From Paenibacillus sp. (lineage in GTDB: Bacteria; Bacillota; Bacilli; Paenibacillales; YIM-B00363), in contig JAPSKX010000019.1 of NCBI GenBank assembly GCA_031181325.1, forward strand, positions 1 to 44,121: 44,121 bases of DNA, read 5' to 3'. This document shows positions 1 through 44,121 of this stretch, one piece after another. Position 1 is the first letter of the stretch. The number at the start of each line of letters is the position of its first letter. The notes below the pieces were generated by a model, which saw nothing but the letters and a program-made list of their open reading frames with translations, ran no database searches and was not told the origin of the DNA. Position numbers and translations under genes: made by a program.

Positions 1-739
1 GGTCGAATTGCTCCTCGTGGAAGGGGAGCCGATGGACGTCGGCTTGTAAGCATACGAAAGGCGAAGGGGCGCGGCATAATCGGGAGCGAGCTTCCTCCAC
101 CATTCCGTTCGAAAGGTCGGTAAGCGTCACGCGCCAGCCCTCGGGAATACGGTCGGCGTTCCGCTGCCAGAACGTTCCGTCGCCGCAGCCGACCTCGAGG
201 ATGCGGGCATCCGGCGCCGGCTCGAGCTGCTCGAATAACCAACGATGCCAGCCTTGCGGATTCGCGCCGAACTTGTCGTACAGATGGATGCGGGTTTGCA
301 GGCGGGTCGACGTCCGGTATTGCTCCGCCCAATCTTCTTGTTGCTGTGCTGCCCGAATCAGTTCTTCGAAACGCTCCCAGCTCGGCCCGTCCCCCAACGT
401 TCCCAGCGTCTTTCGAATCGCGTGCACGATATGTTCCGTATGCGCGATCTTCCGCTGCAATACGTCCAACTGCGCTTCCAAAGAACGCCGTACGCCCTCT
501 TCCGAAAGAGGCTCCGCCTCTAAAATATCTTGAATCTCTTCCAGCGAAAGTCCCACGTATTTCAAGGTTTGGATCCGTTGCAGGCGTTCTACGTCGCGAA
601 TCGAGTATTTCCGCGCGGCGCCGGGGCGATGCTCATTCGGCGACAGGAGTCCGATATGATCGTAATATCTTAGTGTTCTTAGGGTAAGGCCCGTACGTTT
701 GGCGAGCTCGCCCGTGGTGAGATAGTCTCCTTGGACCAG
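1..739 (-). CDS. MerR-family regulator fused to class I SAM methyltransferase (3' part beyond window)
   Basis: The protein begins with a MerR winged helix (TTGELAKRTGLTLRTLRYYD, residues 8-27), continues through a helical linker (about 55-150), and ends in a Rossmann methyltransferase domain with motif I ILEVGCGDGTFW near residues 180-191. It runs off the window edge after about 246 codons. MerR proteins activate promoters with long spacers; a fused methyltransferase may sense or modify the inducer (inference). No ATG, GTG or TTG lies between the upstream in-frame stop (776-778) and the HTH. The best start is CTG at 737-739, 7 bases after AAAGGAAG. It is divergent from an ABC transporter pair that it might also control. 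Confidence 0.85.
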   Translation of the reverse strand, partial: MVQGDYLTTGELAKRTGLTLRTLRYYDHIGLLSPNEHRPGAARKYSIRDVERLQRIQTLKYVGLSLEEIQDILEAEPLSEEGVRRSLEAQLDVLQRKIAHTEHIVHAIRKTLGTLGDGPSWERFEELIRAAQQQEDWAEQYRTSTRLQTRIHLYDKFGANPQGWHRWLFEQLEPAPDARILEVGCGDGTFWQRNADRIPEGWRVTLTDLSNGMVEEARSRLCRAPSPFVCLQADVHRLPFHEEQFD

Positions 740-783
740 AAGCGATCTTCCTTTCGGAACGTGATAGAAAATGATTCAACCCT

Positions 784-814
784 AGTATATCGGGTGACGT
801 TACGTCACCTGCAA
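784..814 (-). promoter_or_regulatory. MerR-type promoter with operator palindrome in a 19-bp spacer
   Basis: On the minus strand a -35 TTGCAG (809-814) and a -10 TATACT (784-789) are separated by exactly 19 bp. The spacer carries the palindrome GGTGACGTTACGTCACC (793-809, 8-bp arms around one base). An over-long spacer filled by a dyad is the hallmark of MerR-activated promoters, so this is very probably the autoregulated promoter of the adjacent MerR gene. The predicted transcript start lies about 38 bases before the CTG start. Confidence 0.85.
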
Positions 815-882
815 GCTTTTTTTCACCCCGCGTCGAACCTTAAGTCCGACTTCGGTCCAGTCGGGGATTGGTCCGCAGAAGG

Positions 883-911
883 TCGTTCTTCTTCCACGGC
901 CCACGTATAAT
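883..911 (+). promoter_or_regulatory. Possible promoter of the ABC transporter pair
   Basis: A perfect -10 hexamer TATAAT (906-911) lies about 60 bases before the ABC gene start. The hexamer 17 bp upstream (TCGTTC, 883-888) is a poor -35, so an activator may be needed. A small dyad CCGAC/GTCGG (about 846-864) lies further upstream. Confidence 0.4.
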
Positions 912-969
912 CAACCTGAACCAGTAAGGGAATATTCTGGAAGTTTATACGATGCGAGGAGAGGGAAGC

Positions 970-1674
970 GTGAGGACGTTAATCGAATTCAAAAACGTAA
1001 AGAAAGAATACAAGATAGGGGACGTGCCGATCAAGGCGCTGGACGGCGTTGACTTTTCCATTGCGGAAGGGGAGTTCGTCGTCATCTTGGGCGCGAGCGG
1101 CGCCGGGAAGAGTACGATTCTGAATATCCTCGGCGGCATGGATACGGCGACTTCCGGTCAAGTGGTTGTAGGCGGCCAAGAGATCACAGCTTTGACGGAG
1201 AAGCAATTGACGAGATATCGCGGCGAGAAGGTCGGCTTTGTCTTTCAATTCTATAACTTAATACCGAACCTGAACGCTCTAGAAAACGTCGAGTTTGCCA
1301 CGGAGGTATGCAAAGACCACCTGGACGCCAAGCATGTTTTGCGCCAAGTCGGATTAACGAACCGGGCCCGAAATTTTCCTTCCCAGCTTTCCGGAGGAGA
1401 GCAGCAGCGAGTGGCCATCGCCAGAGCAATCGCGAAAAATCCCTTACTCTTATTATGCGACGAACCGACCGGCGCCTTGGATTATGTCACGGGCAAGTCC
1501 GTCTTGAAGCTTCTTCAAGATTTGAACCGAGATACGAACAAGTGCGTCGTGTTGGTCACCCATAATTCCGCGATCGCTCCCATGGCGGATCAAGTGATTA
1601 AGGTGAAGAGCGGAAGGATCGAAAGCGTAACCCGGAATAACAAAAAAGAAAGCGTCGAAGGGATCGAATGGTGA
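970..1674 (+). CDS. ABC transporter ATP-binding protein (MacB/LolD/FtsE type)
   Basis: This is an ATPase of the type that powers FtsX-like permeases. It has Walker A GASGAGKS, a Q-loop, signature LSGGEQQR, Walker [14 protein letters not shown] and a switch histidine in LVTHN. At about 234 residues it is normal for a stand-alone ATPase. The start is placed at GTG 970 because GAGGAGAGG precedes it, while the in-frame ATG at 952 has no ribosome binding site. The permease gene begins 1 base after the stop, so the two are co-transcribed. Such pairs export lipids, peptides or antibiotics, or act as mechanotransmission complexes; the substrate cannot be read from sequence. Confidence 0.93.
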
Positions 1675-1675
1675 T

Positions 1676-4006
1676 ATGAAACTACTCTTGAAGTCGGTCA
1701 GAGACATTAGACAATCCTACGGTCAATTTATCGCTTTCGTCTTGGTGATCGCGGTCGGCGCCTTCTTCCACGCGGGATTGGTCACGTACAGCGATAACCT
1801 AAGCGCTTATACGGCGAGGTACTTTCAGGAGCATCGATTAAGCGATTTATATGTGTATTACGATCGGATTTCTACATCCGATATAGCCGGGTTAAGCGAG
1901 GTAGAAGGGGTAACGAAAATAGAAGGGCGATATACGTTCGCCGCGACGCAAGCCTTCGAAGAGGGGAAGGCGTCATTGACCGTTCATTCGATTCCGGCAC
2001 GCAACGAAATCAATACGCCGACCCTGATCGAGGGCAATCTCCCGTCTGGTAAGGATGAAATCCTATTGGATTCTCATTATGCGAAAGAACATGACATTCA
2101 TGTCGGGGATCGAATCCGCATCGATGCCGATGGGAAGGAAGTAACGTTTGCGGTCTCCGGCTTATGCGAAAATGTTGAATATGCGAAAAAGAACGACATC
2201 CAAGACCATAAAGCCTACGGGTTTGCTTATATGGCCGAAAGCGCGATTCCGGACATTCTCGGCGGCCTTTACTACAATGAAATCATGGTCGACGCGAAGG
2301 AAGGTTACGATATCGACCGAGTAGGGGCGTCCCTCGAAGAACGGTCCAAGCAACACGGGCTCTCTTACGTCAGCCAGATCAGCAAAGAACGGACATTCAG
2401 TTATTCAAAGATCAATGAGACGATTTATAACAACGCTTTAATGAGTAAGGTCATCCCTTTCGTCTTCTTCGCGATCGAAGCGATGATTCTGTTTCTGGCG
2501 ATGTCGAGGATGGTCGATTCCCAGAGGAAGCAAGTCGGAATTATGAAAGCATTGGGCGTGAGAGAAGGAACCATCATGCTTCATTACATGGGATATCCGG
2601 TGCTGGCAAGCGTCGTCGGCTCGATCCTTGGTTATGTCGTTGCCGATCTTGTATTCGTCCCCTTCGTATCTGCATCGAACGCTCGATCTTACGCGCTGCC
2701 CGGCATTACCTTTTCCCTTTCTTTGTATACGATCCTTCTTCCCATCTTGTTCTCCAGCGTATTCGGCATGGTCTCCAGTTACCTGAGTTGCAGAAGCGTT
2801 ATCAAAGAATCTGTAGCGCAGGCCATGCGTCCCAAATCGCAAAAGAAGATAAAAAAGATATTTATCGAAAACGTTCCATTCTTGTGGAGTCGTATTCCGT
2901 ACACATATAAGCTTATTTTGAGAAACTTATTTTTAAATAAACAAAAAGCGCTGGCAAGCTCGATCGGCGTAACGGTAAGCACCGCGTTATTGATCACGGC
3001 TTTCGGCACGCAAACGTCCTTGTTAAAAGTAGCGGATCAAATCGAAGAGGTGTATCGATACGACGTAAGAATCGATTACAAGGTCGGAACAACCGCGGAT
3101 ACCGTAAAATTACCTCCCGGAATAAAGAGCAGCTATGCTGTATCGACGTATCCGGTTGCATTGTCGAAGCAAGATCAAAAGGAAAAGGCCACGTTGGTCG
3201 TTACGGATAAAGATAACCATCTCATTCATTTCTTCGACGAAAACGAGGAACGGATTTCGCTGGAGGAAGATGGCTTGCTGGTACCCAAGTCTTACGCCGA
3301 CAAGTATCGCATTCAGGAAGGGGATACCATCGAAATTACGTTCGCCGCGCCGGAGCTGAATCGCAAGACGGCGACGATGAAGGTGGCAGACATCTCGACG
3401 CAGTATTCGAATCCGTCGTTGTACGGCACGCCGGCTTATTTGCGGAGCTTCGGCATCGACAATGCCCCGACTTCGCTGTTCGTCGAGGCGAATCGCTCCG
3501 GCGGGGTTGCAGGCATACGCGATTTTTTTGAACGAGATCCGCGGGTAGATATGATTTCGGATAAGGATGATCTGAAAAAGACGGCTCAATATATCGTCAA
3601 ACAAAACAGTTTCATCTTTATCATGTTTATCGTCAGCTCCGTCATCCTCTCCTTCGGGGCGATCTACACGATCTCTTCCATTAACATCTACGATCGGAAT
3701 CGCGAGCTTGCGACGCTTAAGGTGTTGGGTTATCGAAAAAGCAACATCGTCAAGCTGATCTTTTTTGAAAACATCATCTTAACCTCGTTTGCGGTGATTG
3801 TCGCTTTGCCGATCAGCGGGTATATGTTTTCGATGATTGTAACGGCGTTGTCTAGTTCCCATCAACAAATCCCGGATGAATTGAATGCGATCATGATGGC
3901 GGCGTCCGTGATCCTTATATTCCTGCTCACGATTTTGTCCAGCTTACTGCTTTGGAGGAAGGTCGCCAACATCAATATGATCGAATCGTTGAAAAGCGTC
4001 GACTGA
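1676..4006 (+). CDS. FtsX-like/MacB-type ABC permease
   Basis: This 776-residue membrane protein has the double-FtsX layout: an N-terminal membrane segment (about 15-40), a large extracytoplasmic MacB-like domain, an FtsX block of three helices (about 255-385), then a second membrane segment (near 425), a second outer domain and a final FtsX block (about 650-770). LGVREGTIMLHYMGYP and LGYRKSNIVKLIFFEN are the coupling-helix-like regions that follow the first helix of each block. It partners with the ATPase directly upstream. No self-immunity or two-component genes adjoin it, so the closest functional class (lipoprotein handling, drug or peptide export) stays open. The only neighbouring regulator is the divergent MerR-methyltransferase gene. 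Confidence 0.9.
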   Translation: MKLLLKSVRDIRQSYGQFIAFVLVIAVGAFFHAGLVTYSDNLSAYTARYFQEHRLSDLYVYYDRISTSDIAGLSEVEGVTKIEGRYTFAATQAFEEGKASLTVHSIPARNEINTPTLIEGNLPSGKDEILLDSHYAKEHDIHVGDRIRIDADGKEVTFAVSGLCENVEYAKKNDIQDHKAYGFAYMAESAIPDILGGLYYNEIMVDAKEGYDIDRVGASLEERSKQHGLSYVSQISKERTFSYSKINETIYNNALMSKVIPFVFFAIEAMILFLAMSRMVDSQRKQVGIMKALGVREGTIMLHYMGYPVLASVVGSILGYVVADLVFVPFVSASNARSYALPGITFSLSLYTILLPILFSSVFGMVSSYLSCRSVIKESVAQAMRPKSQKKIKKIFIENVPFLWSRIPYTYKLILRNLFLNKQKALASSIGVTVSTALLITAFGTQTSLLKVADQIEEVYRYDVRIDYKVGTTADTVKLPPGIKSSYAVSTYPVALSKQDQKEKATLVVTDKDNHLIHFFDENEERISLEEDGLLVPKSYADKYRIQEGDTIEITFAAPELNRKTATMKVADISTQYSNPSLYGTPAYLRSFGIDNAPTSLFVEANRSGGVAGIRDFFERDPRVDMISDKDDLKKTAQYIVKQNSFIFIMFIVSSVILSFGAIYTISSINIYDRNRELATLKVLGYRKSNIVKLIFFENIILTSFAVIVALPISGYMFSMIVTALSSSHQQIPDELNAIMMAASVILIFLLTILSSLLLWRKVANINMIESLKSVD

Positions 4007-4032
4007 CGCGGGCGTATCTAAAGTGTGTCTAA

Positions 4033-4072
4033 ATCATGAAAAAGCCCCGTCCACCTTGCCGATGGATGGGGC
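4033..4072 (-). terminator. Rho-independent terminator of the 4.1-4.6 kb minus operon
   Basis: A stem of GCCCC-TCCA pairing with TGGA-GGGGC (4044-4072) is followed on the minus strand by CTTTTTC. It lies just beyond the stop of the small membrane-protein gene. The plus side has no T-run, so termination of the converging ABC operon here would be weak. Confidence 0.75.
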
Positions 4073-4110
4073 TGCGACGAACAGACAGTGTCGTATTCCA
4101 GTTCAGCGTA

Positions 4111-4443
4111 TTATATGGCCAATGCTGTAATTAAGGCTCCAAGTACAAAAACCATCATGTCATATGCTTTTGCTTTTGCCCGATTAGCGATTGCCAAGTT
4201 TCGTTCATCTTTCATTTCAATTTCCAATTGCTTCGATGCGGCGGGATTATTCTTCTTAGCGTTTCGGACGATGATTTCTCCCATCCCGTGACCGAAAATA
4301 CCGCAGCCAAGCCCTACACAGATATAAGGCAACCCTCGCAGCAAACCTTGGGGATCTTCAATGGTTTTAATGAAATACAGACCAATCGCAAATAGTCCCA
4401 CGCCTAGAACGGTAATGAAATAAGACGAAATCGATTTTTTCAT
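4111..4443 (-). CDS. Small membrane protein of an HTH-coupled family, function unknown
   Basis: This 110-residue protein has two hydrophobic segments near the N-terminus (about 8-27 and 38-58), a charged cytoplasmic stretch containing KDERNLAIANRAKAKAYD, and a third hydrophobic segment at the extreme C-terminus. It starts inside the stop of the upstream HTH gene (ATGA overlap), which shows translational coupling. Pairs of an XRE-like regulator with a multi-pass protein of this kind are frequent in Bacillales, often at about 140-150 residues (from memory). Here the protein stops in the middle of what looks like a membrane helix, so it may be a shortened version. No enzymatic motif is visible. 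Confidence 0.75.
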   Translation of the reverse strand: MKKSISSYFITVLGVGLFAIGLYFIKTIEDPQGLLRGLPYICVGLGCGIFGHGMGEIIVRNAKKNNPAASKQLEIEMKDERNLAIANRAKAKAYDMMVFVLGALITALAI

Positions 4444-4646
4444 ACTTTATCCTCCTCCTCATAGATAAAAATTTCTTCGATACTCATACCGAAAAAACGA
4501 GCAATTTTGAATGCTAAAAGGATCGATGGGTTATAACGTCCGTTTTCCAGCGAACCGATCGTTTGCCTCGACACTTCTAGAGCCGCTGCTAATTCTTCTT
4601 GCTTAATTCCGCGTTGCTTGCGGAGTTCTTCTAAACGGTTGTTCAA
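4440..4646 (-). CDS. Small XRE-family HTH regulator
   Basis: This is a one-domain DNA-binding protein of about 68 residues: a helix-turn-helix with EELAAALEVSRQTIGSLENG, ending in SIEEIFIYEEED, as in the YozG/YgzD-like group of Bacillales repressors. A longer reading starts at ATG 4682, but TTG 4646 is preferred. AGGAGGGT sits 7-9 bases before it, and the resulting N-terminus (MNNRLEELRKQRG) is the family norm. The gene overlaps the next membrane-protein gene by 4 bases. The perfect inverted repeat immediately upstream is a likely operator for autoregulation (inference). Confidence 0.85.
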   Translation of the reverse strand: MNNRLEELRKQRGIKQEELAAALEVSRQTIGSLENGRYNPSILLAFKIARFFGMSIEEIFIYEEEDKV

Positions 4647-4660
4647 TGCGGTTACCCTCC

Positions 4661-4684
4661 TCATGGAAAGCTCGCTTTCCATGA
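4661..4684. promoter_or_regulatory. Perfect inverted repeat upstream of the XRE gene (candidate operator)
   Basis: TCATGGAAAGC and its exact reverse complement are separated by TC, giving 11-bp arms immediately beside the ribosome binding site of the HTH gene. A further CTTTCCAT half-site occurs at 4723-4730. This arrangement suits binding of a small XRE dimer, although a hairpin acting on translation is also possible. Confidence 0.6.
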
Positions 4685-4785
4685 GATCGGCATATCGTGC
4701 AACTCAATCGATGTCAGGCATACTTTCCATTAATCCGTTTGAACACTAAGAAAGGAACATGTAAAGCAACGGAGGTCTCTATCTT

Positions 4786-4828
4786 AGAAAAAAATGGTCC
4801 TCGCTGCAGAAAAGCAGGAGGGACCATT
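4786..4828 (-). terminator. Terminator of the sigma/DUF4179 operon
   Basis: AATGGTCC (4793-4800) pairs with GGACCATT (4821-4828), with an inner CTGC/GCAG stem. On the minus strand the hairpin is followed by a run of at least six T. It lies 35 bases after the DUF4179 stop. Confidence 0.85.
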
Positions 4829-4863
4829 GTTTAAAAGCAGGTTTGACTTGTATCCTTGCGGCA

Positions 4864-5970
4864 TTACTTCGATAAATCAACCTCAAGCGGGGGGAATTCC
4901 CGTTCGCTGGAGTCGACGACCTTGCCGCCTTCAAGAACATACGTATGTCGAACCGGAATGAACTGAACGAGTCGGGTTGCTTCGGCAGGCTCCGTAAATA
5001 GATCGTACATCGTCGTTTCGGTCTCGTTCGTACGCATTTCCCGTCCAGAGATCGTAGAAGAGCCGATGACTGCCAGATCGTTGTCCGCCGCTTGCCGGAA
5101 GCGGAAGCGATATCGAACCTCGGTTCGGTCCGCTTCGAACGGCGACTCGTTCAACGGTTGCGTGAGCCGGAATCTCCAATGGGTCGCGGATTCGGACAAC
5201 CTAACGCTTAGGAGTTCGATTCGGATATCCTCGGCGTCATGAAGGAGCGACGGCTCCCACTGCCGCGATTGAACGTCCCCCTCCCGCCGGAACGCGGCGG
5301 TTAGATCCCAATCGCCGGAGACGATTCGGTACGGAACGCCGGCGCCCTCGTGGACGCCCAGCTGCCGAACGGACAGAGGCAGTTCGAACGATTCGGGCAG
5401 TCCCTCCGAGACGAAGTACGTGACGATGCCGACGCCGTCGTCGCCGACGGTCCTCCCGGAGTCGAATTTCATCGCCTGGACTCCCAACTCGCCGAACGCT
5501 TCGCCGGTCTGAAAATCGGGGATGACGAGTTCTCCTGTCGGAATGCCGTCCTCGCGTTCAATCGAGTAACTGAACGATAGACGCATGCCGTCGAACATCG
5601 TCTCGCGAATGCGAAGCGCATATCCCCGATCCGATCGCTCCGTGACGAATTCCGGCTTGTCGGAAGCGGCGTTCGGCTCGCGAAGGCCGTCGTCCCCGAA
5701 TTGGGCGAAGATGGACTCGATCCATGGGAGTATCGCATAAGCCAAGCTCGTCGGCGCCGCATGCCAGATCGCAACCCCTCCGATACTTGCCGTTAATGCG
5801 ATTGCCGCTGCCAGCCGGCGGATGCTGCGGCGCTTCCTCCTCGGTACCGAATACGCGGGCTCCAATCGTGCAAGCGCATCGTCGATGCCGCGACGCACGA
5901 CGGCAGGCACTTCCTCCCGTTGCTCAGATAGATGCCGACGCAGTCGTCGATCCATGGATGTCTCCTTCAT
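4864..5970 (-). CDS. DUF4179-type membrane protein, putative anti-sigma factor
   Basis: A 368-residue protein with a charged cytoplasmic N-terminus (about 1-50), a single membrane segment (about 52-80) and a large extracytoplasmic beta-rich region. DUF4179 proteins sit next to ECF sigma genes in Bacillales and are thought to hold the sigma factor at the membrane (family knowledge). Here the ATG overlaps the sigma stop codon (ATGA), supporting that role. A second start, ATG 5955, has its own AAGGAG and would remove five residues; both are plausible. The inducing signal is unknown. Confidence 0.82.
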   Translation of the reverse strand: MKETSMDRRLRRHLSEQREEVPAVVRRGIDDALARLEPAYSVPRRKRRSIRRLAAAIALTASIGGVAIWHAAPTSLAYAILPWIESIFAQFGDDGLREPNAASDKPEFVTERSDRGYALRIRETMFDGMRLSFSYSIEREDGIPTGELVIPDFQTGEAFGELGVQAMKFDSGRTVGDDGVGIVTYFVSEGLPESFELPLSVRQLGVHEGAGVPYRIVSGDWDLTAAFRREGDVQSRQWEPSLLHDAEDIRIELLSVRLSESATHWRFRLTQPLNESPFEADRTEVRYRFRFRQAADNDLAVIGSSTISGREMRTNETETTMYDLFTEPAEATRLVQFIPVRHTYVLEGGKVVDSSEREFPPLEVDLSK

Positions 5971-6512
5971 CGTCGATCCTCTCCTTTACTAGCCGGTCCT
6001 CGCATCGAAGCGAGCTTGGCTCTTGCCCGGTTCAACCTGGATTTAACGGTGCCTTCCGATACTTGTAAGGCATCGGCGATCTCCTTCAACGACCAATCGG
6101 CGAAGTAAAACAATACAATGACCTCTTTATGCTCCACGTGCAATCGGTTTATGGATGCTTCCATGTCCAGAGATTCGTCGATCGAGACGTGAGGCGCGAC
6201 CGCCTCCGGCAACGTATCCAGATATACGGTGCGGGATTGTCGACGAAGCATCGCTTTACATTGGTTGATCAATATCCGAATGAGCCAGGTTCGGAAAAAT
6301 CGCGGTTCCCTCAATTGGTGCAGCGATTGGTAGGCGGACACGACCGCGTCTTGGATCGCATCCGCGGCATCCTCGTCGGAGCGCAGCATCCCTCGGGCGA
6401 CGCGATACATGGCCAATTCGTATTGCCGGATCAGTGCGGCGAATGCTTCTTTCGATCCGGCTTGCGCTTGACGCACCCCTTGTTCGTCCTCCAGAACGGG
6501 TCCTCCTCTCAT
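5967..6512 (-). CDS. ECF RNA polymerase sigma factor (SigV/SigW-like group)
   Basis: This 181-residue protein has sigma region 2 (DEDAADAIQDAVVSAYQSL, FRTWLIRILINQC) and region 4 (YFADWSLKEIADALQVSEG TVKSRLNRARAKL), separated by a short linker. There is no extra C-terminal domain. It forms an operon with the overlapping DUF4179 gene, its probable anti-sigma partner. ATG 6512 has only a weak upstream site, whereas the strong AGGAGG lies inside the reading frame 7 bases before an in-frame CTG (6494), so the true N-terminus may be shorter. GGAACC (6548-6553, minus strand) resembles an ECF -35 element and would fit autoregulation, but I see no clear matching -10. Confidence 0.9.
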   Translation of the reverse strand: MRGGPVLEDEQGVRQAQAGSKEAFAALIRQYELAMYRVARGMLRSDEDAADAIQDAVVSAYQSLHQLREPRFFRTWLIRILINQCKAMLRRQSRTVYLDTLPEAVAPHVSIDESLDMEASINRLHVEHKEVIVLFYFADWSLKEIADALQVSEGTVKSRLNRARAKLASMRGPASKGEDRR

Positions 6513-6685
6513 TCGTCCTACTTATTAGAGCATGAACACGAAGGAAAGGTTCCGGCCGCATACAGCGCTGGGGTAGACAACTTGCATAATTCTATCAGAA
6601 CCCAATGTTAAAATGCGGGGTGGGAAATCATGGGTCACTGCGTGCGGAGGGAAAAATACTACTGATTTGCATCCAGGAGGTAAAA

Positions 6686-7263
6686 ATGAACGTTCTTCAA
6701 AAACGAAGTTGGATCGCTTTTCTTGTGTTCGCGCTGTTGGTTGGTTCTTACCCGGGGCGCGAATCGTCGCCGCTTGGGAGCGTCAGGCCATAGATGCCAT
6801 GACGAAGGCGATTCATACGCAAGCGGACGATCCCGCGGAGGCGACATGCTTATGCGCGAGTCCGCTCGCGCGCTGCGAATGATCCTGATCGAACGATGGG
6901 GCCAACGACTGGGCTCTTTGGGCAGAGAATGGACCCGTTTCGAGCGAATGGCGCAGCAGTATGGACAGGAACCTCTCGCCGCTCGTATTGCCGCCGTCGC
7001 CGGCGCCGACACAGCCACAGCCCTGCAGCGGGGCAGCCTGGCTCCGATCTGGCTGCAGGAACGTATTGAACTGTGCTACGGCTCGAACTGCGGTCGGCGA
7101 GAAGGTCAGCATGGCGGAAAACGTTCGCGACCAGATCGCTGCCTTCAGCGTACATGTTTCACGGCGCCGACCCGATCTGATCGGCCCTTGGACCGCCATC
7201 CCGGACCCCAATCTGAACGATCGTTTGAATGAATTGACCCGACTCGTTGCCGAAATCCGCTAA
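6686..7263 (+). pseudogene. Frameshifted gene for an exported helical protein, family unknown
   Basis: A good site (AGGAGG) and ATG open a reading frame with a signal-like N-terminus (MNVLQKRSWIAFLVFALLVG) that stops after 36 codons. Coding character then continues in other frames: AAWERQAIDAMTKAIHTQAD up to about 6840, MLMRESARALRMILIERWGQ through WLQERIELC up to about 7075, and VSMAENVRDQIAAF through LNELTRLVAEIR to a TAA at 7263. Joining the pieces gives one plausible protein of about 190 residues, so three frameshifts have broken it, unless they are sequencing errors. I do not recognise the family. The intact signal peptide region suggests it was exported. Confidence 0.7.
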
Positions 7264-7491
7264 ACAAATCAGGCTATAAGAGTTTGAATTTACGTATTCA
7301 ACGTAATTCTTGCCGATGCGGGATCGTCAATACGCTGACTGGGAACAGGCGACCTCGCGTCCCGTCGGACGCCTGGCTTCTGTTACGAGCGAAAAAAATT
7401 GCCCGCGCACCGATGATTTCGCGATGCTCCGTTCGTCTTAACCAGTGAAGTCCTCACGGACGATCCCACAAACCCTTAGGAGGAACGATCG

Positions 7492-7917
7492 ATGACTGTT
7501 ACACTGACCCCTTACATTACGCTGGAAGGAAGGACCAAGGAGGCTATTCGGTTCTATGAGCAAGCGATCGGCGCGGAGGTGCTGTTCCTCTCGACGTACG
7601 GCGACATGCCGGACATGCCGAACACGTTCACGGACGAGATGAAGGACTTGGTGGCGCATGCCAAGCTGCGCGTCGGCGCATCGGAGCTGATGTTCTCGGA
7701 TTCGCCCGGCGGCGCGGCTCCGGCCGGCGGCAAGCGAGTCACGATCTGCATTACGACGAAGGACATCGCGCAATCGAGGCGCATCTTCGACGCGCTGAGC
7801 GAAGGCGGGAACGTGAACCTGCCGTTCAACGAGGAGTCGTTCAGCCCCGGGTTCGGCGATGTGACGGACAAATTCGGCGTGACGTTCCAAATCTATACGG
7901 AAACGGAACAGCGGTAA
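7492..7917 (+). CDS. VOC-superfamily protein, PhnB-like
   Basis: This 141-residue protein has the PhnB/glyoxalase-like fold: it opens with LTPYITLEGRTKEAIRFYEQ, contains the typical MFSDSPGG strand-loop, and ends with the repeat-like second half FGDVTDKFGVTFQIYTE. Members of this group are mostly uncharacterised; the name PhnB comes from a phosphonate operon gene that is not needed for phosphonate use. A strong AGGAGG precedes the ATG. There is no operon partner: the gene sits between a broken gene and a TauE permease, with more than 200 bases on each side. The reaction and ligand cannot be inferred from sequence. Confidence 0.85.
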   Translation: MTVTLTPYITLEGRTKEAIRFYEQAIGAEVLFLSTYGDMPDMPNTFTDEMKDLVAHAKLRVGASELMFSDSPGGAAPAGGKRVTICITTKDIAQSRRIFDALSEGGNVNLPFNEESFSPGFGDVTDKFGVTFQIYTETEQR

Positions 7918-8077
7918 AATAGACCGCCGAAGCGGCAACGATTCTGCTATTTCCGACGGAAGTTCGCGGACGATGAAGCGCGAGACGAACCCGGGCGAGC
8001 CATGGTACTAGGCGCTTGCCCCTGCTTTCCTCCGAAACCGAAATAAGTCGAAACCGGTCGATCTAGGCGAACCGGCG

Positions 8078-8127
8078 CCCTGCCCGATGAATAAACCATA
8101 GAAGAACAGTGGGAATTAAAGGCAGGG
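8078..8127 (+). promoter_or_regulatory. Inverted repeat that could sequester the ribosome site of the TauE gene
   Basis: CCCTGCC (8078-8084) and GGCAGGG (8121-8127) can pair across a 36-base loop. The right arm overlaps the only purine-rich site (AGGGTGA) before ATG 8138. This could be a translational control hairpin, but the long loop makes it tentative. Confidence 0.3.
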
Positions 8128-8137
8128 TGATTTCGGC

Positions 8138-9016
8138 ATGAGAAGGTTGGTTATGTTCAGTCTCGTCGGGTTCTTCGCGCAGCTCGTCGACGGCTCGCTC
8201 GGGATGGGCTTCGGGGCGACGTCGGGGTCGCTGCTGCTGATGTTCGGCGTCGCGCCCGCGGTCGTGTCGGCGTCGATTCACCTGGCGGAGGTCGGAACGA
8301 CGGCGGCGTCCGGCGCCTCGCATCTGTACTTTAAGAACGTAGATCGGGGGCTCGCATGGCGGCTGCTCATTCCCGGAGCGATCTCGGCGTTCGTCGGCGC
8401 GGCGTTCCTCAGCTCCTTGCCGGGGCATCTGCTGAAGCCGTTCGTCGCGGCGTTCTTGACGCTGCTCGGAGCGTATATCTTATTCCGATTTTTGCTTCAA
8501 TCGAAGCGGCGTCAAGACGAGTCGCAACAGCAGCCTGCCTATTCGCGAAGGTTCGTCGTCCCGCTCGCGGTCGTCGGCGGCTTCTTCGACGCCGTCGGCG
8601 GCGGCGGCTGGGGGCCGATCACGACGCCCGCGCTGCTCGCGAAGCGGGGCGCGACGCCGCGCAAAGTCGTCGGCACCGTGGCGACGAGCGAGTTCGCGAT
8701 CGCGGTGGCGGCGACGCTCGGCTTCGCGCTCTTCCTCGGCTGGGAGGCGTTCAACTTGTTCTGGGTGCTTGCGTTCGTCCTCGGCGGCGTGTTCGCCGCT
8801 CCGCTCGCGGCGTACCTGGTGAAGATCGTCCCGACGCAATATATGGGCGTAACCGCCGGCGGCTTCATTATTTTGACCAACCTGAACACGCTGCTCCAAT
8901 CGGTGGATTTCGTTCCGAGCGAATGGACGGTTCCGATTTATATCGCGGTGTTCCTCCTTTGGATTTCCGCGATCGTTTACCAATGGTCGTCGAATCGGCG
9001 CGTCGCCAACGCGTAA
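8138..9016 (+). CDS. TauE/SafE-family membrane permease (sulfite-exporter type)
   Basis: This 292-residue protein has about eight membrane helices in two homologous halves. Each half starts with a glycine-rich signature: VGFFAQLVDGSLGMGFGA at residues 10-27, and VVGGFFDAVGGGGWGPITTP at about 147-166. A charged cytoplasmic loop (SKRRQDESQQQ) separates the halves. TauE/SafE proteins move small organic or sulfur anions such as sulfite or sulfoacetate, but many orthologues have no known substrate. The gene stands alone between its leader hairpin and a strong terminator. No sulfur-metabolism gene is adjacent, so the substrate is not indicated by context. Confidence 0.9.
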   Translation: MRRLVMFSLVGFFAQLVDGSLGMGFGATSGSLLLMFGVAPAVVSASIHLAEVGTTAASGASHLYFKNVDRGLAWRLLIPGAISAFVGAAFLSSLPGHLLKPFVAAFLTLLGAYILFRFLLQSKRRQDESQQQPAYSRRFVVPLAVVGGFFDAVGGGGWGPITTPALLAKRGATPRKVVGTVATSEFAIAVAATLGFALFLGWEAFNLFWVLAFVLGGVFAAPLAAYLVKIVPTQYMGVTAGGFIILTNLNTLLQSVDFVPSEWTVPIYIAVFLLWISAIVYQWSSNRRVANA

Positions 9017-9033
9017 CCGTATCACGCAAGAGG

Positions 9034-9066
9034 AACGTCGCTCCCCGGGGGCGGCGTTTTCCTTTT
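9034..9066 (+). terminator. Terminator after the TauE gene
   Basis: A GC-rich stem begins AACGTCGC and closes with GGCGGCGTT. It is followed by TTTTCCTTTT and ends the TauE transcript 18 bases after the stop. Confidence 0.85.
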
Positions 9067-9184
9067 CCGAAGAGGGCGGGGGGGTTGACAGCTTCATAAT
9101 TAATTAACAATTCGTTTGTCGAATCCTGTTGTATACTTTTCATTATCGATTCCTACCTAGCGAACGCAACAGGGAGAACAACGG

Positions 9185-10066
9185 ATGATACGGATGTATG
9201 CAACGCTGGCGCTGGCAGCCGCCCTGGCTCTTACCCTTGGATGCTCCGACGAAAAGGAGCCGCTGACCGTCGGACTGATCCCCTCGAGCGATCCGACGGC
9301 GATGATCGAGCGGTTCGCTCCGATAGAAGCATATCTCGAGCGGGAGCTCCGGCGACCCGTGGACACGATCGTGACGGAGAATTACGCCGGTCTTATCGAT
9401 CGAATGAAGTCGAGGCGCGTCGATATCGGATGGTTCGGCGCTTTCTCGTACATCGCGGCGCAATCCGAGCTCGAGCTGGAGCCGATGGTCATACAGCGGC
9501 GGGAAGAGTCCGGTCTCTTTTATCATTCCGTCATCGTGACGAGAGCCGATTCCGGGTTGACGACGTTCGAGGATTTGGCGGACGCCGACTTCGCCTTCGT
9601 CGACCGTGGATCGACCTCCGGATTCGTGATTCCGTATGCCTTGTTCAAGAGCCGGGGCATCGAATACGAAGGGCATTTCCGCAGCGTGACGTTCTCGGGA
9701 ACGCATGACGACGTACTGGAAGACGTGATGGAAGGCGACGTCGATGCGGGCGTGCTGGAGGACTTGACGCTGCAGAAGTGGATCGCTTCGGAGAAGGTGC
9801 AGCCTTCCGAGGTCCGGGTGCTGTGGCGGTCCGAGCGGCTGCCGGGCTCGCCCTTCGCCGCCAGGAAGGACTTGGACGACGACCTGAAGTCCGCGTTCCG
9901 ACAAGCGATGACCGCCGTGCACGAGAAGGACCCGGACGCGATGAAGTCGTTCGACGATCGGATCGAGCAGTTCGTGACGTTCGAGGATTCCTTGTATACG
10001 CACATTCAGAATATCTCCACGATATTGGGCAAGCAGTACGTCCTCGACAACTTCTTAAACAACTAA
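9185..10066 (+). CDS. PhnD-like substrate-binding lipoprotein, orphan (no permease or ATPase)
   Basis: This 293-residue protein carries a lipoprotein signal peptide (lipobox LTLGC, Cys 20). The mature part follows the phosphate/phosphonate/phosphite-binding fold: LTVGLIPSSDPTAMIERFAPIEAYLE, then RVDIGWFGAFSYI, then STSGFVIPYALFKSRGI, with the serine-rich binding loop typical of PhnD/PtxB. No ABC permease or ATPase lies nearby. The next gene, 27 bases downstream on the same strand, is a membrane GGDEF-EAL protein. The likely role is therefore a ligand-sensing partner for that receptor rather than an importer component (inference). A clear -10 TATACT lies at 9132-9137, but its -35 is weak. Confidence 0.88.
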   Translation: MIRMYATLALAAALALTLGCSDEKEPLTVGLIPSSDPTAMIERFAPIEAYLERELRRPVDTIVTENYAGLIDRMKSRRVDIGWFGAFSYIAAQSELELEPMVIQRREESGLFYHSVIVTRADSGLTTFEDLADADFAFVDRGSTSGFVIPYALFKSRGIEYEGHFRSVTFSGTHDDVLEDVMEGDVDAGVLEDLTLQKWIASEKVQPSEVRVLWRSERLPGSPFAARKDLDDDLKSAFRQAMTAVHEKDPDAMKSFDDRIEQFVTFEDSLYTHIQNISTILGKQYVLDNFLNN

Positions 10067-10093
10067 TGCGCCTCGGAACGAGGGGGACCTGTC

Positions 10094-12592
10094 TTGAAAT
10101 GGACGAGCTTAAAGACGCTGGCGACGGCGTTCATGATGCTGGCGTTCGCGGTAACGATCGCGGTGTGGGGATATTTCTCCTACCAGAATGCAAGAACGAC
10201 CTTGGAACGCACCTACGTCCAGCAGTCGGAGATCGTGCTGAACTTATCCCATCAGGAATACGAGGATCTGATCGAGCAGGCGGAACGGTTCTTGGTTCGC
10301 GTCACACGTTCCGAGGAGCTGATCGACGACCGAACGGCGCCGAGCCGGGAGGAAGTGCTTCGGATCGTGGAGCAGGGGCATAACTTGTTTTCGAAAAGCA
10401 AATCGTTCAAGCTTGCGCTCGCGGACGGCGCTTACTTCCAGGAGCCGGCCGTCGAGGCGCCGAGGAGCTTCGTTCCGGGGGCGCAGGACTGGTACCGGGG
10501 AGCGATCGCCCATAACGGCGACATCGCTTGGTCGAATCCGTATCTGGATTATTTCGATCAACGCATCGTCGTGACGGCGTCGCAGGCGGTGCGCTCCAAT
10601 ATGGCCGTCTTCAAGGGCGTCGCGGCGATCGACTTCGATCTGTCGGAGATGAGCCGGCTCGTCGGTCAGTCCGCGATCGGGGACTACGGAGTCGTGATGT
10701 TGATGAACGATAAGGGCGAAGTGCTCTCGAATACGAACGGGTATTGGTTAGGGGAGAAGCTGTTCGAAGGCCGACTGGGGGCCATGACGGATGCGACGCG
10801 AAGCCGGCATGTCGAGGCGTCGATTCATGGGGAGCCGTACCTCGTCAAGCTGAAGCGCATCGACGAGAACGGCATGCTCGTCGCGACGGCGATCAGCGTG
10901 CAGCGGATGAACGAACAGCTGTGGTCGACGCTGCTGCCCGTCTTCTTGACCGGCTTGTTGTCGCTCTCCGTCTTCGGCGGGGCGGCGTATCTGCTGCTGC
11001 ATCGCGCCTTCTCGTGGCTGGAGCAATTCCTCGGTCTGATGCGCCGGGCGGAGCGGGGCGATTATGCGGTGCATGCGGCGATGGCGCAATACGAGGAGAC
11101 GCGCACGTTGGCCTCCGGCTTCAATCGGATGATCGACGGCATCCGGCAGCGCGACGCGCGGCTGAGCGAGGCGAATCGCACGCTGCAGCTGCAGGAGGAA
11201 CGGCTGCGCGCGCAATTCGAGGAGCTTCGGCAATCGGAGCGATCGCTGCAGCAATCGGAGGCCGAGGTGCGCCGGCTCGCCTATACCGATACGCTCACCG
11301 GGTTGCTGAACCGGCGCAGCCTCCATATGAAGATGGAACAGCTCGTGCGGGAACGCGCCGAGGCGCATCACGCCGTCGTCTATATCGATCTCGACGACTT
11401 CAAGACGATCAACGATACGCTCGGCCATGAAGCCGGCGATCAGGTGTTGACGGCCGTCGCGAACCGGCTGGCCTCGCTGCCGCATGCGCCGATCCACGGC
11501 GCGCGCATCGGCGGGGACGAATTCGTGTTCGTCCTCGAGGACTTCGGCGCGATCGAATGCCCGGACCTGCTGCTGAAGCAGGCGATCGCCTCGCTCGAGC
11601 GGCCGATCGACATCGGGACGAAGTCGTACGCCGTTACGGCCAGCATCGGGGTCGCGTTCTATCCGGAGCATGGACAGCAGCCGGACGAGCTGCTGCGGAA
11701 CGCCGATCTAGCGATGTATAAGGCGAAGGAGAAGGGAAAGCACCAATACGCCGTCTACGACGAGAGCATTCGCCGGGACGTCGAGCGCAAGGCGCAGCTC
11801 GAGCGCGGCACGCGCGACGCGCTGCGGCGGGGATGGTTTACGCTCGTCTTTCAACCGATCTACGAGCTGCGGACCGGGCGCGTCGTCAGCGTCGAGACGC
11901 TGCTTCGCTGCACGTCGCCGGAGATGTCCGAGTTTCCCGTCGTCGACATCATCCGCTCCGCGGAGAAGACGGGGCAGATCGTCGCCATCGAAAAGTGGGT
12001 CCTGCGCCGCGCGTTCGAATTCGCCGCGCGGCTGAACCGATCCGCCGCGAACGGGATTCGCGTGACCGTCAACCTGTCCGCCGTCCATCTCGCGCATCCC
12101 GGCTTCGTTCAAGACATTCGGCACGTGCTGGAGGAGACGGGGGTCGAACCGGCGTGGATCGGACTCGAAATCACGGAGACGGCGACGATGGAATCGTTCG
12201 AGGCGGGCCGCCGCAAGCTCGCCCAGCTTCGGGACATGCGCATTCCGGTGCTGCTCGACGACTTCGGCACCGGCTATTCCTCGCTGACGTACTTGAAGGA
12301 CCTGCCGGTCGACATCGTCAAGATCGACAAGAGCTTCGTCGACACGCTGCTTACCTCGAAGAAGGACGAGAACGTGACGAGCGCGATCGTGCAGCTGGCG
12401 CATCATCTCGGCATGAAGATCGTCGCCGAAGGCGTAGAGACGAAGGAGCAGGCCGACAAGCTGGCGGCACTCTCCTGCGACATGGTGCAGGGCTATTATT
12501 ACTGCAAGCCGATCTCCGGGGAGGAGCTGCTTCGCTCGCTCGCCGCGCAGCCCGCGGGGGAGATGCGCGGCGGAGCGAGGGGCACCGCGTGA
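10094..12592 (+). CDS. Membrane GGDEF-EAL protein with extracytoplasmic Cache-like sensor
   Basis: This 832-residue c-di-GMP enzyme starts at TTG after GAGGGGG. Order: TM1 (about 7-29), Cache-like outer domain (30-275), TM2 (about 278-302), HAMP, coiled coil (about 357-395), GGDEF domain with intact IGGDEF (about 472-477), and EAL domain. The EAL signature reads ETL rather than EAL, yet the other catalytic features are present: VNLSA, EITET, LDDFGTGYS, VKIDK, AEGVE and MVQGYYYCKP. Both cyclase and phosphodiesterase activities are therefore possible. It shares a transcript with the upstream PhnD-like lipoprotein, which probably feeds the sensor domain. A terminator follows. Confidence 0.93.
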   Translation: MKWTSLKTLATAFMMLAFAVTIAVWGYFSYQNARTTLERTYVQQSEIVLNLSHQEYEDLIEQAERFLVRVTRSEELIDDRTAPSREEVLRIVEQGHNLFSKSKSFKLALADGAYFQEPAVEAPRSFVPGAQDWYRGAIAHNGDIAWSNPYLDYFDQRIVVTASQAVRSNMAVFKGVAAIDFDLSEMSRLVGQSAIGDYGVVMLMNDKGEVLSNTNGYWLGEKLFEGRLGAMTDATRSRHVEASIHGEPYLVKLKRIDENGMLVATAISVQRMNEQLWSTLLPVFLTGLLSLSVFGGAAYLLLHRAFSWLEQFLGLMRRAERGDYAVHAAMAQYEETRTLASGFNRMIDGIRQRDARLSEANRTLQLQEERLRAQFEELRQSERSLQQSEAEVRRLAYTDTLTGLLNRRSLHMKMEQLVRERAEAHHAVVYIDLDDFKTINDTLGHEAGDQVLTAVANRLASLPHAPIHGARIGGDEFVFVLEDFGAIECPDLLLKQAIASLERPIDIGTKSYAVTASIGVAFYPEHGQQPDELLRNADLAMYKAKEKGKHQYAVYDESIRRDVERKAQLERGTRDALRRGWFTLVFQPIYELRTGRVVSVETLLRCTSPEMSEFPVVDIIRSAEKTGQIVAIEKWVLRRAFEFAARLNRSAANGIRVTVNLSAVHLAHPGFVQDIRHVLEETGVEPAWIGLEITETATMESFEAGRRKLAQLRDMRIPVLLDDFGTGYSSLTYLKDLPVDIVKIDKSFVDTLLTSKKDENVTSAIVQLAHHLGMKIVAEGVETKEQADKLAALSCDMVQGYYYCKPISGEELLRSLAAQPAGEMRGGARGTA

Positions 12593-12628
12593 GTAGATGG
12601 AGAGTTGTTAATCTGGAAATGAAACCAA

Positions 12629-12659
12629 AGCGCCCTCCTCCGCGAGGGTGTTTTCTTTT
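12629..12659 (+). terminator. Terminator after the GGDEF-EAL gene
   Basis: GCGCCCTC pairs with GAGGGTGTT over a short loop and is followed by TTTTCTTTT. It closes the two-gene lipoprotein/GGDEF-EAL transcript. Confidence 0.85.
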
Positions 12660-12734
12660 GATTTCCGCCCGATACGGTCGTCATCTAGGGTGTTAGTCCG
12701 AAGGGCGGCGCTTCATGACCTTTTCGGCAGGGGA

Positions 12735-13478
12735 CTAAGGGGTATGCGGAACTGCATAAGCGACGACAGGAAGGTCGAAGCCCTTCAGTCGATAGCTGCG
12801 CGGCTCCAGCCGCGGGCAGCTGTCTTGAATGCCGCGGTATGCCTCTTCCGAAATTAAAATTTCCCCGCTTCGGGCAGCGCTTTGGATTCGGGAAGCTTTA
12901 TTCACGACGGATCCGATAATCGTAAAATCTTTGTACGTCGTGCCGAATTCGCCGATCGACGCGGTGCCGCTGTGGATGCCGATCCCGATCTTGATCGAAG
13001 CGTCCGAACCGGATAGCGACGTAAATTCGGATTGCACCTCTTTGCATCTCCGTTGAATGTCTATGGCGGCCAGGACGGCCCGGTGGACATGGTCGTGCCG
13101 CTCCATAGGGAAGTTAAAAACGGACAGTACCGCGTCGCCAATCATTTTGTTGATAATCCCGTCTCTCTTCCATATCGCTTGAGCGCATTCATCGTAAAAA
13201 TGATTTAATAATTTGGCGATGGCGGCAGGGTCGGCTTGCTCGGAGAGACCGGTATATCCTCTTAAGTCGGCGAACATGACCGTGGCCTGGGTATCGATCT
13301 GATTGTTCTTCTTCACTTTCGTAAACATCGATTCGCAAATCGTACACAGATTCGGATGCATACGGCTGGGCTTGACGCCGATCATGCGAAAGGGGAGGGA
13401 CAGGGGGCTGCGTATAAAGACGGGGATCTTCATCTGCTGCCAGCAGCCTTTGCAGTATACGCTATTGAATTCGTTCAT
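12735..13478 (-). CDS. Class III adenylate cyclase with N-terminal CxxC pairs
   Basis: This 247-residue protein is soluble by sequence. The N-terminus holds two CxxC pairs (Cys 9/12 and 45/48), which may form a zinc or redox site. The catalytic domain (about 62-247) has both metal aspartates (Asp 71 in VMFADLRGYT, Asp 115 in KMIGDAVLS), the purine-selecting pair Lys 111 and Thr 186 typical of bacterial adenylyl cyclases, and the transition-state residues Asn 193 and Arg 197 (VVNKASR). cAMP signalling is uncommon in Bacillales. GGAGAGG precedes the ATG. It faces the GGDEF-EAL gene and is divergent from a membrane-protein gene. Confidence 0.9.
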   Translation of the reverse strand: MNEFNSVYCKGCWQQMKIPVFIRSPLSLPFRMIGVKPSRMHPNLCTICESMFTKVKKNNQIDTQATVMFADLRGYTGLSEQADPAAIAKLLNHFYDECAQAIWKRDGIINKMIGDAVLSVFNFPMERHDHVHRAVLAAIDIQRRCKEVQSEFTSLSGSDASIKIGIGIHSGTASIGEFGTTYKDFTIIGSVVNKASRIQSAARSGEILISEEAYRGIQDSCPRLEPRSYRLKGFDLPVVAYAVPHTP

Positions 13479-13493
13479 GAATGTCGCCTCTCC

Positions 13494-13515
13494 TCATGCG
13501 GATTTCATGCGGATT
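13494..13515. repeat. Perfect 11-bp tandem repeat in the cyclase leader
   Basis: TCATGCGGATT occurs twice head to tail, directly upstream of the cyclase ribosome binding site and within the divergent intergenic region. It could be a regulator binding site or a small local duplication. Confidence 0.6.
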
Positions 13516-13634
13516 CCGAGTTAAACGTCGAACGATCTCCTTGATTGTATCCCAGTACAGCAAGATGTGGAAAGCAGAAAGCCGCTTTTGGATGATACAG
13601 TGTTTATGTTGCAACTAACCAAGGAGGCATTCAC

Positions 13635-14306
13635 ATGAACCAAGCGCATGACGGTAAGGCAACCACGCCATCGGCAACGAATCCCATCCGATGGGCGGGC
13701 GCGCCCGCGATCGCGGCAGGGCTTCTCTACCTTGTTATCCAGTGGATTCACCCGGCGGACCGCCTCTCCTCCGTAAGCACGAGCTTGTGGGTCGTCGTCG
13801 CAGGCTTGACGATGGCGATGTCGCTGTTCAGCCTTATCGGCATTACAGGGGTCTTCCTGAGACAGGCGAAGGAAGCAGGCTGGCTCGGGTGGATCGGGTA
13901 TGTCCTATTCAGTCTGTTTTGGCTCGTTTCCTTCGCGTTCAGCTTCGTCGAGGCGTTCGTGCTGCCGCTGCTCGTCGCGGATGCCCCCTCGTTCGTGGAG
14001 GGGATGACGGGTCTGTTCGGCGGAGCGGAGAGCGCGGCGCCCTTGGGCGTCTTTCCTTCGTTAGCGTCGCTGGCGGGGGGGATGTACATCGTTGGAGGAC
14101 TGGCGCTCGGCATCGCAACGATTCGCGCGGGCGTATTCCCGCGTTGGGCCGCCGTCCTGCTCGCTTCCGCCGCCGTGGCGACGATTGCGGCTTCGTTCAT
14201 CCCGCACCCGTTCGACCGGTGGTTGGCGGTGCCGATGGGAGCTGCGCTCGTGTGGTTGGGCGCCGCGCTTTGGTCGGACCGAACGGGGAGCCGCGGGAGG
14301 ACGTAG
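13635..14306 (+). CDS. Multi-pass membrane protein, function unknown
   Basis: This 223-residue protein has about six hydrophobic helices: approximately 22-38, 50-72, 83-115, 140-160, 168-188 and 195-212. Charged residues are confined to the short ends and loops. AAGGAGG lies 8 bases before the ATG. The pattern resembles DUF4386-like or general small integral membrane proteins of Bacillales, but no diagnostic motif was recognised. It converges on the AraC/GyrI-type regulator, whose stop is only 5 bases away, and diverges from the adenylate cyclase gene. No function is proposed. Confidence 0.75.
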   Translation: MNQAHDGKATTPSATNPIRWAGAPAIAAGLLYLVIQWIHPADRLSSVSTSLWVVVAGLTMAMSLFSLIGITGVFLRQAKEAGWLGWIGYVLFSLFWLVSFAFSFVEAFVLPLLVADAPSFVEGMTGLFGGAESAAPLGVFPSLASLAGGMYIVGGLALGIATIRAGVFPRWAAVLLASAAVATIAASFIPHPFDRWLAVPMGAALVWLGAALWSDRTGSRGRT

Positions 14307-14311
14307 TCGGC

Positions 14312-15181
14312 TTACAGCGCTAAGTCGGCGGGAAGCTTCTTCACAGGCGCGTAAATATGGTATGTCGAATCCAAGCGGTGCACGTCGTCGAACGCTTGGA
14401 TGAGCTCGATATGGGACGGCTCGGCTTCCTGTCTGGAGATCTTGAGAAATCTCGCGTAGTCGGTCTTCAGCACATCCCCGATGTCGAGCAGATCGCCGGT
14501 ATAGGCGAACCGAGCGCAAAACAGCTCCGGCACGTCGACCGTGAAGTAATACGGCTCATGAATGCGAATGTCGCTCGGGATCCCGAACAGCACTTTGAAC
14601 TTGGTCGAATTCGGTTGGCAGTTCGAGTACACAACGTAGCAGGGACCTTCCACGGTGTCGTCAATACGGCTTAGCAGCATCTCGGAATGATCGCGAATCT
14701 TCTTCTTATAGTCTTCCGTCGCCAGATCGACTTCGAAGGCGATCCCGCTGATCCGGGCCGCTTGGAACGGCGTCAGCGTGAAATCCGCGACGACGTCGCC
14801 GTTGATGTTCTTGACCGGCCGCTTGACCACCGCAGGTACGGGGACCGGAGACACGCTGTGTCGCCCGGCCCTTACCGCGCTCGGGGCCGCATGGTAATGC
14901 CGTCGGAACGCGCGGGTGAACGAGGCTTGCGTGCCGAAATTCAGCCGATAGGCGAGATCCGTAAGCGACAAGCCGTCGTCCTGCATCCACCGCAGCGATG
15001 CATTCAACCGACGAGACAAGATGTATTGATTCAACGAACAGCCCATCATGGCGGAGAACAGTCTATGGAAATAGTATTTGGACATGCCGAAAGCATCGGA
15101 GACGGCTTCCACCGATAACGGCTCTTCCAAATGGTCTTCGATATAATACAGCGAACGCTCGATCAGTTCATTATGGTCCAT
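14312..15181 (-). CDS. AraC-family regulator with GyrI-like effector-binding domain
   Basis: The protein (289 residues from this start) has an N-terminal pair of AraC helix-turn-helix motifs: LSVEAVSDAFGMSKYYFHRLF and LTDLAYRLNFGTQASFTRAFRRHY. These are followed by a C-terminal GyrI/Rob-type ligand-binding domain (about 120-285, ending HIYAPVKK). Such regulators bind hydrophobic drugs or small cations and activate efflux or resistance genes (family knowledge). The start is set at ATG 15181, preceded by AAGGAG; an upstream in-frame start at 15238 would add 19 residues lacking family character. It is convergent with the membrane-protein gene at 13.6 kb, an obvious but unproven target. Confidence 0.88.
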   Translation of the reverse strand: MDHNELIERSLYYIEDHLEEPLSVEAVSDAFGMSKYYFHRLFSAMMGCSLNQYILSRRLNASLRWMQDDGLSLTDLAYRLNFGTQASFTRAFRRHYHAAPSAVRAGRHSVSPVPVPAVVKRPVKNINGDVVADFTLTPFQAARISGIAFEVDLATEDYKKKIRDHSEMLLSRIDDTVEGPCYVVYSNCQPNSTKFKVLFGIPSDIRIHEPYYFTVDVPELFCARFAYTGDLLDIGDVLKTDYARFLKISRQEAEPSHIELIQAFDDVHRLDSTYHIYAPVKKLPADLAL

Positions 15182-15650
15182 ACGAACGAACTCCTTCGGT
15201 GTGCGTGTCTTCCGATCCGTTGTCACTAAGCATACCACACGGACGGTAATAAGAAGAGAGCAGTCCGCCGTTCCCGGCGAAGCTGCTCCTCATGTTCCGC
15301 TTCCTGGCTCTTCGAAGCTCCTCGAACCAATCCTCAAGCTCCGCGTCTGATAGCCATCTAACATGAATCTAATCGGAGACTCGAGGTTTCCCATTCGTGA
15401 TCTAGCGATTTGTAGTAGAATAACTCTATTCCAAATCGATCGGAGCGACAGGGAGCGAAGCGGCATATGGAGAAGGAAGTCTAGGATCGGCTCGGGACTA
15501 CATTCGTCGACGGATCTGTTCGAGGCCGACGCGTAACGCCTTACATGAAGCGCTTTCTTTTCAGTTCTTCTCCATGCGCGCCAGTTATACTACCGAATAT
15601 CGCGATTCAAGACGCTGTTGAAGGAATAATGGCCGGACGGTGATGCTCTT
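15182..15650. other. Intergenic region with a possible gene remnant
   Basis: About 470 bases carry no convincing gene. On the minus strand, from a stop near 15368 down through 15240, one frame reads RWLSDAELEDWFEELRRAR followed by KRNMRSSFAGNGG. This looks like the end of a real helical protein, but it has no start codon and runs into the AraC leader. A short CG-balanced stretch with no T-tract hairpin follows. The plus-strand promoter of the kinase gene must lie near 15580-15640, where TTATACT-like bases occur, but I cannot assign it firmly. Confidence 0.3.
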
Positions 15651-18600
15651 ATGGCTCGAATACGACGCTTCCGGCTCGCGGTGCCGGCGGCGCTGCTGCT
15701 TGTCTTCGTCGCCGCGTTCGTTCTGCCGTTCGTCCCGCCGCTCGCCGGCGGTTCCGGCGGTTCGGAGCGGCCGCAGGCGAAGGAAGGCGTATTGGACTTG
15801 CGGGATTGGAGCTTCGAACGAGACGGCCCGGTCCGCCTGAACGGGGAATGGGACTTCCGGTGGGAGAGACTGCTGTCGGCGGACGAGTGGAACGGCCTCG
15901 GCGCGGAGCCGCCGAAGCGATTCGCGACGGTGCCCGGCGAATGGTCCCGCCTCGGACTGCCGGGGAGAGGATACGCGACTTACCGGCTGAAGGTGCTGAC
16001 GCAAGGCGAAACCGCTTCGCTCGGCCTTACGATTCCGGCGATCGCGCCGGCGTATCGGCTGATGGTCGGCGAGCGGGTGATCGCGGAAGCGGGACATGTA
16101 TCGGCCGACCTCGCGCAGACGAAGTCCGCTTATTCGCCGCAGTCCGTCCGCTTCGATCCCCCGGGGAACGAATTCGACCTCGTCCTCCAGGTCGCCAACG
16201 CGCTCTACCCGCAAGGCGGGGTCTGGTTCAGTCCGACGCTCGGCGACGAGCGGCAGACGCTGAACGGCATCGACCGCGACCGCATCGTCGATATGGCGGT
16301 ATTCGGCGGTTGCGCGCTGCTCGGCTTGTACCAGATCGCGGTATATGTGCTTCGGCACAAGGAGCGCTCGACGCTTTATTTCGGCATCTGCTGCTTGCTC
16401 GGGGCGCTGCGCCAATGGGTAGTAGGCGGGATGTACATCGTGGACGTGTTCCCGCAGGCGGGCATCCGCACGATCGTCTTCCTCGAGTATGTAACCTACT
16501 ACGGCGGCGTGACGATGGCGCTCCTGTTCGTGCGCCGGCTGTATCCGCAGGAGTTCGGGGATCCGCTCGGGAAGGCGCTCGTCTGGATCGGCGGCGGCTT
16601 CGTCGCTTCGATCGTCGCGTTCCCGACCGAAGTGTATACGAGCTTCATCGGGTACTTCAAGGTCGTGTCGGTGCTTGGAATGCTGTATATCCTCTACGGC
16701 TTCGGCTTGGCGTATTGGAGAGGCCGCAGGGGCGCGCTGCTGCAGCTGTCCGGGTGGCTCGTCTTCGTCGCGGCGGCGATCCATGACATCGCGTACAGCA
16801 ACGGGTACGTGTTCTGGACCGAAGTGCAGTTGGTGCTCTACGGGTTCATCCTGCTCGTCTTCATCGAAGCGATGGAGCTCGCGAGAAGGTTCTCGGACGC
16901 GTACCGCACGATCGAGACGATGACGGACGAGCTGGTCGTCATGAACCGGCTCAAGGACGAGTTTCTGGCCAATACGTCGCATGAGCTGAAGACGCCGCTG
17001 CACGGCATTATGAATTTATCGATGGCGTTGTCCGAGGGGCAGGCGGGGCCGCTCAATCCGGAGCAGCGGAAGCAGCTGGACCTCGTCGTCTCGGTCGCCC
17101 GCCGCATGTCGAACCTCATCAACGACATTCTCGATTTGTCGCTGCTGAAAAACCGAGGCATTCGGCTGAACCTCAAGCCGGTCGACGTTCGCGCCGTCCT
17201 GTCGGCGCAGCAGGAGGTATTCCGGCATTACATCGGCGAGAAGCCGGTGACGCTCCGGACGGCGTGGCCGGACGCGCTGCCGAAGGTGCTCGCGGACGAG
17301 AGCCGTCTGCTGCAGATCTTGTATAATCTGATCGGCAATGCGATCAAGTTTACACCCGAAGGCGAAGTGGTCGTCTCCGCCGCCGTCGAAGGGGATCGGC
17401 TTCGCGTCTCCGTCTCCGACACCGGTATCGGCATCCCGGCGGAGAAGCAGGGGGTCATCTTCGAAGCGTTCGAGAAGGCGGGCGCGACCCCGGCGAAGGA
17501 GTACGGCGGCGTCGGGCTCGGGCTCGGCATCGCGAAGCGGCTCGTCGAGCTGCACGGGGGCCGGATCGACGTCGCGTCGGAGGCGGGGGCGGGCTCCACC
17601 TTCACGTTTACGATCCCGGTCTACGCCGCCGGCGGCAAGTCGGAGGCGGAGGGCTCCCGGGCGTCGGACCGCTATGCGCCGGATCGGACCGGCCCGGCGA
17701 CGCAGCGTCCGGAGGCGACGGCGGCGTCGGGCTCGGGCGGGAGGGGGACGGCGATTCTAGCGGTGGACGACGACCCGGTCAATCTGCGCGTCTTGATGGC
17801 CGCGCTGGCGGGCGAACCGTATGAGATTATAACCGCGAGCGACGGCCGGGAAGCGCTGAAGCTGCTGGAGGGAGGCGGTCGTCACGTCGGACTCGTCATC
17901 TTGGACGTCATGATGCCCGGCCTTACCGGGTACGAGACGTGCCGGCTCATTCGCCGAAGCTTCGCGTTGTCGGAGCTGCCCGTGCTGCTGACGACGGTCC
18001 GAAGCGAGCCGGAGGATTTGACGCTCGGCTTCGAGGCCGGGGCGAACGACTTCCTGATCAAGCCGTTCCATCCGCACGAGCTGCGGGCCCGGGCCCGCTC
18101 GCTGCTGGAGATGAAGCGCTCCGCCGAAGAAGCGGTCCGGTCGGAGATGGCGTTCTTGCAGGCGCAGATCAAGCCGCATTTTCTGTATAACGCTCTGAAT
18201 ACGATTCTGTCGTTCTCTCTGGACGAGCCGCGAACGGCGCACGATCTGCTGCTTCATCTGAGCCGGTATTTGCGGGGCAGCTTCGACTTCAAGAACCGGG
18301 AAGGGCTGGTGCCGCTGCGCAAGGAATTGGAGCTGACGGAGGCGTATTTGCAGATCGAGCGGGCCCGATTCGGCGATCGGCTGAACGTTCGGTACGACGT
18401 GGAGGAGCATGCGGGGCTCCAAATTCCGCCGACGACGCTGCAGCCGCTGGTGGAGAATGCCGTGAGGCACGGCGTGACCAAGAACGAGGACGGCGGCACG
18501 GTGACCATATCCGTGCGAGCGCTGGACGGCGAGGCCGTCGTTACCGTCCAAGACGACGGCCCGGGCATGCCATCGTCGGCGCAGGCGGCCCTCTCGCATG

Positions 18601-18758
18601 AACGCGAGGAGGGCGGAGGCGTGGGGCTTCGCAACATTCACCAGCGGCTGCTTCGGCTGTATGGGAGAGGCCTGGACATCGCGAGCGCTCCGGGAGAGGG
18701 AACCGTCGTGACGTTCGCGATTCCGCTGCACGGCGGGGAAGGGGGAGGACGAGCTTGA
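15651..18758 (+). CDS. Hybrid sensor kinase: 7TMR-DISM, HisKA/HATPase, REC, then LytS-type kinase module
   Basis: This 1035-residue membrane receptor has a signal/TM segment, an outer jelly-roll DISM domain (about 45-210, GEWDFRWERLL and GYATYRLKV), seven membrane helices (about 215-410), HisKA with SHELKTPLHG (His near 444) and HATPase_c (LIGNAIKFTPEG, DTGIGIP, GLGLGIAKRLV). A receiver domain follows (VDDDP near 705, phospho-Asp in LDVMMPG near 752). A second, LytS-type kinase comes last (QIKPHFLYNALNTI near 840, VENAVRHG, DDGPGM). Two kinase modules flanking one receiver suggest an internal relay. The stop overlaps the start of the partner regulator gene. The ligand is unknown. Confidence 0.93.
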   Translation: MARIRRFRLAVPAALLLVFVAAFVLPFVPPLAGGSGGSERPQAKEGVLDLRDWSFERDGPVRLNGEWDFRWERLLSADEWNGLGAEPPKRFATVPGEWSRLGLPGRGYATYRLKVLTQGETASLGLTIPAIAPAYRLMVGERVIAEAGHVSADLAQTKSAYSPQSVRFDPPGNEFDLVLQVANALYPQGGVWFSPTLGDERQTLNGIDRDRIVDMAVFGGCALLGLYQIAVYVLRHKERSTLYFGICCLLGALRQWVVGGMYIVDVFPQAGIRTIVFLEYVTYYGGVTMALLFVRRLYPQEFGDPLGKALVWIGGGFVASIVAFPTEVYTSFIGYFKVVSVLGMLYILYGFGLAYWRGRRGALLQLSGWLVFVAAAIHDIAYSNGYVFWTEVQLVLYGFILLVFIEAMELARRFSDAYRTIETMTDELVVMNRLKDEFLANTSHELKTPLHGIMNLSMALSEGQAGPLNPEQRKQLDLVVSVARRMSNLINDILDLSLLKNRGIRLNLKPVDVRAVLSAQQEVFRHYIGEKPVTLRTAWPDALPKVLADESRLLQILYNLIGNAIKFTPEGEVVVSAAVEGDRLRVSVSDTGIGIPAEKQGVIFEAFEKAGATPAKEYGGVGLGLGIAKRLVELHGGRIDVASEAGAGSTFTFTIPVYAAGGKSEAEGSRASDRYAPDRTGPATQRPEATAASGSGGRGTAILAVDDDPVNLRVLMAALAGEPYEIITASDGREALKLLEGGGRHVGLVILDVMMPGLTGYETCRLIRRSFALSELPVLLTTVRSEPEDLTLGFEAGANDFLIKPFHPHELRARARSLLEMKRSAEEAVRSEMAFLQAQIKPHFLYNALNTILSFSLDEPRTAHDLLLHLSRYLRGSFDFKNREGLVPLRKELELTEAYLQIERARFGDRLNVRYDVEEHAGLQIPPTTLQPLVENAVRHGVTKNEDGGTVTISVRALDGEAVVTVQDDGPGMPSSAQAALSHEREEGGGVGLRNIHQRLLRLYGRGLDIASAPGEGTVVTFAIPLHGGEGGGRA

Positions 18759-19888
18759 TTCGCGTCATCGCCATAGACGACGAGCCGGCCGCGCTGCGGC
18801 GTACGGATAAGCTGTTGCGGACGTTCGACGGAGTAGAGGTATGCGGACTGTACGACAGCCCCAAGAAGTTTCTGGAATATGCGCTTACGTCTCCGGACGC
18901 GTTCGAGCTGGCGCTGATCGATATGGAGATGCCCGGCTTGCACGGGTTGGAGCTGGCCCGCCGGCTGAGGGACGTCCGTCCGGAGGTTCGCGTCGTGTTC
19001 GCGACCGCGTACGAGGAATTCGCCCGCGAAGCCTTCGACGTCGAGGCGCTCGATTATTTGCTCAAGCCGATGACGGAGGAGCAACTGGCCAGAGCGCTGA
19101 GCCGCTGCAAGAAGCAAGTCGGCATCCAAGCGGGGGCGGCCGCGGCGCCGGCCGTGTCCGTCCGCAGCTTCGGGCCGTTCTCCGTTATCGCGACCGGGGA
19201 GGCGCCGATGCGGTTCCGCAACTCGAAGAGCAGAGAGCTGCTGGCCTACCTGCACGAGCGCGGGGGGCGACCGGTCGGCAAAGCCCGCATCGTCGAAGAG
19301 CTCTGGCCCGAAGGCGATCCCGAGCGGGCGCAGGTCATTCTGCATTCGACGGTGTACCAGCTGAGGAAGGATCTAGAGGCGTACGGGCTGGCGGACGTCG
19401 TCGAGCATTCCAAGACGGCGGGAGGCGGTTACTGCCTTCGCTGGCCGTTCGCGATCGACGACGATGCGGTCGAATTCGATCTCGCCTGCCGGGAGTTCGA
19501 GCGCAGCGCGTCGCTGACGCCGGTCTTGCGAGCGATTCGGCTGTACGGCGACGGGTACTTGGCCGGCAGCGGATACGGCTGGGCGGCGCCTCGCCAGGCG
19601 GAGCTGGAGATCAAGTATTCGGAGCTGCTGGAAGCGACGGTCGACGCGTACGTGCGCGCGGGACGTTACGATCTCGCCCTCGCTCCGCTGCAGAAGGGAG
19701 TTCGGCTGCTGCCGCTGGAGGAGCGGCTGCACGCGAAGATGATCGCCTTGCTGCTGCTGTCGGGTCGGGAAGCGGACGCGAAGCGGTATTTCGAGCTCGT
19801 CTCGGATTTGCTGGAGGAGCCCGACGGAGACGCGTCGAACGGGTTGGACTTTCCCCGGATTCGCGCGAATCCCGTCTCGTTTTTTTAA
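18755..19888 (+). CDS. Response regulator with REC, winged-helix and BTAD (SARP-like) domains
   Basis: This 377-residue regulator starts with TTG overlapping the kinase stop by 4 bases, so the two are translationally coupled. It has a receiver domain (acidic IDDE at 7-10, phospho-Asp 56 in LIDMEMPG, Lys 104 in LLKPM), a winged helix (about 135-235, RNSKSRELLAYLHERGG and LWPEGDPERA) and a bacterial transcriptional activator domain of TPR-like helices (about 240-370). The receiver is of the LytTR/CheY-like kind (EALDYLLKP), which suits the LytS-type kinase module. A strong terminator follows, so this is a closed two-gene signalling unit. Its targets are unknown. Confidence 0.93.
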   Translation: MIRVIAIDDEPAALRRTDKLLRTFDGVEVCGLYDSPKKFLEYALTSPDAFELALIDMEMPGLHGLELARRLRDVRPEVRVVFATAYEEFAREAFDVEALDYLLKPMTEEQLARALSRCKKQVGIQAGAAAAPAVSVRSFGPFSVIATGEAPMRFRNSKSRELLAYLHERGGRPVGKARIVEELWPEGDPERAQVILHSTVYQLRKDLEAYGLADVVEHSKTAGGGYCLRWPFAIDDDAVEFDLACREFERSASLTPVLRAIRLYGDGYLAGSGYGWAAPRQAELEIKYSELLEATVDAYVRAGRYDLALAPLQKGVRLLPLEERLHAKMIALLLLSGREADAKRYFELVSDLLEEPDGDASNGLDFPRIRANPVSFF

Positions 19889-19919
19889 CGGCGATCGACC
19901 GAACAGATACGCTTATCGG

Positions 19920-19952
19920 AGCGTCCGGCGCAAGAGCCGGACGCTTCTTTCC
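19920..19952 (+). terminator. Terminator of the kinase/regulator operon
   Basis: AGCGTCCGGC and GCCGGACGCT form a perfect 10-bp stem with a 6-base loop, followed by TCTTTCC. It sits 31 bases after the regulator stop. Confidence 0.85.
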
Positions 19953-20118
19953 ATTAAAATTTCCTAAGCCCGGTTTCTTCCGTACTGGCTACAGAAGTGG
20001 CATTTCGGTTATAAGCCGTGGAAAGCGTCTCATGTAAGATGTAAGGGAAAAAACTTTCGAAACCAATCTTGCGCAGTCCGCGGCGAATCGTCATAATCGA
20101 CTCCAAAGGAGAGAGGAT

Positions 20119-20910
20119 ATGCATACGAAGGATAGCTTACTGAAGCAGCTCGGGCGCATGGGCATCGACGGCGGCGGGACGCTGCTCGTTCATTCGTCGA
20201 TGAAAAGCATCGGGCCGGTCGAGGGCGGCGCGGATGCGGTTCTGGATGCATGTTCCGAATACATGAGAGACGGGCTGCTCGTGTTTCCCGCCCATACGTG
20301 GTCGTACGTCAATGCGGCGCAGCCGAAATTTTACGTGGAGCGGTCGCCGGCTTGCGTAGGGATCTTGCCGGAGCTCTTCCGTCAACGGCCCGGCGTCGTG
20401 CGCTCCTGGCATCCCACGCATTCGGTGTCCGCGCTCGGAAGGGAAGCGGCCGCGTTCGCGAGCGGCGATCATCGCTTCGATACGCCGTGCGCCAGAGGGT
20501 CCGCCTGGGGGAAGCTGCTCGATCGGAGGGCGACGATCCTGCTCGTCGGCGTCGATCTGACGCGCAATACGTTCATCCACGGCGTGGAGGAGTGGGCGGG
20601 CGTCCCGGGTCGATTGACGGACGACCCGGAGCTGCTGTACACGGTGCTGCCGGACGGGACGGAGATTCCCGTGCCGTCACGAAGGCATCGCGGGAGCGTA
20701 TCGGAGCATTACTGGAAGGTGGACGGCGTGCTGGAGAGGGAAGGCGCGATGCGGAAGGAACGGCTCGGCGAGGCCGTCGTCCGCGTCTGCGACGCGGAGG
20801 CCGTGACGAACGTGCTGACGGCGATGCTCCGGGACCGTCCGGAGCTGTTCTCGGACAATGAACCGATCGCCGAAGCTCGTCCCGCCGCGCGGAAGGGGGA
20901 CGTCGAATGA
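20119..20910 (+). CDS. AAC(3)-family N-acetyltransferase (antibiotic_NAT fold)
   Basis: This 263-residue protein has the aminoglycoside 3-N-acetyltransferase architecture: LLVHSSMKSIGPVEGGADAV near the N-terminus, a central LLVFPAHTWSYV, PTHSVSALG (histidine of the active site region) and LLVGVDLTRNTFIHGVEEWAG. Chromosomal members in Bacillales (YokD-like) are often not drug-resistance enzymes, so aminoglycosides are only one possible substrate. AAAGGAGAG precedes the ATG. The stop overlaps the sigma gene start (ATGA), which makes the pair an operon and suggests that the sigma factor and acetyltransferase respond together. Confidence 0.9.
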   Translation: MHTKDSLLKQLGRMGIDGGGTLLVHSSMKSIGPVEGGADAVLDACSEYMRDGLLVFPAHTWSYVNAAQPKFYVERSPACVGILPELFRQRPGVVRSWHPTHSVSALGREAAAFASGDHRFDTPCARGSAWGKLLDRRATILLVGVDLTRNTFIHGVEEWAGVPGRLTDDPELLYTVLPDGTEIPVPSRRHRGSVSEHYWKVDGVLEREGAMRKERLGEAVVRVCDAEAVTNVLTAMLRDRPELFSDNEPIAEARPAARKGDVE

Positions 20911-21869
20911 GCGGCTCTTCCGGGATTGTCGAAACGGCCGAATCGATGCGGTCCGAGCTGATCGGCTACTGTTACCGCATGGTCGGCTCCGCCTTCGACG
21001 CCGAGGACGCGGTGCAGGAGACGATGCTTCGCGTCTGGCGGAACGAGGGTCGGATTCGGGAAGACGCGTCCAGGAGAGCCTGGGTGTACCGTATCGCGAC
21101 GAATGTATGTCTGGACAAGCTGCGCCAAGCCAAGCGCCGGGCGCTGCCGATGGATGTGACCGATGCGGCCGAGCGCATCGCCGCGCCGCGGGAGAGCCTT
21201 CCGCGAGCGGCCTGGGTGTGGCCGTCTCCCGACGCCGCGGGCGATCCGGCCGAGGTCGCGGAGGCCAGGGAAACCGTTCGGCTATCGTTCATTGCGATGT
21301 TGCAGACGTTGCCCCCGAGGCAGCGCGCGGTCTTGATCTTATGCGACGTCCTTCGCTGGCCGGCCGGGCAGGCGGCGGAGGCGCTCGGCATGACCGCCGC
21401 CGCGGCGAACAGCGCTCTACAGCGGGCGAGGAGCACGCTGAAGCAGTCGCGGCTTCGGTCCGAATCGCTGCGAGAGCTCGACGGCGAATCGGACCGCCGC
21501 TTGGTCGCCAGCTACGTCGAGGCGTTCGAGCGATACGATATCGACAAGCTGTTGGCGCTGTTTACCGAGCAAGCGAGCCTGTCGATGCCGCCTTATACGA
21601 TGTGGGTATGCGGCAACGCGAACATCGCGGCATTCTTGGAGGCGACTCGCGCTCACTGCGCGGGCTCCCGCCTGCTGCCGCTGCGCGCGAACGGCGGTTG
21701 TCCCGCCTTCGCGCAGTACGTGCCGTCCGAGCGGCCGGGCGTTCTGCTCCCGTGGAGCATCATCGTCCTGGAGCCGCGGGATGGGAAGATCGCGCATGCC
21801 CACTTCTTCATCGACGTCGACCTATTCCGCCTGTTCGGCATGCCGGCGGAGTGGTCCGCCGACCGATAA
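20907..21869 (+). CDS. ECF sigma factor with C-terminal SnoaL-like domain (SigJ/TIGR02960-like)
   Basis: This 320-residue protein has sigma region 2 (YCYRMVGSAFDAEDAVQETM), region 4 (LPPRQRAVLILCDVLRWPAG and SALQRARSTLKQ), then a SnoaL-like domain of about 120 residues (VASYVEAFERYDIDKLLALF, ending FRLFGMPAEW). In related ECF41/SigJ-type factors this C-terminal domain controls activity in place of a classical anti-sigma factor, which fits the absence of an anti-sigma gene here. Translation is coupled to the upstream AAC(3)-family gene by a 4-base overlap. Its promoter targets cannot be told from the sequence. Confidence 0.9.
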   Translation: MSGSSGIVETAESMRSELIGYCYRMVGSAFDAEDAVQETMLRVWRNEGRIREDASRRAWVYRIATNVCLDKLRQAKRRALPMDVTDAAERIAAPRESLPRAAWVWPSPDAAGDPAEVAEARETVRLSFIAMLQTLPPRQRAVLILCDVLRWPAGQAAEALGMTAAAANSALQRARSTLKQSRLRSESLRELDGESDRRLVASYVEAFERYDIDKLLALFTEQASLSMPPYTMWVCGNANIAAFLEATRAHCAGSRLLPLRANGGCPAFAQYVPSERPGVLLPWSIIVLEPRDGKIAHAHFFIDVDLFRLFGMPAEWSADR

Positions 21870-21963
21870 ACGACGACCCTCGGCCCATGGAATCGGGCCT
21901 TTCGACTGACGCGCGGAATGTAAGGGCGCGGCATCGATATTAGGAGAACGAAGGAGACGAAGC

Positions 21964-22914
21964 ATGAACGTGATCTTGGAGTATCGCGAAGAGCTGGAGC
22001 TCGTGTTCGCCGAGGCGGCGCGCGACGTCGACGCGCTGCCCGCCGGACTGCGCGAACGGGCGAAGCGGCTGCTGGAGCGGAGCGATCCGCTTCGGAACGG
22101 CGGACGGGCGAACGGGATCGTCTACCTGCTGCCGTATTGGATGCAGGAGCGGACGCGCGGTTCGACGGCGCTGTGCCGAGAACTGGCGGTCGGCAATGTA
22201 TTTATGATGCTGAGGTTTTTCCTGTTGGACGACGCGATGGACGGGGTCGGCGAGCGAGCGCAAGAGACGCGCGGCTCCCTGGCGCTCGTTCCGCTGATGG
22301 ATGAGCTGTTCTTGCAACGGTATCGGCGCCGCTTCCCGAGCGATTCGGCGCTCTGGAGCCGCTATCGCGCGTACTTGGAGCAATGGGCCGCGGCCGTCGC
22401 CGCGGAAGGGGAGAGGCCGATGGACCCCAGGGACGCGGGCGCGCTCTCCGGGAAAGCCGCGCCCGTGAAGATCGGCGCCTGCGGGATGCTGCTGAACGCA
22501 GGGATGCCGGAGCGTCTCCCCGCCGCGGAGGAAGCCGTCGATCTGGCGCTGGCCGTACTGCAGCTGTCCGACGACCGGGCGGACTGGCAGGAGGATCTGC
22601 CCGTCGCGAACGGCAGCGCGTTCCTGTCGATCGTGCGGGAATGCCTTCCGGACGGCGGCGTCCTCCCGCCGGACGAGGCCGCCGTCCGCAGGGCCATCTA
22701 TCACTATGGCGCCCTGGACCGGCTCGCGGATGCCGCGGGGCGCTATGTCGAACGGCTGCGCCGAATCCCCGAAGTCCCGGAGCGGCTCGCCGCTTTCGCC
22801 GAAACCATTGCCGCAGGAATGCGGCGGGAGGCCCGTGAGACGAACGAGAAGGTTCGGATGCTGGCGGACGAGGGCGGGTTTTCATATTTTTTGTCGACGC
22901 AAGCAGAAAAATAG
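21964..22914 (+). CDS. Class I isoprenoid-synthase-fold protein
   Basis: This 316-residue, almost entirely helical protein holds both aspartate-rich motifs of trans-prenyl synthases and terpene cyclases. The first is DDAMD at residues 89-93 (FFLLDDAMDG). The second is DDRAD at 203-207, followed by WQED (LQLSDDRADWQED). Together they would bind the magnesium-diphosphate of an allylic isoprenoid. Overall identity to housekeeping polyprenyl synthases looks low, and length and fold are compatible with ComQ-like modifying enzymes. AAGGAG lies 7 bases before the ATG. The next gene, 68 bases on, encodes an NHLP-type peptide, suggesting that this enzyme makes or attaches an isoprenoid for that peptide (inference). 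Confidence 0.8.
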   Translation: MNVILEYREELELVFAEAARDVDALPAGLRERAKRLLERSDPLRNGGRANGIVYLLPYWMQERTRGSTALCRELAVGNVFMMLRFFLLDDAMDGVGERAQETRGSLALVPLMDELFLQRYRRRFPSDSALWSRYRAYLEQWAAAVAAEGERPMDPRDAGALSGKAAPVKIGACGMLLNAGMPERLPAAEEAVDLALAVLQLSDDRADWQEDLPVANGSAFLSIVRECLPDGGVLPPDEAAVRRAIYHYGALDRLADAAGRYVERLRRIPEVPERLAAFAETIAAGMRREARETNEKVRMLADEGGFSYFLSTQAEK

Positions 22915-22933
22915 GGCAAATTTACCATATCGA

Positions 22934-22942
22934 TGATATAAT
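22934..22942 (+). promoter_or_regulatory. Extended -10 promoter of the NHLP-type peptide gene
   Basis: TGATATAAT is a perfect extended -10 element (TGnTATAAT) 40 bases before the peptide start. No good -35 is present (GGGCAA at 17 bp), as is usual for extended -10 promoters. The peptide can thus be made in excess of the enzyme encoded upstream. Confidence 0.65.
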
Positions 22943-22982
22943 AGAAGAGTAAGTACATTTTCCCGAAAAGGGGGCAGTTATT

Positions 22983-23231
22983 ATGACATCAGTCGCGACG
23001 GTCGCATCGAAGAGTCAAATCGTTCAGAAAGCTTGGGAGGATCCGCAGTTCAAGGCGCAATTGCTTGCGAATCCGAAGAGCGCGCTCAAGGACGCGTTCG
23101 GCATCGAGCTGCCGGAAGGCATGGAAGTGAGAGCACTGGAAGAGACGCCGTCCTCCTACTATCTCGTCATTCCGCCGAGCCCGTCCGACTTGAAGCGCGA
23201 AGCGAAGAGCGCGGAGTATGTTTGGAGCTAG
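22983..23231 (+). CDS. NHLP-type (nitrile-hydratase-leader-like) peptide, candidate RiPP precursor
   Basis: This 82-residue peptide matches the nitrile hydratase alpha-like leader pattern: KAWEDPQFKAQLLANPKSAL at 16-35, GIELPEGMEVRALEE at 40-54, and YYLVIPP at 59-65. A 17-residue tail follows (SPSDLKREAKSAEYVWS). The tail has no Cys and no double-glycine cleavage site, but it ends in Tyr and Trp (Tyr 79, Trp 81), residues known to be prenylated in other peptides (ComX Trp, cyanobactin Tyr/Trp). AAAAGGGGG precedes the ATG. Upstream is the isoprenoid-fold gene. The stop codon overlaps that of the converging histidine kinase. No maturase, peptidase or lantibiotic-type enzyme is adjacent. Confidence 0.78.
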   Translation: MTSVATVASKSQIVQKAWEDPQFKAQLLANPKSALKDAFGIELPEGMEVRALEETPSSYYLVIPPSPSDLKREAKSAEYVWS

Positions 23232-25120
23232 TCTTGCGCCGAAAGAGGGAACCGGAGTATCGCTTCGGTTCCTTCGCCTTTCCTGCTGCGAAATTCCAAC
23301 GTCCCCTTCATCACTTCGACGATGCGGAACGTGACCATCAAGCCGAGTCCGGTCCCCTTCGTCTTCGTGGAGAAATACGGCTCGCCGAGCTTCGCGATCT
23401 GCTCCGTGTCCATGCCTTGTCCGTTATCCGCGATCCGGATGACGACCGTGCTTTCCTCCGCATACGCCTCTACCTCGATGCTGCCCTCTTCCCGGAACGA
23501 TTCGATGCTGTTCTTCATCATATTGATGATCGCCTGTTTAAACTTGGAGACGTTGCCCAGCACGACCAGACCTTCGTCGGCGCGGACGCGGAGCGCTCCG
23601 CCGTGCAGCATGACCAACGGACCGATGATCGTCTCGATGTTGCATAACAGCTGCTTCACGTCCATGGGGACGATCGTGTCCTGCTCCGGCTTCGCGAACG
23701 TCAGGAAATCCGAAATGATGTCGGAAGCCCGGTCCAGCTCGCTGATCGCCATCATGTAATGGGGCTTGTTTTCTTCCGTCGAGCTCCGGATCAACATCTG
23801 CAAGAAGCCTCTCGTCACCTGCAGCGGATTTCGGATCTCGTGCGCGACCGACGCGGCGAGGTCGCTCACGATTCGCATGCGCTCCGTCTTCTGCAGCTGG
23901 CGGCTGTGCAGCTCCAGCTCTCTCGAGTAGTCGAGCAGCTTCGCGTAATCGGCTACGACGCGACGGATGAGAATCATCACGAGGCAGACGATCAGGAGGA
24001 CGATGCCGATCTTCCAGAGCGTCAGGATGTACGGACGATGAAGAACGGACAACAGCACCAGATCGGCGACGGCCGAGAGCGCGAAGCCGACGATGCCGGC
24101 CGACAGGAGCAAGAAATCTCTGTTCTTACGCAGCGCGTACCTCACCGCAAGGAAGATCGCTAGCAGCATCTGCAGCACGATGAGCGGAAGAAGAATCCAA
24201 AACGTAAACAGCTTATAGAATACATAGAAAGGGTCGCCGATCGCCTGCTGGAGGATCAGCATCGCGAAGCAGAACATCGAATACCCGATCAGCCAACGTG
24301 CGGCCTTCCGGAAGAAGGCGTGCGTATCCTCGTAGATATGCACGACGAAATAGGTGAACGACGGAAACAAAACCAGCATCGACGTATCGAACAGGAACAA
24401 CAGCTCGCGCCCGAAATTCGGGTAATAGAAGAACGGCAAGGAGGAATAGGAGCCGATCAGCGCGCCCGTCGACAAGATGAACAGGCTGAGCGCCGCCGTC
24501 ATTCTTCGATGCTGCCATTGCGAAAATCCGGTAACCGACAGCATGACGAATCCGAGGAACGCGATGGCGGCGCCGAGCAGCGGGTTGCTCAGCTCCTTCC
24601 GCACGTTGGCCGCGTTCAGCGCGTCGTACGCTCCGACGCGCACGACGCTGCCGATGCCGGCGCGCTCCTTCGACTCGATGCGGAGGTAGAGCTCGTTCGC
24701 GGTCGAAGACGCCCGAAGCGGAACAAGAACGATGTTTCGTTCGAAATCGTAGTTCCGCGAGGCGCGGAACACCGGCTTCCCGTCCTCGTATACGGTATAA
24801 TCGAGCCCGTACAGGCGTTCGATATATAATCCGGGATGATCGTATGCGGCCGTGGGCGGGATGGGGATCCGTATCCAAGCGCCGACGGCCCCTTGGGGAA
24901 TCGTCGTCAAGGGACGGCTCACGGTGGCGTCTTGCCATTCGCCTTCCTGCGAAGGCGGGGACGACGCGCGCGGCTCCGATTCGCCGATCCAGCGGACGCT
25001 CCAAGCGTCGACGGGAAGCTCGGAGACGGCCGGTTCCTCCGCTTCGGGCATGCACATCCATAGCGCGAAGGCCGCGACGCAAACCAGGAACAGCGTTAGG
25101 GGGAGTCGATATGGTTGCAT
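23228..25120 (-). CDS. Membrane sensor histidine kinase, 7TMR-DISM type
   Basis: This 630-residue protein has a signal/TM segment (about 6-24), an outer DISM-like beta domain (about 40-180, with DAWSVRWIGE), seven membrane helices (about 185-395), a HisKA domain with VAHEIRNPLQVTRGF, and a HATPase with NMMKNSIESF, DNGQGMD and GTGLGLMVT. The kinase core resembles the orphan sporulation-kinase group (KinA/KinB-like) of Bacillales rather than the ComP/NarL group. No response regulator adjoins it. It faces the NHLP-type peptide gene with overlapping stops, so a receptor role for that peptide is possible but unsupported. The ATG is preceded by AGGTG at a longish distance. Confidence 0.9.
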   Translation of the reverse strand: MQPYRLPLTLFLVCVAAFALWMCMPEAEEPAVSELPVDAWSVRWIGESEPRASSPPSQEGEWQDATVSRPLTTIPQGAVGAWIRIPIPPTAAYDHPGLYIERLYGLDYTVYEDGKPVFRASRNYDFERNIVLVPLRASSTANELYLRIESKERAGIGSVVRVGAYDALNAANVRKELSNPLLGAAIAFLGFVMLSVTGFSQWQHRRMTAALSLFILSTGALIGSYSSLPFFYYPNFGRELLFLFDTSMLVLFPSFTYFVVHIYEDTHAFFRKAARWLIGYSMFCFAMLILQQAIGDPFYVFYKLFTFWILLPLIVLQMLLAIFLAVRYALRKNRDFLLLSAGIVGFALSAVADLVLLSVLHRPYILTLWKIGIVLLIVCLVMILIRRVVADYAKLLDYSRELELHSRQLQKTERMRIVSDLAASVAHEIRNPLQVTRGFLQMLIRSSTEENKPHYMMAISELDRASDIISDFLTFAKPEQDTIVPMDVKQLLCNIETIIGPLVMLHGGALRVRADEGLVVLGNVSKFKQAIINMMKNSIESFREEGSIEVEAYAEESTVVIRIADNGQGMDTEQIAKLGEPYFSTKTKGTGLGLMVTFRIVEVMKGTLEFRSRKGEGTEAILRFPLSAQD

Positions 25121-25145
25121 GAAAGCAGGACACCTCGAATGATTT

Positions 25146-25182
25146 CGCGAATATAATACTAACCTTTTCGACAATATTCGCG
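25146..25182. promoter_or_regulatory. 9-bp inverted repeat between kinase and MFS genes
   Basis: CGCGAATAT (25146-25154) and ATATTCGCG (25174-25182) flank a 19-base AT-rich core, 25-60 bases upstream of the kinase ATG. The position suits an operator over the kinase promoter. The bound regulator is unknown. Confidence 0.4.
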
Positions 25183-25328
25183 TTACTCCTGCGATGTGCG
25201 CGCATTCCTGCGAAGTTTTCCCGGCTTCCCGGGGGCGAACGCTGCGATCGGCGAGGCGCCGTTCTGCGTCGAGGAGCGGTTCGGTGTACATAACTTTAAG
25301 ATCTGAATCCGTGAAAAGAGGGACCGCC

Positions 25329-26603
25329 ATGCGGCAGTATATCGAATCTCCGGTCATGCAAGAGCGGTTGTACAAAAGAACCTTGTTTATCGTCGCCCTC
25401 TCGCAGCTGTTCGGCGGCGCCGGGCTGGCGGCGGGCGTGACGGTCGGCGCTTTGCTCGCCCGGGACCTGCTCGGCTCGGACGGCGCGGCAGGCATCCCGT
25501 CCGCGCTGCTCACGCTCGGATCCGCCGCGGCGGCGCTGCTCGTCGGGCGGCTCTCGCAGCGAGCCGGGCGACGCCTGGGGCTGACCGCAGGCTTCCTCGT
25601 CGGCGGCGCCGGCGCGATCGGCGTCGTCGCGGCGGCGGTTACGGAGAGCATCCCCTTATTCTTCGCTTCGCTGCTCGTGTACGGGTTCGGCGGGGCCACG
25701 AACCTGCTGGCCCGCTACGCGGGCACCGACCTGGCGAAGCCGGGGCAGCGGGCGAAGGCGGTCGGCATCGCGCTCGTATCCACGACGTTCGGCGCCGTCG
25801 CCGGCCCGAATTCGGTCGGCGCGACGGGCGAATTCGCGGCGTCGCTCGGCATTCCGGCGCTGGCGGGGCCGTTCCTTCTCGGCGCCGCGGCATACTTGCT
25901 CGCCGGCCTCGTCTTCGCCGCGCTGCTCCGCCCGGACCCGTTCCTCGTCGCGAAGGCGATTCACGAGGCGCGGGAAGCGCAGCCGGCGGCGGATCGAGCC
26001 GCTTCCGGGGAAGGGCGTCAGCCGATCGGAAACCGGAGAGGGCTCGTCGTCGGCGCGGCCGTCATGATCCTGACGCAGATCGTCATGGTCGCGATCATGA
26101 CGATGACGCCGATCCATATGGGGCATCACGGCTTCGATCTAAACGACGTAGGGCTCGTCATCGGCTTCCATATCGGCGCGATGTACCTGCCGTCGCTCGC
26201 GACCGGCGCGCTCGTCGACAAGGTCGGCCGTACCACGATGGCGATCGCGGCCGGCGTCGCGCTGTTGGCCGCCGGAGGAGTGGCGGCGGCCGTTCCGGGG
26301 CACTCGCTCGTCGGCCTCGTCGCCGCGCTCGTCCTGCTCGGCCTCGGCTGGAACTTCGGTCTGATCAGCGGTACCACGCTGATCGTGGACGCGACGCATC
26401 CGGCCGCCCGAGCGAAGACGCAAGGCGCGATCGATGTCGCGGTCGCGCTGGCCGGCGCGTCGGGGGGCGCGCTGTCGGGCCTCGTCGTGGAGCAAGCCGG
26501 CTTCGCCGCGCTGTCGCTGTCGGGCGCCGCGTTAGCGCTGCTGCTGCTTCCCGTCGTCGTCTGGTCCGGCGCCCGGCGCAGGTCGCGGTCGTCCTCGACC
26601 TAG
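25329..26603 (+). CDS. MFS transporter, probable efflux pump
   Basis: This 424-residue protein has twelve hydrophobic helices in two halves separated by a charged loop (HEAREAQPAADRAASGEGRQ, about 220-240). MFS signature A-like loops occur between helices 2 and 3 (GRLSQRAGRRLG) and in the second half (GALVDKVGRTTM). The composition is extremely Ala/Gly/Val-rich. The long frame extends upstream to 25194, but AAGAGGG precedes ATG 25329, which starts just before the first helix. Substrate and direction cannot be inferred; drug or metabolite efflux is the usual guess for this type. Its stop overlaps the ABC-cNMP gene end by 4 bases. Confidence 0.85.
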   Translation: MRQYIESPVMQERLYKRTLFIVALSQLFGGAGLAAGVTVGALLARDLLGSDGAAGIPSALLTLGSAAAALLVGRLSQRAGRRLGLTAGFLVGGAGAIGVVAAAVTESIPLFFASLLVYGFGGATNLLARYAGTDLAKPGQRAKAVGIALVSTTFGAVAGPNSVGATGEFAASLGIPALAGPFLLGAAAYLLAGLVFAALLRPDPFLVAKAIHEAREAQPAADRAASGEGRQPIGNRRGLVVGAAVMILTQIVMVAIMTMTPIHMGHHGFDLNDVGLVIGFHIGAMYLPSLATGALVDKVGRTTMAIAAGVALLAAGGVAAAVPGHSLVGLVAALVLLGLGWNFGLISGTTLIVDATHPAARAKTQGAIDVAVALAGASGGALSGLVVEQAGFAALSLSGAALALLLLPVVVWSGARRRSRSSST

Positions 26604-28735
26604 CCCCGCGCTTCCGACAGGATGCGCTGCAGGTCGGGCTCCTTGTCGACGATATGCCGGAACGATTCGCGGCTTAGCGTGATGAACATCGTCGGCGTCA
26701 GCGCCGTAATGGTCGCCGTGCGCGCGACGTCGCGCAAGAGGGCGATCTCGCCGAAGAAATCGCCGTCGCTTAAGACCGCCAGCTGCGCGGACCGCCCGTC
26801 GACGTCCTTCGTCACCTCGACCTTGCCGCGGACGATAATGTAGAACTTGTCTCCCGGATCGCCTTCTTGGATGATCGTCTTGCCCGTCGGGTACGATTCG
26901 GTGACGAACAGCGGAGCGATCTCCTCCAGGAACGCGAGCTCCACCGCTTCGAACAACGGCACCTTCTTCAGCTTGGCCGGCTGGATGACCGCGTGGATGC
27001 CGTCGTCGCTGAACGAGAAGCCGCTTTGCTTCTCCCAGGCCTCCGCGTATTTGCCGTTGGCGGCGAGCAGCTCCGGATGCGTCCCTTGTTCGGCGAGCCG
27101 TCCCTTGTCGAGAACGAAGATGCGGTCGGCATGCTCCGCGGACGCCAGCCGGTGCGTGATGGAGACGATGGTCGTCGTTCGGGCGAGGTTGAGAATCGTC
27201 CGGTTGACGGCGTCCTCCGTCGACGGATCCAGGGCGGAGGTCGCCTCGTCCAGAATAAGAAGCCGCGGGTTGCGGACCATCGCGCGCGCGATGCCGATCC
27301 GCTGCCGCTGGCCGCCGGACAGCCGTCCGCCGCGTTCGCCCGCGAGCGTGTCGTAGCCTTCGGGCAGCGTCAGGATGAAATCGTGGATTTCCGCCGCGCG
27401 CGCCGCTCGTTCGATGTCCTCGTCGGTCGCCTCGGGGTTGCCGAGGCGAATATTTTCCCGAAGCGAGACGTTGAACAGGAAGTTGTCTTGGAACACGATG
27501 CTGATCTGGCTTCGCAGCGATTGCTGCGCGACCGCGGCGATGTCGACCCCGTCGTACAGGACACTGCCTTCGCGGGGATCGTAAAACCGCATGAGCAAGT
27601 TAATGATCGTGCTCTTCCCCGACCCGCTGGCGCCGACGAACGCGGCGTAGGAGCCGTACGGGATGCGAAGGTCGATCTCCGACAAGTTCGCCCGCCCCTC
27701 CGTATAGCCGAACGTCACGCCGCGAAATTCGACGCTTTCGGACAAGGGAGGCAGCGGGGACGCGTTCGGCGCGTCGGTGACGGACGGGCGTTCGCTCAAG
27801 ATTTCGTCGATGCGCTCCATGCCCGCCGACGCCTGCATCATCTGCGGCACGATCCAGGTGACGGCCGCCACCAAGTTGCTTAACGTCAGCAGAATCGTGC
27901 TGAACGCCAGCAGCGAGCCGATCGACAAGTGGCCGTCGAAGGCGAGGAGCGACCCGATGCAGATGGCGATCAAATTCAAGACGACGGTGCCGAGATTCGT
28001 CGTGCGGTCCACGAGGAAGGAGAAGAAGTGCGACCGGGACGCCTTCCGAACGTAGCGGTTCATCGACTCCGCGAATCGGTCGTTCATCCGCGATTCCAAG
28101 CCGAACGCCTTCACGACGGTCTGCGCGCCGAGATTTTCCTGAATCGCGGTCGTGATCGAAGCTTGCTCCTCTTTAAGCTCGTAGTTGGCATCGTACGCCC
28201 GCTTCCCGAACAGCTTCGGACCGATCAAGCAGAGCGGCAGGCCGATCACGGCGATCAGCGCGAGCTGCCACTGCAGGGCGAAGAGGACGACCACGTTCAG
28301 GAACAAGCCGAGGAAGGAGAGCAGCACGTACGGAAGCATCATAACGAAGCCGTCCACGGACGACAAGTCGGAGTTGAACCGGGCGAGCAGGTCGCCGGCG
28401 CCGCGCCGCGAGAAAAACTCCATCGACATGCCCTGAATGTGGCGGAACAGCTTCTCGTGAATGTCGCGCATCACGCTCGGACCGACGGCCGCATAGGTCC
28501 GGTCCCGTAGGATGCCCATCCCCGCGGCCGCCGCGGCTCCCAGCAGCAAGGCTCCGAGAATGATGATCAGCAATCTGAAATTCTGGGGCAGAATCGCGTA
28601 ATCGACGACGATCTTGAAGCTGACCGGCAGCAGCGTCTCGAAGGCGAGCTCGACCAGCAGCGCAAGCGTCAGGATCGAGGAAGGCTTCTTGTATTTGGCG
28701 AACAGGGCGGGCAAGCCCTTGAAAATGTAAAGCAT
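26600..28735 (-). CDS. ABC exporter half-transporter with C-terminal cyclic-nucleotide-binding domain
   Basis: This 711-residue fusion has six membrane helices (about 15-320), a nucleotide-binding domain with Walker A GASGSGKS (near 370), signature LSGGQRQR and Walker B LLILDEATSALD, then a linker and a cNMP-binding fold (about 590-705). The latter contains the phosphate-binding cassette FGEIALLRDVARTATI, with the arginine that normally contacts the cyclic phosphate. There is no N-terminal peptidase domain. A stand-alone exporter of this size would end near 580 residues. The gene lies 22 bases downstream of the deoxyhypusine-synthase-like gene on the same strand, so export of a related product is plausible. 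Confidence 0.92.
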   Translation of the reverse strand: MLYIFKGLPALFAKYKKPSSILTLALLVELAFETLLPVSFKIVVDYAILPQNFRLLIIILGALLLGAAAAAGMGILRDRTYAAVGPSVMRDIHEKLFRHIQGMSMEFFSRRGAGDLLARFNSDLSSVDGFVMMLPYVLLSFLGLFLNVVVLFALQWQLALIAVIGLPLCLIGPKLFGKRAYDANYELKEEQASITTAIQENLGAQTVVKAFGLESRMNDRFAESMNRYVRKASRSHFFSFLVDRTTNLGTVVLNLIAICIGSLLAFDGHLSIGSLLAFSTILLTLSNLVAAVTWIVPQMMQASAGMERIDEILSERPSVTDAPNASPLPPLSESVEFRGVTFGYTEGRANLSEIDLRIPYGSYAAFVGASGSGKSTIINLLMRFYDPREGSVLYDGVDIAAVAQQSLRSQISIVFQDNFLFNVSLRENIRLGNPEATDEDIERAARAAEIHDFILTLPEGYDTLAGERGGRLSGGQRQRIGIARAMVRNPRLLILDEATSALDPSTEDAVNRTILNLARTTTIVSITHRLASAEHADRIFVLDKGRLAEQGTHPELLAANGKYAEAWEKQSGFSFSDDGIHAVIQPAKLKKVPLFEAVELAFLEEIAPLFVTESYPTGKTIIQEGDPGDKFYIIVRGKVEVTKDVDGRSAQLAVLSDGDFFGEIALLRDVARTATITALTPTMFITLSRESFRHIVDKEPDLQRILSEARG

Positions 28736-28757
28736 GTCGAGTCAGCCTCCGCTCGAA

Positions 28758-29798
28758 TTAGATGCTTCCGACGGCCGTATGGACGTCGTACAATCGCGCG
28801 AACGCTTTCCGCGGCCGTTCGAGGTAGGCGCCTTGATGATAGGCGTAACCGGCGATCAGCGGAAGGGCGAGCGTCGCCTCCGCGTACACCATCTGCTCCC
28901 GCGCCTTATCGACCTTGCCCCAGCTATGGGCTTCCTTCAGCGTGGAGCCGGACAATCCGCCGTCGCGTTCGTCCGCGACCGTAATCTGCACGGTGTATTT
29001 ATGCATCTCGACGTCGTAACCGAGAAGCTCCGCGGCGACGACGGTATCTTGCGCGAAGTTCTTCGGCACGCCGCCGCCGACCATGAACAGCCCGGTCGTA
29101 CCGGCCTCGATCTTCAGCTTCGTCAGCTCGCGGAAATCCTTCACGCTGTCGATGGCGACATGGCGTTCCGGCCGCTTCCACTGGTGGGCGACGAGCCCGA
29201 AGCCGGCGGAGCAGTCGGAGAAGGCGGGAACGAAGATCGGCACTTCGTGCTCGTACGCGGACTTCACGACGGAGCGCGCCTTCGCGCCGACTTCGGTCAA
29301 ATACTTGCCCATCTCCCGAATGAATTCGCGGCTGGAGAAGACGCCCGAGCCGAGCCGGTCCGCGAGCCGTTCGATCGTCTCGTCGCATACGCGGAGGTCG
29401 TTCTCGTCGATGAACGTGTCGTAGATGCGATCGATCCGATTCGATCGCAAATATTCGTCGTCGATGAACGAGGTGCCCTTGTAGTGTCGAAATCCGAGCG
29501 CTTCGAAAAAGTCTTGATCGACGATCAACGCGCCCGTCGAGACGATCGCGTCCGCCATCCGGTTCTCGATCATGTCGACGACGACGTCCTTCAGCCCCGC
29601 GCTGAACAAGCTGCCGGCCAAGCAGAGGATGACCGAGCACCCTTCTTCCTTGAGCATCGTTGCGTAGATTTGCGCGGCCTCGTGCACATTTCTCGATTGG
29701 AACGCCATGGCCCCCATTGCGTCGACCAGCTCTACGACGTTATGCGCCTTCATGTCGATATGTTTGATTTCTTCCCGAAGCAACTCGTGTTTTCCCAC
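28758..29798 (-). CDS. Deoxyhypusine-synthase-like protein (bacterial DHS family)
   Basis: This 346-residue protein belongs to the DHS family of NAD-dependent aminobutyl transferases. It shows the NAD-site motifs LAGSLFSAG and IVSTGA, the segment FSDCSAGFG, and GTTGLFMVGGGVPKNFAQDT, with the lysine (Lys 246) equivalent to the catalytic lysine of deoxyhypusine synthase. Bacteria lack hypusinated eIF5A; related bacterial enzymes make homospermidine from spermidine or putrescine, which is the most likely activity. GTG 29798 is chosen because GAGAAGAGG precedes it and the fold starts there, although the frame stays open to 30608 through the antisense of a SET gene. It heads a transcript with the ABC-cNMP gene. 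Confidence 0.88.
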   Translation of the reverse strand: MGKHELLREEIKHIDMKAHNVVELVDAMGAMAFQSRNVHEAAQIYATMLKEEGCSVILCLAGSLFSAGLKDVVVDMIENRMADAIVSTGALIVDQDFFEALGFRHYKGTSFIDDEYLRSNRIDRIYDTFIDENDLRVCDETIERLADRLGSGVFSSREFIREMGKYLTEVGAKARSVVKSAYEHEVPIFVPAFSDCSAGFGLVAHQWKRPERHVAIDSVKDFRELTKLKIEAGTTGLFMVGGGVPKNFAQDTVVAAELLGYDVEMHKYTVQITVADERDGGLSGSTLKEAHSWGKVDKAREQMVYAEATLALPLIAGYAYHQGAYLERPRKAFARLYDVHTAVGSI

Positions 29799-29818
29799 TC
29801 GCAAGCCTCTTCTCCATG

Positions 29819-29827
29819 TGATATAAA
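29819..29827 (+). promoter_or_regulatory. Possible extended -10 promoter of the SET genes
   Basis: TGATATAAA, an extended -10-like element, lies about 90 bases before the first SET ATG, in the AT-rich divergent gap shared with the DHS-like gene. The other strand has a TATATT at about 29842-29847 that could serve the DHS-like gene. Confidence 0.4.
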
Positions 29828-29918
29828 TAGAGAATATCTCAATATAGGAGTTTGTGGAAGATAGAATAGAAACGCGTCGATTTATGTCGGCGAACGCGAC
29901 GAGCGGGAGGGTACGCGC

Positions 29919-30587
29919 ATGATGCATCCGCATACGGAGCTGCGGTACATCGACGCCGACATCGGCGTCGGCGTCTTCGCGACGAAGAGGATTCCGAGGG
30001 GCACGATCACCTGGGCGTTGGACGACCTGGATCAGATGTTCCGCGAGGACGAGGTCGCGGCGCTCGACGACGCCCGGAAGGCGAAGGTGATGAAGTATTC
30101 GTTCCGCAATCAAGAAGGGCTGTACATCTTGTGCTGGGACCATGGACGCTTTATCAACCACAGCTTCCATGCCAATTGCGTCGCCACGGCGTACGACATT
30201 CAACTCGCGGCGCGCGACATCGAGCCCGGCGAACAGCTGTGCGACGACTACGGCGTGTTGAATATGGACGAACCGTTCGATTGCTTTCCCGAGGCGGGCA
30301 GCGCGCGAACGCGCGTCCTGCCGGACGATCTGCTTCGTTGCTACGAAGAATGGGACGCGCAGGCGACGGAGGCGTTCCGCCGCTTCGGGCATGTCGAACA
30401 GCCGCTTCGTCACTTGATCAAGCGGGAGTTCGCCGATAAGATCGAGCGCATCGTCTCGCGCGGCGAGCGAATCGATTCGGTCATCGCGACGTATTACGAC
30501 AGGCACGGACGGTTCTCCAGCCTCGATCCCGCGGTCCGCATCCGCGAGTTGTCGAACGGGGCGGGGCGTCCGGCGCGGAACGGGTAG
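29919..30587 (+). CDS. SET-domain protein-lysine methyltransferase-like protein, copy 1
   Basis: This 222-residue protein consists of a SET domain with the N-terminal IGVGVFATKRIPRGTITW (SAM-binding GxG), the pseudoknot motif RFINHSFHANC, and the catalytic stretch AARDIEPGEQLCDDYG with its tyrosine. A helical C-terminal part (about 130-222) follows. SET proteins methylate protein lysines using SAM; the bacterial substrates are mostly unknown. GGAGGG lies 7 bases before ATG 29919, and the start matches that of copy 2. It diverges from the deoxyhypusine-synthase-like gene and is followed after 12 bases by its paralogue. It is longer than copy 2 by about 25 C-terminal residues. Confidence 0.9.
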   Translation: MMHPHTELRYIDADIGVGVFATKRIPRGTITWALDDLDQMFREDEVAALDDARKAKVMKYSFRNQEGLYILCWDHGRFINHSFHANCVATAYDIQLAARDIEPGEQLCDDYGVLNMDEPFDCFPEAGSARTRVLPDDLLRCYEEWDAQATEAFRRFGHVEQPLRHLIKREFADKIERIVSRGERIDSVIATYYDRHGRFSSLDPAVRIRELSNGAGRPARNG

Positions 30588-30599
30588 GGGGGAATCGGC

Positions 30600-31193
30600 G
30601 TGCTTCATCCGGATACGGAATTACGGTATATCGACGAGACGATCGGCGTCGGCGTCTTCGCGACGAAGCGAATCCCGAAAGGCACGATCACCTGGGCGTT
30701 GGACGATTTGGATCGGCATTTCGGCGAGGAAGACGTGCGGGCCTTGGACGAGCTGAGGCGGAATTGCTTCTTGAAGTATTCCTACCGCAATCAGCGGGGG
30801 CAATATATTTTGTGTTGGGATTACGGGAAATACATCAACCACAGCTTCCATGCGAATTGCGTAGGAACAGCATACGAGCTCGAGTTGGCGGCCCGCGACA
30901 TCGAGGCCGGCGAACAGCTGACGAGCGATTACGGCACGCTCAATGTGGACGAGCCGTTCGACTGCTTGCCGGAGGAAGGGAGCCGCAGGGCACGGGTCCT
31001 GCCGGACGATCTGCTTCGCTATGCCGAGCGTTGGGATGCGCTCGCGGCCGACGCCTTCACGCGTTTCCTGCAGGTCGATCAGCCGCTGCTGCATCTCGTG
31101 AAGCCGGAGTTCGCGCATAAAATCGAGGGGATCGCTCGGCGAGGCGAACCGTTGGACTCGATCGCCTCGTTCTACTATGCCGGGCGTACATAA
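30600..31193 (+). CDS. SET-domain protein-lysine methyltransferase-like protein, copy 2
   Basis: This 197-residue protein starts at GTG, with GGGGGAA just upstream. It is a close paralogue of the preceding gene: ELRYIDETIGVGVFATKRIP, the pseudoknot YINHSFHANC, and AARDIEAGEQLTSDYG are nearly identical, as is the C-terminal part (VLPDDLLRY, LLHLVKPEF). Conservation of both motif blocks in both copies suggests two active enzymes, or a heteromeric pair, rather than decay. The 12-base gap places them on one transcript. A long perfect hairpin follows the stop. Confidence 0.9.
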   Translation: MLHPDTELRYIDETIGVGVFATKRIPKGTITWALDDLDRHFGEEDVRALDELRRNCFLKYSYRNQRGQYILCWDYGKYINHSFHANCVGTAYELELAARDIEAGEQLTSDYGTLNVDEPFDCLPEEGSRRARVLPDDLLRYAERWDALAADAFTRFLQVDQPLLHLVKPEFAHKIEGIARRGEPLDSIASFYYAGRT

Positions 31194-31199
31194 CGACAC

Positions 31200-31231
31200 A
31201 GAGAAGCTCGCGGCGAACCGCGAGCTTCTCT
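31200..31231. terminator. 14-bp perfect hairpin after the SET genes, no T-tract
   Basis: AGAGAAGCTCGCGG and CCGCGAGCTTCTCT flank the tetraloop CGAA. The stem is as stable as a strong terminator but lacks a following T-run on either strand. It may protect the 3' end of the SET transcript or terminate imperfectly. Confidence 0.5.
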
Positions 31232-31260
31232 GCGCATACGCCTCCGCAGCGTACTGTGTG

Positions 31261-31312
31261 AAAGTCGGCAACCTTTGCCTCCGACTATGCGTTTAACGTA
31301 ATAAAGTCGGCA
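31261..31312 (+). promoter_or_regulatory. Repeated element with alternative pairing before the CAP-protein gene
   Basis: AAAGTCGGCA occurs at 31261-31270 and again at 31303-31312, and CCGACT lies between them at 31281-31286. CCGACT can pair with AGTCGG of either copy, and the second copy abuts AGGAGG. Two exclusive hairpins, one close to the ribosome site, would be possible. It could equally be a pair of protein-binding sites. Confidence 0.4.
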
Positions 31313-31322
31313 GGAGGGATCG

Positions 31323-32594
31323 TTGTTGTACAAGAAAGCCTTACTTTATACTAGCTTGATCGTACTGCTCGCAGGGAGCGTCGGGCAGGGCGCCGCGCCC
31401 GAGGCGTCCGCGCAAACGACGGTGTACGACGGCACAAGCCGCGAGGAACGCGAGAAGGCGCTGGAAGCCGTCAATCGGCTTCGCCTTCGAATGGGGCTGG
31501 CGGAGGCGGAGCTCGACCCCGCGCTCAACCGAGCGGCCGAAGATCATGCCCGTTATGCGAATGCGCATTTCGAACCGCAGTCCGCGGTCGACTTCTCGGT
31601 ACAAGAGGAGGGCAGGGAGTTCTACACGCAATCCACGCCCGAAGCGCGCGCGGAAGCGGCCGGATTTCGAGGGGAAGGCCGTAAGATCATGGAGACCGTG
31701 TACGTGAAGGAACGCGCTTACGACATGTTCGATATGACCGAGGAAATTCGCGAGCTCACGTTCGTTCACGACCGCAGAGAAGCGATGCTGACTCCGGCCG
31801 CGACGGCGCTCGGCATCGCTCGGGTCGGGAAGGCGACCGTCATCGTAGGCGCCGCCGATCCGGAGCGCGCCGGGGCCGTTCCGGCGACGGCAAGCGTCTA
31901 TCCGTACGAGGGAGCGACCGACGTGTGGCCGGGGTATTTCCACAAGGCGGATCCGTATTCGGTCGACGGGAACGAAGGAGAGGGTACGACGATCTCCGTG
32001 TACAGCACGCTGCCGGACGTTAGCGACGCGCACGCAACGCTGACGACGATGGCGGGGGACCGGACGATCGACATACCGCTCGCCATCCGAAAGACGGAGT
32101 CGGGGTACGGGTATTCGCTGACCGCGCTGCAGCAGCTCCGAGGCGATCGGGAGTATACGGCGGAGGTGTCTTTCCGATCCGGGGGAGAACGATTGCAGAA
32201 GCGGTGGACGTTCCGGACGTCGGACTTTCAGCACCGGCTGAATCTGAACGATATGCCGCTGGTGCTCGCCCCGGCGCTGCACCGCGCGAACGGTCGGTTC
32301 GAGGCGCCGATGCGGTATCTGTTCGAGCTGTTCGGAGCCGAGGTGCAATGGAACGCGGCGGAGCAACGGATTACAGCCGCGAAAGGCGAGCTTACGCTTG
32401 AGATGACGATCGGCGACGACACCGCATACGTCGGAGGACGGGCCGTTCCGTTGGACAGCCCGCCGCGTCTCGACGTGTATACGACGTACGTGCCGCTGCG
32501 CTTCGTCGCGGAGACGTTCGGTTTCCAAGTCGAGTACGACGCAACGAACGATACCGTGGATTTATGGTTGGAGCCCGTCGCGAAGGACCGGTGA
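31323..32594 (+). CDS. Secreted CAP/SCP-like protein with copper-amine-oxidase-N-like C-terminus
   Basis: This 423-residue exported protein has a signal peptide (about 1-31, ending PEASAQT). The N-terminal half (about 40-180) resembles the CAP/SCP domain of bacterial YkwD-type proteins (ALEAVNRLRLRMGLAEAELD, LNRAAEDHARYAN). A middle beta domain follows (about 185-300), then a copper-amine-oxidase-N-like module (about 310-420, ending TTYVPLRFVAETFGFQV) that is common in Paenibacillus surface proteins. TTG 31323 and TTG 31326 are adjacent candidates; the second is better spaced from AGGAGG. A role at the cell wall or spore surface is likely. The exact activity is unknown. Confidence 0.82.
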   Translation: MLYKKALLYTSLIVLLAGSVGQGAAPEASAQTTVYDGTSREEREKALEAVNRLRLRMGLAEAELDPALNRAAEDHARYANAHFEPQSAVDFSVQEEGREFYTQSTPEARAEAAGFRGEGRKIMETVYVKERAYDMFDMTEEIRELTFVHDRREAMLTPAATALGIARVGKATVIVGAADPERAGAVPATASVYPYEGATDVWPGYFHKADPYSVDGNEGEGTTISVYSTLPDVSDAHATLTTMAGDRTIDIPLAIRKTESGYGYSLTALQQLRGDREYTAEVSFRSGGERLQKRWTFRTSDFQHRLNLNDMPLVLAPALHRANGRFEAPMRYLFELFGAEVQWNAAEQRITAAKGELTLEMTIGDDTAYVGGRAVPLDSPPRLDVYTTYVPLRFVAETFGFQVEYDATNDTVDLWLEPVAKDR

Positions 32595-32616
32595 ACGAGT
32601 TGGAGCGGGAGCCGCA

Positions 32617-32641
32617 ACCGCGCGAGGAACGAACGCGCGGT
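32617..32641. terminator. Hairpin between convergent CAP and AHSA1 genes
   Basis: ACCGCGCG and CGCGCGGT form a perfect 8-bp stem with a 9-base loop between the two stops. It has no T-tract, so it is at best a weak two-way terminator. Confidence 0.4.
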
Positions 32642-32649
32642 CGGGCCGG

Positions 32650-33126
32650 TTATGCGCCGAGCGACGCGAGATGGTCGGCGAGACGCTCGAGCGTCTGCTT
32701 GCCGCCTTCGACGGCGCCGTACGCTTCGACGGCTTGACGCAGTTGATCGGCCGTACGGAACCGCGAGCGCATCGTCAGCGCCGTGTCGCCGCCGCGGTCC
32801 TCCAGCGTGATCGTCACGCGGAACTGCTCTTCGTCGCCGGGTTCGCCATGCGAGTAGACGAGCCGTTCGGGGCGCACGACCTCGCGATACGTGATCAAGT
32901 TCGGATAGTCCGCGCCGTCGGGTCCGTGCATGACGTATTCCCATTGCCCGTTCTCCTTCGCTTCGAAGCGGGCCGTCGTCGTGGAGAAGCCCGTCGGTCC
33001 CCACCATACCGCCAGATGCGACGGATCGGTGAACGCCTCGAAGACGAGCTCGCGGGGGGCGCGGAACGTTCGTTGCAAGACGATTTCTTGTTCTTCGATA
33101 TGCGCTGCTGCGGCGAATGACGACAT
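32650..33126 (-). CDS. SRPBCC/AHSA1-like domain protein
   Basis: This 158-residue protein has the AHSA1/START-like helix-grip fold: VLQRTFRAPRELVFEAFTDP at the start, HLAVWWGPTGFSTTT, a central beta sheet, and the long C-terminal helix QTLERLADHLASL. Such proteins bind hydrophobic small molecules or act as ligand-binding partners of ArsR regulators; no such regulator is adjacent. ATG 33126 follows GGAGG at the right spacing, whereas the open frame continues upstream to 33381 without family character. It has its own sigma-A promoter overlapped by a candidate operator. It converges on the CAP-protein gene. Confidence 0.88.
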   Translation of the reverse strand: MSSFAAAAHIEEQEIVLQRTFRAPRELVFEAFTDPSHLAVWWGPTGFSTTTARFEAKENGQWEYVMHGPDGADYPNLITYREVVRPERLVYSHGEPGDEEQFRVTITLEDRGGDTALTMRSRFRTADQLRQAVEAYGAVEGGKQTLERLADHLASLGA

Positions 33127-33165
33127 GATATTCCTCCGATCAGGTATAGAACTGCTACAACATGA

Positions 33166-33204
33166 AAGATAGCACGAACGGAATATTCCAGTCAAGGAAT
33201 ATAC
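33166..33204 (-). promoter_or_regulatory. Sigma-A promoter of the AHSA1-like gene flanked by GGAATATTCC sites
   Basis: On the minus strand, -35 TTGACT (33190-33195) and -10 TATCTT (33166-33171) are spaced by 18 bp. The palindrome GGAATATTCC (33180-33189) abuts the -35 on one side, and GGAATATAC (33196-33204) abuts it on the other. A repressor bound to these sites would block the -35. Confidence 0.65.
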
Positions 33205-33280
33205 GAGGCGCTCCGTCTTCCAAACCATCATATTTCCCCGGAAATCGACAGCAACCGATCGCGCCGCGCACAAAAAGTCG

Positions 33281-33308
33281 TTGCAAGTTCTAACCTCTCG
33301 TTTACAAT
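33281..33308 (+). promoter_or_regulatory. Sigma-A promoter of the DUF3048 gene
   Basis: TTGCAA (33281-33286) and TACAAT (33303-33308) are spaced by 16 bp. The predicted transcript start is about 45 bases before the ATG at 33362. Confidence 0.65.
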
Positions 33309-33361
33309 AATAGGATAGATAGGAGCGATTCGATAGACAACCTGCCGGAGGATGAGCCACG

Positions 33362-34429
33362 ATGAACGGAAGACGACACATAGGAAGACCCCTGCTCCCG
33401 CTGTTGCTGCTCTTGTCGTTGCTCGCGGGCTGCGCGGGAGGCGCGGCGCCGGCGGAGGAGCCGATCGAGCCCCCTCCCGCCGGAGAAGGGCCCGAAGCGG
33501 CCGGTACGGCGCAAGAAGAGCCGGAAGCGGCATTGCCTTACGCTTATCCGCTCACCGGCGTGCCGACCGAGGAGCTTGTAACGGACCGACCGGTCGTCGT
33601 GATGGTGGAGAACTCCCCCGCGGCGCGGCCGCAAACCGGACTTCACGAAGCGGATCTCGTATATGAGGTGTTAGCGGAAGGCGATATTACGAGGTTTATA
33701 GCCGTCTATCAGAGCGTGAAAGCGGAGGAGATCGGCCCCGTGCGCAGCATTCGCCCGTATTTCGTGCAGCTGGGCATGGCGCTCGACGGCATTCTGGTGC
33801 ACGCGGGATGGAGCCAAGAGGCGATGAATCTCATGGTGAAGCATAAGCTGAACCATCTGGATCAAGTGTACGGAGACCATGACTATTATTGGCGGGACAA
33901 GTCCCGCAAGGCGCCGCATAACTTGTACACGAGCATCGAGCTCGTGGGCAAGGGCGCGGAGAAGAAGAAGTTCCGCGATACGTGGACCGATCCGATTCTT
34001 ACGTTCGCGAGCCCGGGGGCGGCGGCGCCGTCCGGCGAGCCCGCGACGCGAGCGACGATTCCGTATATCGGGGGGTACCAGGCGGGCTACGAGTACGACG
34101 CGGCGTCGAAGACGTATTTGCGAACGATGAAGGGCGAACCGCACAACGATAAGAAAACCGGCGAACGGCTCTCCGCCTCGAACGTGCTCGTCGTCCAAGC
34201 GAAGCATCGCATCGTCGACGACGCCGGCCGGCGGGAGGTCGACGTGCTCGGCCCCGGCAAGGGCATGCTGCTGCAGGCCGGCGTCAAGCGGGACATCGTA
34301 TGGGAGCTGAAGAACGGCGTGATCCGCGCGTACGACAAGGAAGGGGCGATCGCGGACATTCCGCTGCTGCCGGGCAAGACATGGGTGCAGATCGTGCCGG
34401 ACTTGTCGAAGGTGGACATCGCTACCTGA
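33362..34429 (+). CDS. DUF3048 lipoprotein (YerB-like)
   Basis: This 355-residue lipoprotein has a lipobox LLAGC near Cys 24, followed by a low-complexity Ala/Pro/Glu linker. The DUF3048 region follows: YPLTGVPTEELVTDRPVVVM, then NSPAARPQTGLHEADLVYEV, GDITRFIAVYQS and GPVRSIRPYFV. The YerB-like C-terminal domain ends with GKTWVQIVPDLSKVDI. Family members are exported and widespread in Bacillales, with no assigned function. It has its own promoter and no operon partner. Its last 8 bases overlap the end of the converging AraC-family gene. Confidence 0.9.
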   Translation: MNGRRHIGRPLLPLLLLLSLLAGCAGGAAPAEEPIEPPPAGEGPEAAGTAQEEPEAALPYAYPLTGVPTEELVTDRPVVVMVENSPAARPQTGLHEADLVYEVLAEGDITRFIAVYQSVKAEEIGPVRSIRPYFVQLGMALDGILVHAGWSQEAMNLMVKHKLNHLDQVYGDHDYYWRDKSRKAPHNLYTSIELVGKGAEKKKFRDTWTDPILTFASPGAAAPSGEPATRATIPYIGGYQAGYEYDAASKTYLRTMKGEPHNDKKTGERLSASNVLVVQAKHRIVDDAGRREVDVLGPGKGMLLQAGVKRDIVWELKNGVIRAYDKEGAIADIPLLPGKTWVQIVPDLSKVDIAT

Positions 34430-35258
34430 ACTTCGAAGGGGGCGCGTGGTACATCTTCTTGAACGCCTTCGAGAACATATACGGATCCGGATACCCGAGC
34501 AGCTCGGAGATCTCCCGGATCGAGTACGTGGTAAGGGATAAGTAATCCCTGGCCCGGTTCATGCGCACCTGCGACAAATATTTGCCGGGCGTTACGCCGA
34601 CCGTGCGCTTGAAGAATGTAATGAAATACTTCTCCGACATGCCCGCTTGCTCGGCCAGCTCGCGAATCGCGACCGGCCGATGCGGGTGACGGCGGATATA
34701 ATCGAAGACGGGCGTCAGCGCATCCAGGTTTTTGGATGCGCTGTTTTTATGCGGCGGCGCGTCGGCGGAAGTGCGGGCGTCGGCCTCGAGCATGGCGGCG
34801 AGCAGCACCGTCAGGCTGCCCCGCAGCCGGATGCGCGACAGCGCGGAACGGTCCGAATACGAGCGGAACGAACGCCGGAACCACTCGACCTCCTCCCGCA
34901 CCGCATCGCCCGGCACGACGCCGGCCAGATCGAACTCCTCCAAAATATGCGACCGCTCCCCGATGCCGAAGTCGAAGTGGACGAAAATAAATTCGCAGCC
35001 GTCCGGCCCGGCGGACGCCGCGTACGGCACGTCGGGATGGAAGAAGACGACGTCGCCGGCGACGGCGGACACCGGCGGCTTGCCGTTCATCCGCACCTCG
35101 ACCCGGCCGCCGGACACGAACCAGAGGTCGTAGTCCTGATGCGTCTTCGTCTCCGACCAATCGGCTTCGTGCGCGATGCTCTGGCATGCGCCGATCCGAA
35201 GCGTCATGTGCTCGGATAGCTCTTGGAAAACATCGAGTTTCCTTCTGAAGTCGGACAA
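34422..35258 (-). CDS. AraC-family regulator with N-terminal cupin sensor
   Basis: This 278-residue protein starts at TTG, 6 bases after GGAGGG. The N-terminal cupin-like arm (about 20-130: DYDLWFVSGGRVEVRMNG, GDVVFFHPDVPY) binds the effector, typically a sugar. The C-terminal double helix-turn-helix (about 180-278: AIRELAEQAGMSEKYFITFFKRTVG and IREISELLGYPDPYMFSKAFKK) binds DNA. It is divergent from the GH4 glycosidase gene across an AT-rich gap of about 170 bases, the classic layout for a regulator next to its target, so it probably controls that gene (inference). Confidence 0.9.
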   Translation of the reverse strand: MSDFRRKLDVFQELSEHMTLRIGACQSIAHEADWSETKTHQDYDLWFVSGGRVEVRMNGKPPVSAVAGDVVFFHPDVPYAASAGPDGCEFIFVHFDFGIGERSHILEEFDLAGVVPGDAVREEVEWFRRSFRSYSDRSALSRIRLRGSLTVLLAAMLEADARTSADAPPHKNSASKNLDALTPVFDYIRRHPHRPVAIRELAEQAGMSEKYFITFFKRTVGVTPGKYLSQVRMNRARDYLSLTTYSIREISELLGYPDPYMFSKAFKKMYHAPPSKFR

Positions 35259-35300
35259 CGGATTCCCTCCGTTCGAGTACCCAATGACATGTGGCGATTA

Positions 35301-35317
35301 TTATGAATATATCATAA
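35301..35317. promoter_or_regulatory. Dyad in the AraC/GH4 divergent promoter region
   Basis: TTATGA and TCATAA flank ATATA in an AT-rich stretch that also holds TATATT (a -10 candidate for the AraC gene) and TTGACA at about 35346-35351 (a -35 candidate for the glycosidase). A binding site for the AraC protein is possible. Confidence 0.4.
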
Positions 35318-35430
35318 GTTTTTTGGGGTTTCTCAAGATCTTACTTTTTGACATTCGGATCTAACTATCGCGCATTCCGAATTCGGCGCGGCTCGTATAC
35401 CATGAAGGCAAACCGAAGGAGGAATGCAAG

Positions 35431-36825
35431 ATGACGCAACTTCAGCAAGGGAAGGCCGGCCCTAAAGTCGTCGTGCTCGGAGCCGGGAGCTTGTTTTTCG
35501 GACGTCAATCGATCTGGCAGATGGTTCATTCCCCTTACTTGAATACGGGGACGTTATCGCTGGTCGATACGGACGAGGGAAGAGTCGACAAGATGGCGAA
35601 GCTCGCCCGGATGGTCGCGGCGGAGAACGGCGTGCCGCTGCGGGTCGAAGGCACGACGGACCGGAGGGAGGCGCTGAAGGACGCCGACTTCGTCGTGCTC
35701 AGCTTCGCGAAGGATACGGTGAAGTATCGGGGGCTCGATTGCGCGATCTCCGAGAAATACGGCATCCGGATGTGCTCCGGCGACACGATCGGTCCCGGCG
35801 GCATCTTCCGCGCGATGCGGGAGCTGCCCGTCATCATGGAATGCGTCGAGGACATTCGGGCGATCTGCCCTGACGCATGGGTCATTAACTACATTAATCC
35901 TTCCGCGATCAACGGCATCGCGTTAAGCCGCTACGCGCCGGACCTGAAGAGCTTCGCGCTCTGCGACGGCCTGCATATGCCTCACGTGAAGCGGAATTAC
36001 TTCCTGCGCACGGGCATCATCGAAAGCAAGGACGAATACACCGAAGACGTCGAGCGCCGATTCGACTTCCGCATCGCCGGGGTCAACCATTTCACCTGGC
36101 TGCTGCGCGCCGAATTCGACGGCAAGGACGTCGCTCCGCTGATCGCGGAATCGCTGCGCCGCGCCGCGGAGGAGAGCACGGACGGCGGAGATAAGGGAGC
36201 GAAGTCGCTTTACAACGATGCCATCGGGTACGAGCTGTACGAGATCTTCGGCAAGATTCCGACCTGCGTCGCTCATACGAAGGAGTATGTGCGCTATTGG
36301 CAAGGGCTCGGCGTCTCGGCGGATTCGATCCCCCCGCTGTCCATCTGGGAGACGGAAGAACGCTACAAGCGGCATGAGGCCATGTGGAAGCAAGTGGACG
36401 ACTTCGTGGAGGGCCGCAGGCCCGTGTCCGAATATATGAGCCTCTTCGGGCCGGACCATGCGACGGATATTATTGAAAATATGGTGGGGAACCTCGGAAA
36501 GCCGTTCTACGTCAACACGCTGAACAAGGGGGCCGTCCCCAACATGAGCGACGACGCGTTCCTCGAGCTGTGCTGCCAGGTGACGATGGAGGGCGTCGCT
36601 CCGTACGCTGCGGACGTCATGCCGCGAGGCATCCGCGGCATGCAGGAGCTCGTGCTCGATACGCATGAGCTGACCGCCGAAGCGATCGTCGAACGGAGCT
36701 TTCCGAAGCTGCGCCGCGCGATGATGACGGACCCGCTCGTCAATTCGATCGGGGACGCGGACCGAATTTTGAAAGAGCTGATCGAGCTGGAGAAGGATGC
36801 GTTGCCTTCTCATTGGTACGAATAA
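35431..36825 (+). CDS. Glycoside hydrolase family 4 (NAD- and metal-dependent alpha-glycosidase)
   Basis: This 464-residue GH4 enzyme has a Rossmann NAD-binding start (KVVVLGAGSLFFGRQ), DTD after the second strand, INYINPSAINGIALSRY, and the metal ligands Cys in LCDGLHMPH and His in AGVNHFTWLL. GH4 enzymes cleave glycosides by a redox mechanism; B. subtilis LplD (alpha-galacturonidase), encoded beside an LplABC importer, is the closest contextual parallel, since an LplABC-type system follows here. Alpha-galactosidase or alpha-glucosidase activity is also possible. GAAGGAGG precedes the ATG. It converges on the solute-binding-protein gene, with a shared strong terminator between them. Confidence 0.92.
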   Translation: MTQLQQGKAGPKVVVLGAGSLFFGRQSIWQMVHSPYLNTGTLSLVDTDEGRVDKMAKLARMVAAENGVPLRVEGTTDRREALKDADFVVLSFAKDTVKYRGLDCAISEKYGIRMCSGDTIGPGGIFRAMRELPVIMECVEDIRAICPDAWVINYINPSAINGIALSRYAPDLKSFALCDGLHMPHVKRNYFLRTGIIESKDEYTEDVERRFDFRIAGVNHFTWLLRAEFDGKDVAPLIAESLRRAAEESTDGGDKGAKSLYNDAIGYELYEIFGKIPTCVAHTKEYVRYWQGLGVSADSIPPLSIWETEERYKRHEAMWKQVDDFVEGRRPVSEYMSLFGPDHATDIIENMVGNLGKPFYVNTLNKGAVPNMSDDAFLELCCQVTMEGVAPYAADVMPRGIRGMQELVLDTHELTAEAIVERSFPKLRRAMMTDPLVNSIGDADRILKELIELEKDALPSHWYE

Positions 36826-36847
36826 ATCGCCGTCCGCTCACGCCTAG

Positions 36848-36890
36848 ACGCGAACACCCCCCGGCAGCGTCTGCCGAGGGGTGTTCGCGT
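36848..36890. terminator. Bidirectional terminator between GH4 and solute-binding-protein genes
   Basis: ACGCGAACACCCC and GGGGTGTTCGCGT form a 13-bp perfect outer stem, extended by CGGCA/TGCCG. It lies between the two convergent stops and can serve both transcripts, although T-runs are short. Confidence 0.85.
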
Positions 36891-36908
36891 TCCGGAAATT
36901 TCCGGCGA

Positions 36909-38420
36909 TTACTTCAGGCCTTGCTGCTTCAGCCACTCGTCGAGCTGTTTCTGCCTCTCGGCGTTGAACGCGTCGACGCCGGCGTTCTTCTGCGCCTCGA
37001 TATATTTCGGCAAGTATTCGTTCGAATCGACGCTGCCGGATTGAAGCGCCTTCGCGAATTCGTCGTGGACGGCCGTCAAGTTCGCGACTTCGGTCTTGAC
37101 CGGGTCTTGATTGAACTTGTAGCCGTGTACCGGCGGACGCTTCGCCGTCATGTTGAGCTCATGCGTCTTCTCCCATGTATCCGGCGCCTGCCCTTCCAAG
37201 AGGTAGCTGATGAGCGAGTTGCCCATCACCCAAATTTCTGCGCTGTAGCCGCTCTTGTCGACTTTCTTGATGACGTTGTCGCCGACTTTGTTGTAATGCT
37301 TGCCTTCGATGCCGTACGACAGCAGGTTCATCAGCTCCGGCTCGGTGTTGACGAGCTCGAGCAGCTGCAGCGCTTTCTCCGGATGTTTGGACTTTCGGTT
37401 GATGGCGGTCATCGTGTCGAGCACGCCCGTGAATTCCGGCTCGGAGACGCGGACGTAGACGACTTCGTTGTTGCCCCAATCGTCGAAGTTTTCGACTTCG
37501 CCGCCCGGCTTCATCGTCGTGTCCCAGCCGACGGCGACGTTGCCCGTCCGGCGCAGATCCGGCAGCGTTGTCAGCGTCGCGTCGTCCGGATAGATGTAGC
37601 CGGCTTCGTACCAGCGGCGTTGCCGATCGAGGAACGCCCTGTATTCGGGCTGCTCGGTCGTATTGACGATCGTATACGTCGGGTCGTTTACCCGGAAGCC
37701 TTCCCGCGCGAAGCCCCACAGCCTGCCGTAATCGAACATGTTCGTCGTGCCGGCGATCGGGATGACGCTCGGCTCGTTCTCCTTGATCAGCTTGAGGAGC
37801 GGCTCGATGTCGTCCTGCGTCTTGATCGTGGAGACGTCGAAGTTGTATTTGTCGAGGATACGCTTCTGAATGATGAAGCCTTCGGCCTTCGCCGCGATCT
37901 GATAGTTCGGCACCGCCCAGATTTTCCCGGCCACCATCGTGTCCGTCCATGCCAGCTCCGGCATCGCCGCCTTCAGCTTCGGCGTCTTCTCGAGCAGCTC
38001 GTCGATGTCGAGGAACGCGCCCTTCAGCACGCGGTTGTTATAGTCGCCTCCGCCCCAGCGCGCCGTCCAGGCGAGGTCGAACGTTTCGCCCGCGGCGAGC
38101 ATCGTGTTCATCTTCTGACCGTAAGCGGATTCGACGATCGGCATCAGCTTGACGGTCGCGTTGATTTTCGGAAGGATGTACTCGTTCACCTTGTCGTTCA
38201 CCGCTTGAAGGTCCGTAGGCATCTCGTATACGATATAATACCAGGTCAGCTCGACCGGGGGCTCCTTCGGCTCCTCGGCGGCCGGCTCCGGTTCGGCCGC
38301 AGGCGTCTCCGCCGTCGGCTCCGGCGTTTCTGTCGCGGCGGGCTCGCCGCCGTTGTTGCAGGCGCTCATCAGGAGCGCTACCAATACACTCGCCAGCATC
38401 GTCGCAATCCACTTGCGCAT
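36909..38420 (-). CDS. Sugar-binding lipoprotein of an ABC importer (LplA-like)
   Basis: This 503-residue extracellular solute-binding protein has a lipobox LLMSAC (Cys 21) and a Pro/Glu/Ala-rich spacer (about 25-55). The periplasmic-binding fold follows (YYIVYEMPTDLQAVNDKVNE, AGETFDLAWTA, GAFLDIDELLEKTPKL, RRWYEAGYIYPDDATL), with the C-terminal lobe ending WLKQQGLK. This is the Paenibacillus LplA/YtcQ-type family that serves oligosaccharides. It lies downstream of the two permease genes in the same direction after a 134-base gap. No ATPase gene is present, as is usual for systems that share an MsmX-like ATPase. Confidence 0.92.
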   Translation of the reverse strand: MRKWIATMLASVLVALLMSACNNGGEPAATETPEPTAETPAAEPEPAAEEPKEPPVELTWYYIVYEMPTDLQAVNDKVNEYILPKINATVKLMPIVESAYGQKMNTMLAAGETFDLAWTARWGGGDYNNRVLKGAFLDIDELLEKTPKLKAAMPELAWTDTMVAGKIWAVPNYQIAAKAEGFIIQKRILDKYNFDVSTIKTQDDIEPLLKLIKENEPSVIPIAGTTNMFDYGRLWGFAREGFRVNDPTYTIVNTTEQPEYRAFLDRQRRWYEAGYIYPDDATLTTLPDLRRTGNVAVGWDTTMKPGGEVENFDDWGNNEVVYVRVSEPEFTGVLDTMTAINRKSKHPEKALQLLELVNTEPELMNLLSYGIEGKHYNKVGDNVIKKVDKSGYSAEIWVMGNSLISYLLEGQAPDTWEKTHELNMTAKRPPVHGYKFNQDPVKTEVANLTAVHDEFAKALQSGSVDSNEYLPKYIEAQKNAGVDAFNAERQKQLDEWLKQQGLK

Positions 38421-38554
38421 TTATGACCCTCCCTGAAAATGACTTCATAAGCGACTTCCATCTATTTCAGCCGTCTCGGGCGCTTCCTGCGAACTGCGCG
38501 CGCGTCGATTCCCTCCTCCATTATCGATTACCCGAGCACGATTTGAAACCCCGA

Positions 38555-39496
38555 TCAGCCTTTCAGCGAACCGATCGTCAACCCTTGAATGAAGTAGCGT
38601 TGGAAGAACGGAAAGATGAACATCATCGGTCCCGCGGCGAGGACCGCCATCGCCATCCGCGCGGACAGCGTCGGGAATTTGCTCGTGTCGATGTTGAGCG
38701 ATTGCACGAATTCGCTGTTGGACGTCAGAAAATTAATGTTTTCCATCATTCGAACGAGCAGCAGCTGGATCGGCACGAGATGCTGATTGTTGACGTACAA
38801 CATCGCCGGGAACCATGAATTCCAGTGCCCGAACGAGATGAACAAGCCGAGCGTCGCGAGCGCAGGCGTCGAGAGCGGCAGAATGATCGTGAAGAAGATG
38901 CGGAATTCGCCGGCGCCGTCCACCTTCGCGGATTCCACGATTTCGTGCGGCAGCTTGACGAGGAAGCCCCGCATAATCAGGATGTTGAACGGGCTCATCA
39001 GCGTCGGAACGATCAGCACCCAGATCGTGTCGCCCATGTTCAAATATTGGGTAATCAAGATATAAGAAGGCACGAGCCCGCCGTTGAACAGCATCGTGAA
39101 GAAAATGAAGAAGGAGGCGATGCCGCTGTAGCGAAAGCCGCGCCGCGAGATGACGTACCCGGTCATGGCGGTCAGCAGGAGCGCCAGCAGCGTACCGACG
39201 ACCGTGACGAAGATCGTAACGCCGTACGCCCGAAGCAGAATCATCGGGGATTCGAAGATGTAGGCGTACGCCTTCGTCGTAAACTGCTGCGGGAGGAAGC
39301 TGTATCCGTTCAGCGTAATCGCCATCTCGTCGGAGAACGACACCGACAAGACGAGAACGAGCGGCGCCACCATGCAGACGGCGATGAGACTGAACAGGAC
39401 ATGAATCGAGCCTTCCACCCACGGGAACGGCTTCCTGCCCGGCTGCGCGCCTCCGGAGGGGGCGAGCGAACGATCGGCTGTACCGGTTCTTACCAT
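38555..39496 (-). CDS. Carbohydrate ABC permease (LplC/YtcP-like)
   Basis: This 313-residue permease has six membrane helices and the EAA-type coupling motif EIVESAKVDGAGEFRIFFTIILP (about 205-227). It belongs to the LplC/YtcP class of the MalG-like superfamily (COG0395). ATG 39496 follows GAGGAGAA and overlaps the end of the LplB-like gene by 7 bases. The long frame extends far upstream (to 39895), but that part is antisense-frame shadow of LplB. It pairs with the LplB-like permease to import the ligand of the downstream lipoprotein. Confidence 0.92.
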   Translation of the reverse strand: MVRTGTADRSLAPSGGAQPGRKPFPWVEGSIHVLFSLIAVCMVAPLVLVLSVSFSDEMAITLNGYSFLPQQFTTKAYAYIFESPMILLRAYGVTIFVTVVGTLLALLLTAMTGYVISRRGFRYSGIASFFIFFTMLFNGGLVPSYILITQYLNMGDTIWVLIVPTLMSPFNILIMRGFLVKLPHEIVESAKVDGAGEFRIFFTIILPLSTPALATLGLFISFGHWNSWFPAMLYVNNQHLVPIQLLLVRMMENINFLTSNSEFVQSLNIDTSKFPTLSARMAMAVLAAGPMMFIFPFFQRYFIQGLTIGSLKG

Positions 39497-40425
39497 AACG
39501 AATTCTCCTCGTTGATTTTCTTGACGACGAAGTTCGCGGCGACGACGAGCACGAGGCCGACGAACGACTGGAACAGACCGACCGCGGAGGACATGCCGAT
39601 ATCGCCCAATTCGACGAGCGCGCGGTAGACGTACGTGTCGATAATGTCCGTGGTCGGGTACGTCATGCCGGAGTTGTTCGGAATGAAGTAGTGCAGGCCG
39701 AAGTCTCCACGGAAGATGTTCCCGATCGCCAGAATGATCAAGACGGCGATCAACGTTGAAATCATCGGAATCGTAATGCGGAACGCCATCTGCCAACGCG
39801 TCGCGCCGTCGATCTTCGCCGCTTCGTAGTATTCTTGATTGATGCCGACGATGCCCGCGTAATACACGAGGCTGGCGAAGCCGACGCCCTTCCACAAGTT
39901 CACGATGTTAAGAATGTACGGCCACACATGCGCTTCGGCGTACCAACGGTGCTGCTCCAGTCCGACCCGCTCCAACAGCTGGTTCAGAAAGCCGAGGTTG
40001 TGATCGAGGAACGCGTACGTTAAGTAGCTGACGACGACCCAAGAGAGGAAGTACGGGATGAACAGCGGCGTCTGGTACACCTTCAGCCACTTCCGTCCGA
40101 TCTCGTTCAGCAGAATCGCTAACGTCAGCGCGACGATCGTCGTGAGCACCAGGTATCCGGTTTCGTATAGAATCGTGTTGCGGGTGATACGCCAGGCGTT
40201 GGTCGAGACGAAGAAAAATTCGAAATTTTTGAAGCCGATCCATTCGCTGCCCCAGATGCCCAGGTCATATCGGAAATCTTTGAACGCGATGATGACGCCG
40301 AACATCGGAAGGTAGGCGAAGGTGAAGATCAGGAGTCCCCCCGGCAGGAGCAACAGTAGAAGCTCCGCGTTTTGCTTCAGATGGTGCCACTCCGATTTTT
40401 TCTTGAGCGATTGGATCGAACCCAC
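39490..40425 (-). CDS. Carbohydrate ABC permease (LplB-like)
   Basis: This 311-residue LplB-class permease (COG4209) opens with KSEWHHLKQNAELLLLLLPG and has six helices. The EAA motif is EYYEAAKIDGATRWQMAFRITIP (about 205-227). It is the first gene of the importer operon, and its stop overlaps the LplC-like ATG. The start is uncertain: GTG 40425 overlaps the ribosome site AGGAGG itself, and no standard codon lies at the usual spacing (ATC comes 8 bases after it), so the true start may be non-standard. The AraC regulator gene ends about 230 bases upstream, with its own terminator in between. Confidence 0.9.
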   Translation of the reverse strand: MGSIQSLKKKSEWHHLKQNAELLLLLLPGGLLIFTFAYLPMFGVIIAFKDFRYDLGIWGSEWIGFKNFEFFFVSTNAWRITRNTILYETGYLVLTTIVALTLAILLNEIGRKWLKVYQTPLFIPYFLSWVVVSYLTYAFLDHNLGFLNQLLERVGLEQHRWYAEAHVWPYILNIVNLWKGVGFASLVYYAGIVGINQEYYEAAKIDGATRWQMAFRITIPMISTLIAVLIILAIGNIFRGDFGLHYFIPNNSGMTYPTTDIIDTYVYRALVELGDIGMSSAVGLFQSFVGLVLVVAANFVVKKINEENSLW

Positions 40426-40502
40426 CTCCTATCGATGTATGCGTTTGGGTACGCCGCGTCGTCTCCGGCGCAACCTCATCATGGCACGGCATCCGGGGAA
40501 GC

Positions 40503-40514
40503 GGCTACTGTGTT
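40503..40514. promoter_or_regulatory. 12-bp motif shared by importer operon and its regulator gene
   Basis: GGCTACTGTGTT here, about 78 bases before the LplB-like start, is repeated exactly at 43073-43084, about 71 bases before the AraC regulator start. Both have the same orientation relative to the genes. This suggests a common promoter or operator element, perhaps bound by the regulator itself. Confidence 0.5.
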
Positions 40515-40538
40515 ATGTGCGGATTCGTTCGCTTGCGA

Positions 40539-40582
40539 CTATGTTTTTTGTTACTGACTGCTCGGAACGCCAAAAAACATAG
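40539..40582. promoter_or_regulatory. 12-bp perfect inverted repeat upstream of the importer operon
   Basis: CTATGTTTTTTG (40539-40550) and CAAAAAACATAG (40571-40582) flank a 20-base core. It lies 115-157 bases before the LplB-like start, which is suitable for an activator or repressor site. It follows the regulator gene's own terminator in gene order and is not explained by it. Confidence 0.55.
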
Positions 40583-40593
40583 CGGCGACGCAT

Positions 40594-40641
40594 GGTAAAA
40601 CGAAGCGCCTCCCCAGTCGAAATGACTGCGGGGCGGCGCTC
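40594..40641 (-). terminator. Terminator of the YesN-type AraC gene
   Basis: On the minus strand AGCGCC...GACTG-type arms pair through two stacked stems (AGCGCC/GGCGCT and GCCCC-CAGTC/GACTGGGG) and are followed by TTCGTTTT, shortly after the regulator stop. Confidence 0.75.
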
Positions 40642-40653
40642 CGGCATCGTATG

Positions 40654-43002
40654 TTATTTACTCCACACTTGCTTCAATCGATACTCCTTCGGGGTGACGC
40701 CGAACTTCTTCTTGAACAGCTTGAAGAAAGTGCTCTCGTTCGAGAAGCCGACGGACTCCATAATCTCCTTGATGCTGTAGCTCTTCGTCTCCAGGAACGT
40801 TCGAGCCTGCAGCAGTCTCGCTTCATTAATATACTCGCTCACGGAGATCATCTCGCTCTGCTTGAACATGCGGCCGACGTACGCCGGCGTCATGCGCAGC
40901 AGCGAGGCGATGCCTTGCAGGCTGAGGTTCATGTCCATGAAATTCGCGTCGACGATGTCCTTGATGGCGTCGATCAGCGCTTCGTTCTTCGATTGCTCGG
41001 TCCGCCGCTGCTTCTCGTTGATTTCCCGGCACACGCGATGGAACAGCTGGGCGATGTCCTCGAGCGTCTCTTGCTCCAGCGCTTGACGGCTCAGCGAGCC
41101 GACGTCGATATGGATGGCGGCGACGCGATTGTTGTTCATCTCGCGAATCGTCGACTTGATGACGTCGACGACGTGAAGCACGCCGTGAATGATGTGATCG
41201 TAGTGGAACGAGGCCAGCGGCTCCAGCAGCCGCTTGACGCCTTCGTCCATCTTGTCGAGGTCGTTCAGCTTGATGCCTTCGACGAGTTTCTTCTCGGCGT
41301 CCGCCGGCACATTGGTTTCGTAGTGCTCCAAGTTCGGACGGAGATCGTCCGGCGTCACGATCGAGCGGCGGCCGAAGATCAGCTTATACAGCGAATACTG
41401 AAGCGCGTGCCCGTATTGCTCGGTAATGTCCTCATGGCGTTCGATCCGCTCGCTGAGCGTCATCGACAACGACAGCTTATAGTAATTCAGCACGACGTCC
41501 TGCACGTGCTTCAGCAGCTCGACGATGCGCGGCACGGCGTCGGCCCCGCCGCCGACGCTGAAGAGCATGACGAGGTGGTCGCTGCGCATGTCGACCGTCT
41601 CGCAAGCGAACCGGTGTTTACCGCAGATTTCCTCAGCGATGTTGGAGATGGCGAACAGGTACAGCGAACGGTCGTTATAATTCGTGTTCTTCACGAACTC
41701 CGCGTAGTCGTCGATCTTGACGATCGCGAGATAATACGAGCCCGCGGGATCGACCTTGAGCCCGTTCTGCGCGATGCAGGAAGCCAGCTCCTCGCCGGAG
41801 TAGGACGGGCTGTCCGCGACGAGGCGGCGCAAGTAATAGTTCGAGACGATATGTTCCCGGTTGCGTTGCTCGTCCTTCGCGATCTCCAGCTTCCGCACCA
41901 TGGCGCTGTACACGTTCGTCACGTACGAGAGCTCGTCTTTGCCTTCGTCGCGGCTCTCGTCGCCCGCTTCGCCGTGCGTTCGGATTTGCTTGATCATCCG
42001 TTCGACGGGCTGGTACAGCTTATGCGCCGCGAAGACGGAGATGAGGACCGACAGCAGGAAGAAGCTGCCGATCACGATCAGCGACGTCTGCCGCATAGCG
42101 TAGATATCGCCCAGTACGGCTTCGTACGGCTGGATGCCGACGACGCGCCATTGGCTGCCGCCCATGACGAGGTACGTCACGACGTAATCTTCTTCTCCGT
42201 CGATCGGGGCGGTGAAGTAGCCGAACGGCCGCTCCGCGCCTTGACCGGGAGCGGCGATCCGCTCGGCGACGGCCAGCCGCAGCCGTTCCGGATCCGGCAG
42301 CCCCGGCGCGTCTCCCGCGAGCAGCATGCGGCCGTTCTCGTCCAGCAGGTAGATGCCGGATCGCTCGGGAGCCGTGAAGTCGTTGATCGTCCTCAGGTTG
42401 TCGAAGATCCACTCCGGACGGATGTTCAGGACGAGCACGCTCTCGCTCGCGAAGTCTTCGGTATAGGCTTCGTACATGACGAAGGAGAAGAAGTCGACCG
42501 AGCCGTCGTCGCCGACGTCCATCGGAATGAGCTGCATGCGCGGCAGGGCGTCGCCTTCCTTCAGCAGGGAGACGATCGCGGCCGCCTTGTCGTGATCCTT
42601 CGCGCCGACGGCGAGATCGCCGACGGCGTACGTCTTGCCGTTGTTGCGGTTGCTCACGACGATCGAATGCAGGAACGACGAGGTCGTGAATTTCTTATTC
42701 AAGCGGAACGTCGAGCGAATTTCGCTCATCTTGTCCGGGTTCAGCGTCAAGGGGAGGATCTCCTCGTCGGCGTACAGATTCACGGCCAGATTGGCGACGA
42801 TCTCCTCCATATATGCGATGTTGTATGCGATCTGATTCATGACCTTGCGGTTCGATTCCTCGTGCATCTGCAGCGCTCGAGTCTCCGAGCTGTAGTGCAG
42901 CACGGAGGACGAGACGATCAGGATTAGCACGACGATGATCGACATCGAGAGCAGGATGCGGCGCAAATACTTCTTGGATTTGTAAGCTTCAAGGACCTTC
43001 AT
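40654..43002 (-). CDS. Membrane-bound AraC regulator with Cache sensor (YesN/YtdP type)
   Basis: This 782-residue regulator starts at ATG 43002, because AAGGAGG abuts the earlier ATG 43008 too closely. It has TM1 (about 18-38), an extracytoplasmic Cache-like domain (about 45-295), TM2 (about 300-322), a HAMP/linker and middle cytoplasmic domain (about 340-660), and a C-terminal AraC DNA-binding domain (DMNLSLQGIASLLRMTPAYV and IKEIMESVGFSNESTFFKLFKKKFG). One-component receptors of this type sit next to LplABC importers in Paenibacillus and respond to oligosaccharides or their binding proteins. It shares a 12-base upstream motif with the permease operon it precedes. Confidence 0.93.
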   Translation of the reverse strand: MKVLEAYKSKKYLRRILLSMSIIVVLILIVSSSVLHYSSETRALQMHEESNRKVMNQIAYNIAYMEEIVANLAVNLYADEEILPLTLNPDKMSEIRSTFRLNKKFTTSSFLHSIVVSNRNNGKTYAVGDLAVGAKDHDKAAAIVSLLKEGDALPRMQLIPMDVGDDGSVDFFSFVMYEAYTEDFASESVLVLNIRPEWIFDNLRTINDFTAPERSGIYLLDENGRMLLAGDAPGLPDPERLRLAVAERIAAPGQGAERPFGYFTAPIDGEEDYVVTYLVMGGSQWRVVGIQPYEAVLGDIYAMRQTSLIVIGSFFLLSVLISVFAAHKLYQPVERMIKQIRTHGEAGDESRDEGKDELSYVTNVYSAMVRKLEIAKDEQRNREHIVSNYYLRRLVADSPSYSGEELASCIAQNGLKVDPAGSYYLAIVKIDDYAEFVKNTNYNDRSLYLFAISNIAEEICGKHRFACETVDMRSDHLVMLFSVGGGADAVPRIVELLKHVQDVVLNYYKLSLSMTLSERIERHEDITEQYGHALQYSLYKLIFGRRSIVTPDDLRPNLEHYETNVPADAEKKLVEGIKLNDLDKMDEGVKRLLEPLASFHYDHIIHGVLHVVDVIKSTIREMNNNRVAAIHIDVGSLSRQALEQETLEDIAQLFHRVCREINEKQRRTEQSKNEALIDAIKDIVDANFMDMNLSLQGIASLLRMTPAYVGRMFKQSEMISVSEYINEARLLQARTFLETKSYSIKEIMESVGFSNESTFFKLFKKKFGVTPKEYRLKQVWSK

Positions 43003-43072
43003 GGGCATCCTCCTTCGTTCGCGCCGGGCCGCGCTTCGCTCCTTCTAAGCATGACATATCGACGTCGGGCGA

Positions 43073-43084
43073 GGCTACTGTGTT
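43073..43084. promoter_or_regulatory. Second copy of the shared 12-bp motif
   Basis: This copy of GGCTACTGTGTT is identical to 40503-40514. Here it lies about 71 bases before the YesN-type regulator start, which is compatible with autoregulation. Confidence 0.5.
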
Positions 43085-43185
43085 TTTCATCAATCACTAA
43101 GGAAAAAAGGAGTTTCAGAAATTGTTCAGTCGCCTCCGTTATACTGACCACAGAAGCGTTAACGGGAAAGCGAAGGTGTGGGCGG

Positions 43186-43680
43186 ATGATTACGACGGTG
43201 CCGATTCATGAGGAGGACGAAGCGTTCTTGTTCGAGCTTTACGTCAGCGTGCGGCTGGCGGACTTCTCCGATGCGGGCATGAGCGACGCGCAGCTGGAGG
43301 CGTTGCTGCTGATGCAATTCGAGGCGCAGCGGTCTTCGTACGCTCGGCGGTATCCGGATGCGCGGCATATGGTCGTGAAGGACGGCGAGACGCCGATCGG
43401 GCGCATGATCGTCGCCGAAACCGAGTCGGCGATGCAACTTGTCGATCTGGCGCTGCTGAAGCCGTTCCGGAGGAAGGGCATCGGCTCGAAGCTGATTCGA
43501 CGGCTCCAGAAGGAAGCCGCGCTCATCGGGAAGCCGATCGGGCTGCAGGTCGCAATGGACAATCCCGCGTTGCGCTTGTACCAGCGGCTCGGCTTCCGGC
43601 CGAAGAGCGAGCAGTTCCATTACTTATCGATGGAATGGAACCCGAAGGCCGTGAAGAGCATCGCTGCGTCGCTGATCTAG
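43186..43680 (+). CDS. GNAT-family N-acetyltransferase
   Basis: This 164-residue protein has the GNAT fold: the substrate loop and helix (FELYVSVRLADFSDAGMSD), the beta strands PIGRMIVAE and MQLVDLALLKP, the acetyl-CoA pyrophosphate motif FRRKGIGSKLIRRLQKEA (R/Q-x-x-G-x-G type), and the C-terminal NPALRLYQRLGFRP. The acceptor cannot be inferred. An upstream frame extends to 43051, but that extension lacks fold character. ATG 43186 has only a weak GAAGGTG site. It stands alone, with its own terminator, divergent from the YesN-type regulator gene. Confidence 0.9.
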   Translation: MITTVPIHEEDEAFLFELYVSVRLADFSDAGMSDAQLEALLLMQFEAQRSSYARRYPDARHMVVKDGETPIGRMIVAETESAMQLVDLALLKPFRRKGIGSKLIRRLQKEAALIGKPIGLQVAMDNPALRLYQRLGFRPKSEQFHYLSMEWNPKAVKSIAASLI

Positions 43681-43923
43681 TTGCGGCGCAAGGCAGGCGA
43701 AGACGAGAGCATGCGAAACTCGCAATAACAGAACCCAAGCCGATTCGAGGCTCGGGTTCTTGTTTTTTCTTCGCGCCGGCCCTTCGCGCACGAACGTTAC
43801 GGCGGCGAAGGGGGAGTCATCATGTGCGTGGGCTGCCTGACGGTCGGTCGACGACGCATGCAGCCTTTTGTTCGCACCCGCAAGGTCTTGCGATACGCGG
43901 ATGGACTTATCTTCGTCGTACAT
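43624..43923 (-). CDS. Possible small protein (99 codons), unrecognised
   Basis: The frame starts with ATG at 43923, with AGGGAGA about 9 bases upstream, and its first 60 codons have a hydrophilic, protein-like composition (DEDKSIRVSQDLAGANKRLH). However, it runs straight through the GNAT terminator hairpin and into the antisense of the GNAT gene, so at least its C-terminal part is unlikely to be real coding sequence. It is kept only because of its ribosome site. Confidence 0.25.
   Translation of the reverse strand: MYDEDKSIRVSQDLAGANKRLHASSTDRQAAHAHDDSPFAAVTFVREGPARRKNKNPSLESAWVLLLRVSHALVFACLAPQLDQRRSDALHGLRVPFHR
43730..43769 (+). terminator. Terminator of the GNAT gene
   Basis: AGAACCC-AGCC pairs with GGCT-GGGTTCT over a 7-base loop, followed by TGTTTTTTC. 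This is a textbook intrinsic terminator. Confidence 0.92.
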
Positions 43924-44102
43924 CTAGTTGATCTCCCTAGTTCGGGCCCAGTGGCAGATCCCGTGAAGGGTCGCGGCGCAGGGAGTTATTGAAATATGAG
44001 CGGTTCGTCAGTTTCATTCCGTACGCTTTTGGGGTACGATGAAGCATGGAGTCGTTTTCCAATATAGGCGGCAGCCCGCCATCGCGGACGGAGGAGACCA
44101 TC

Positions 44103-44121
44103 GTGGAACACTTCGCAAGCC
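44103..44121 (+). CDS. 5' end of a gene cut by the window edge
   Basis: GGAGGAG is followed after 6 bases by GTG GAA CAC TTC GCA AGC at the very end of the window (MEHFAS...). The ribosome site supports a start, but the product cannot be identified. An imperfect dyad TTCAT..CGTAC/GTACG..ATGAA (about 44010-44044) lies upstream. Confidence 0.5.

Follow-up and report, generated by a model that had tools for sequence, protein, structure and literature searches.

Does an enzyme with the Asp-rich motifs of class I isoprenoid enzymes, encoded directly ahead of a small peptide with a nitrile hydratase-like leader, prenylate that peptide, and do the two genes form a system by themselves? This question is raised by a Paenibacillus sp. 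contig (JAPSKX010000019.1; the 44,121 nucleotides analysed are referred to below as the window), for which a sequence-only reading had proposed a minimal two-gene system in which the enzyme attaches, or makes, an isoprenoid for the C-terminal tail of the peptide. We find that the locus is a homologue of a published system, the three-gene PalQ/PalX/PalP cluster of Paenibacillus alvei, which includes a histidine kinase and was described in 2023 (PMC10853753), and that it represents a substrate-position variant beyond the published biochemistry. The prenylation proposal agrees with that characterised homologue and is not a new idea, while the description as a two-gene system had missed a third conserved gene.

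The enzyme and its adjacent precursor peptide

The palQ homologue (positions 21964-22914, plus strand) follows a Shine-Dalgarno-like aaggag read from the sequence (21951-21956, plus strand) and encodes 316 residues, predicted to form a class I (trans-isoprenyl diphosphate synthase-like) peptide Trp prenyltransferase. Both Asp-rich motifs are present as had been described, the FARM (DDAMD) at residues 89-93 and the SARM (DDRAD) at residues 203-207. Searches of Pfam (at E≤1) and NCBIfam returned no family for this protein, neither PF00348 nor the terpene synthase families matched as sequence profiles, and a sequence search of the PDB found no meaningful solved relative; the fold is therefore assigned by structure prediction. 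An AlphaFold2 model (pLDDT 93.5, pTM 0.92, from a 54-sequence alignment) superimposed on the polyprenyl synthase 4jyx over 277 residues at 2.9 Å and 12% identity (VIA-align Z 23.3), and Foldseek likewise returned the trans-isoprenyl diphosphate synthase fold (E 3.8e-4). The predicted fold is thus of that type, as the sequence-only reading had anticipated.

Our genome scan also returned the published P. alvei genome (locus L130, AMBZ01000001.1), whose PalQ is 33% identical to the window enzyme over 315 columns spanning the whole length (E 4e-54). The motif set of the PalQ family is present in the window enzyme (D89, D90, D93, Q200, D203, D204 and D207), with Gln200 corresponding to PalQ Gln197, which is thought to hold the substrate indole (PMC10853753). 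Among the 141 loci compared, Asp89 and Asp93 of the FARM, Gln200, and Asp203, Asp204 and Asp207 of the SARM were kept in all non-gapped rows. In vitro, PalQ has been shown to prenylate the C-terminal Trp of PalX, itself an NHLP peptide, at C3 of the indole, using DMAPP, GPP or FPP as donor and forming a pyrroloindoline (PMC10853753).

The palX homologue (22983-23231, plus strand) begins 68 bp beyond palQ, behind a purine-rich, ribosome-binding-site-like aaaaggggg read from the sequence (22966-22974, plus strand); no consensus promoter rose above chance in the region of the locus. Its 82-residue product carries an NHLP leader (approximately residues 8-66, to VIPPSP), confirmed by a TIGR03793 score of 71.6 bits against a curated cut-off of 50.9 and accompanied by a score of 51.8 bits for PF02979 (NHase_alpha). 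The variable tail that follows (approximately residues 67-82, the SDLKREAKSAEYVWS region) lacks Cys, contains the Tyr79 and Trp81 that had been pointed out earlier, and ends in ...EYVWS. The codon of Trp81, the predicted prenylation site (TGG, 23223-23225, plus strand), is followed by AGC for Ser82 and the stop codon TAG.

The pairing of enzyme and peptide extends well beyond this contig. Of 151 related genomes, 92 hold an enzyme homologue, and these 92 are also precisely the ones with PalX-like peptides (E<1e-10); no peptide at that threshold occurred in the enzyme-less genomes of this set, and two further genomes gave weak palX matches only (E 1e-5 to 1e-3), inside long frames. The enzyme was present in 273 of 395 genomes in an order-wide sample, and a class-wide sample of 399 genomes contained no family member beyond the order Paenibacillales. 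Around 152 distinct enzymes we identified 164 adjacent peptides on the same strand within 1.5 kb. Seven of the 152 enzyme loci had no such peptide, three of which have one farther away or on the opposite strand. In two Cohnella (L068 and L075) the kinase gene comes directly after palQ and leaves no room for palX, which seems to have been lost or moved.

A Trp lay within the last seven residues of 162 of the 164 peptides, while every other tail position varied and only one other Trp appeared among 3059 tail residues; the tail as a whole is variable but its Trp stays. That residue is last in 93 peptides, penultimate in 47, third from the end in 18 and fifth from the end in three. The one remaining peptide is that of P. 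alvei itself (L130), in which the Trp is found only in a shifted reading. The deposited DSM 29 record is frame-shifted at a run of T near the end of palX (L130:7185-7280, reading NVRRFSGNPFF... where DNVRRFFW was published), which may reflect a sequencing difference in that run. Of the two peptides without a Trp, that of L087 is a frame continuing beyond the tail and that of L167 a degenerate fragment.

An ordinary prenyl diphosphate or terpene synthase beside a peptide that is a chance neighbour would also present this fold and both Asp-rich motifs of the trans-isoprenyl diphosphate synthase type, and PalQ itself was once annotated as a terpene synthase. We regard that account as very improbable: the window enzyme falls outside PF00348 and the terpene synthase families by sequence while its genome holds three other PF00348 genes, on which grounds a housekeeping identity was rejected; the characterised homologue prenylates its peptide; and co-occurrence with, and adjacency to, a Trp-ended peptide are strict across the Paenibacillales. 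The pairing is more than chance, and homology, synteny and the invariant Trp together indicate that the window enzyme very probably prenylates Trp81. None of the three outcomes that the sequence-only reading had named as refuting it (a peptide lacking the enzyme gene, an unconserved tail, a housekeeping product) was borne out by these comparisons.

In five loci (L005, L006, L007, L062 and L082) a single palQ is followed by a tandem array of three to five palX genes whose tails differ, an arrangement that suggests families of products.

Position of the predicted acceptor tryptophan

Addition of an Ala after the C-terminal Trp of PalX abolishes the activity of P. alvei PalQ (PMC10853753), and the natural ...WS end of the window peptide consequently lies outside the known biochemistry. 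The window palX, ending in ...YVWS, does not have the strictly C-terminal Trp of the characterised substrate. Since the need for a terminal Trp is a property of one characterised enzyme, we place the window among variants of the PalQ system rather than with C-terminal-Trp enzymes. What is new here is that the putative acceptor Trp is penultimate throughout the clade to which the window belongs, and third or fifth from the end in other clades.

When the Trp offset was mapped onto the enzyme tree it required 10 changes, against a mean of 47.4 after shuffling, and none of 200 shuffles was as low; these shuffles ask solely whether the offset label clusters. The number of independent origins is uncertain because the tree (152 rows, SH-aLRT support) was built by a quick method and some of its deep branches are open. 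The window enzyme falls in an eight-row clade (support 99) with tails YVWS, YNWG, YNWS and YNWT, nested within a larger, less well supported and mostly penultimate-Trp group. Elsewhere on the tree are another penultimate-Trp group and two groups with the tails CGPWR[STD] (15 rows) and MWGTG[GS] (three rows).

A rival account places the residue after the Trp outside the specificity of the enzyme: either a carboxypeptidase trims it, or it arises passively from the CTAG (23228-23231) that the stop codons of palX (plus strand) and the kinase gene palP (minus strand) have in common where the two genes overlap tail to tail, and PalQ acts on a terminal Trp in every case. The requirement of P. alvei PalQ for a terminal Trp fits this account, as do the window and eight relatives in which the shared bases of the two stop codons force a C before the palX stop. 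Against it, of the 47 penultimate-Trp peptides only 17 overlap palP, 26 end clear of it and four have no palP detected, whereas 15 terminal-Trp peptides do overlap it. All copies share one Trp offset in 10 of 10 multi-precursor loci, even far from palP (five of five in L062), and eight genomes with two systems each hold one penultimate and one terminal precursor set, which a trimming step shared by the whole cell does not explain. We therefore consider trimming or passive overlap possible but doubtful; the uniform multi-precursor loci and the two-system genomes argue for Trp position as a trait linked to the enzyme rather than to cell-wide processing.

The penultimate Trp of the window's clade means either that the enzyme has evolved to accept one following residue or that the last residue is removed first, and the enzyme-linked pattern favours the former. 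We found no single enzyme residue in the aligned loci that marks penultimate-Trp substrates. The substitutions F86H/L and D90E are found in three further clades with extended tails but are absent from that of the window, and the position matching PalQ K39, for which a contact with the carboxylate has been proposed, fails to discriminate the offset classes.

Two of the other extended-tail groups have features of their own. The 15-locus clade L176-L191 has a near-invariant tail, YDVNCGPWR[S/T/D], with a Cys three residues ahead of the Trp; the enzymes of this clade have F86L and no Trp after the SARM. The core of this clade barely varies, unlike those of other clades, and its product may be under different selection. 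In L173, L175 and L190 the precursor ends in EPAAMWGTG[G/S], and the enzymes have DExxD as first motif and sit on a very long branch.

PalQ has been promoted as a tool that lipidates terminal Trp only. Natural clades in which the Trp is followed by further residues would be a source of enzymes for modifying an internal Trp, and would help to locate the specificity switch.

The convergent kinase and the proposed pathway

The third gene of the trio, palP (23228-25120, minus strand), encodes a 630-residue membrane histidine kinase with HisKA and HATPase domains; we used the ATG at 25120 as its start, with 25699 a possible start of a longer ORF. Its layout comprises a transmembrane helix, an extracytoplasmic beta domain (approximately residues 35-164), further transmembrane helices (approximately 165-360) and the HisKA and HATPase domains, and a predicted model (pLDDT 80.6) shows the same succession of helix, beta domain, helix bundle and kinase. 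When the sensor half alone was used as query, 141 of the 152 loci gave a homologue; it lay on the opposite strand in every case and directly after palX in nearly all, and the ends of the two genes overlapped in 32 of the 141. ORF clustering across 81 loci (cut-off 100 residues, for which palX is too short) identified as conserved only the enzyme (81), the kinase (80) and antisense shadows of both genes. No response regulator, exporter or peptidase was a conserved neighbour among ORFs of at least 100 residues at these loci, and the earlier statement that no other maturase lies near the pair holds.

The solved structure nearest to the PalP kinase domain by sequence is sporulation kinase B (KinB; 170.6 bits, the next scoring 101.5), which also ranks first by structure (Z 23.2), tied with ZraS (22.9); in a fold search with the whole model the matches were taken up by the kinase domain. 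Unlike KinB, PalP bears the predicted extracytoplasmic beta domain and a membrane domain of its own. The phospho-acceptor motif AAS-x-AHE-x-RNPLQV is invariant except at its x positions in 199 sequences, which suggests that PalP homologues share one common partner. PalP itself is an orphan, its kinase domain resembling that of KinB. The gene order, together with the analogy to ComP, gives about an even chance that PalP senses the prenylated peptide.

Directly upstream of palQ is a SigX5-type ECF sigma factor with a SnoaL/NTF2-like C-terminal part (20907-21869, plus strand), which is not conserved elsewhere, and before it an Antibiotic_NAT family protein resembling AAC(3) acetyltransferases (20119-20910, plus strand) that scores far below curated resistance cut-offs. 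Positions 15651-19888 (plus strand) encode first a large hybrid histidine kinase carrying a 7TMR-DISM domain and then a BTAD-domain response regulator; the pair is not conserved across loci and was rejected as a partner of the system. The ABC exporter encoded at 26600-28735 (minus strand), in which a cyclic-nucleotide-binding domain (PF00027) is fused C-terminally to the ATPase, was likewise rejected as a partner of palQ, as it is not a conserved neighbour.

We envisage the following pathway, the prenyl chemistry of which has been shown for P. alvei PalQ/PalX (PMC10853753). The NHLP leader of PalX would dock on PalQ, which would bind a prenyl diphosphate (likely C10 or C15) through Mg2+ at its Asp-rich motifs. 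Transfer of the prenyl group to C3 of the Trp81 indole would be followed by closure of the pyrroloindoline ring through the backbone N, and a protease could then free a short C-terminal core with a ...YVW-S end (or ...YVW once trimmed). The lipidated peptide would serve as a signal, and the convergently encoded membrane kinase PalP as its sensor. Release, export and signalling output are guesses, since the conserved neighbours of these genes include neither a peptidase nor an exporter nor a response regulator.

The prenylated peptide might instead be a bacteriocin-like antimicrobial, with PalP sensing envelope stress, or the peptide itself for self-protection. Some RiPPs with NHLP leaders are antimicrobial. 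Prenylation by PalQ also raises the activity of membrane-active peptides (review PMC13290415). Against this, the cores are short and differ widely, and a gene for a sensor kinase is all that is conserved besides the pair, with no immunity or export gene among the conserved neighbours; we judge an antimicrobial role unlikely. As for the signalling reading, a broader proposal can be put forward tentatively, and we hold it less probable than its opposite: that the PalQ family has shifted several times between terminal-Trp and internal-Trp enzymes (one, two or four following residues), approaching ComQ/ComX, and that the prenylated peptide is a pheromone for a KinB-like kinase, feeding a lipopeptide signal into sporulation or a comparable decision in Paenibacillales. 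With a convergent kinase at nearly every locus, the biological output of this system, which is widespread in Paenibacillales, can be tested directly.

Relation to ComQ/ComX and to the P. alvei system

Like ComQ/ComX, the locus pairs a trans-isoprenyl diphosphate synthase-like enzyme with a small precursor whose Trp is the (here predicted) site of prenylation, next to a membrane histidine kinase, and the Trp of ComX is internal, as in the clade of the window. PalQ and ComQ share 25% identity or less (PMC10853753). ComQ is without the second Asp-rich motif, whereas the window enzyme has both, and no NHLP leader is known for ComX, whereas the window palX has one. The comQXPA genes lie on one strand and include a response regulator (PMC4008528); by contrast, palP is convergent, on the opposite strand in 141 of 141 kinase-bearing loci, with no regulator beside it, and four adjacent genes on one strand were not seen at the PalQ-type loci examined.

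The likeness to the P. alvei system is closer. The window enzyme is adjoined, as in the PalQ family, by an NHLP precursor with a Trp near its C-terminus and by a convergent histidine kinase gene; gene order is the same in the window and in P. alvei, and the FARM, the SARM and the putative Trp-binding Gln are kept. The difference lies in the substrate: P. alvei PalX ends in the Trp that its enzyme requires, whereas the window palX and its whole clade end with one residue more.
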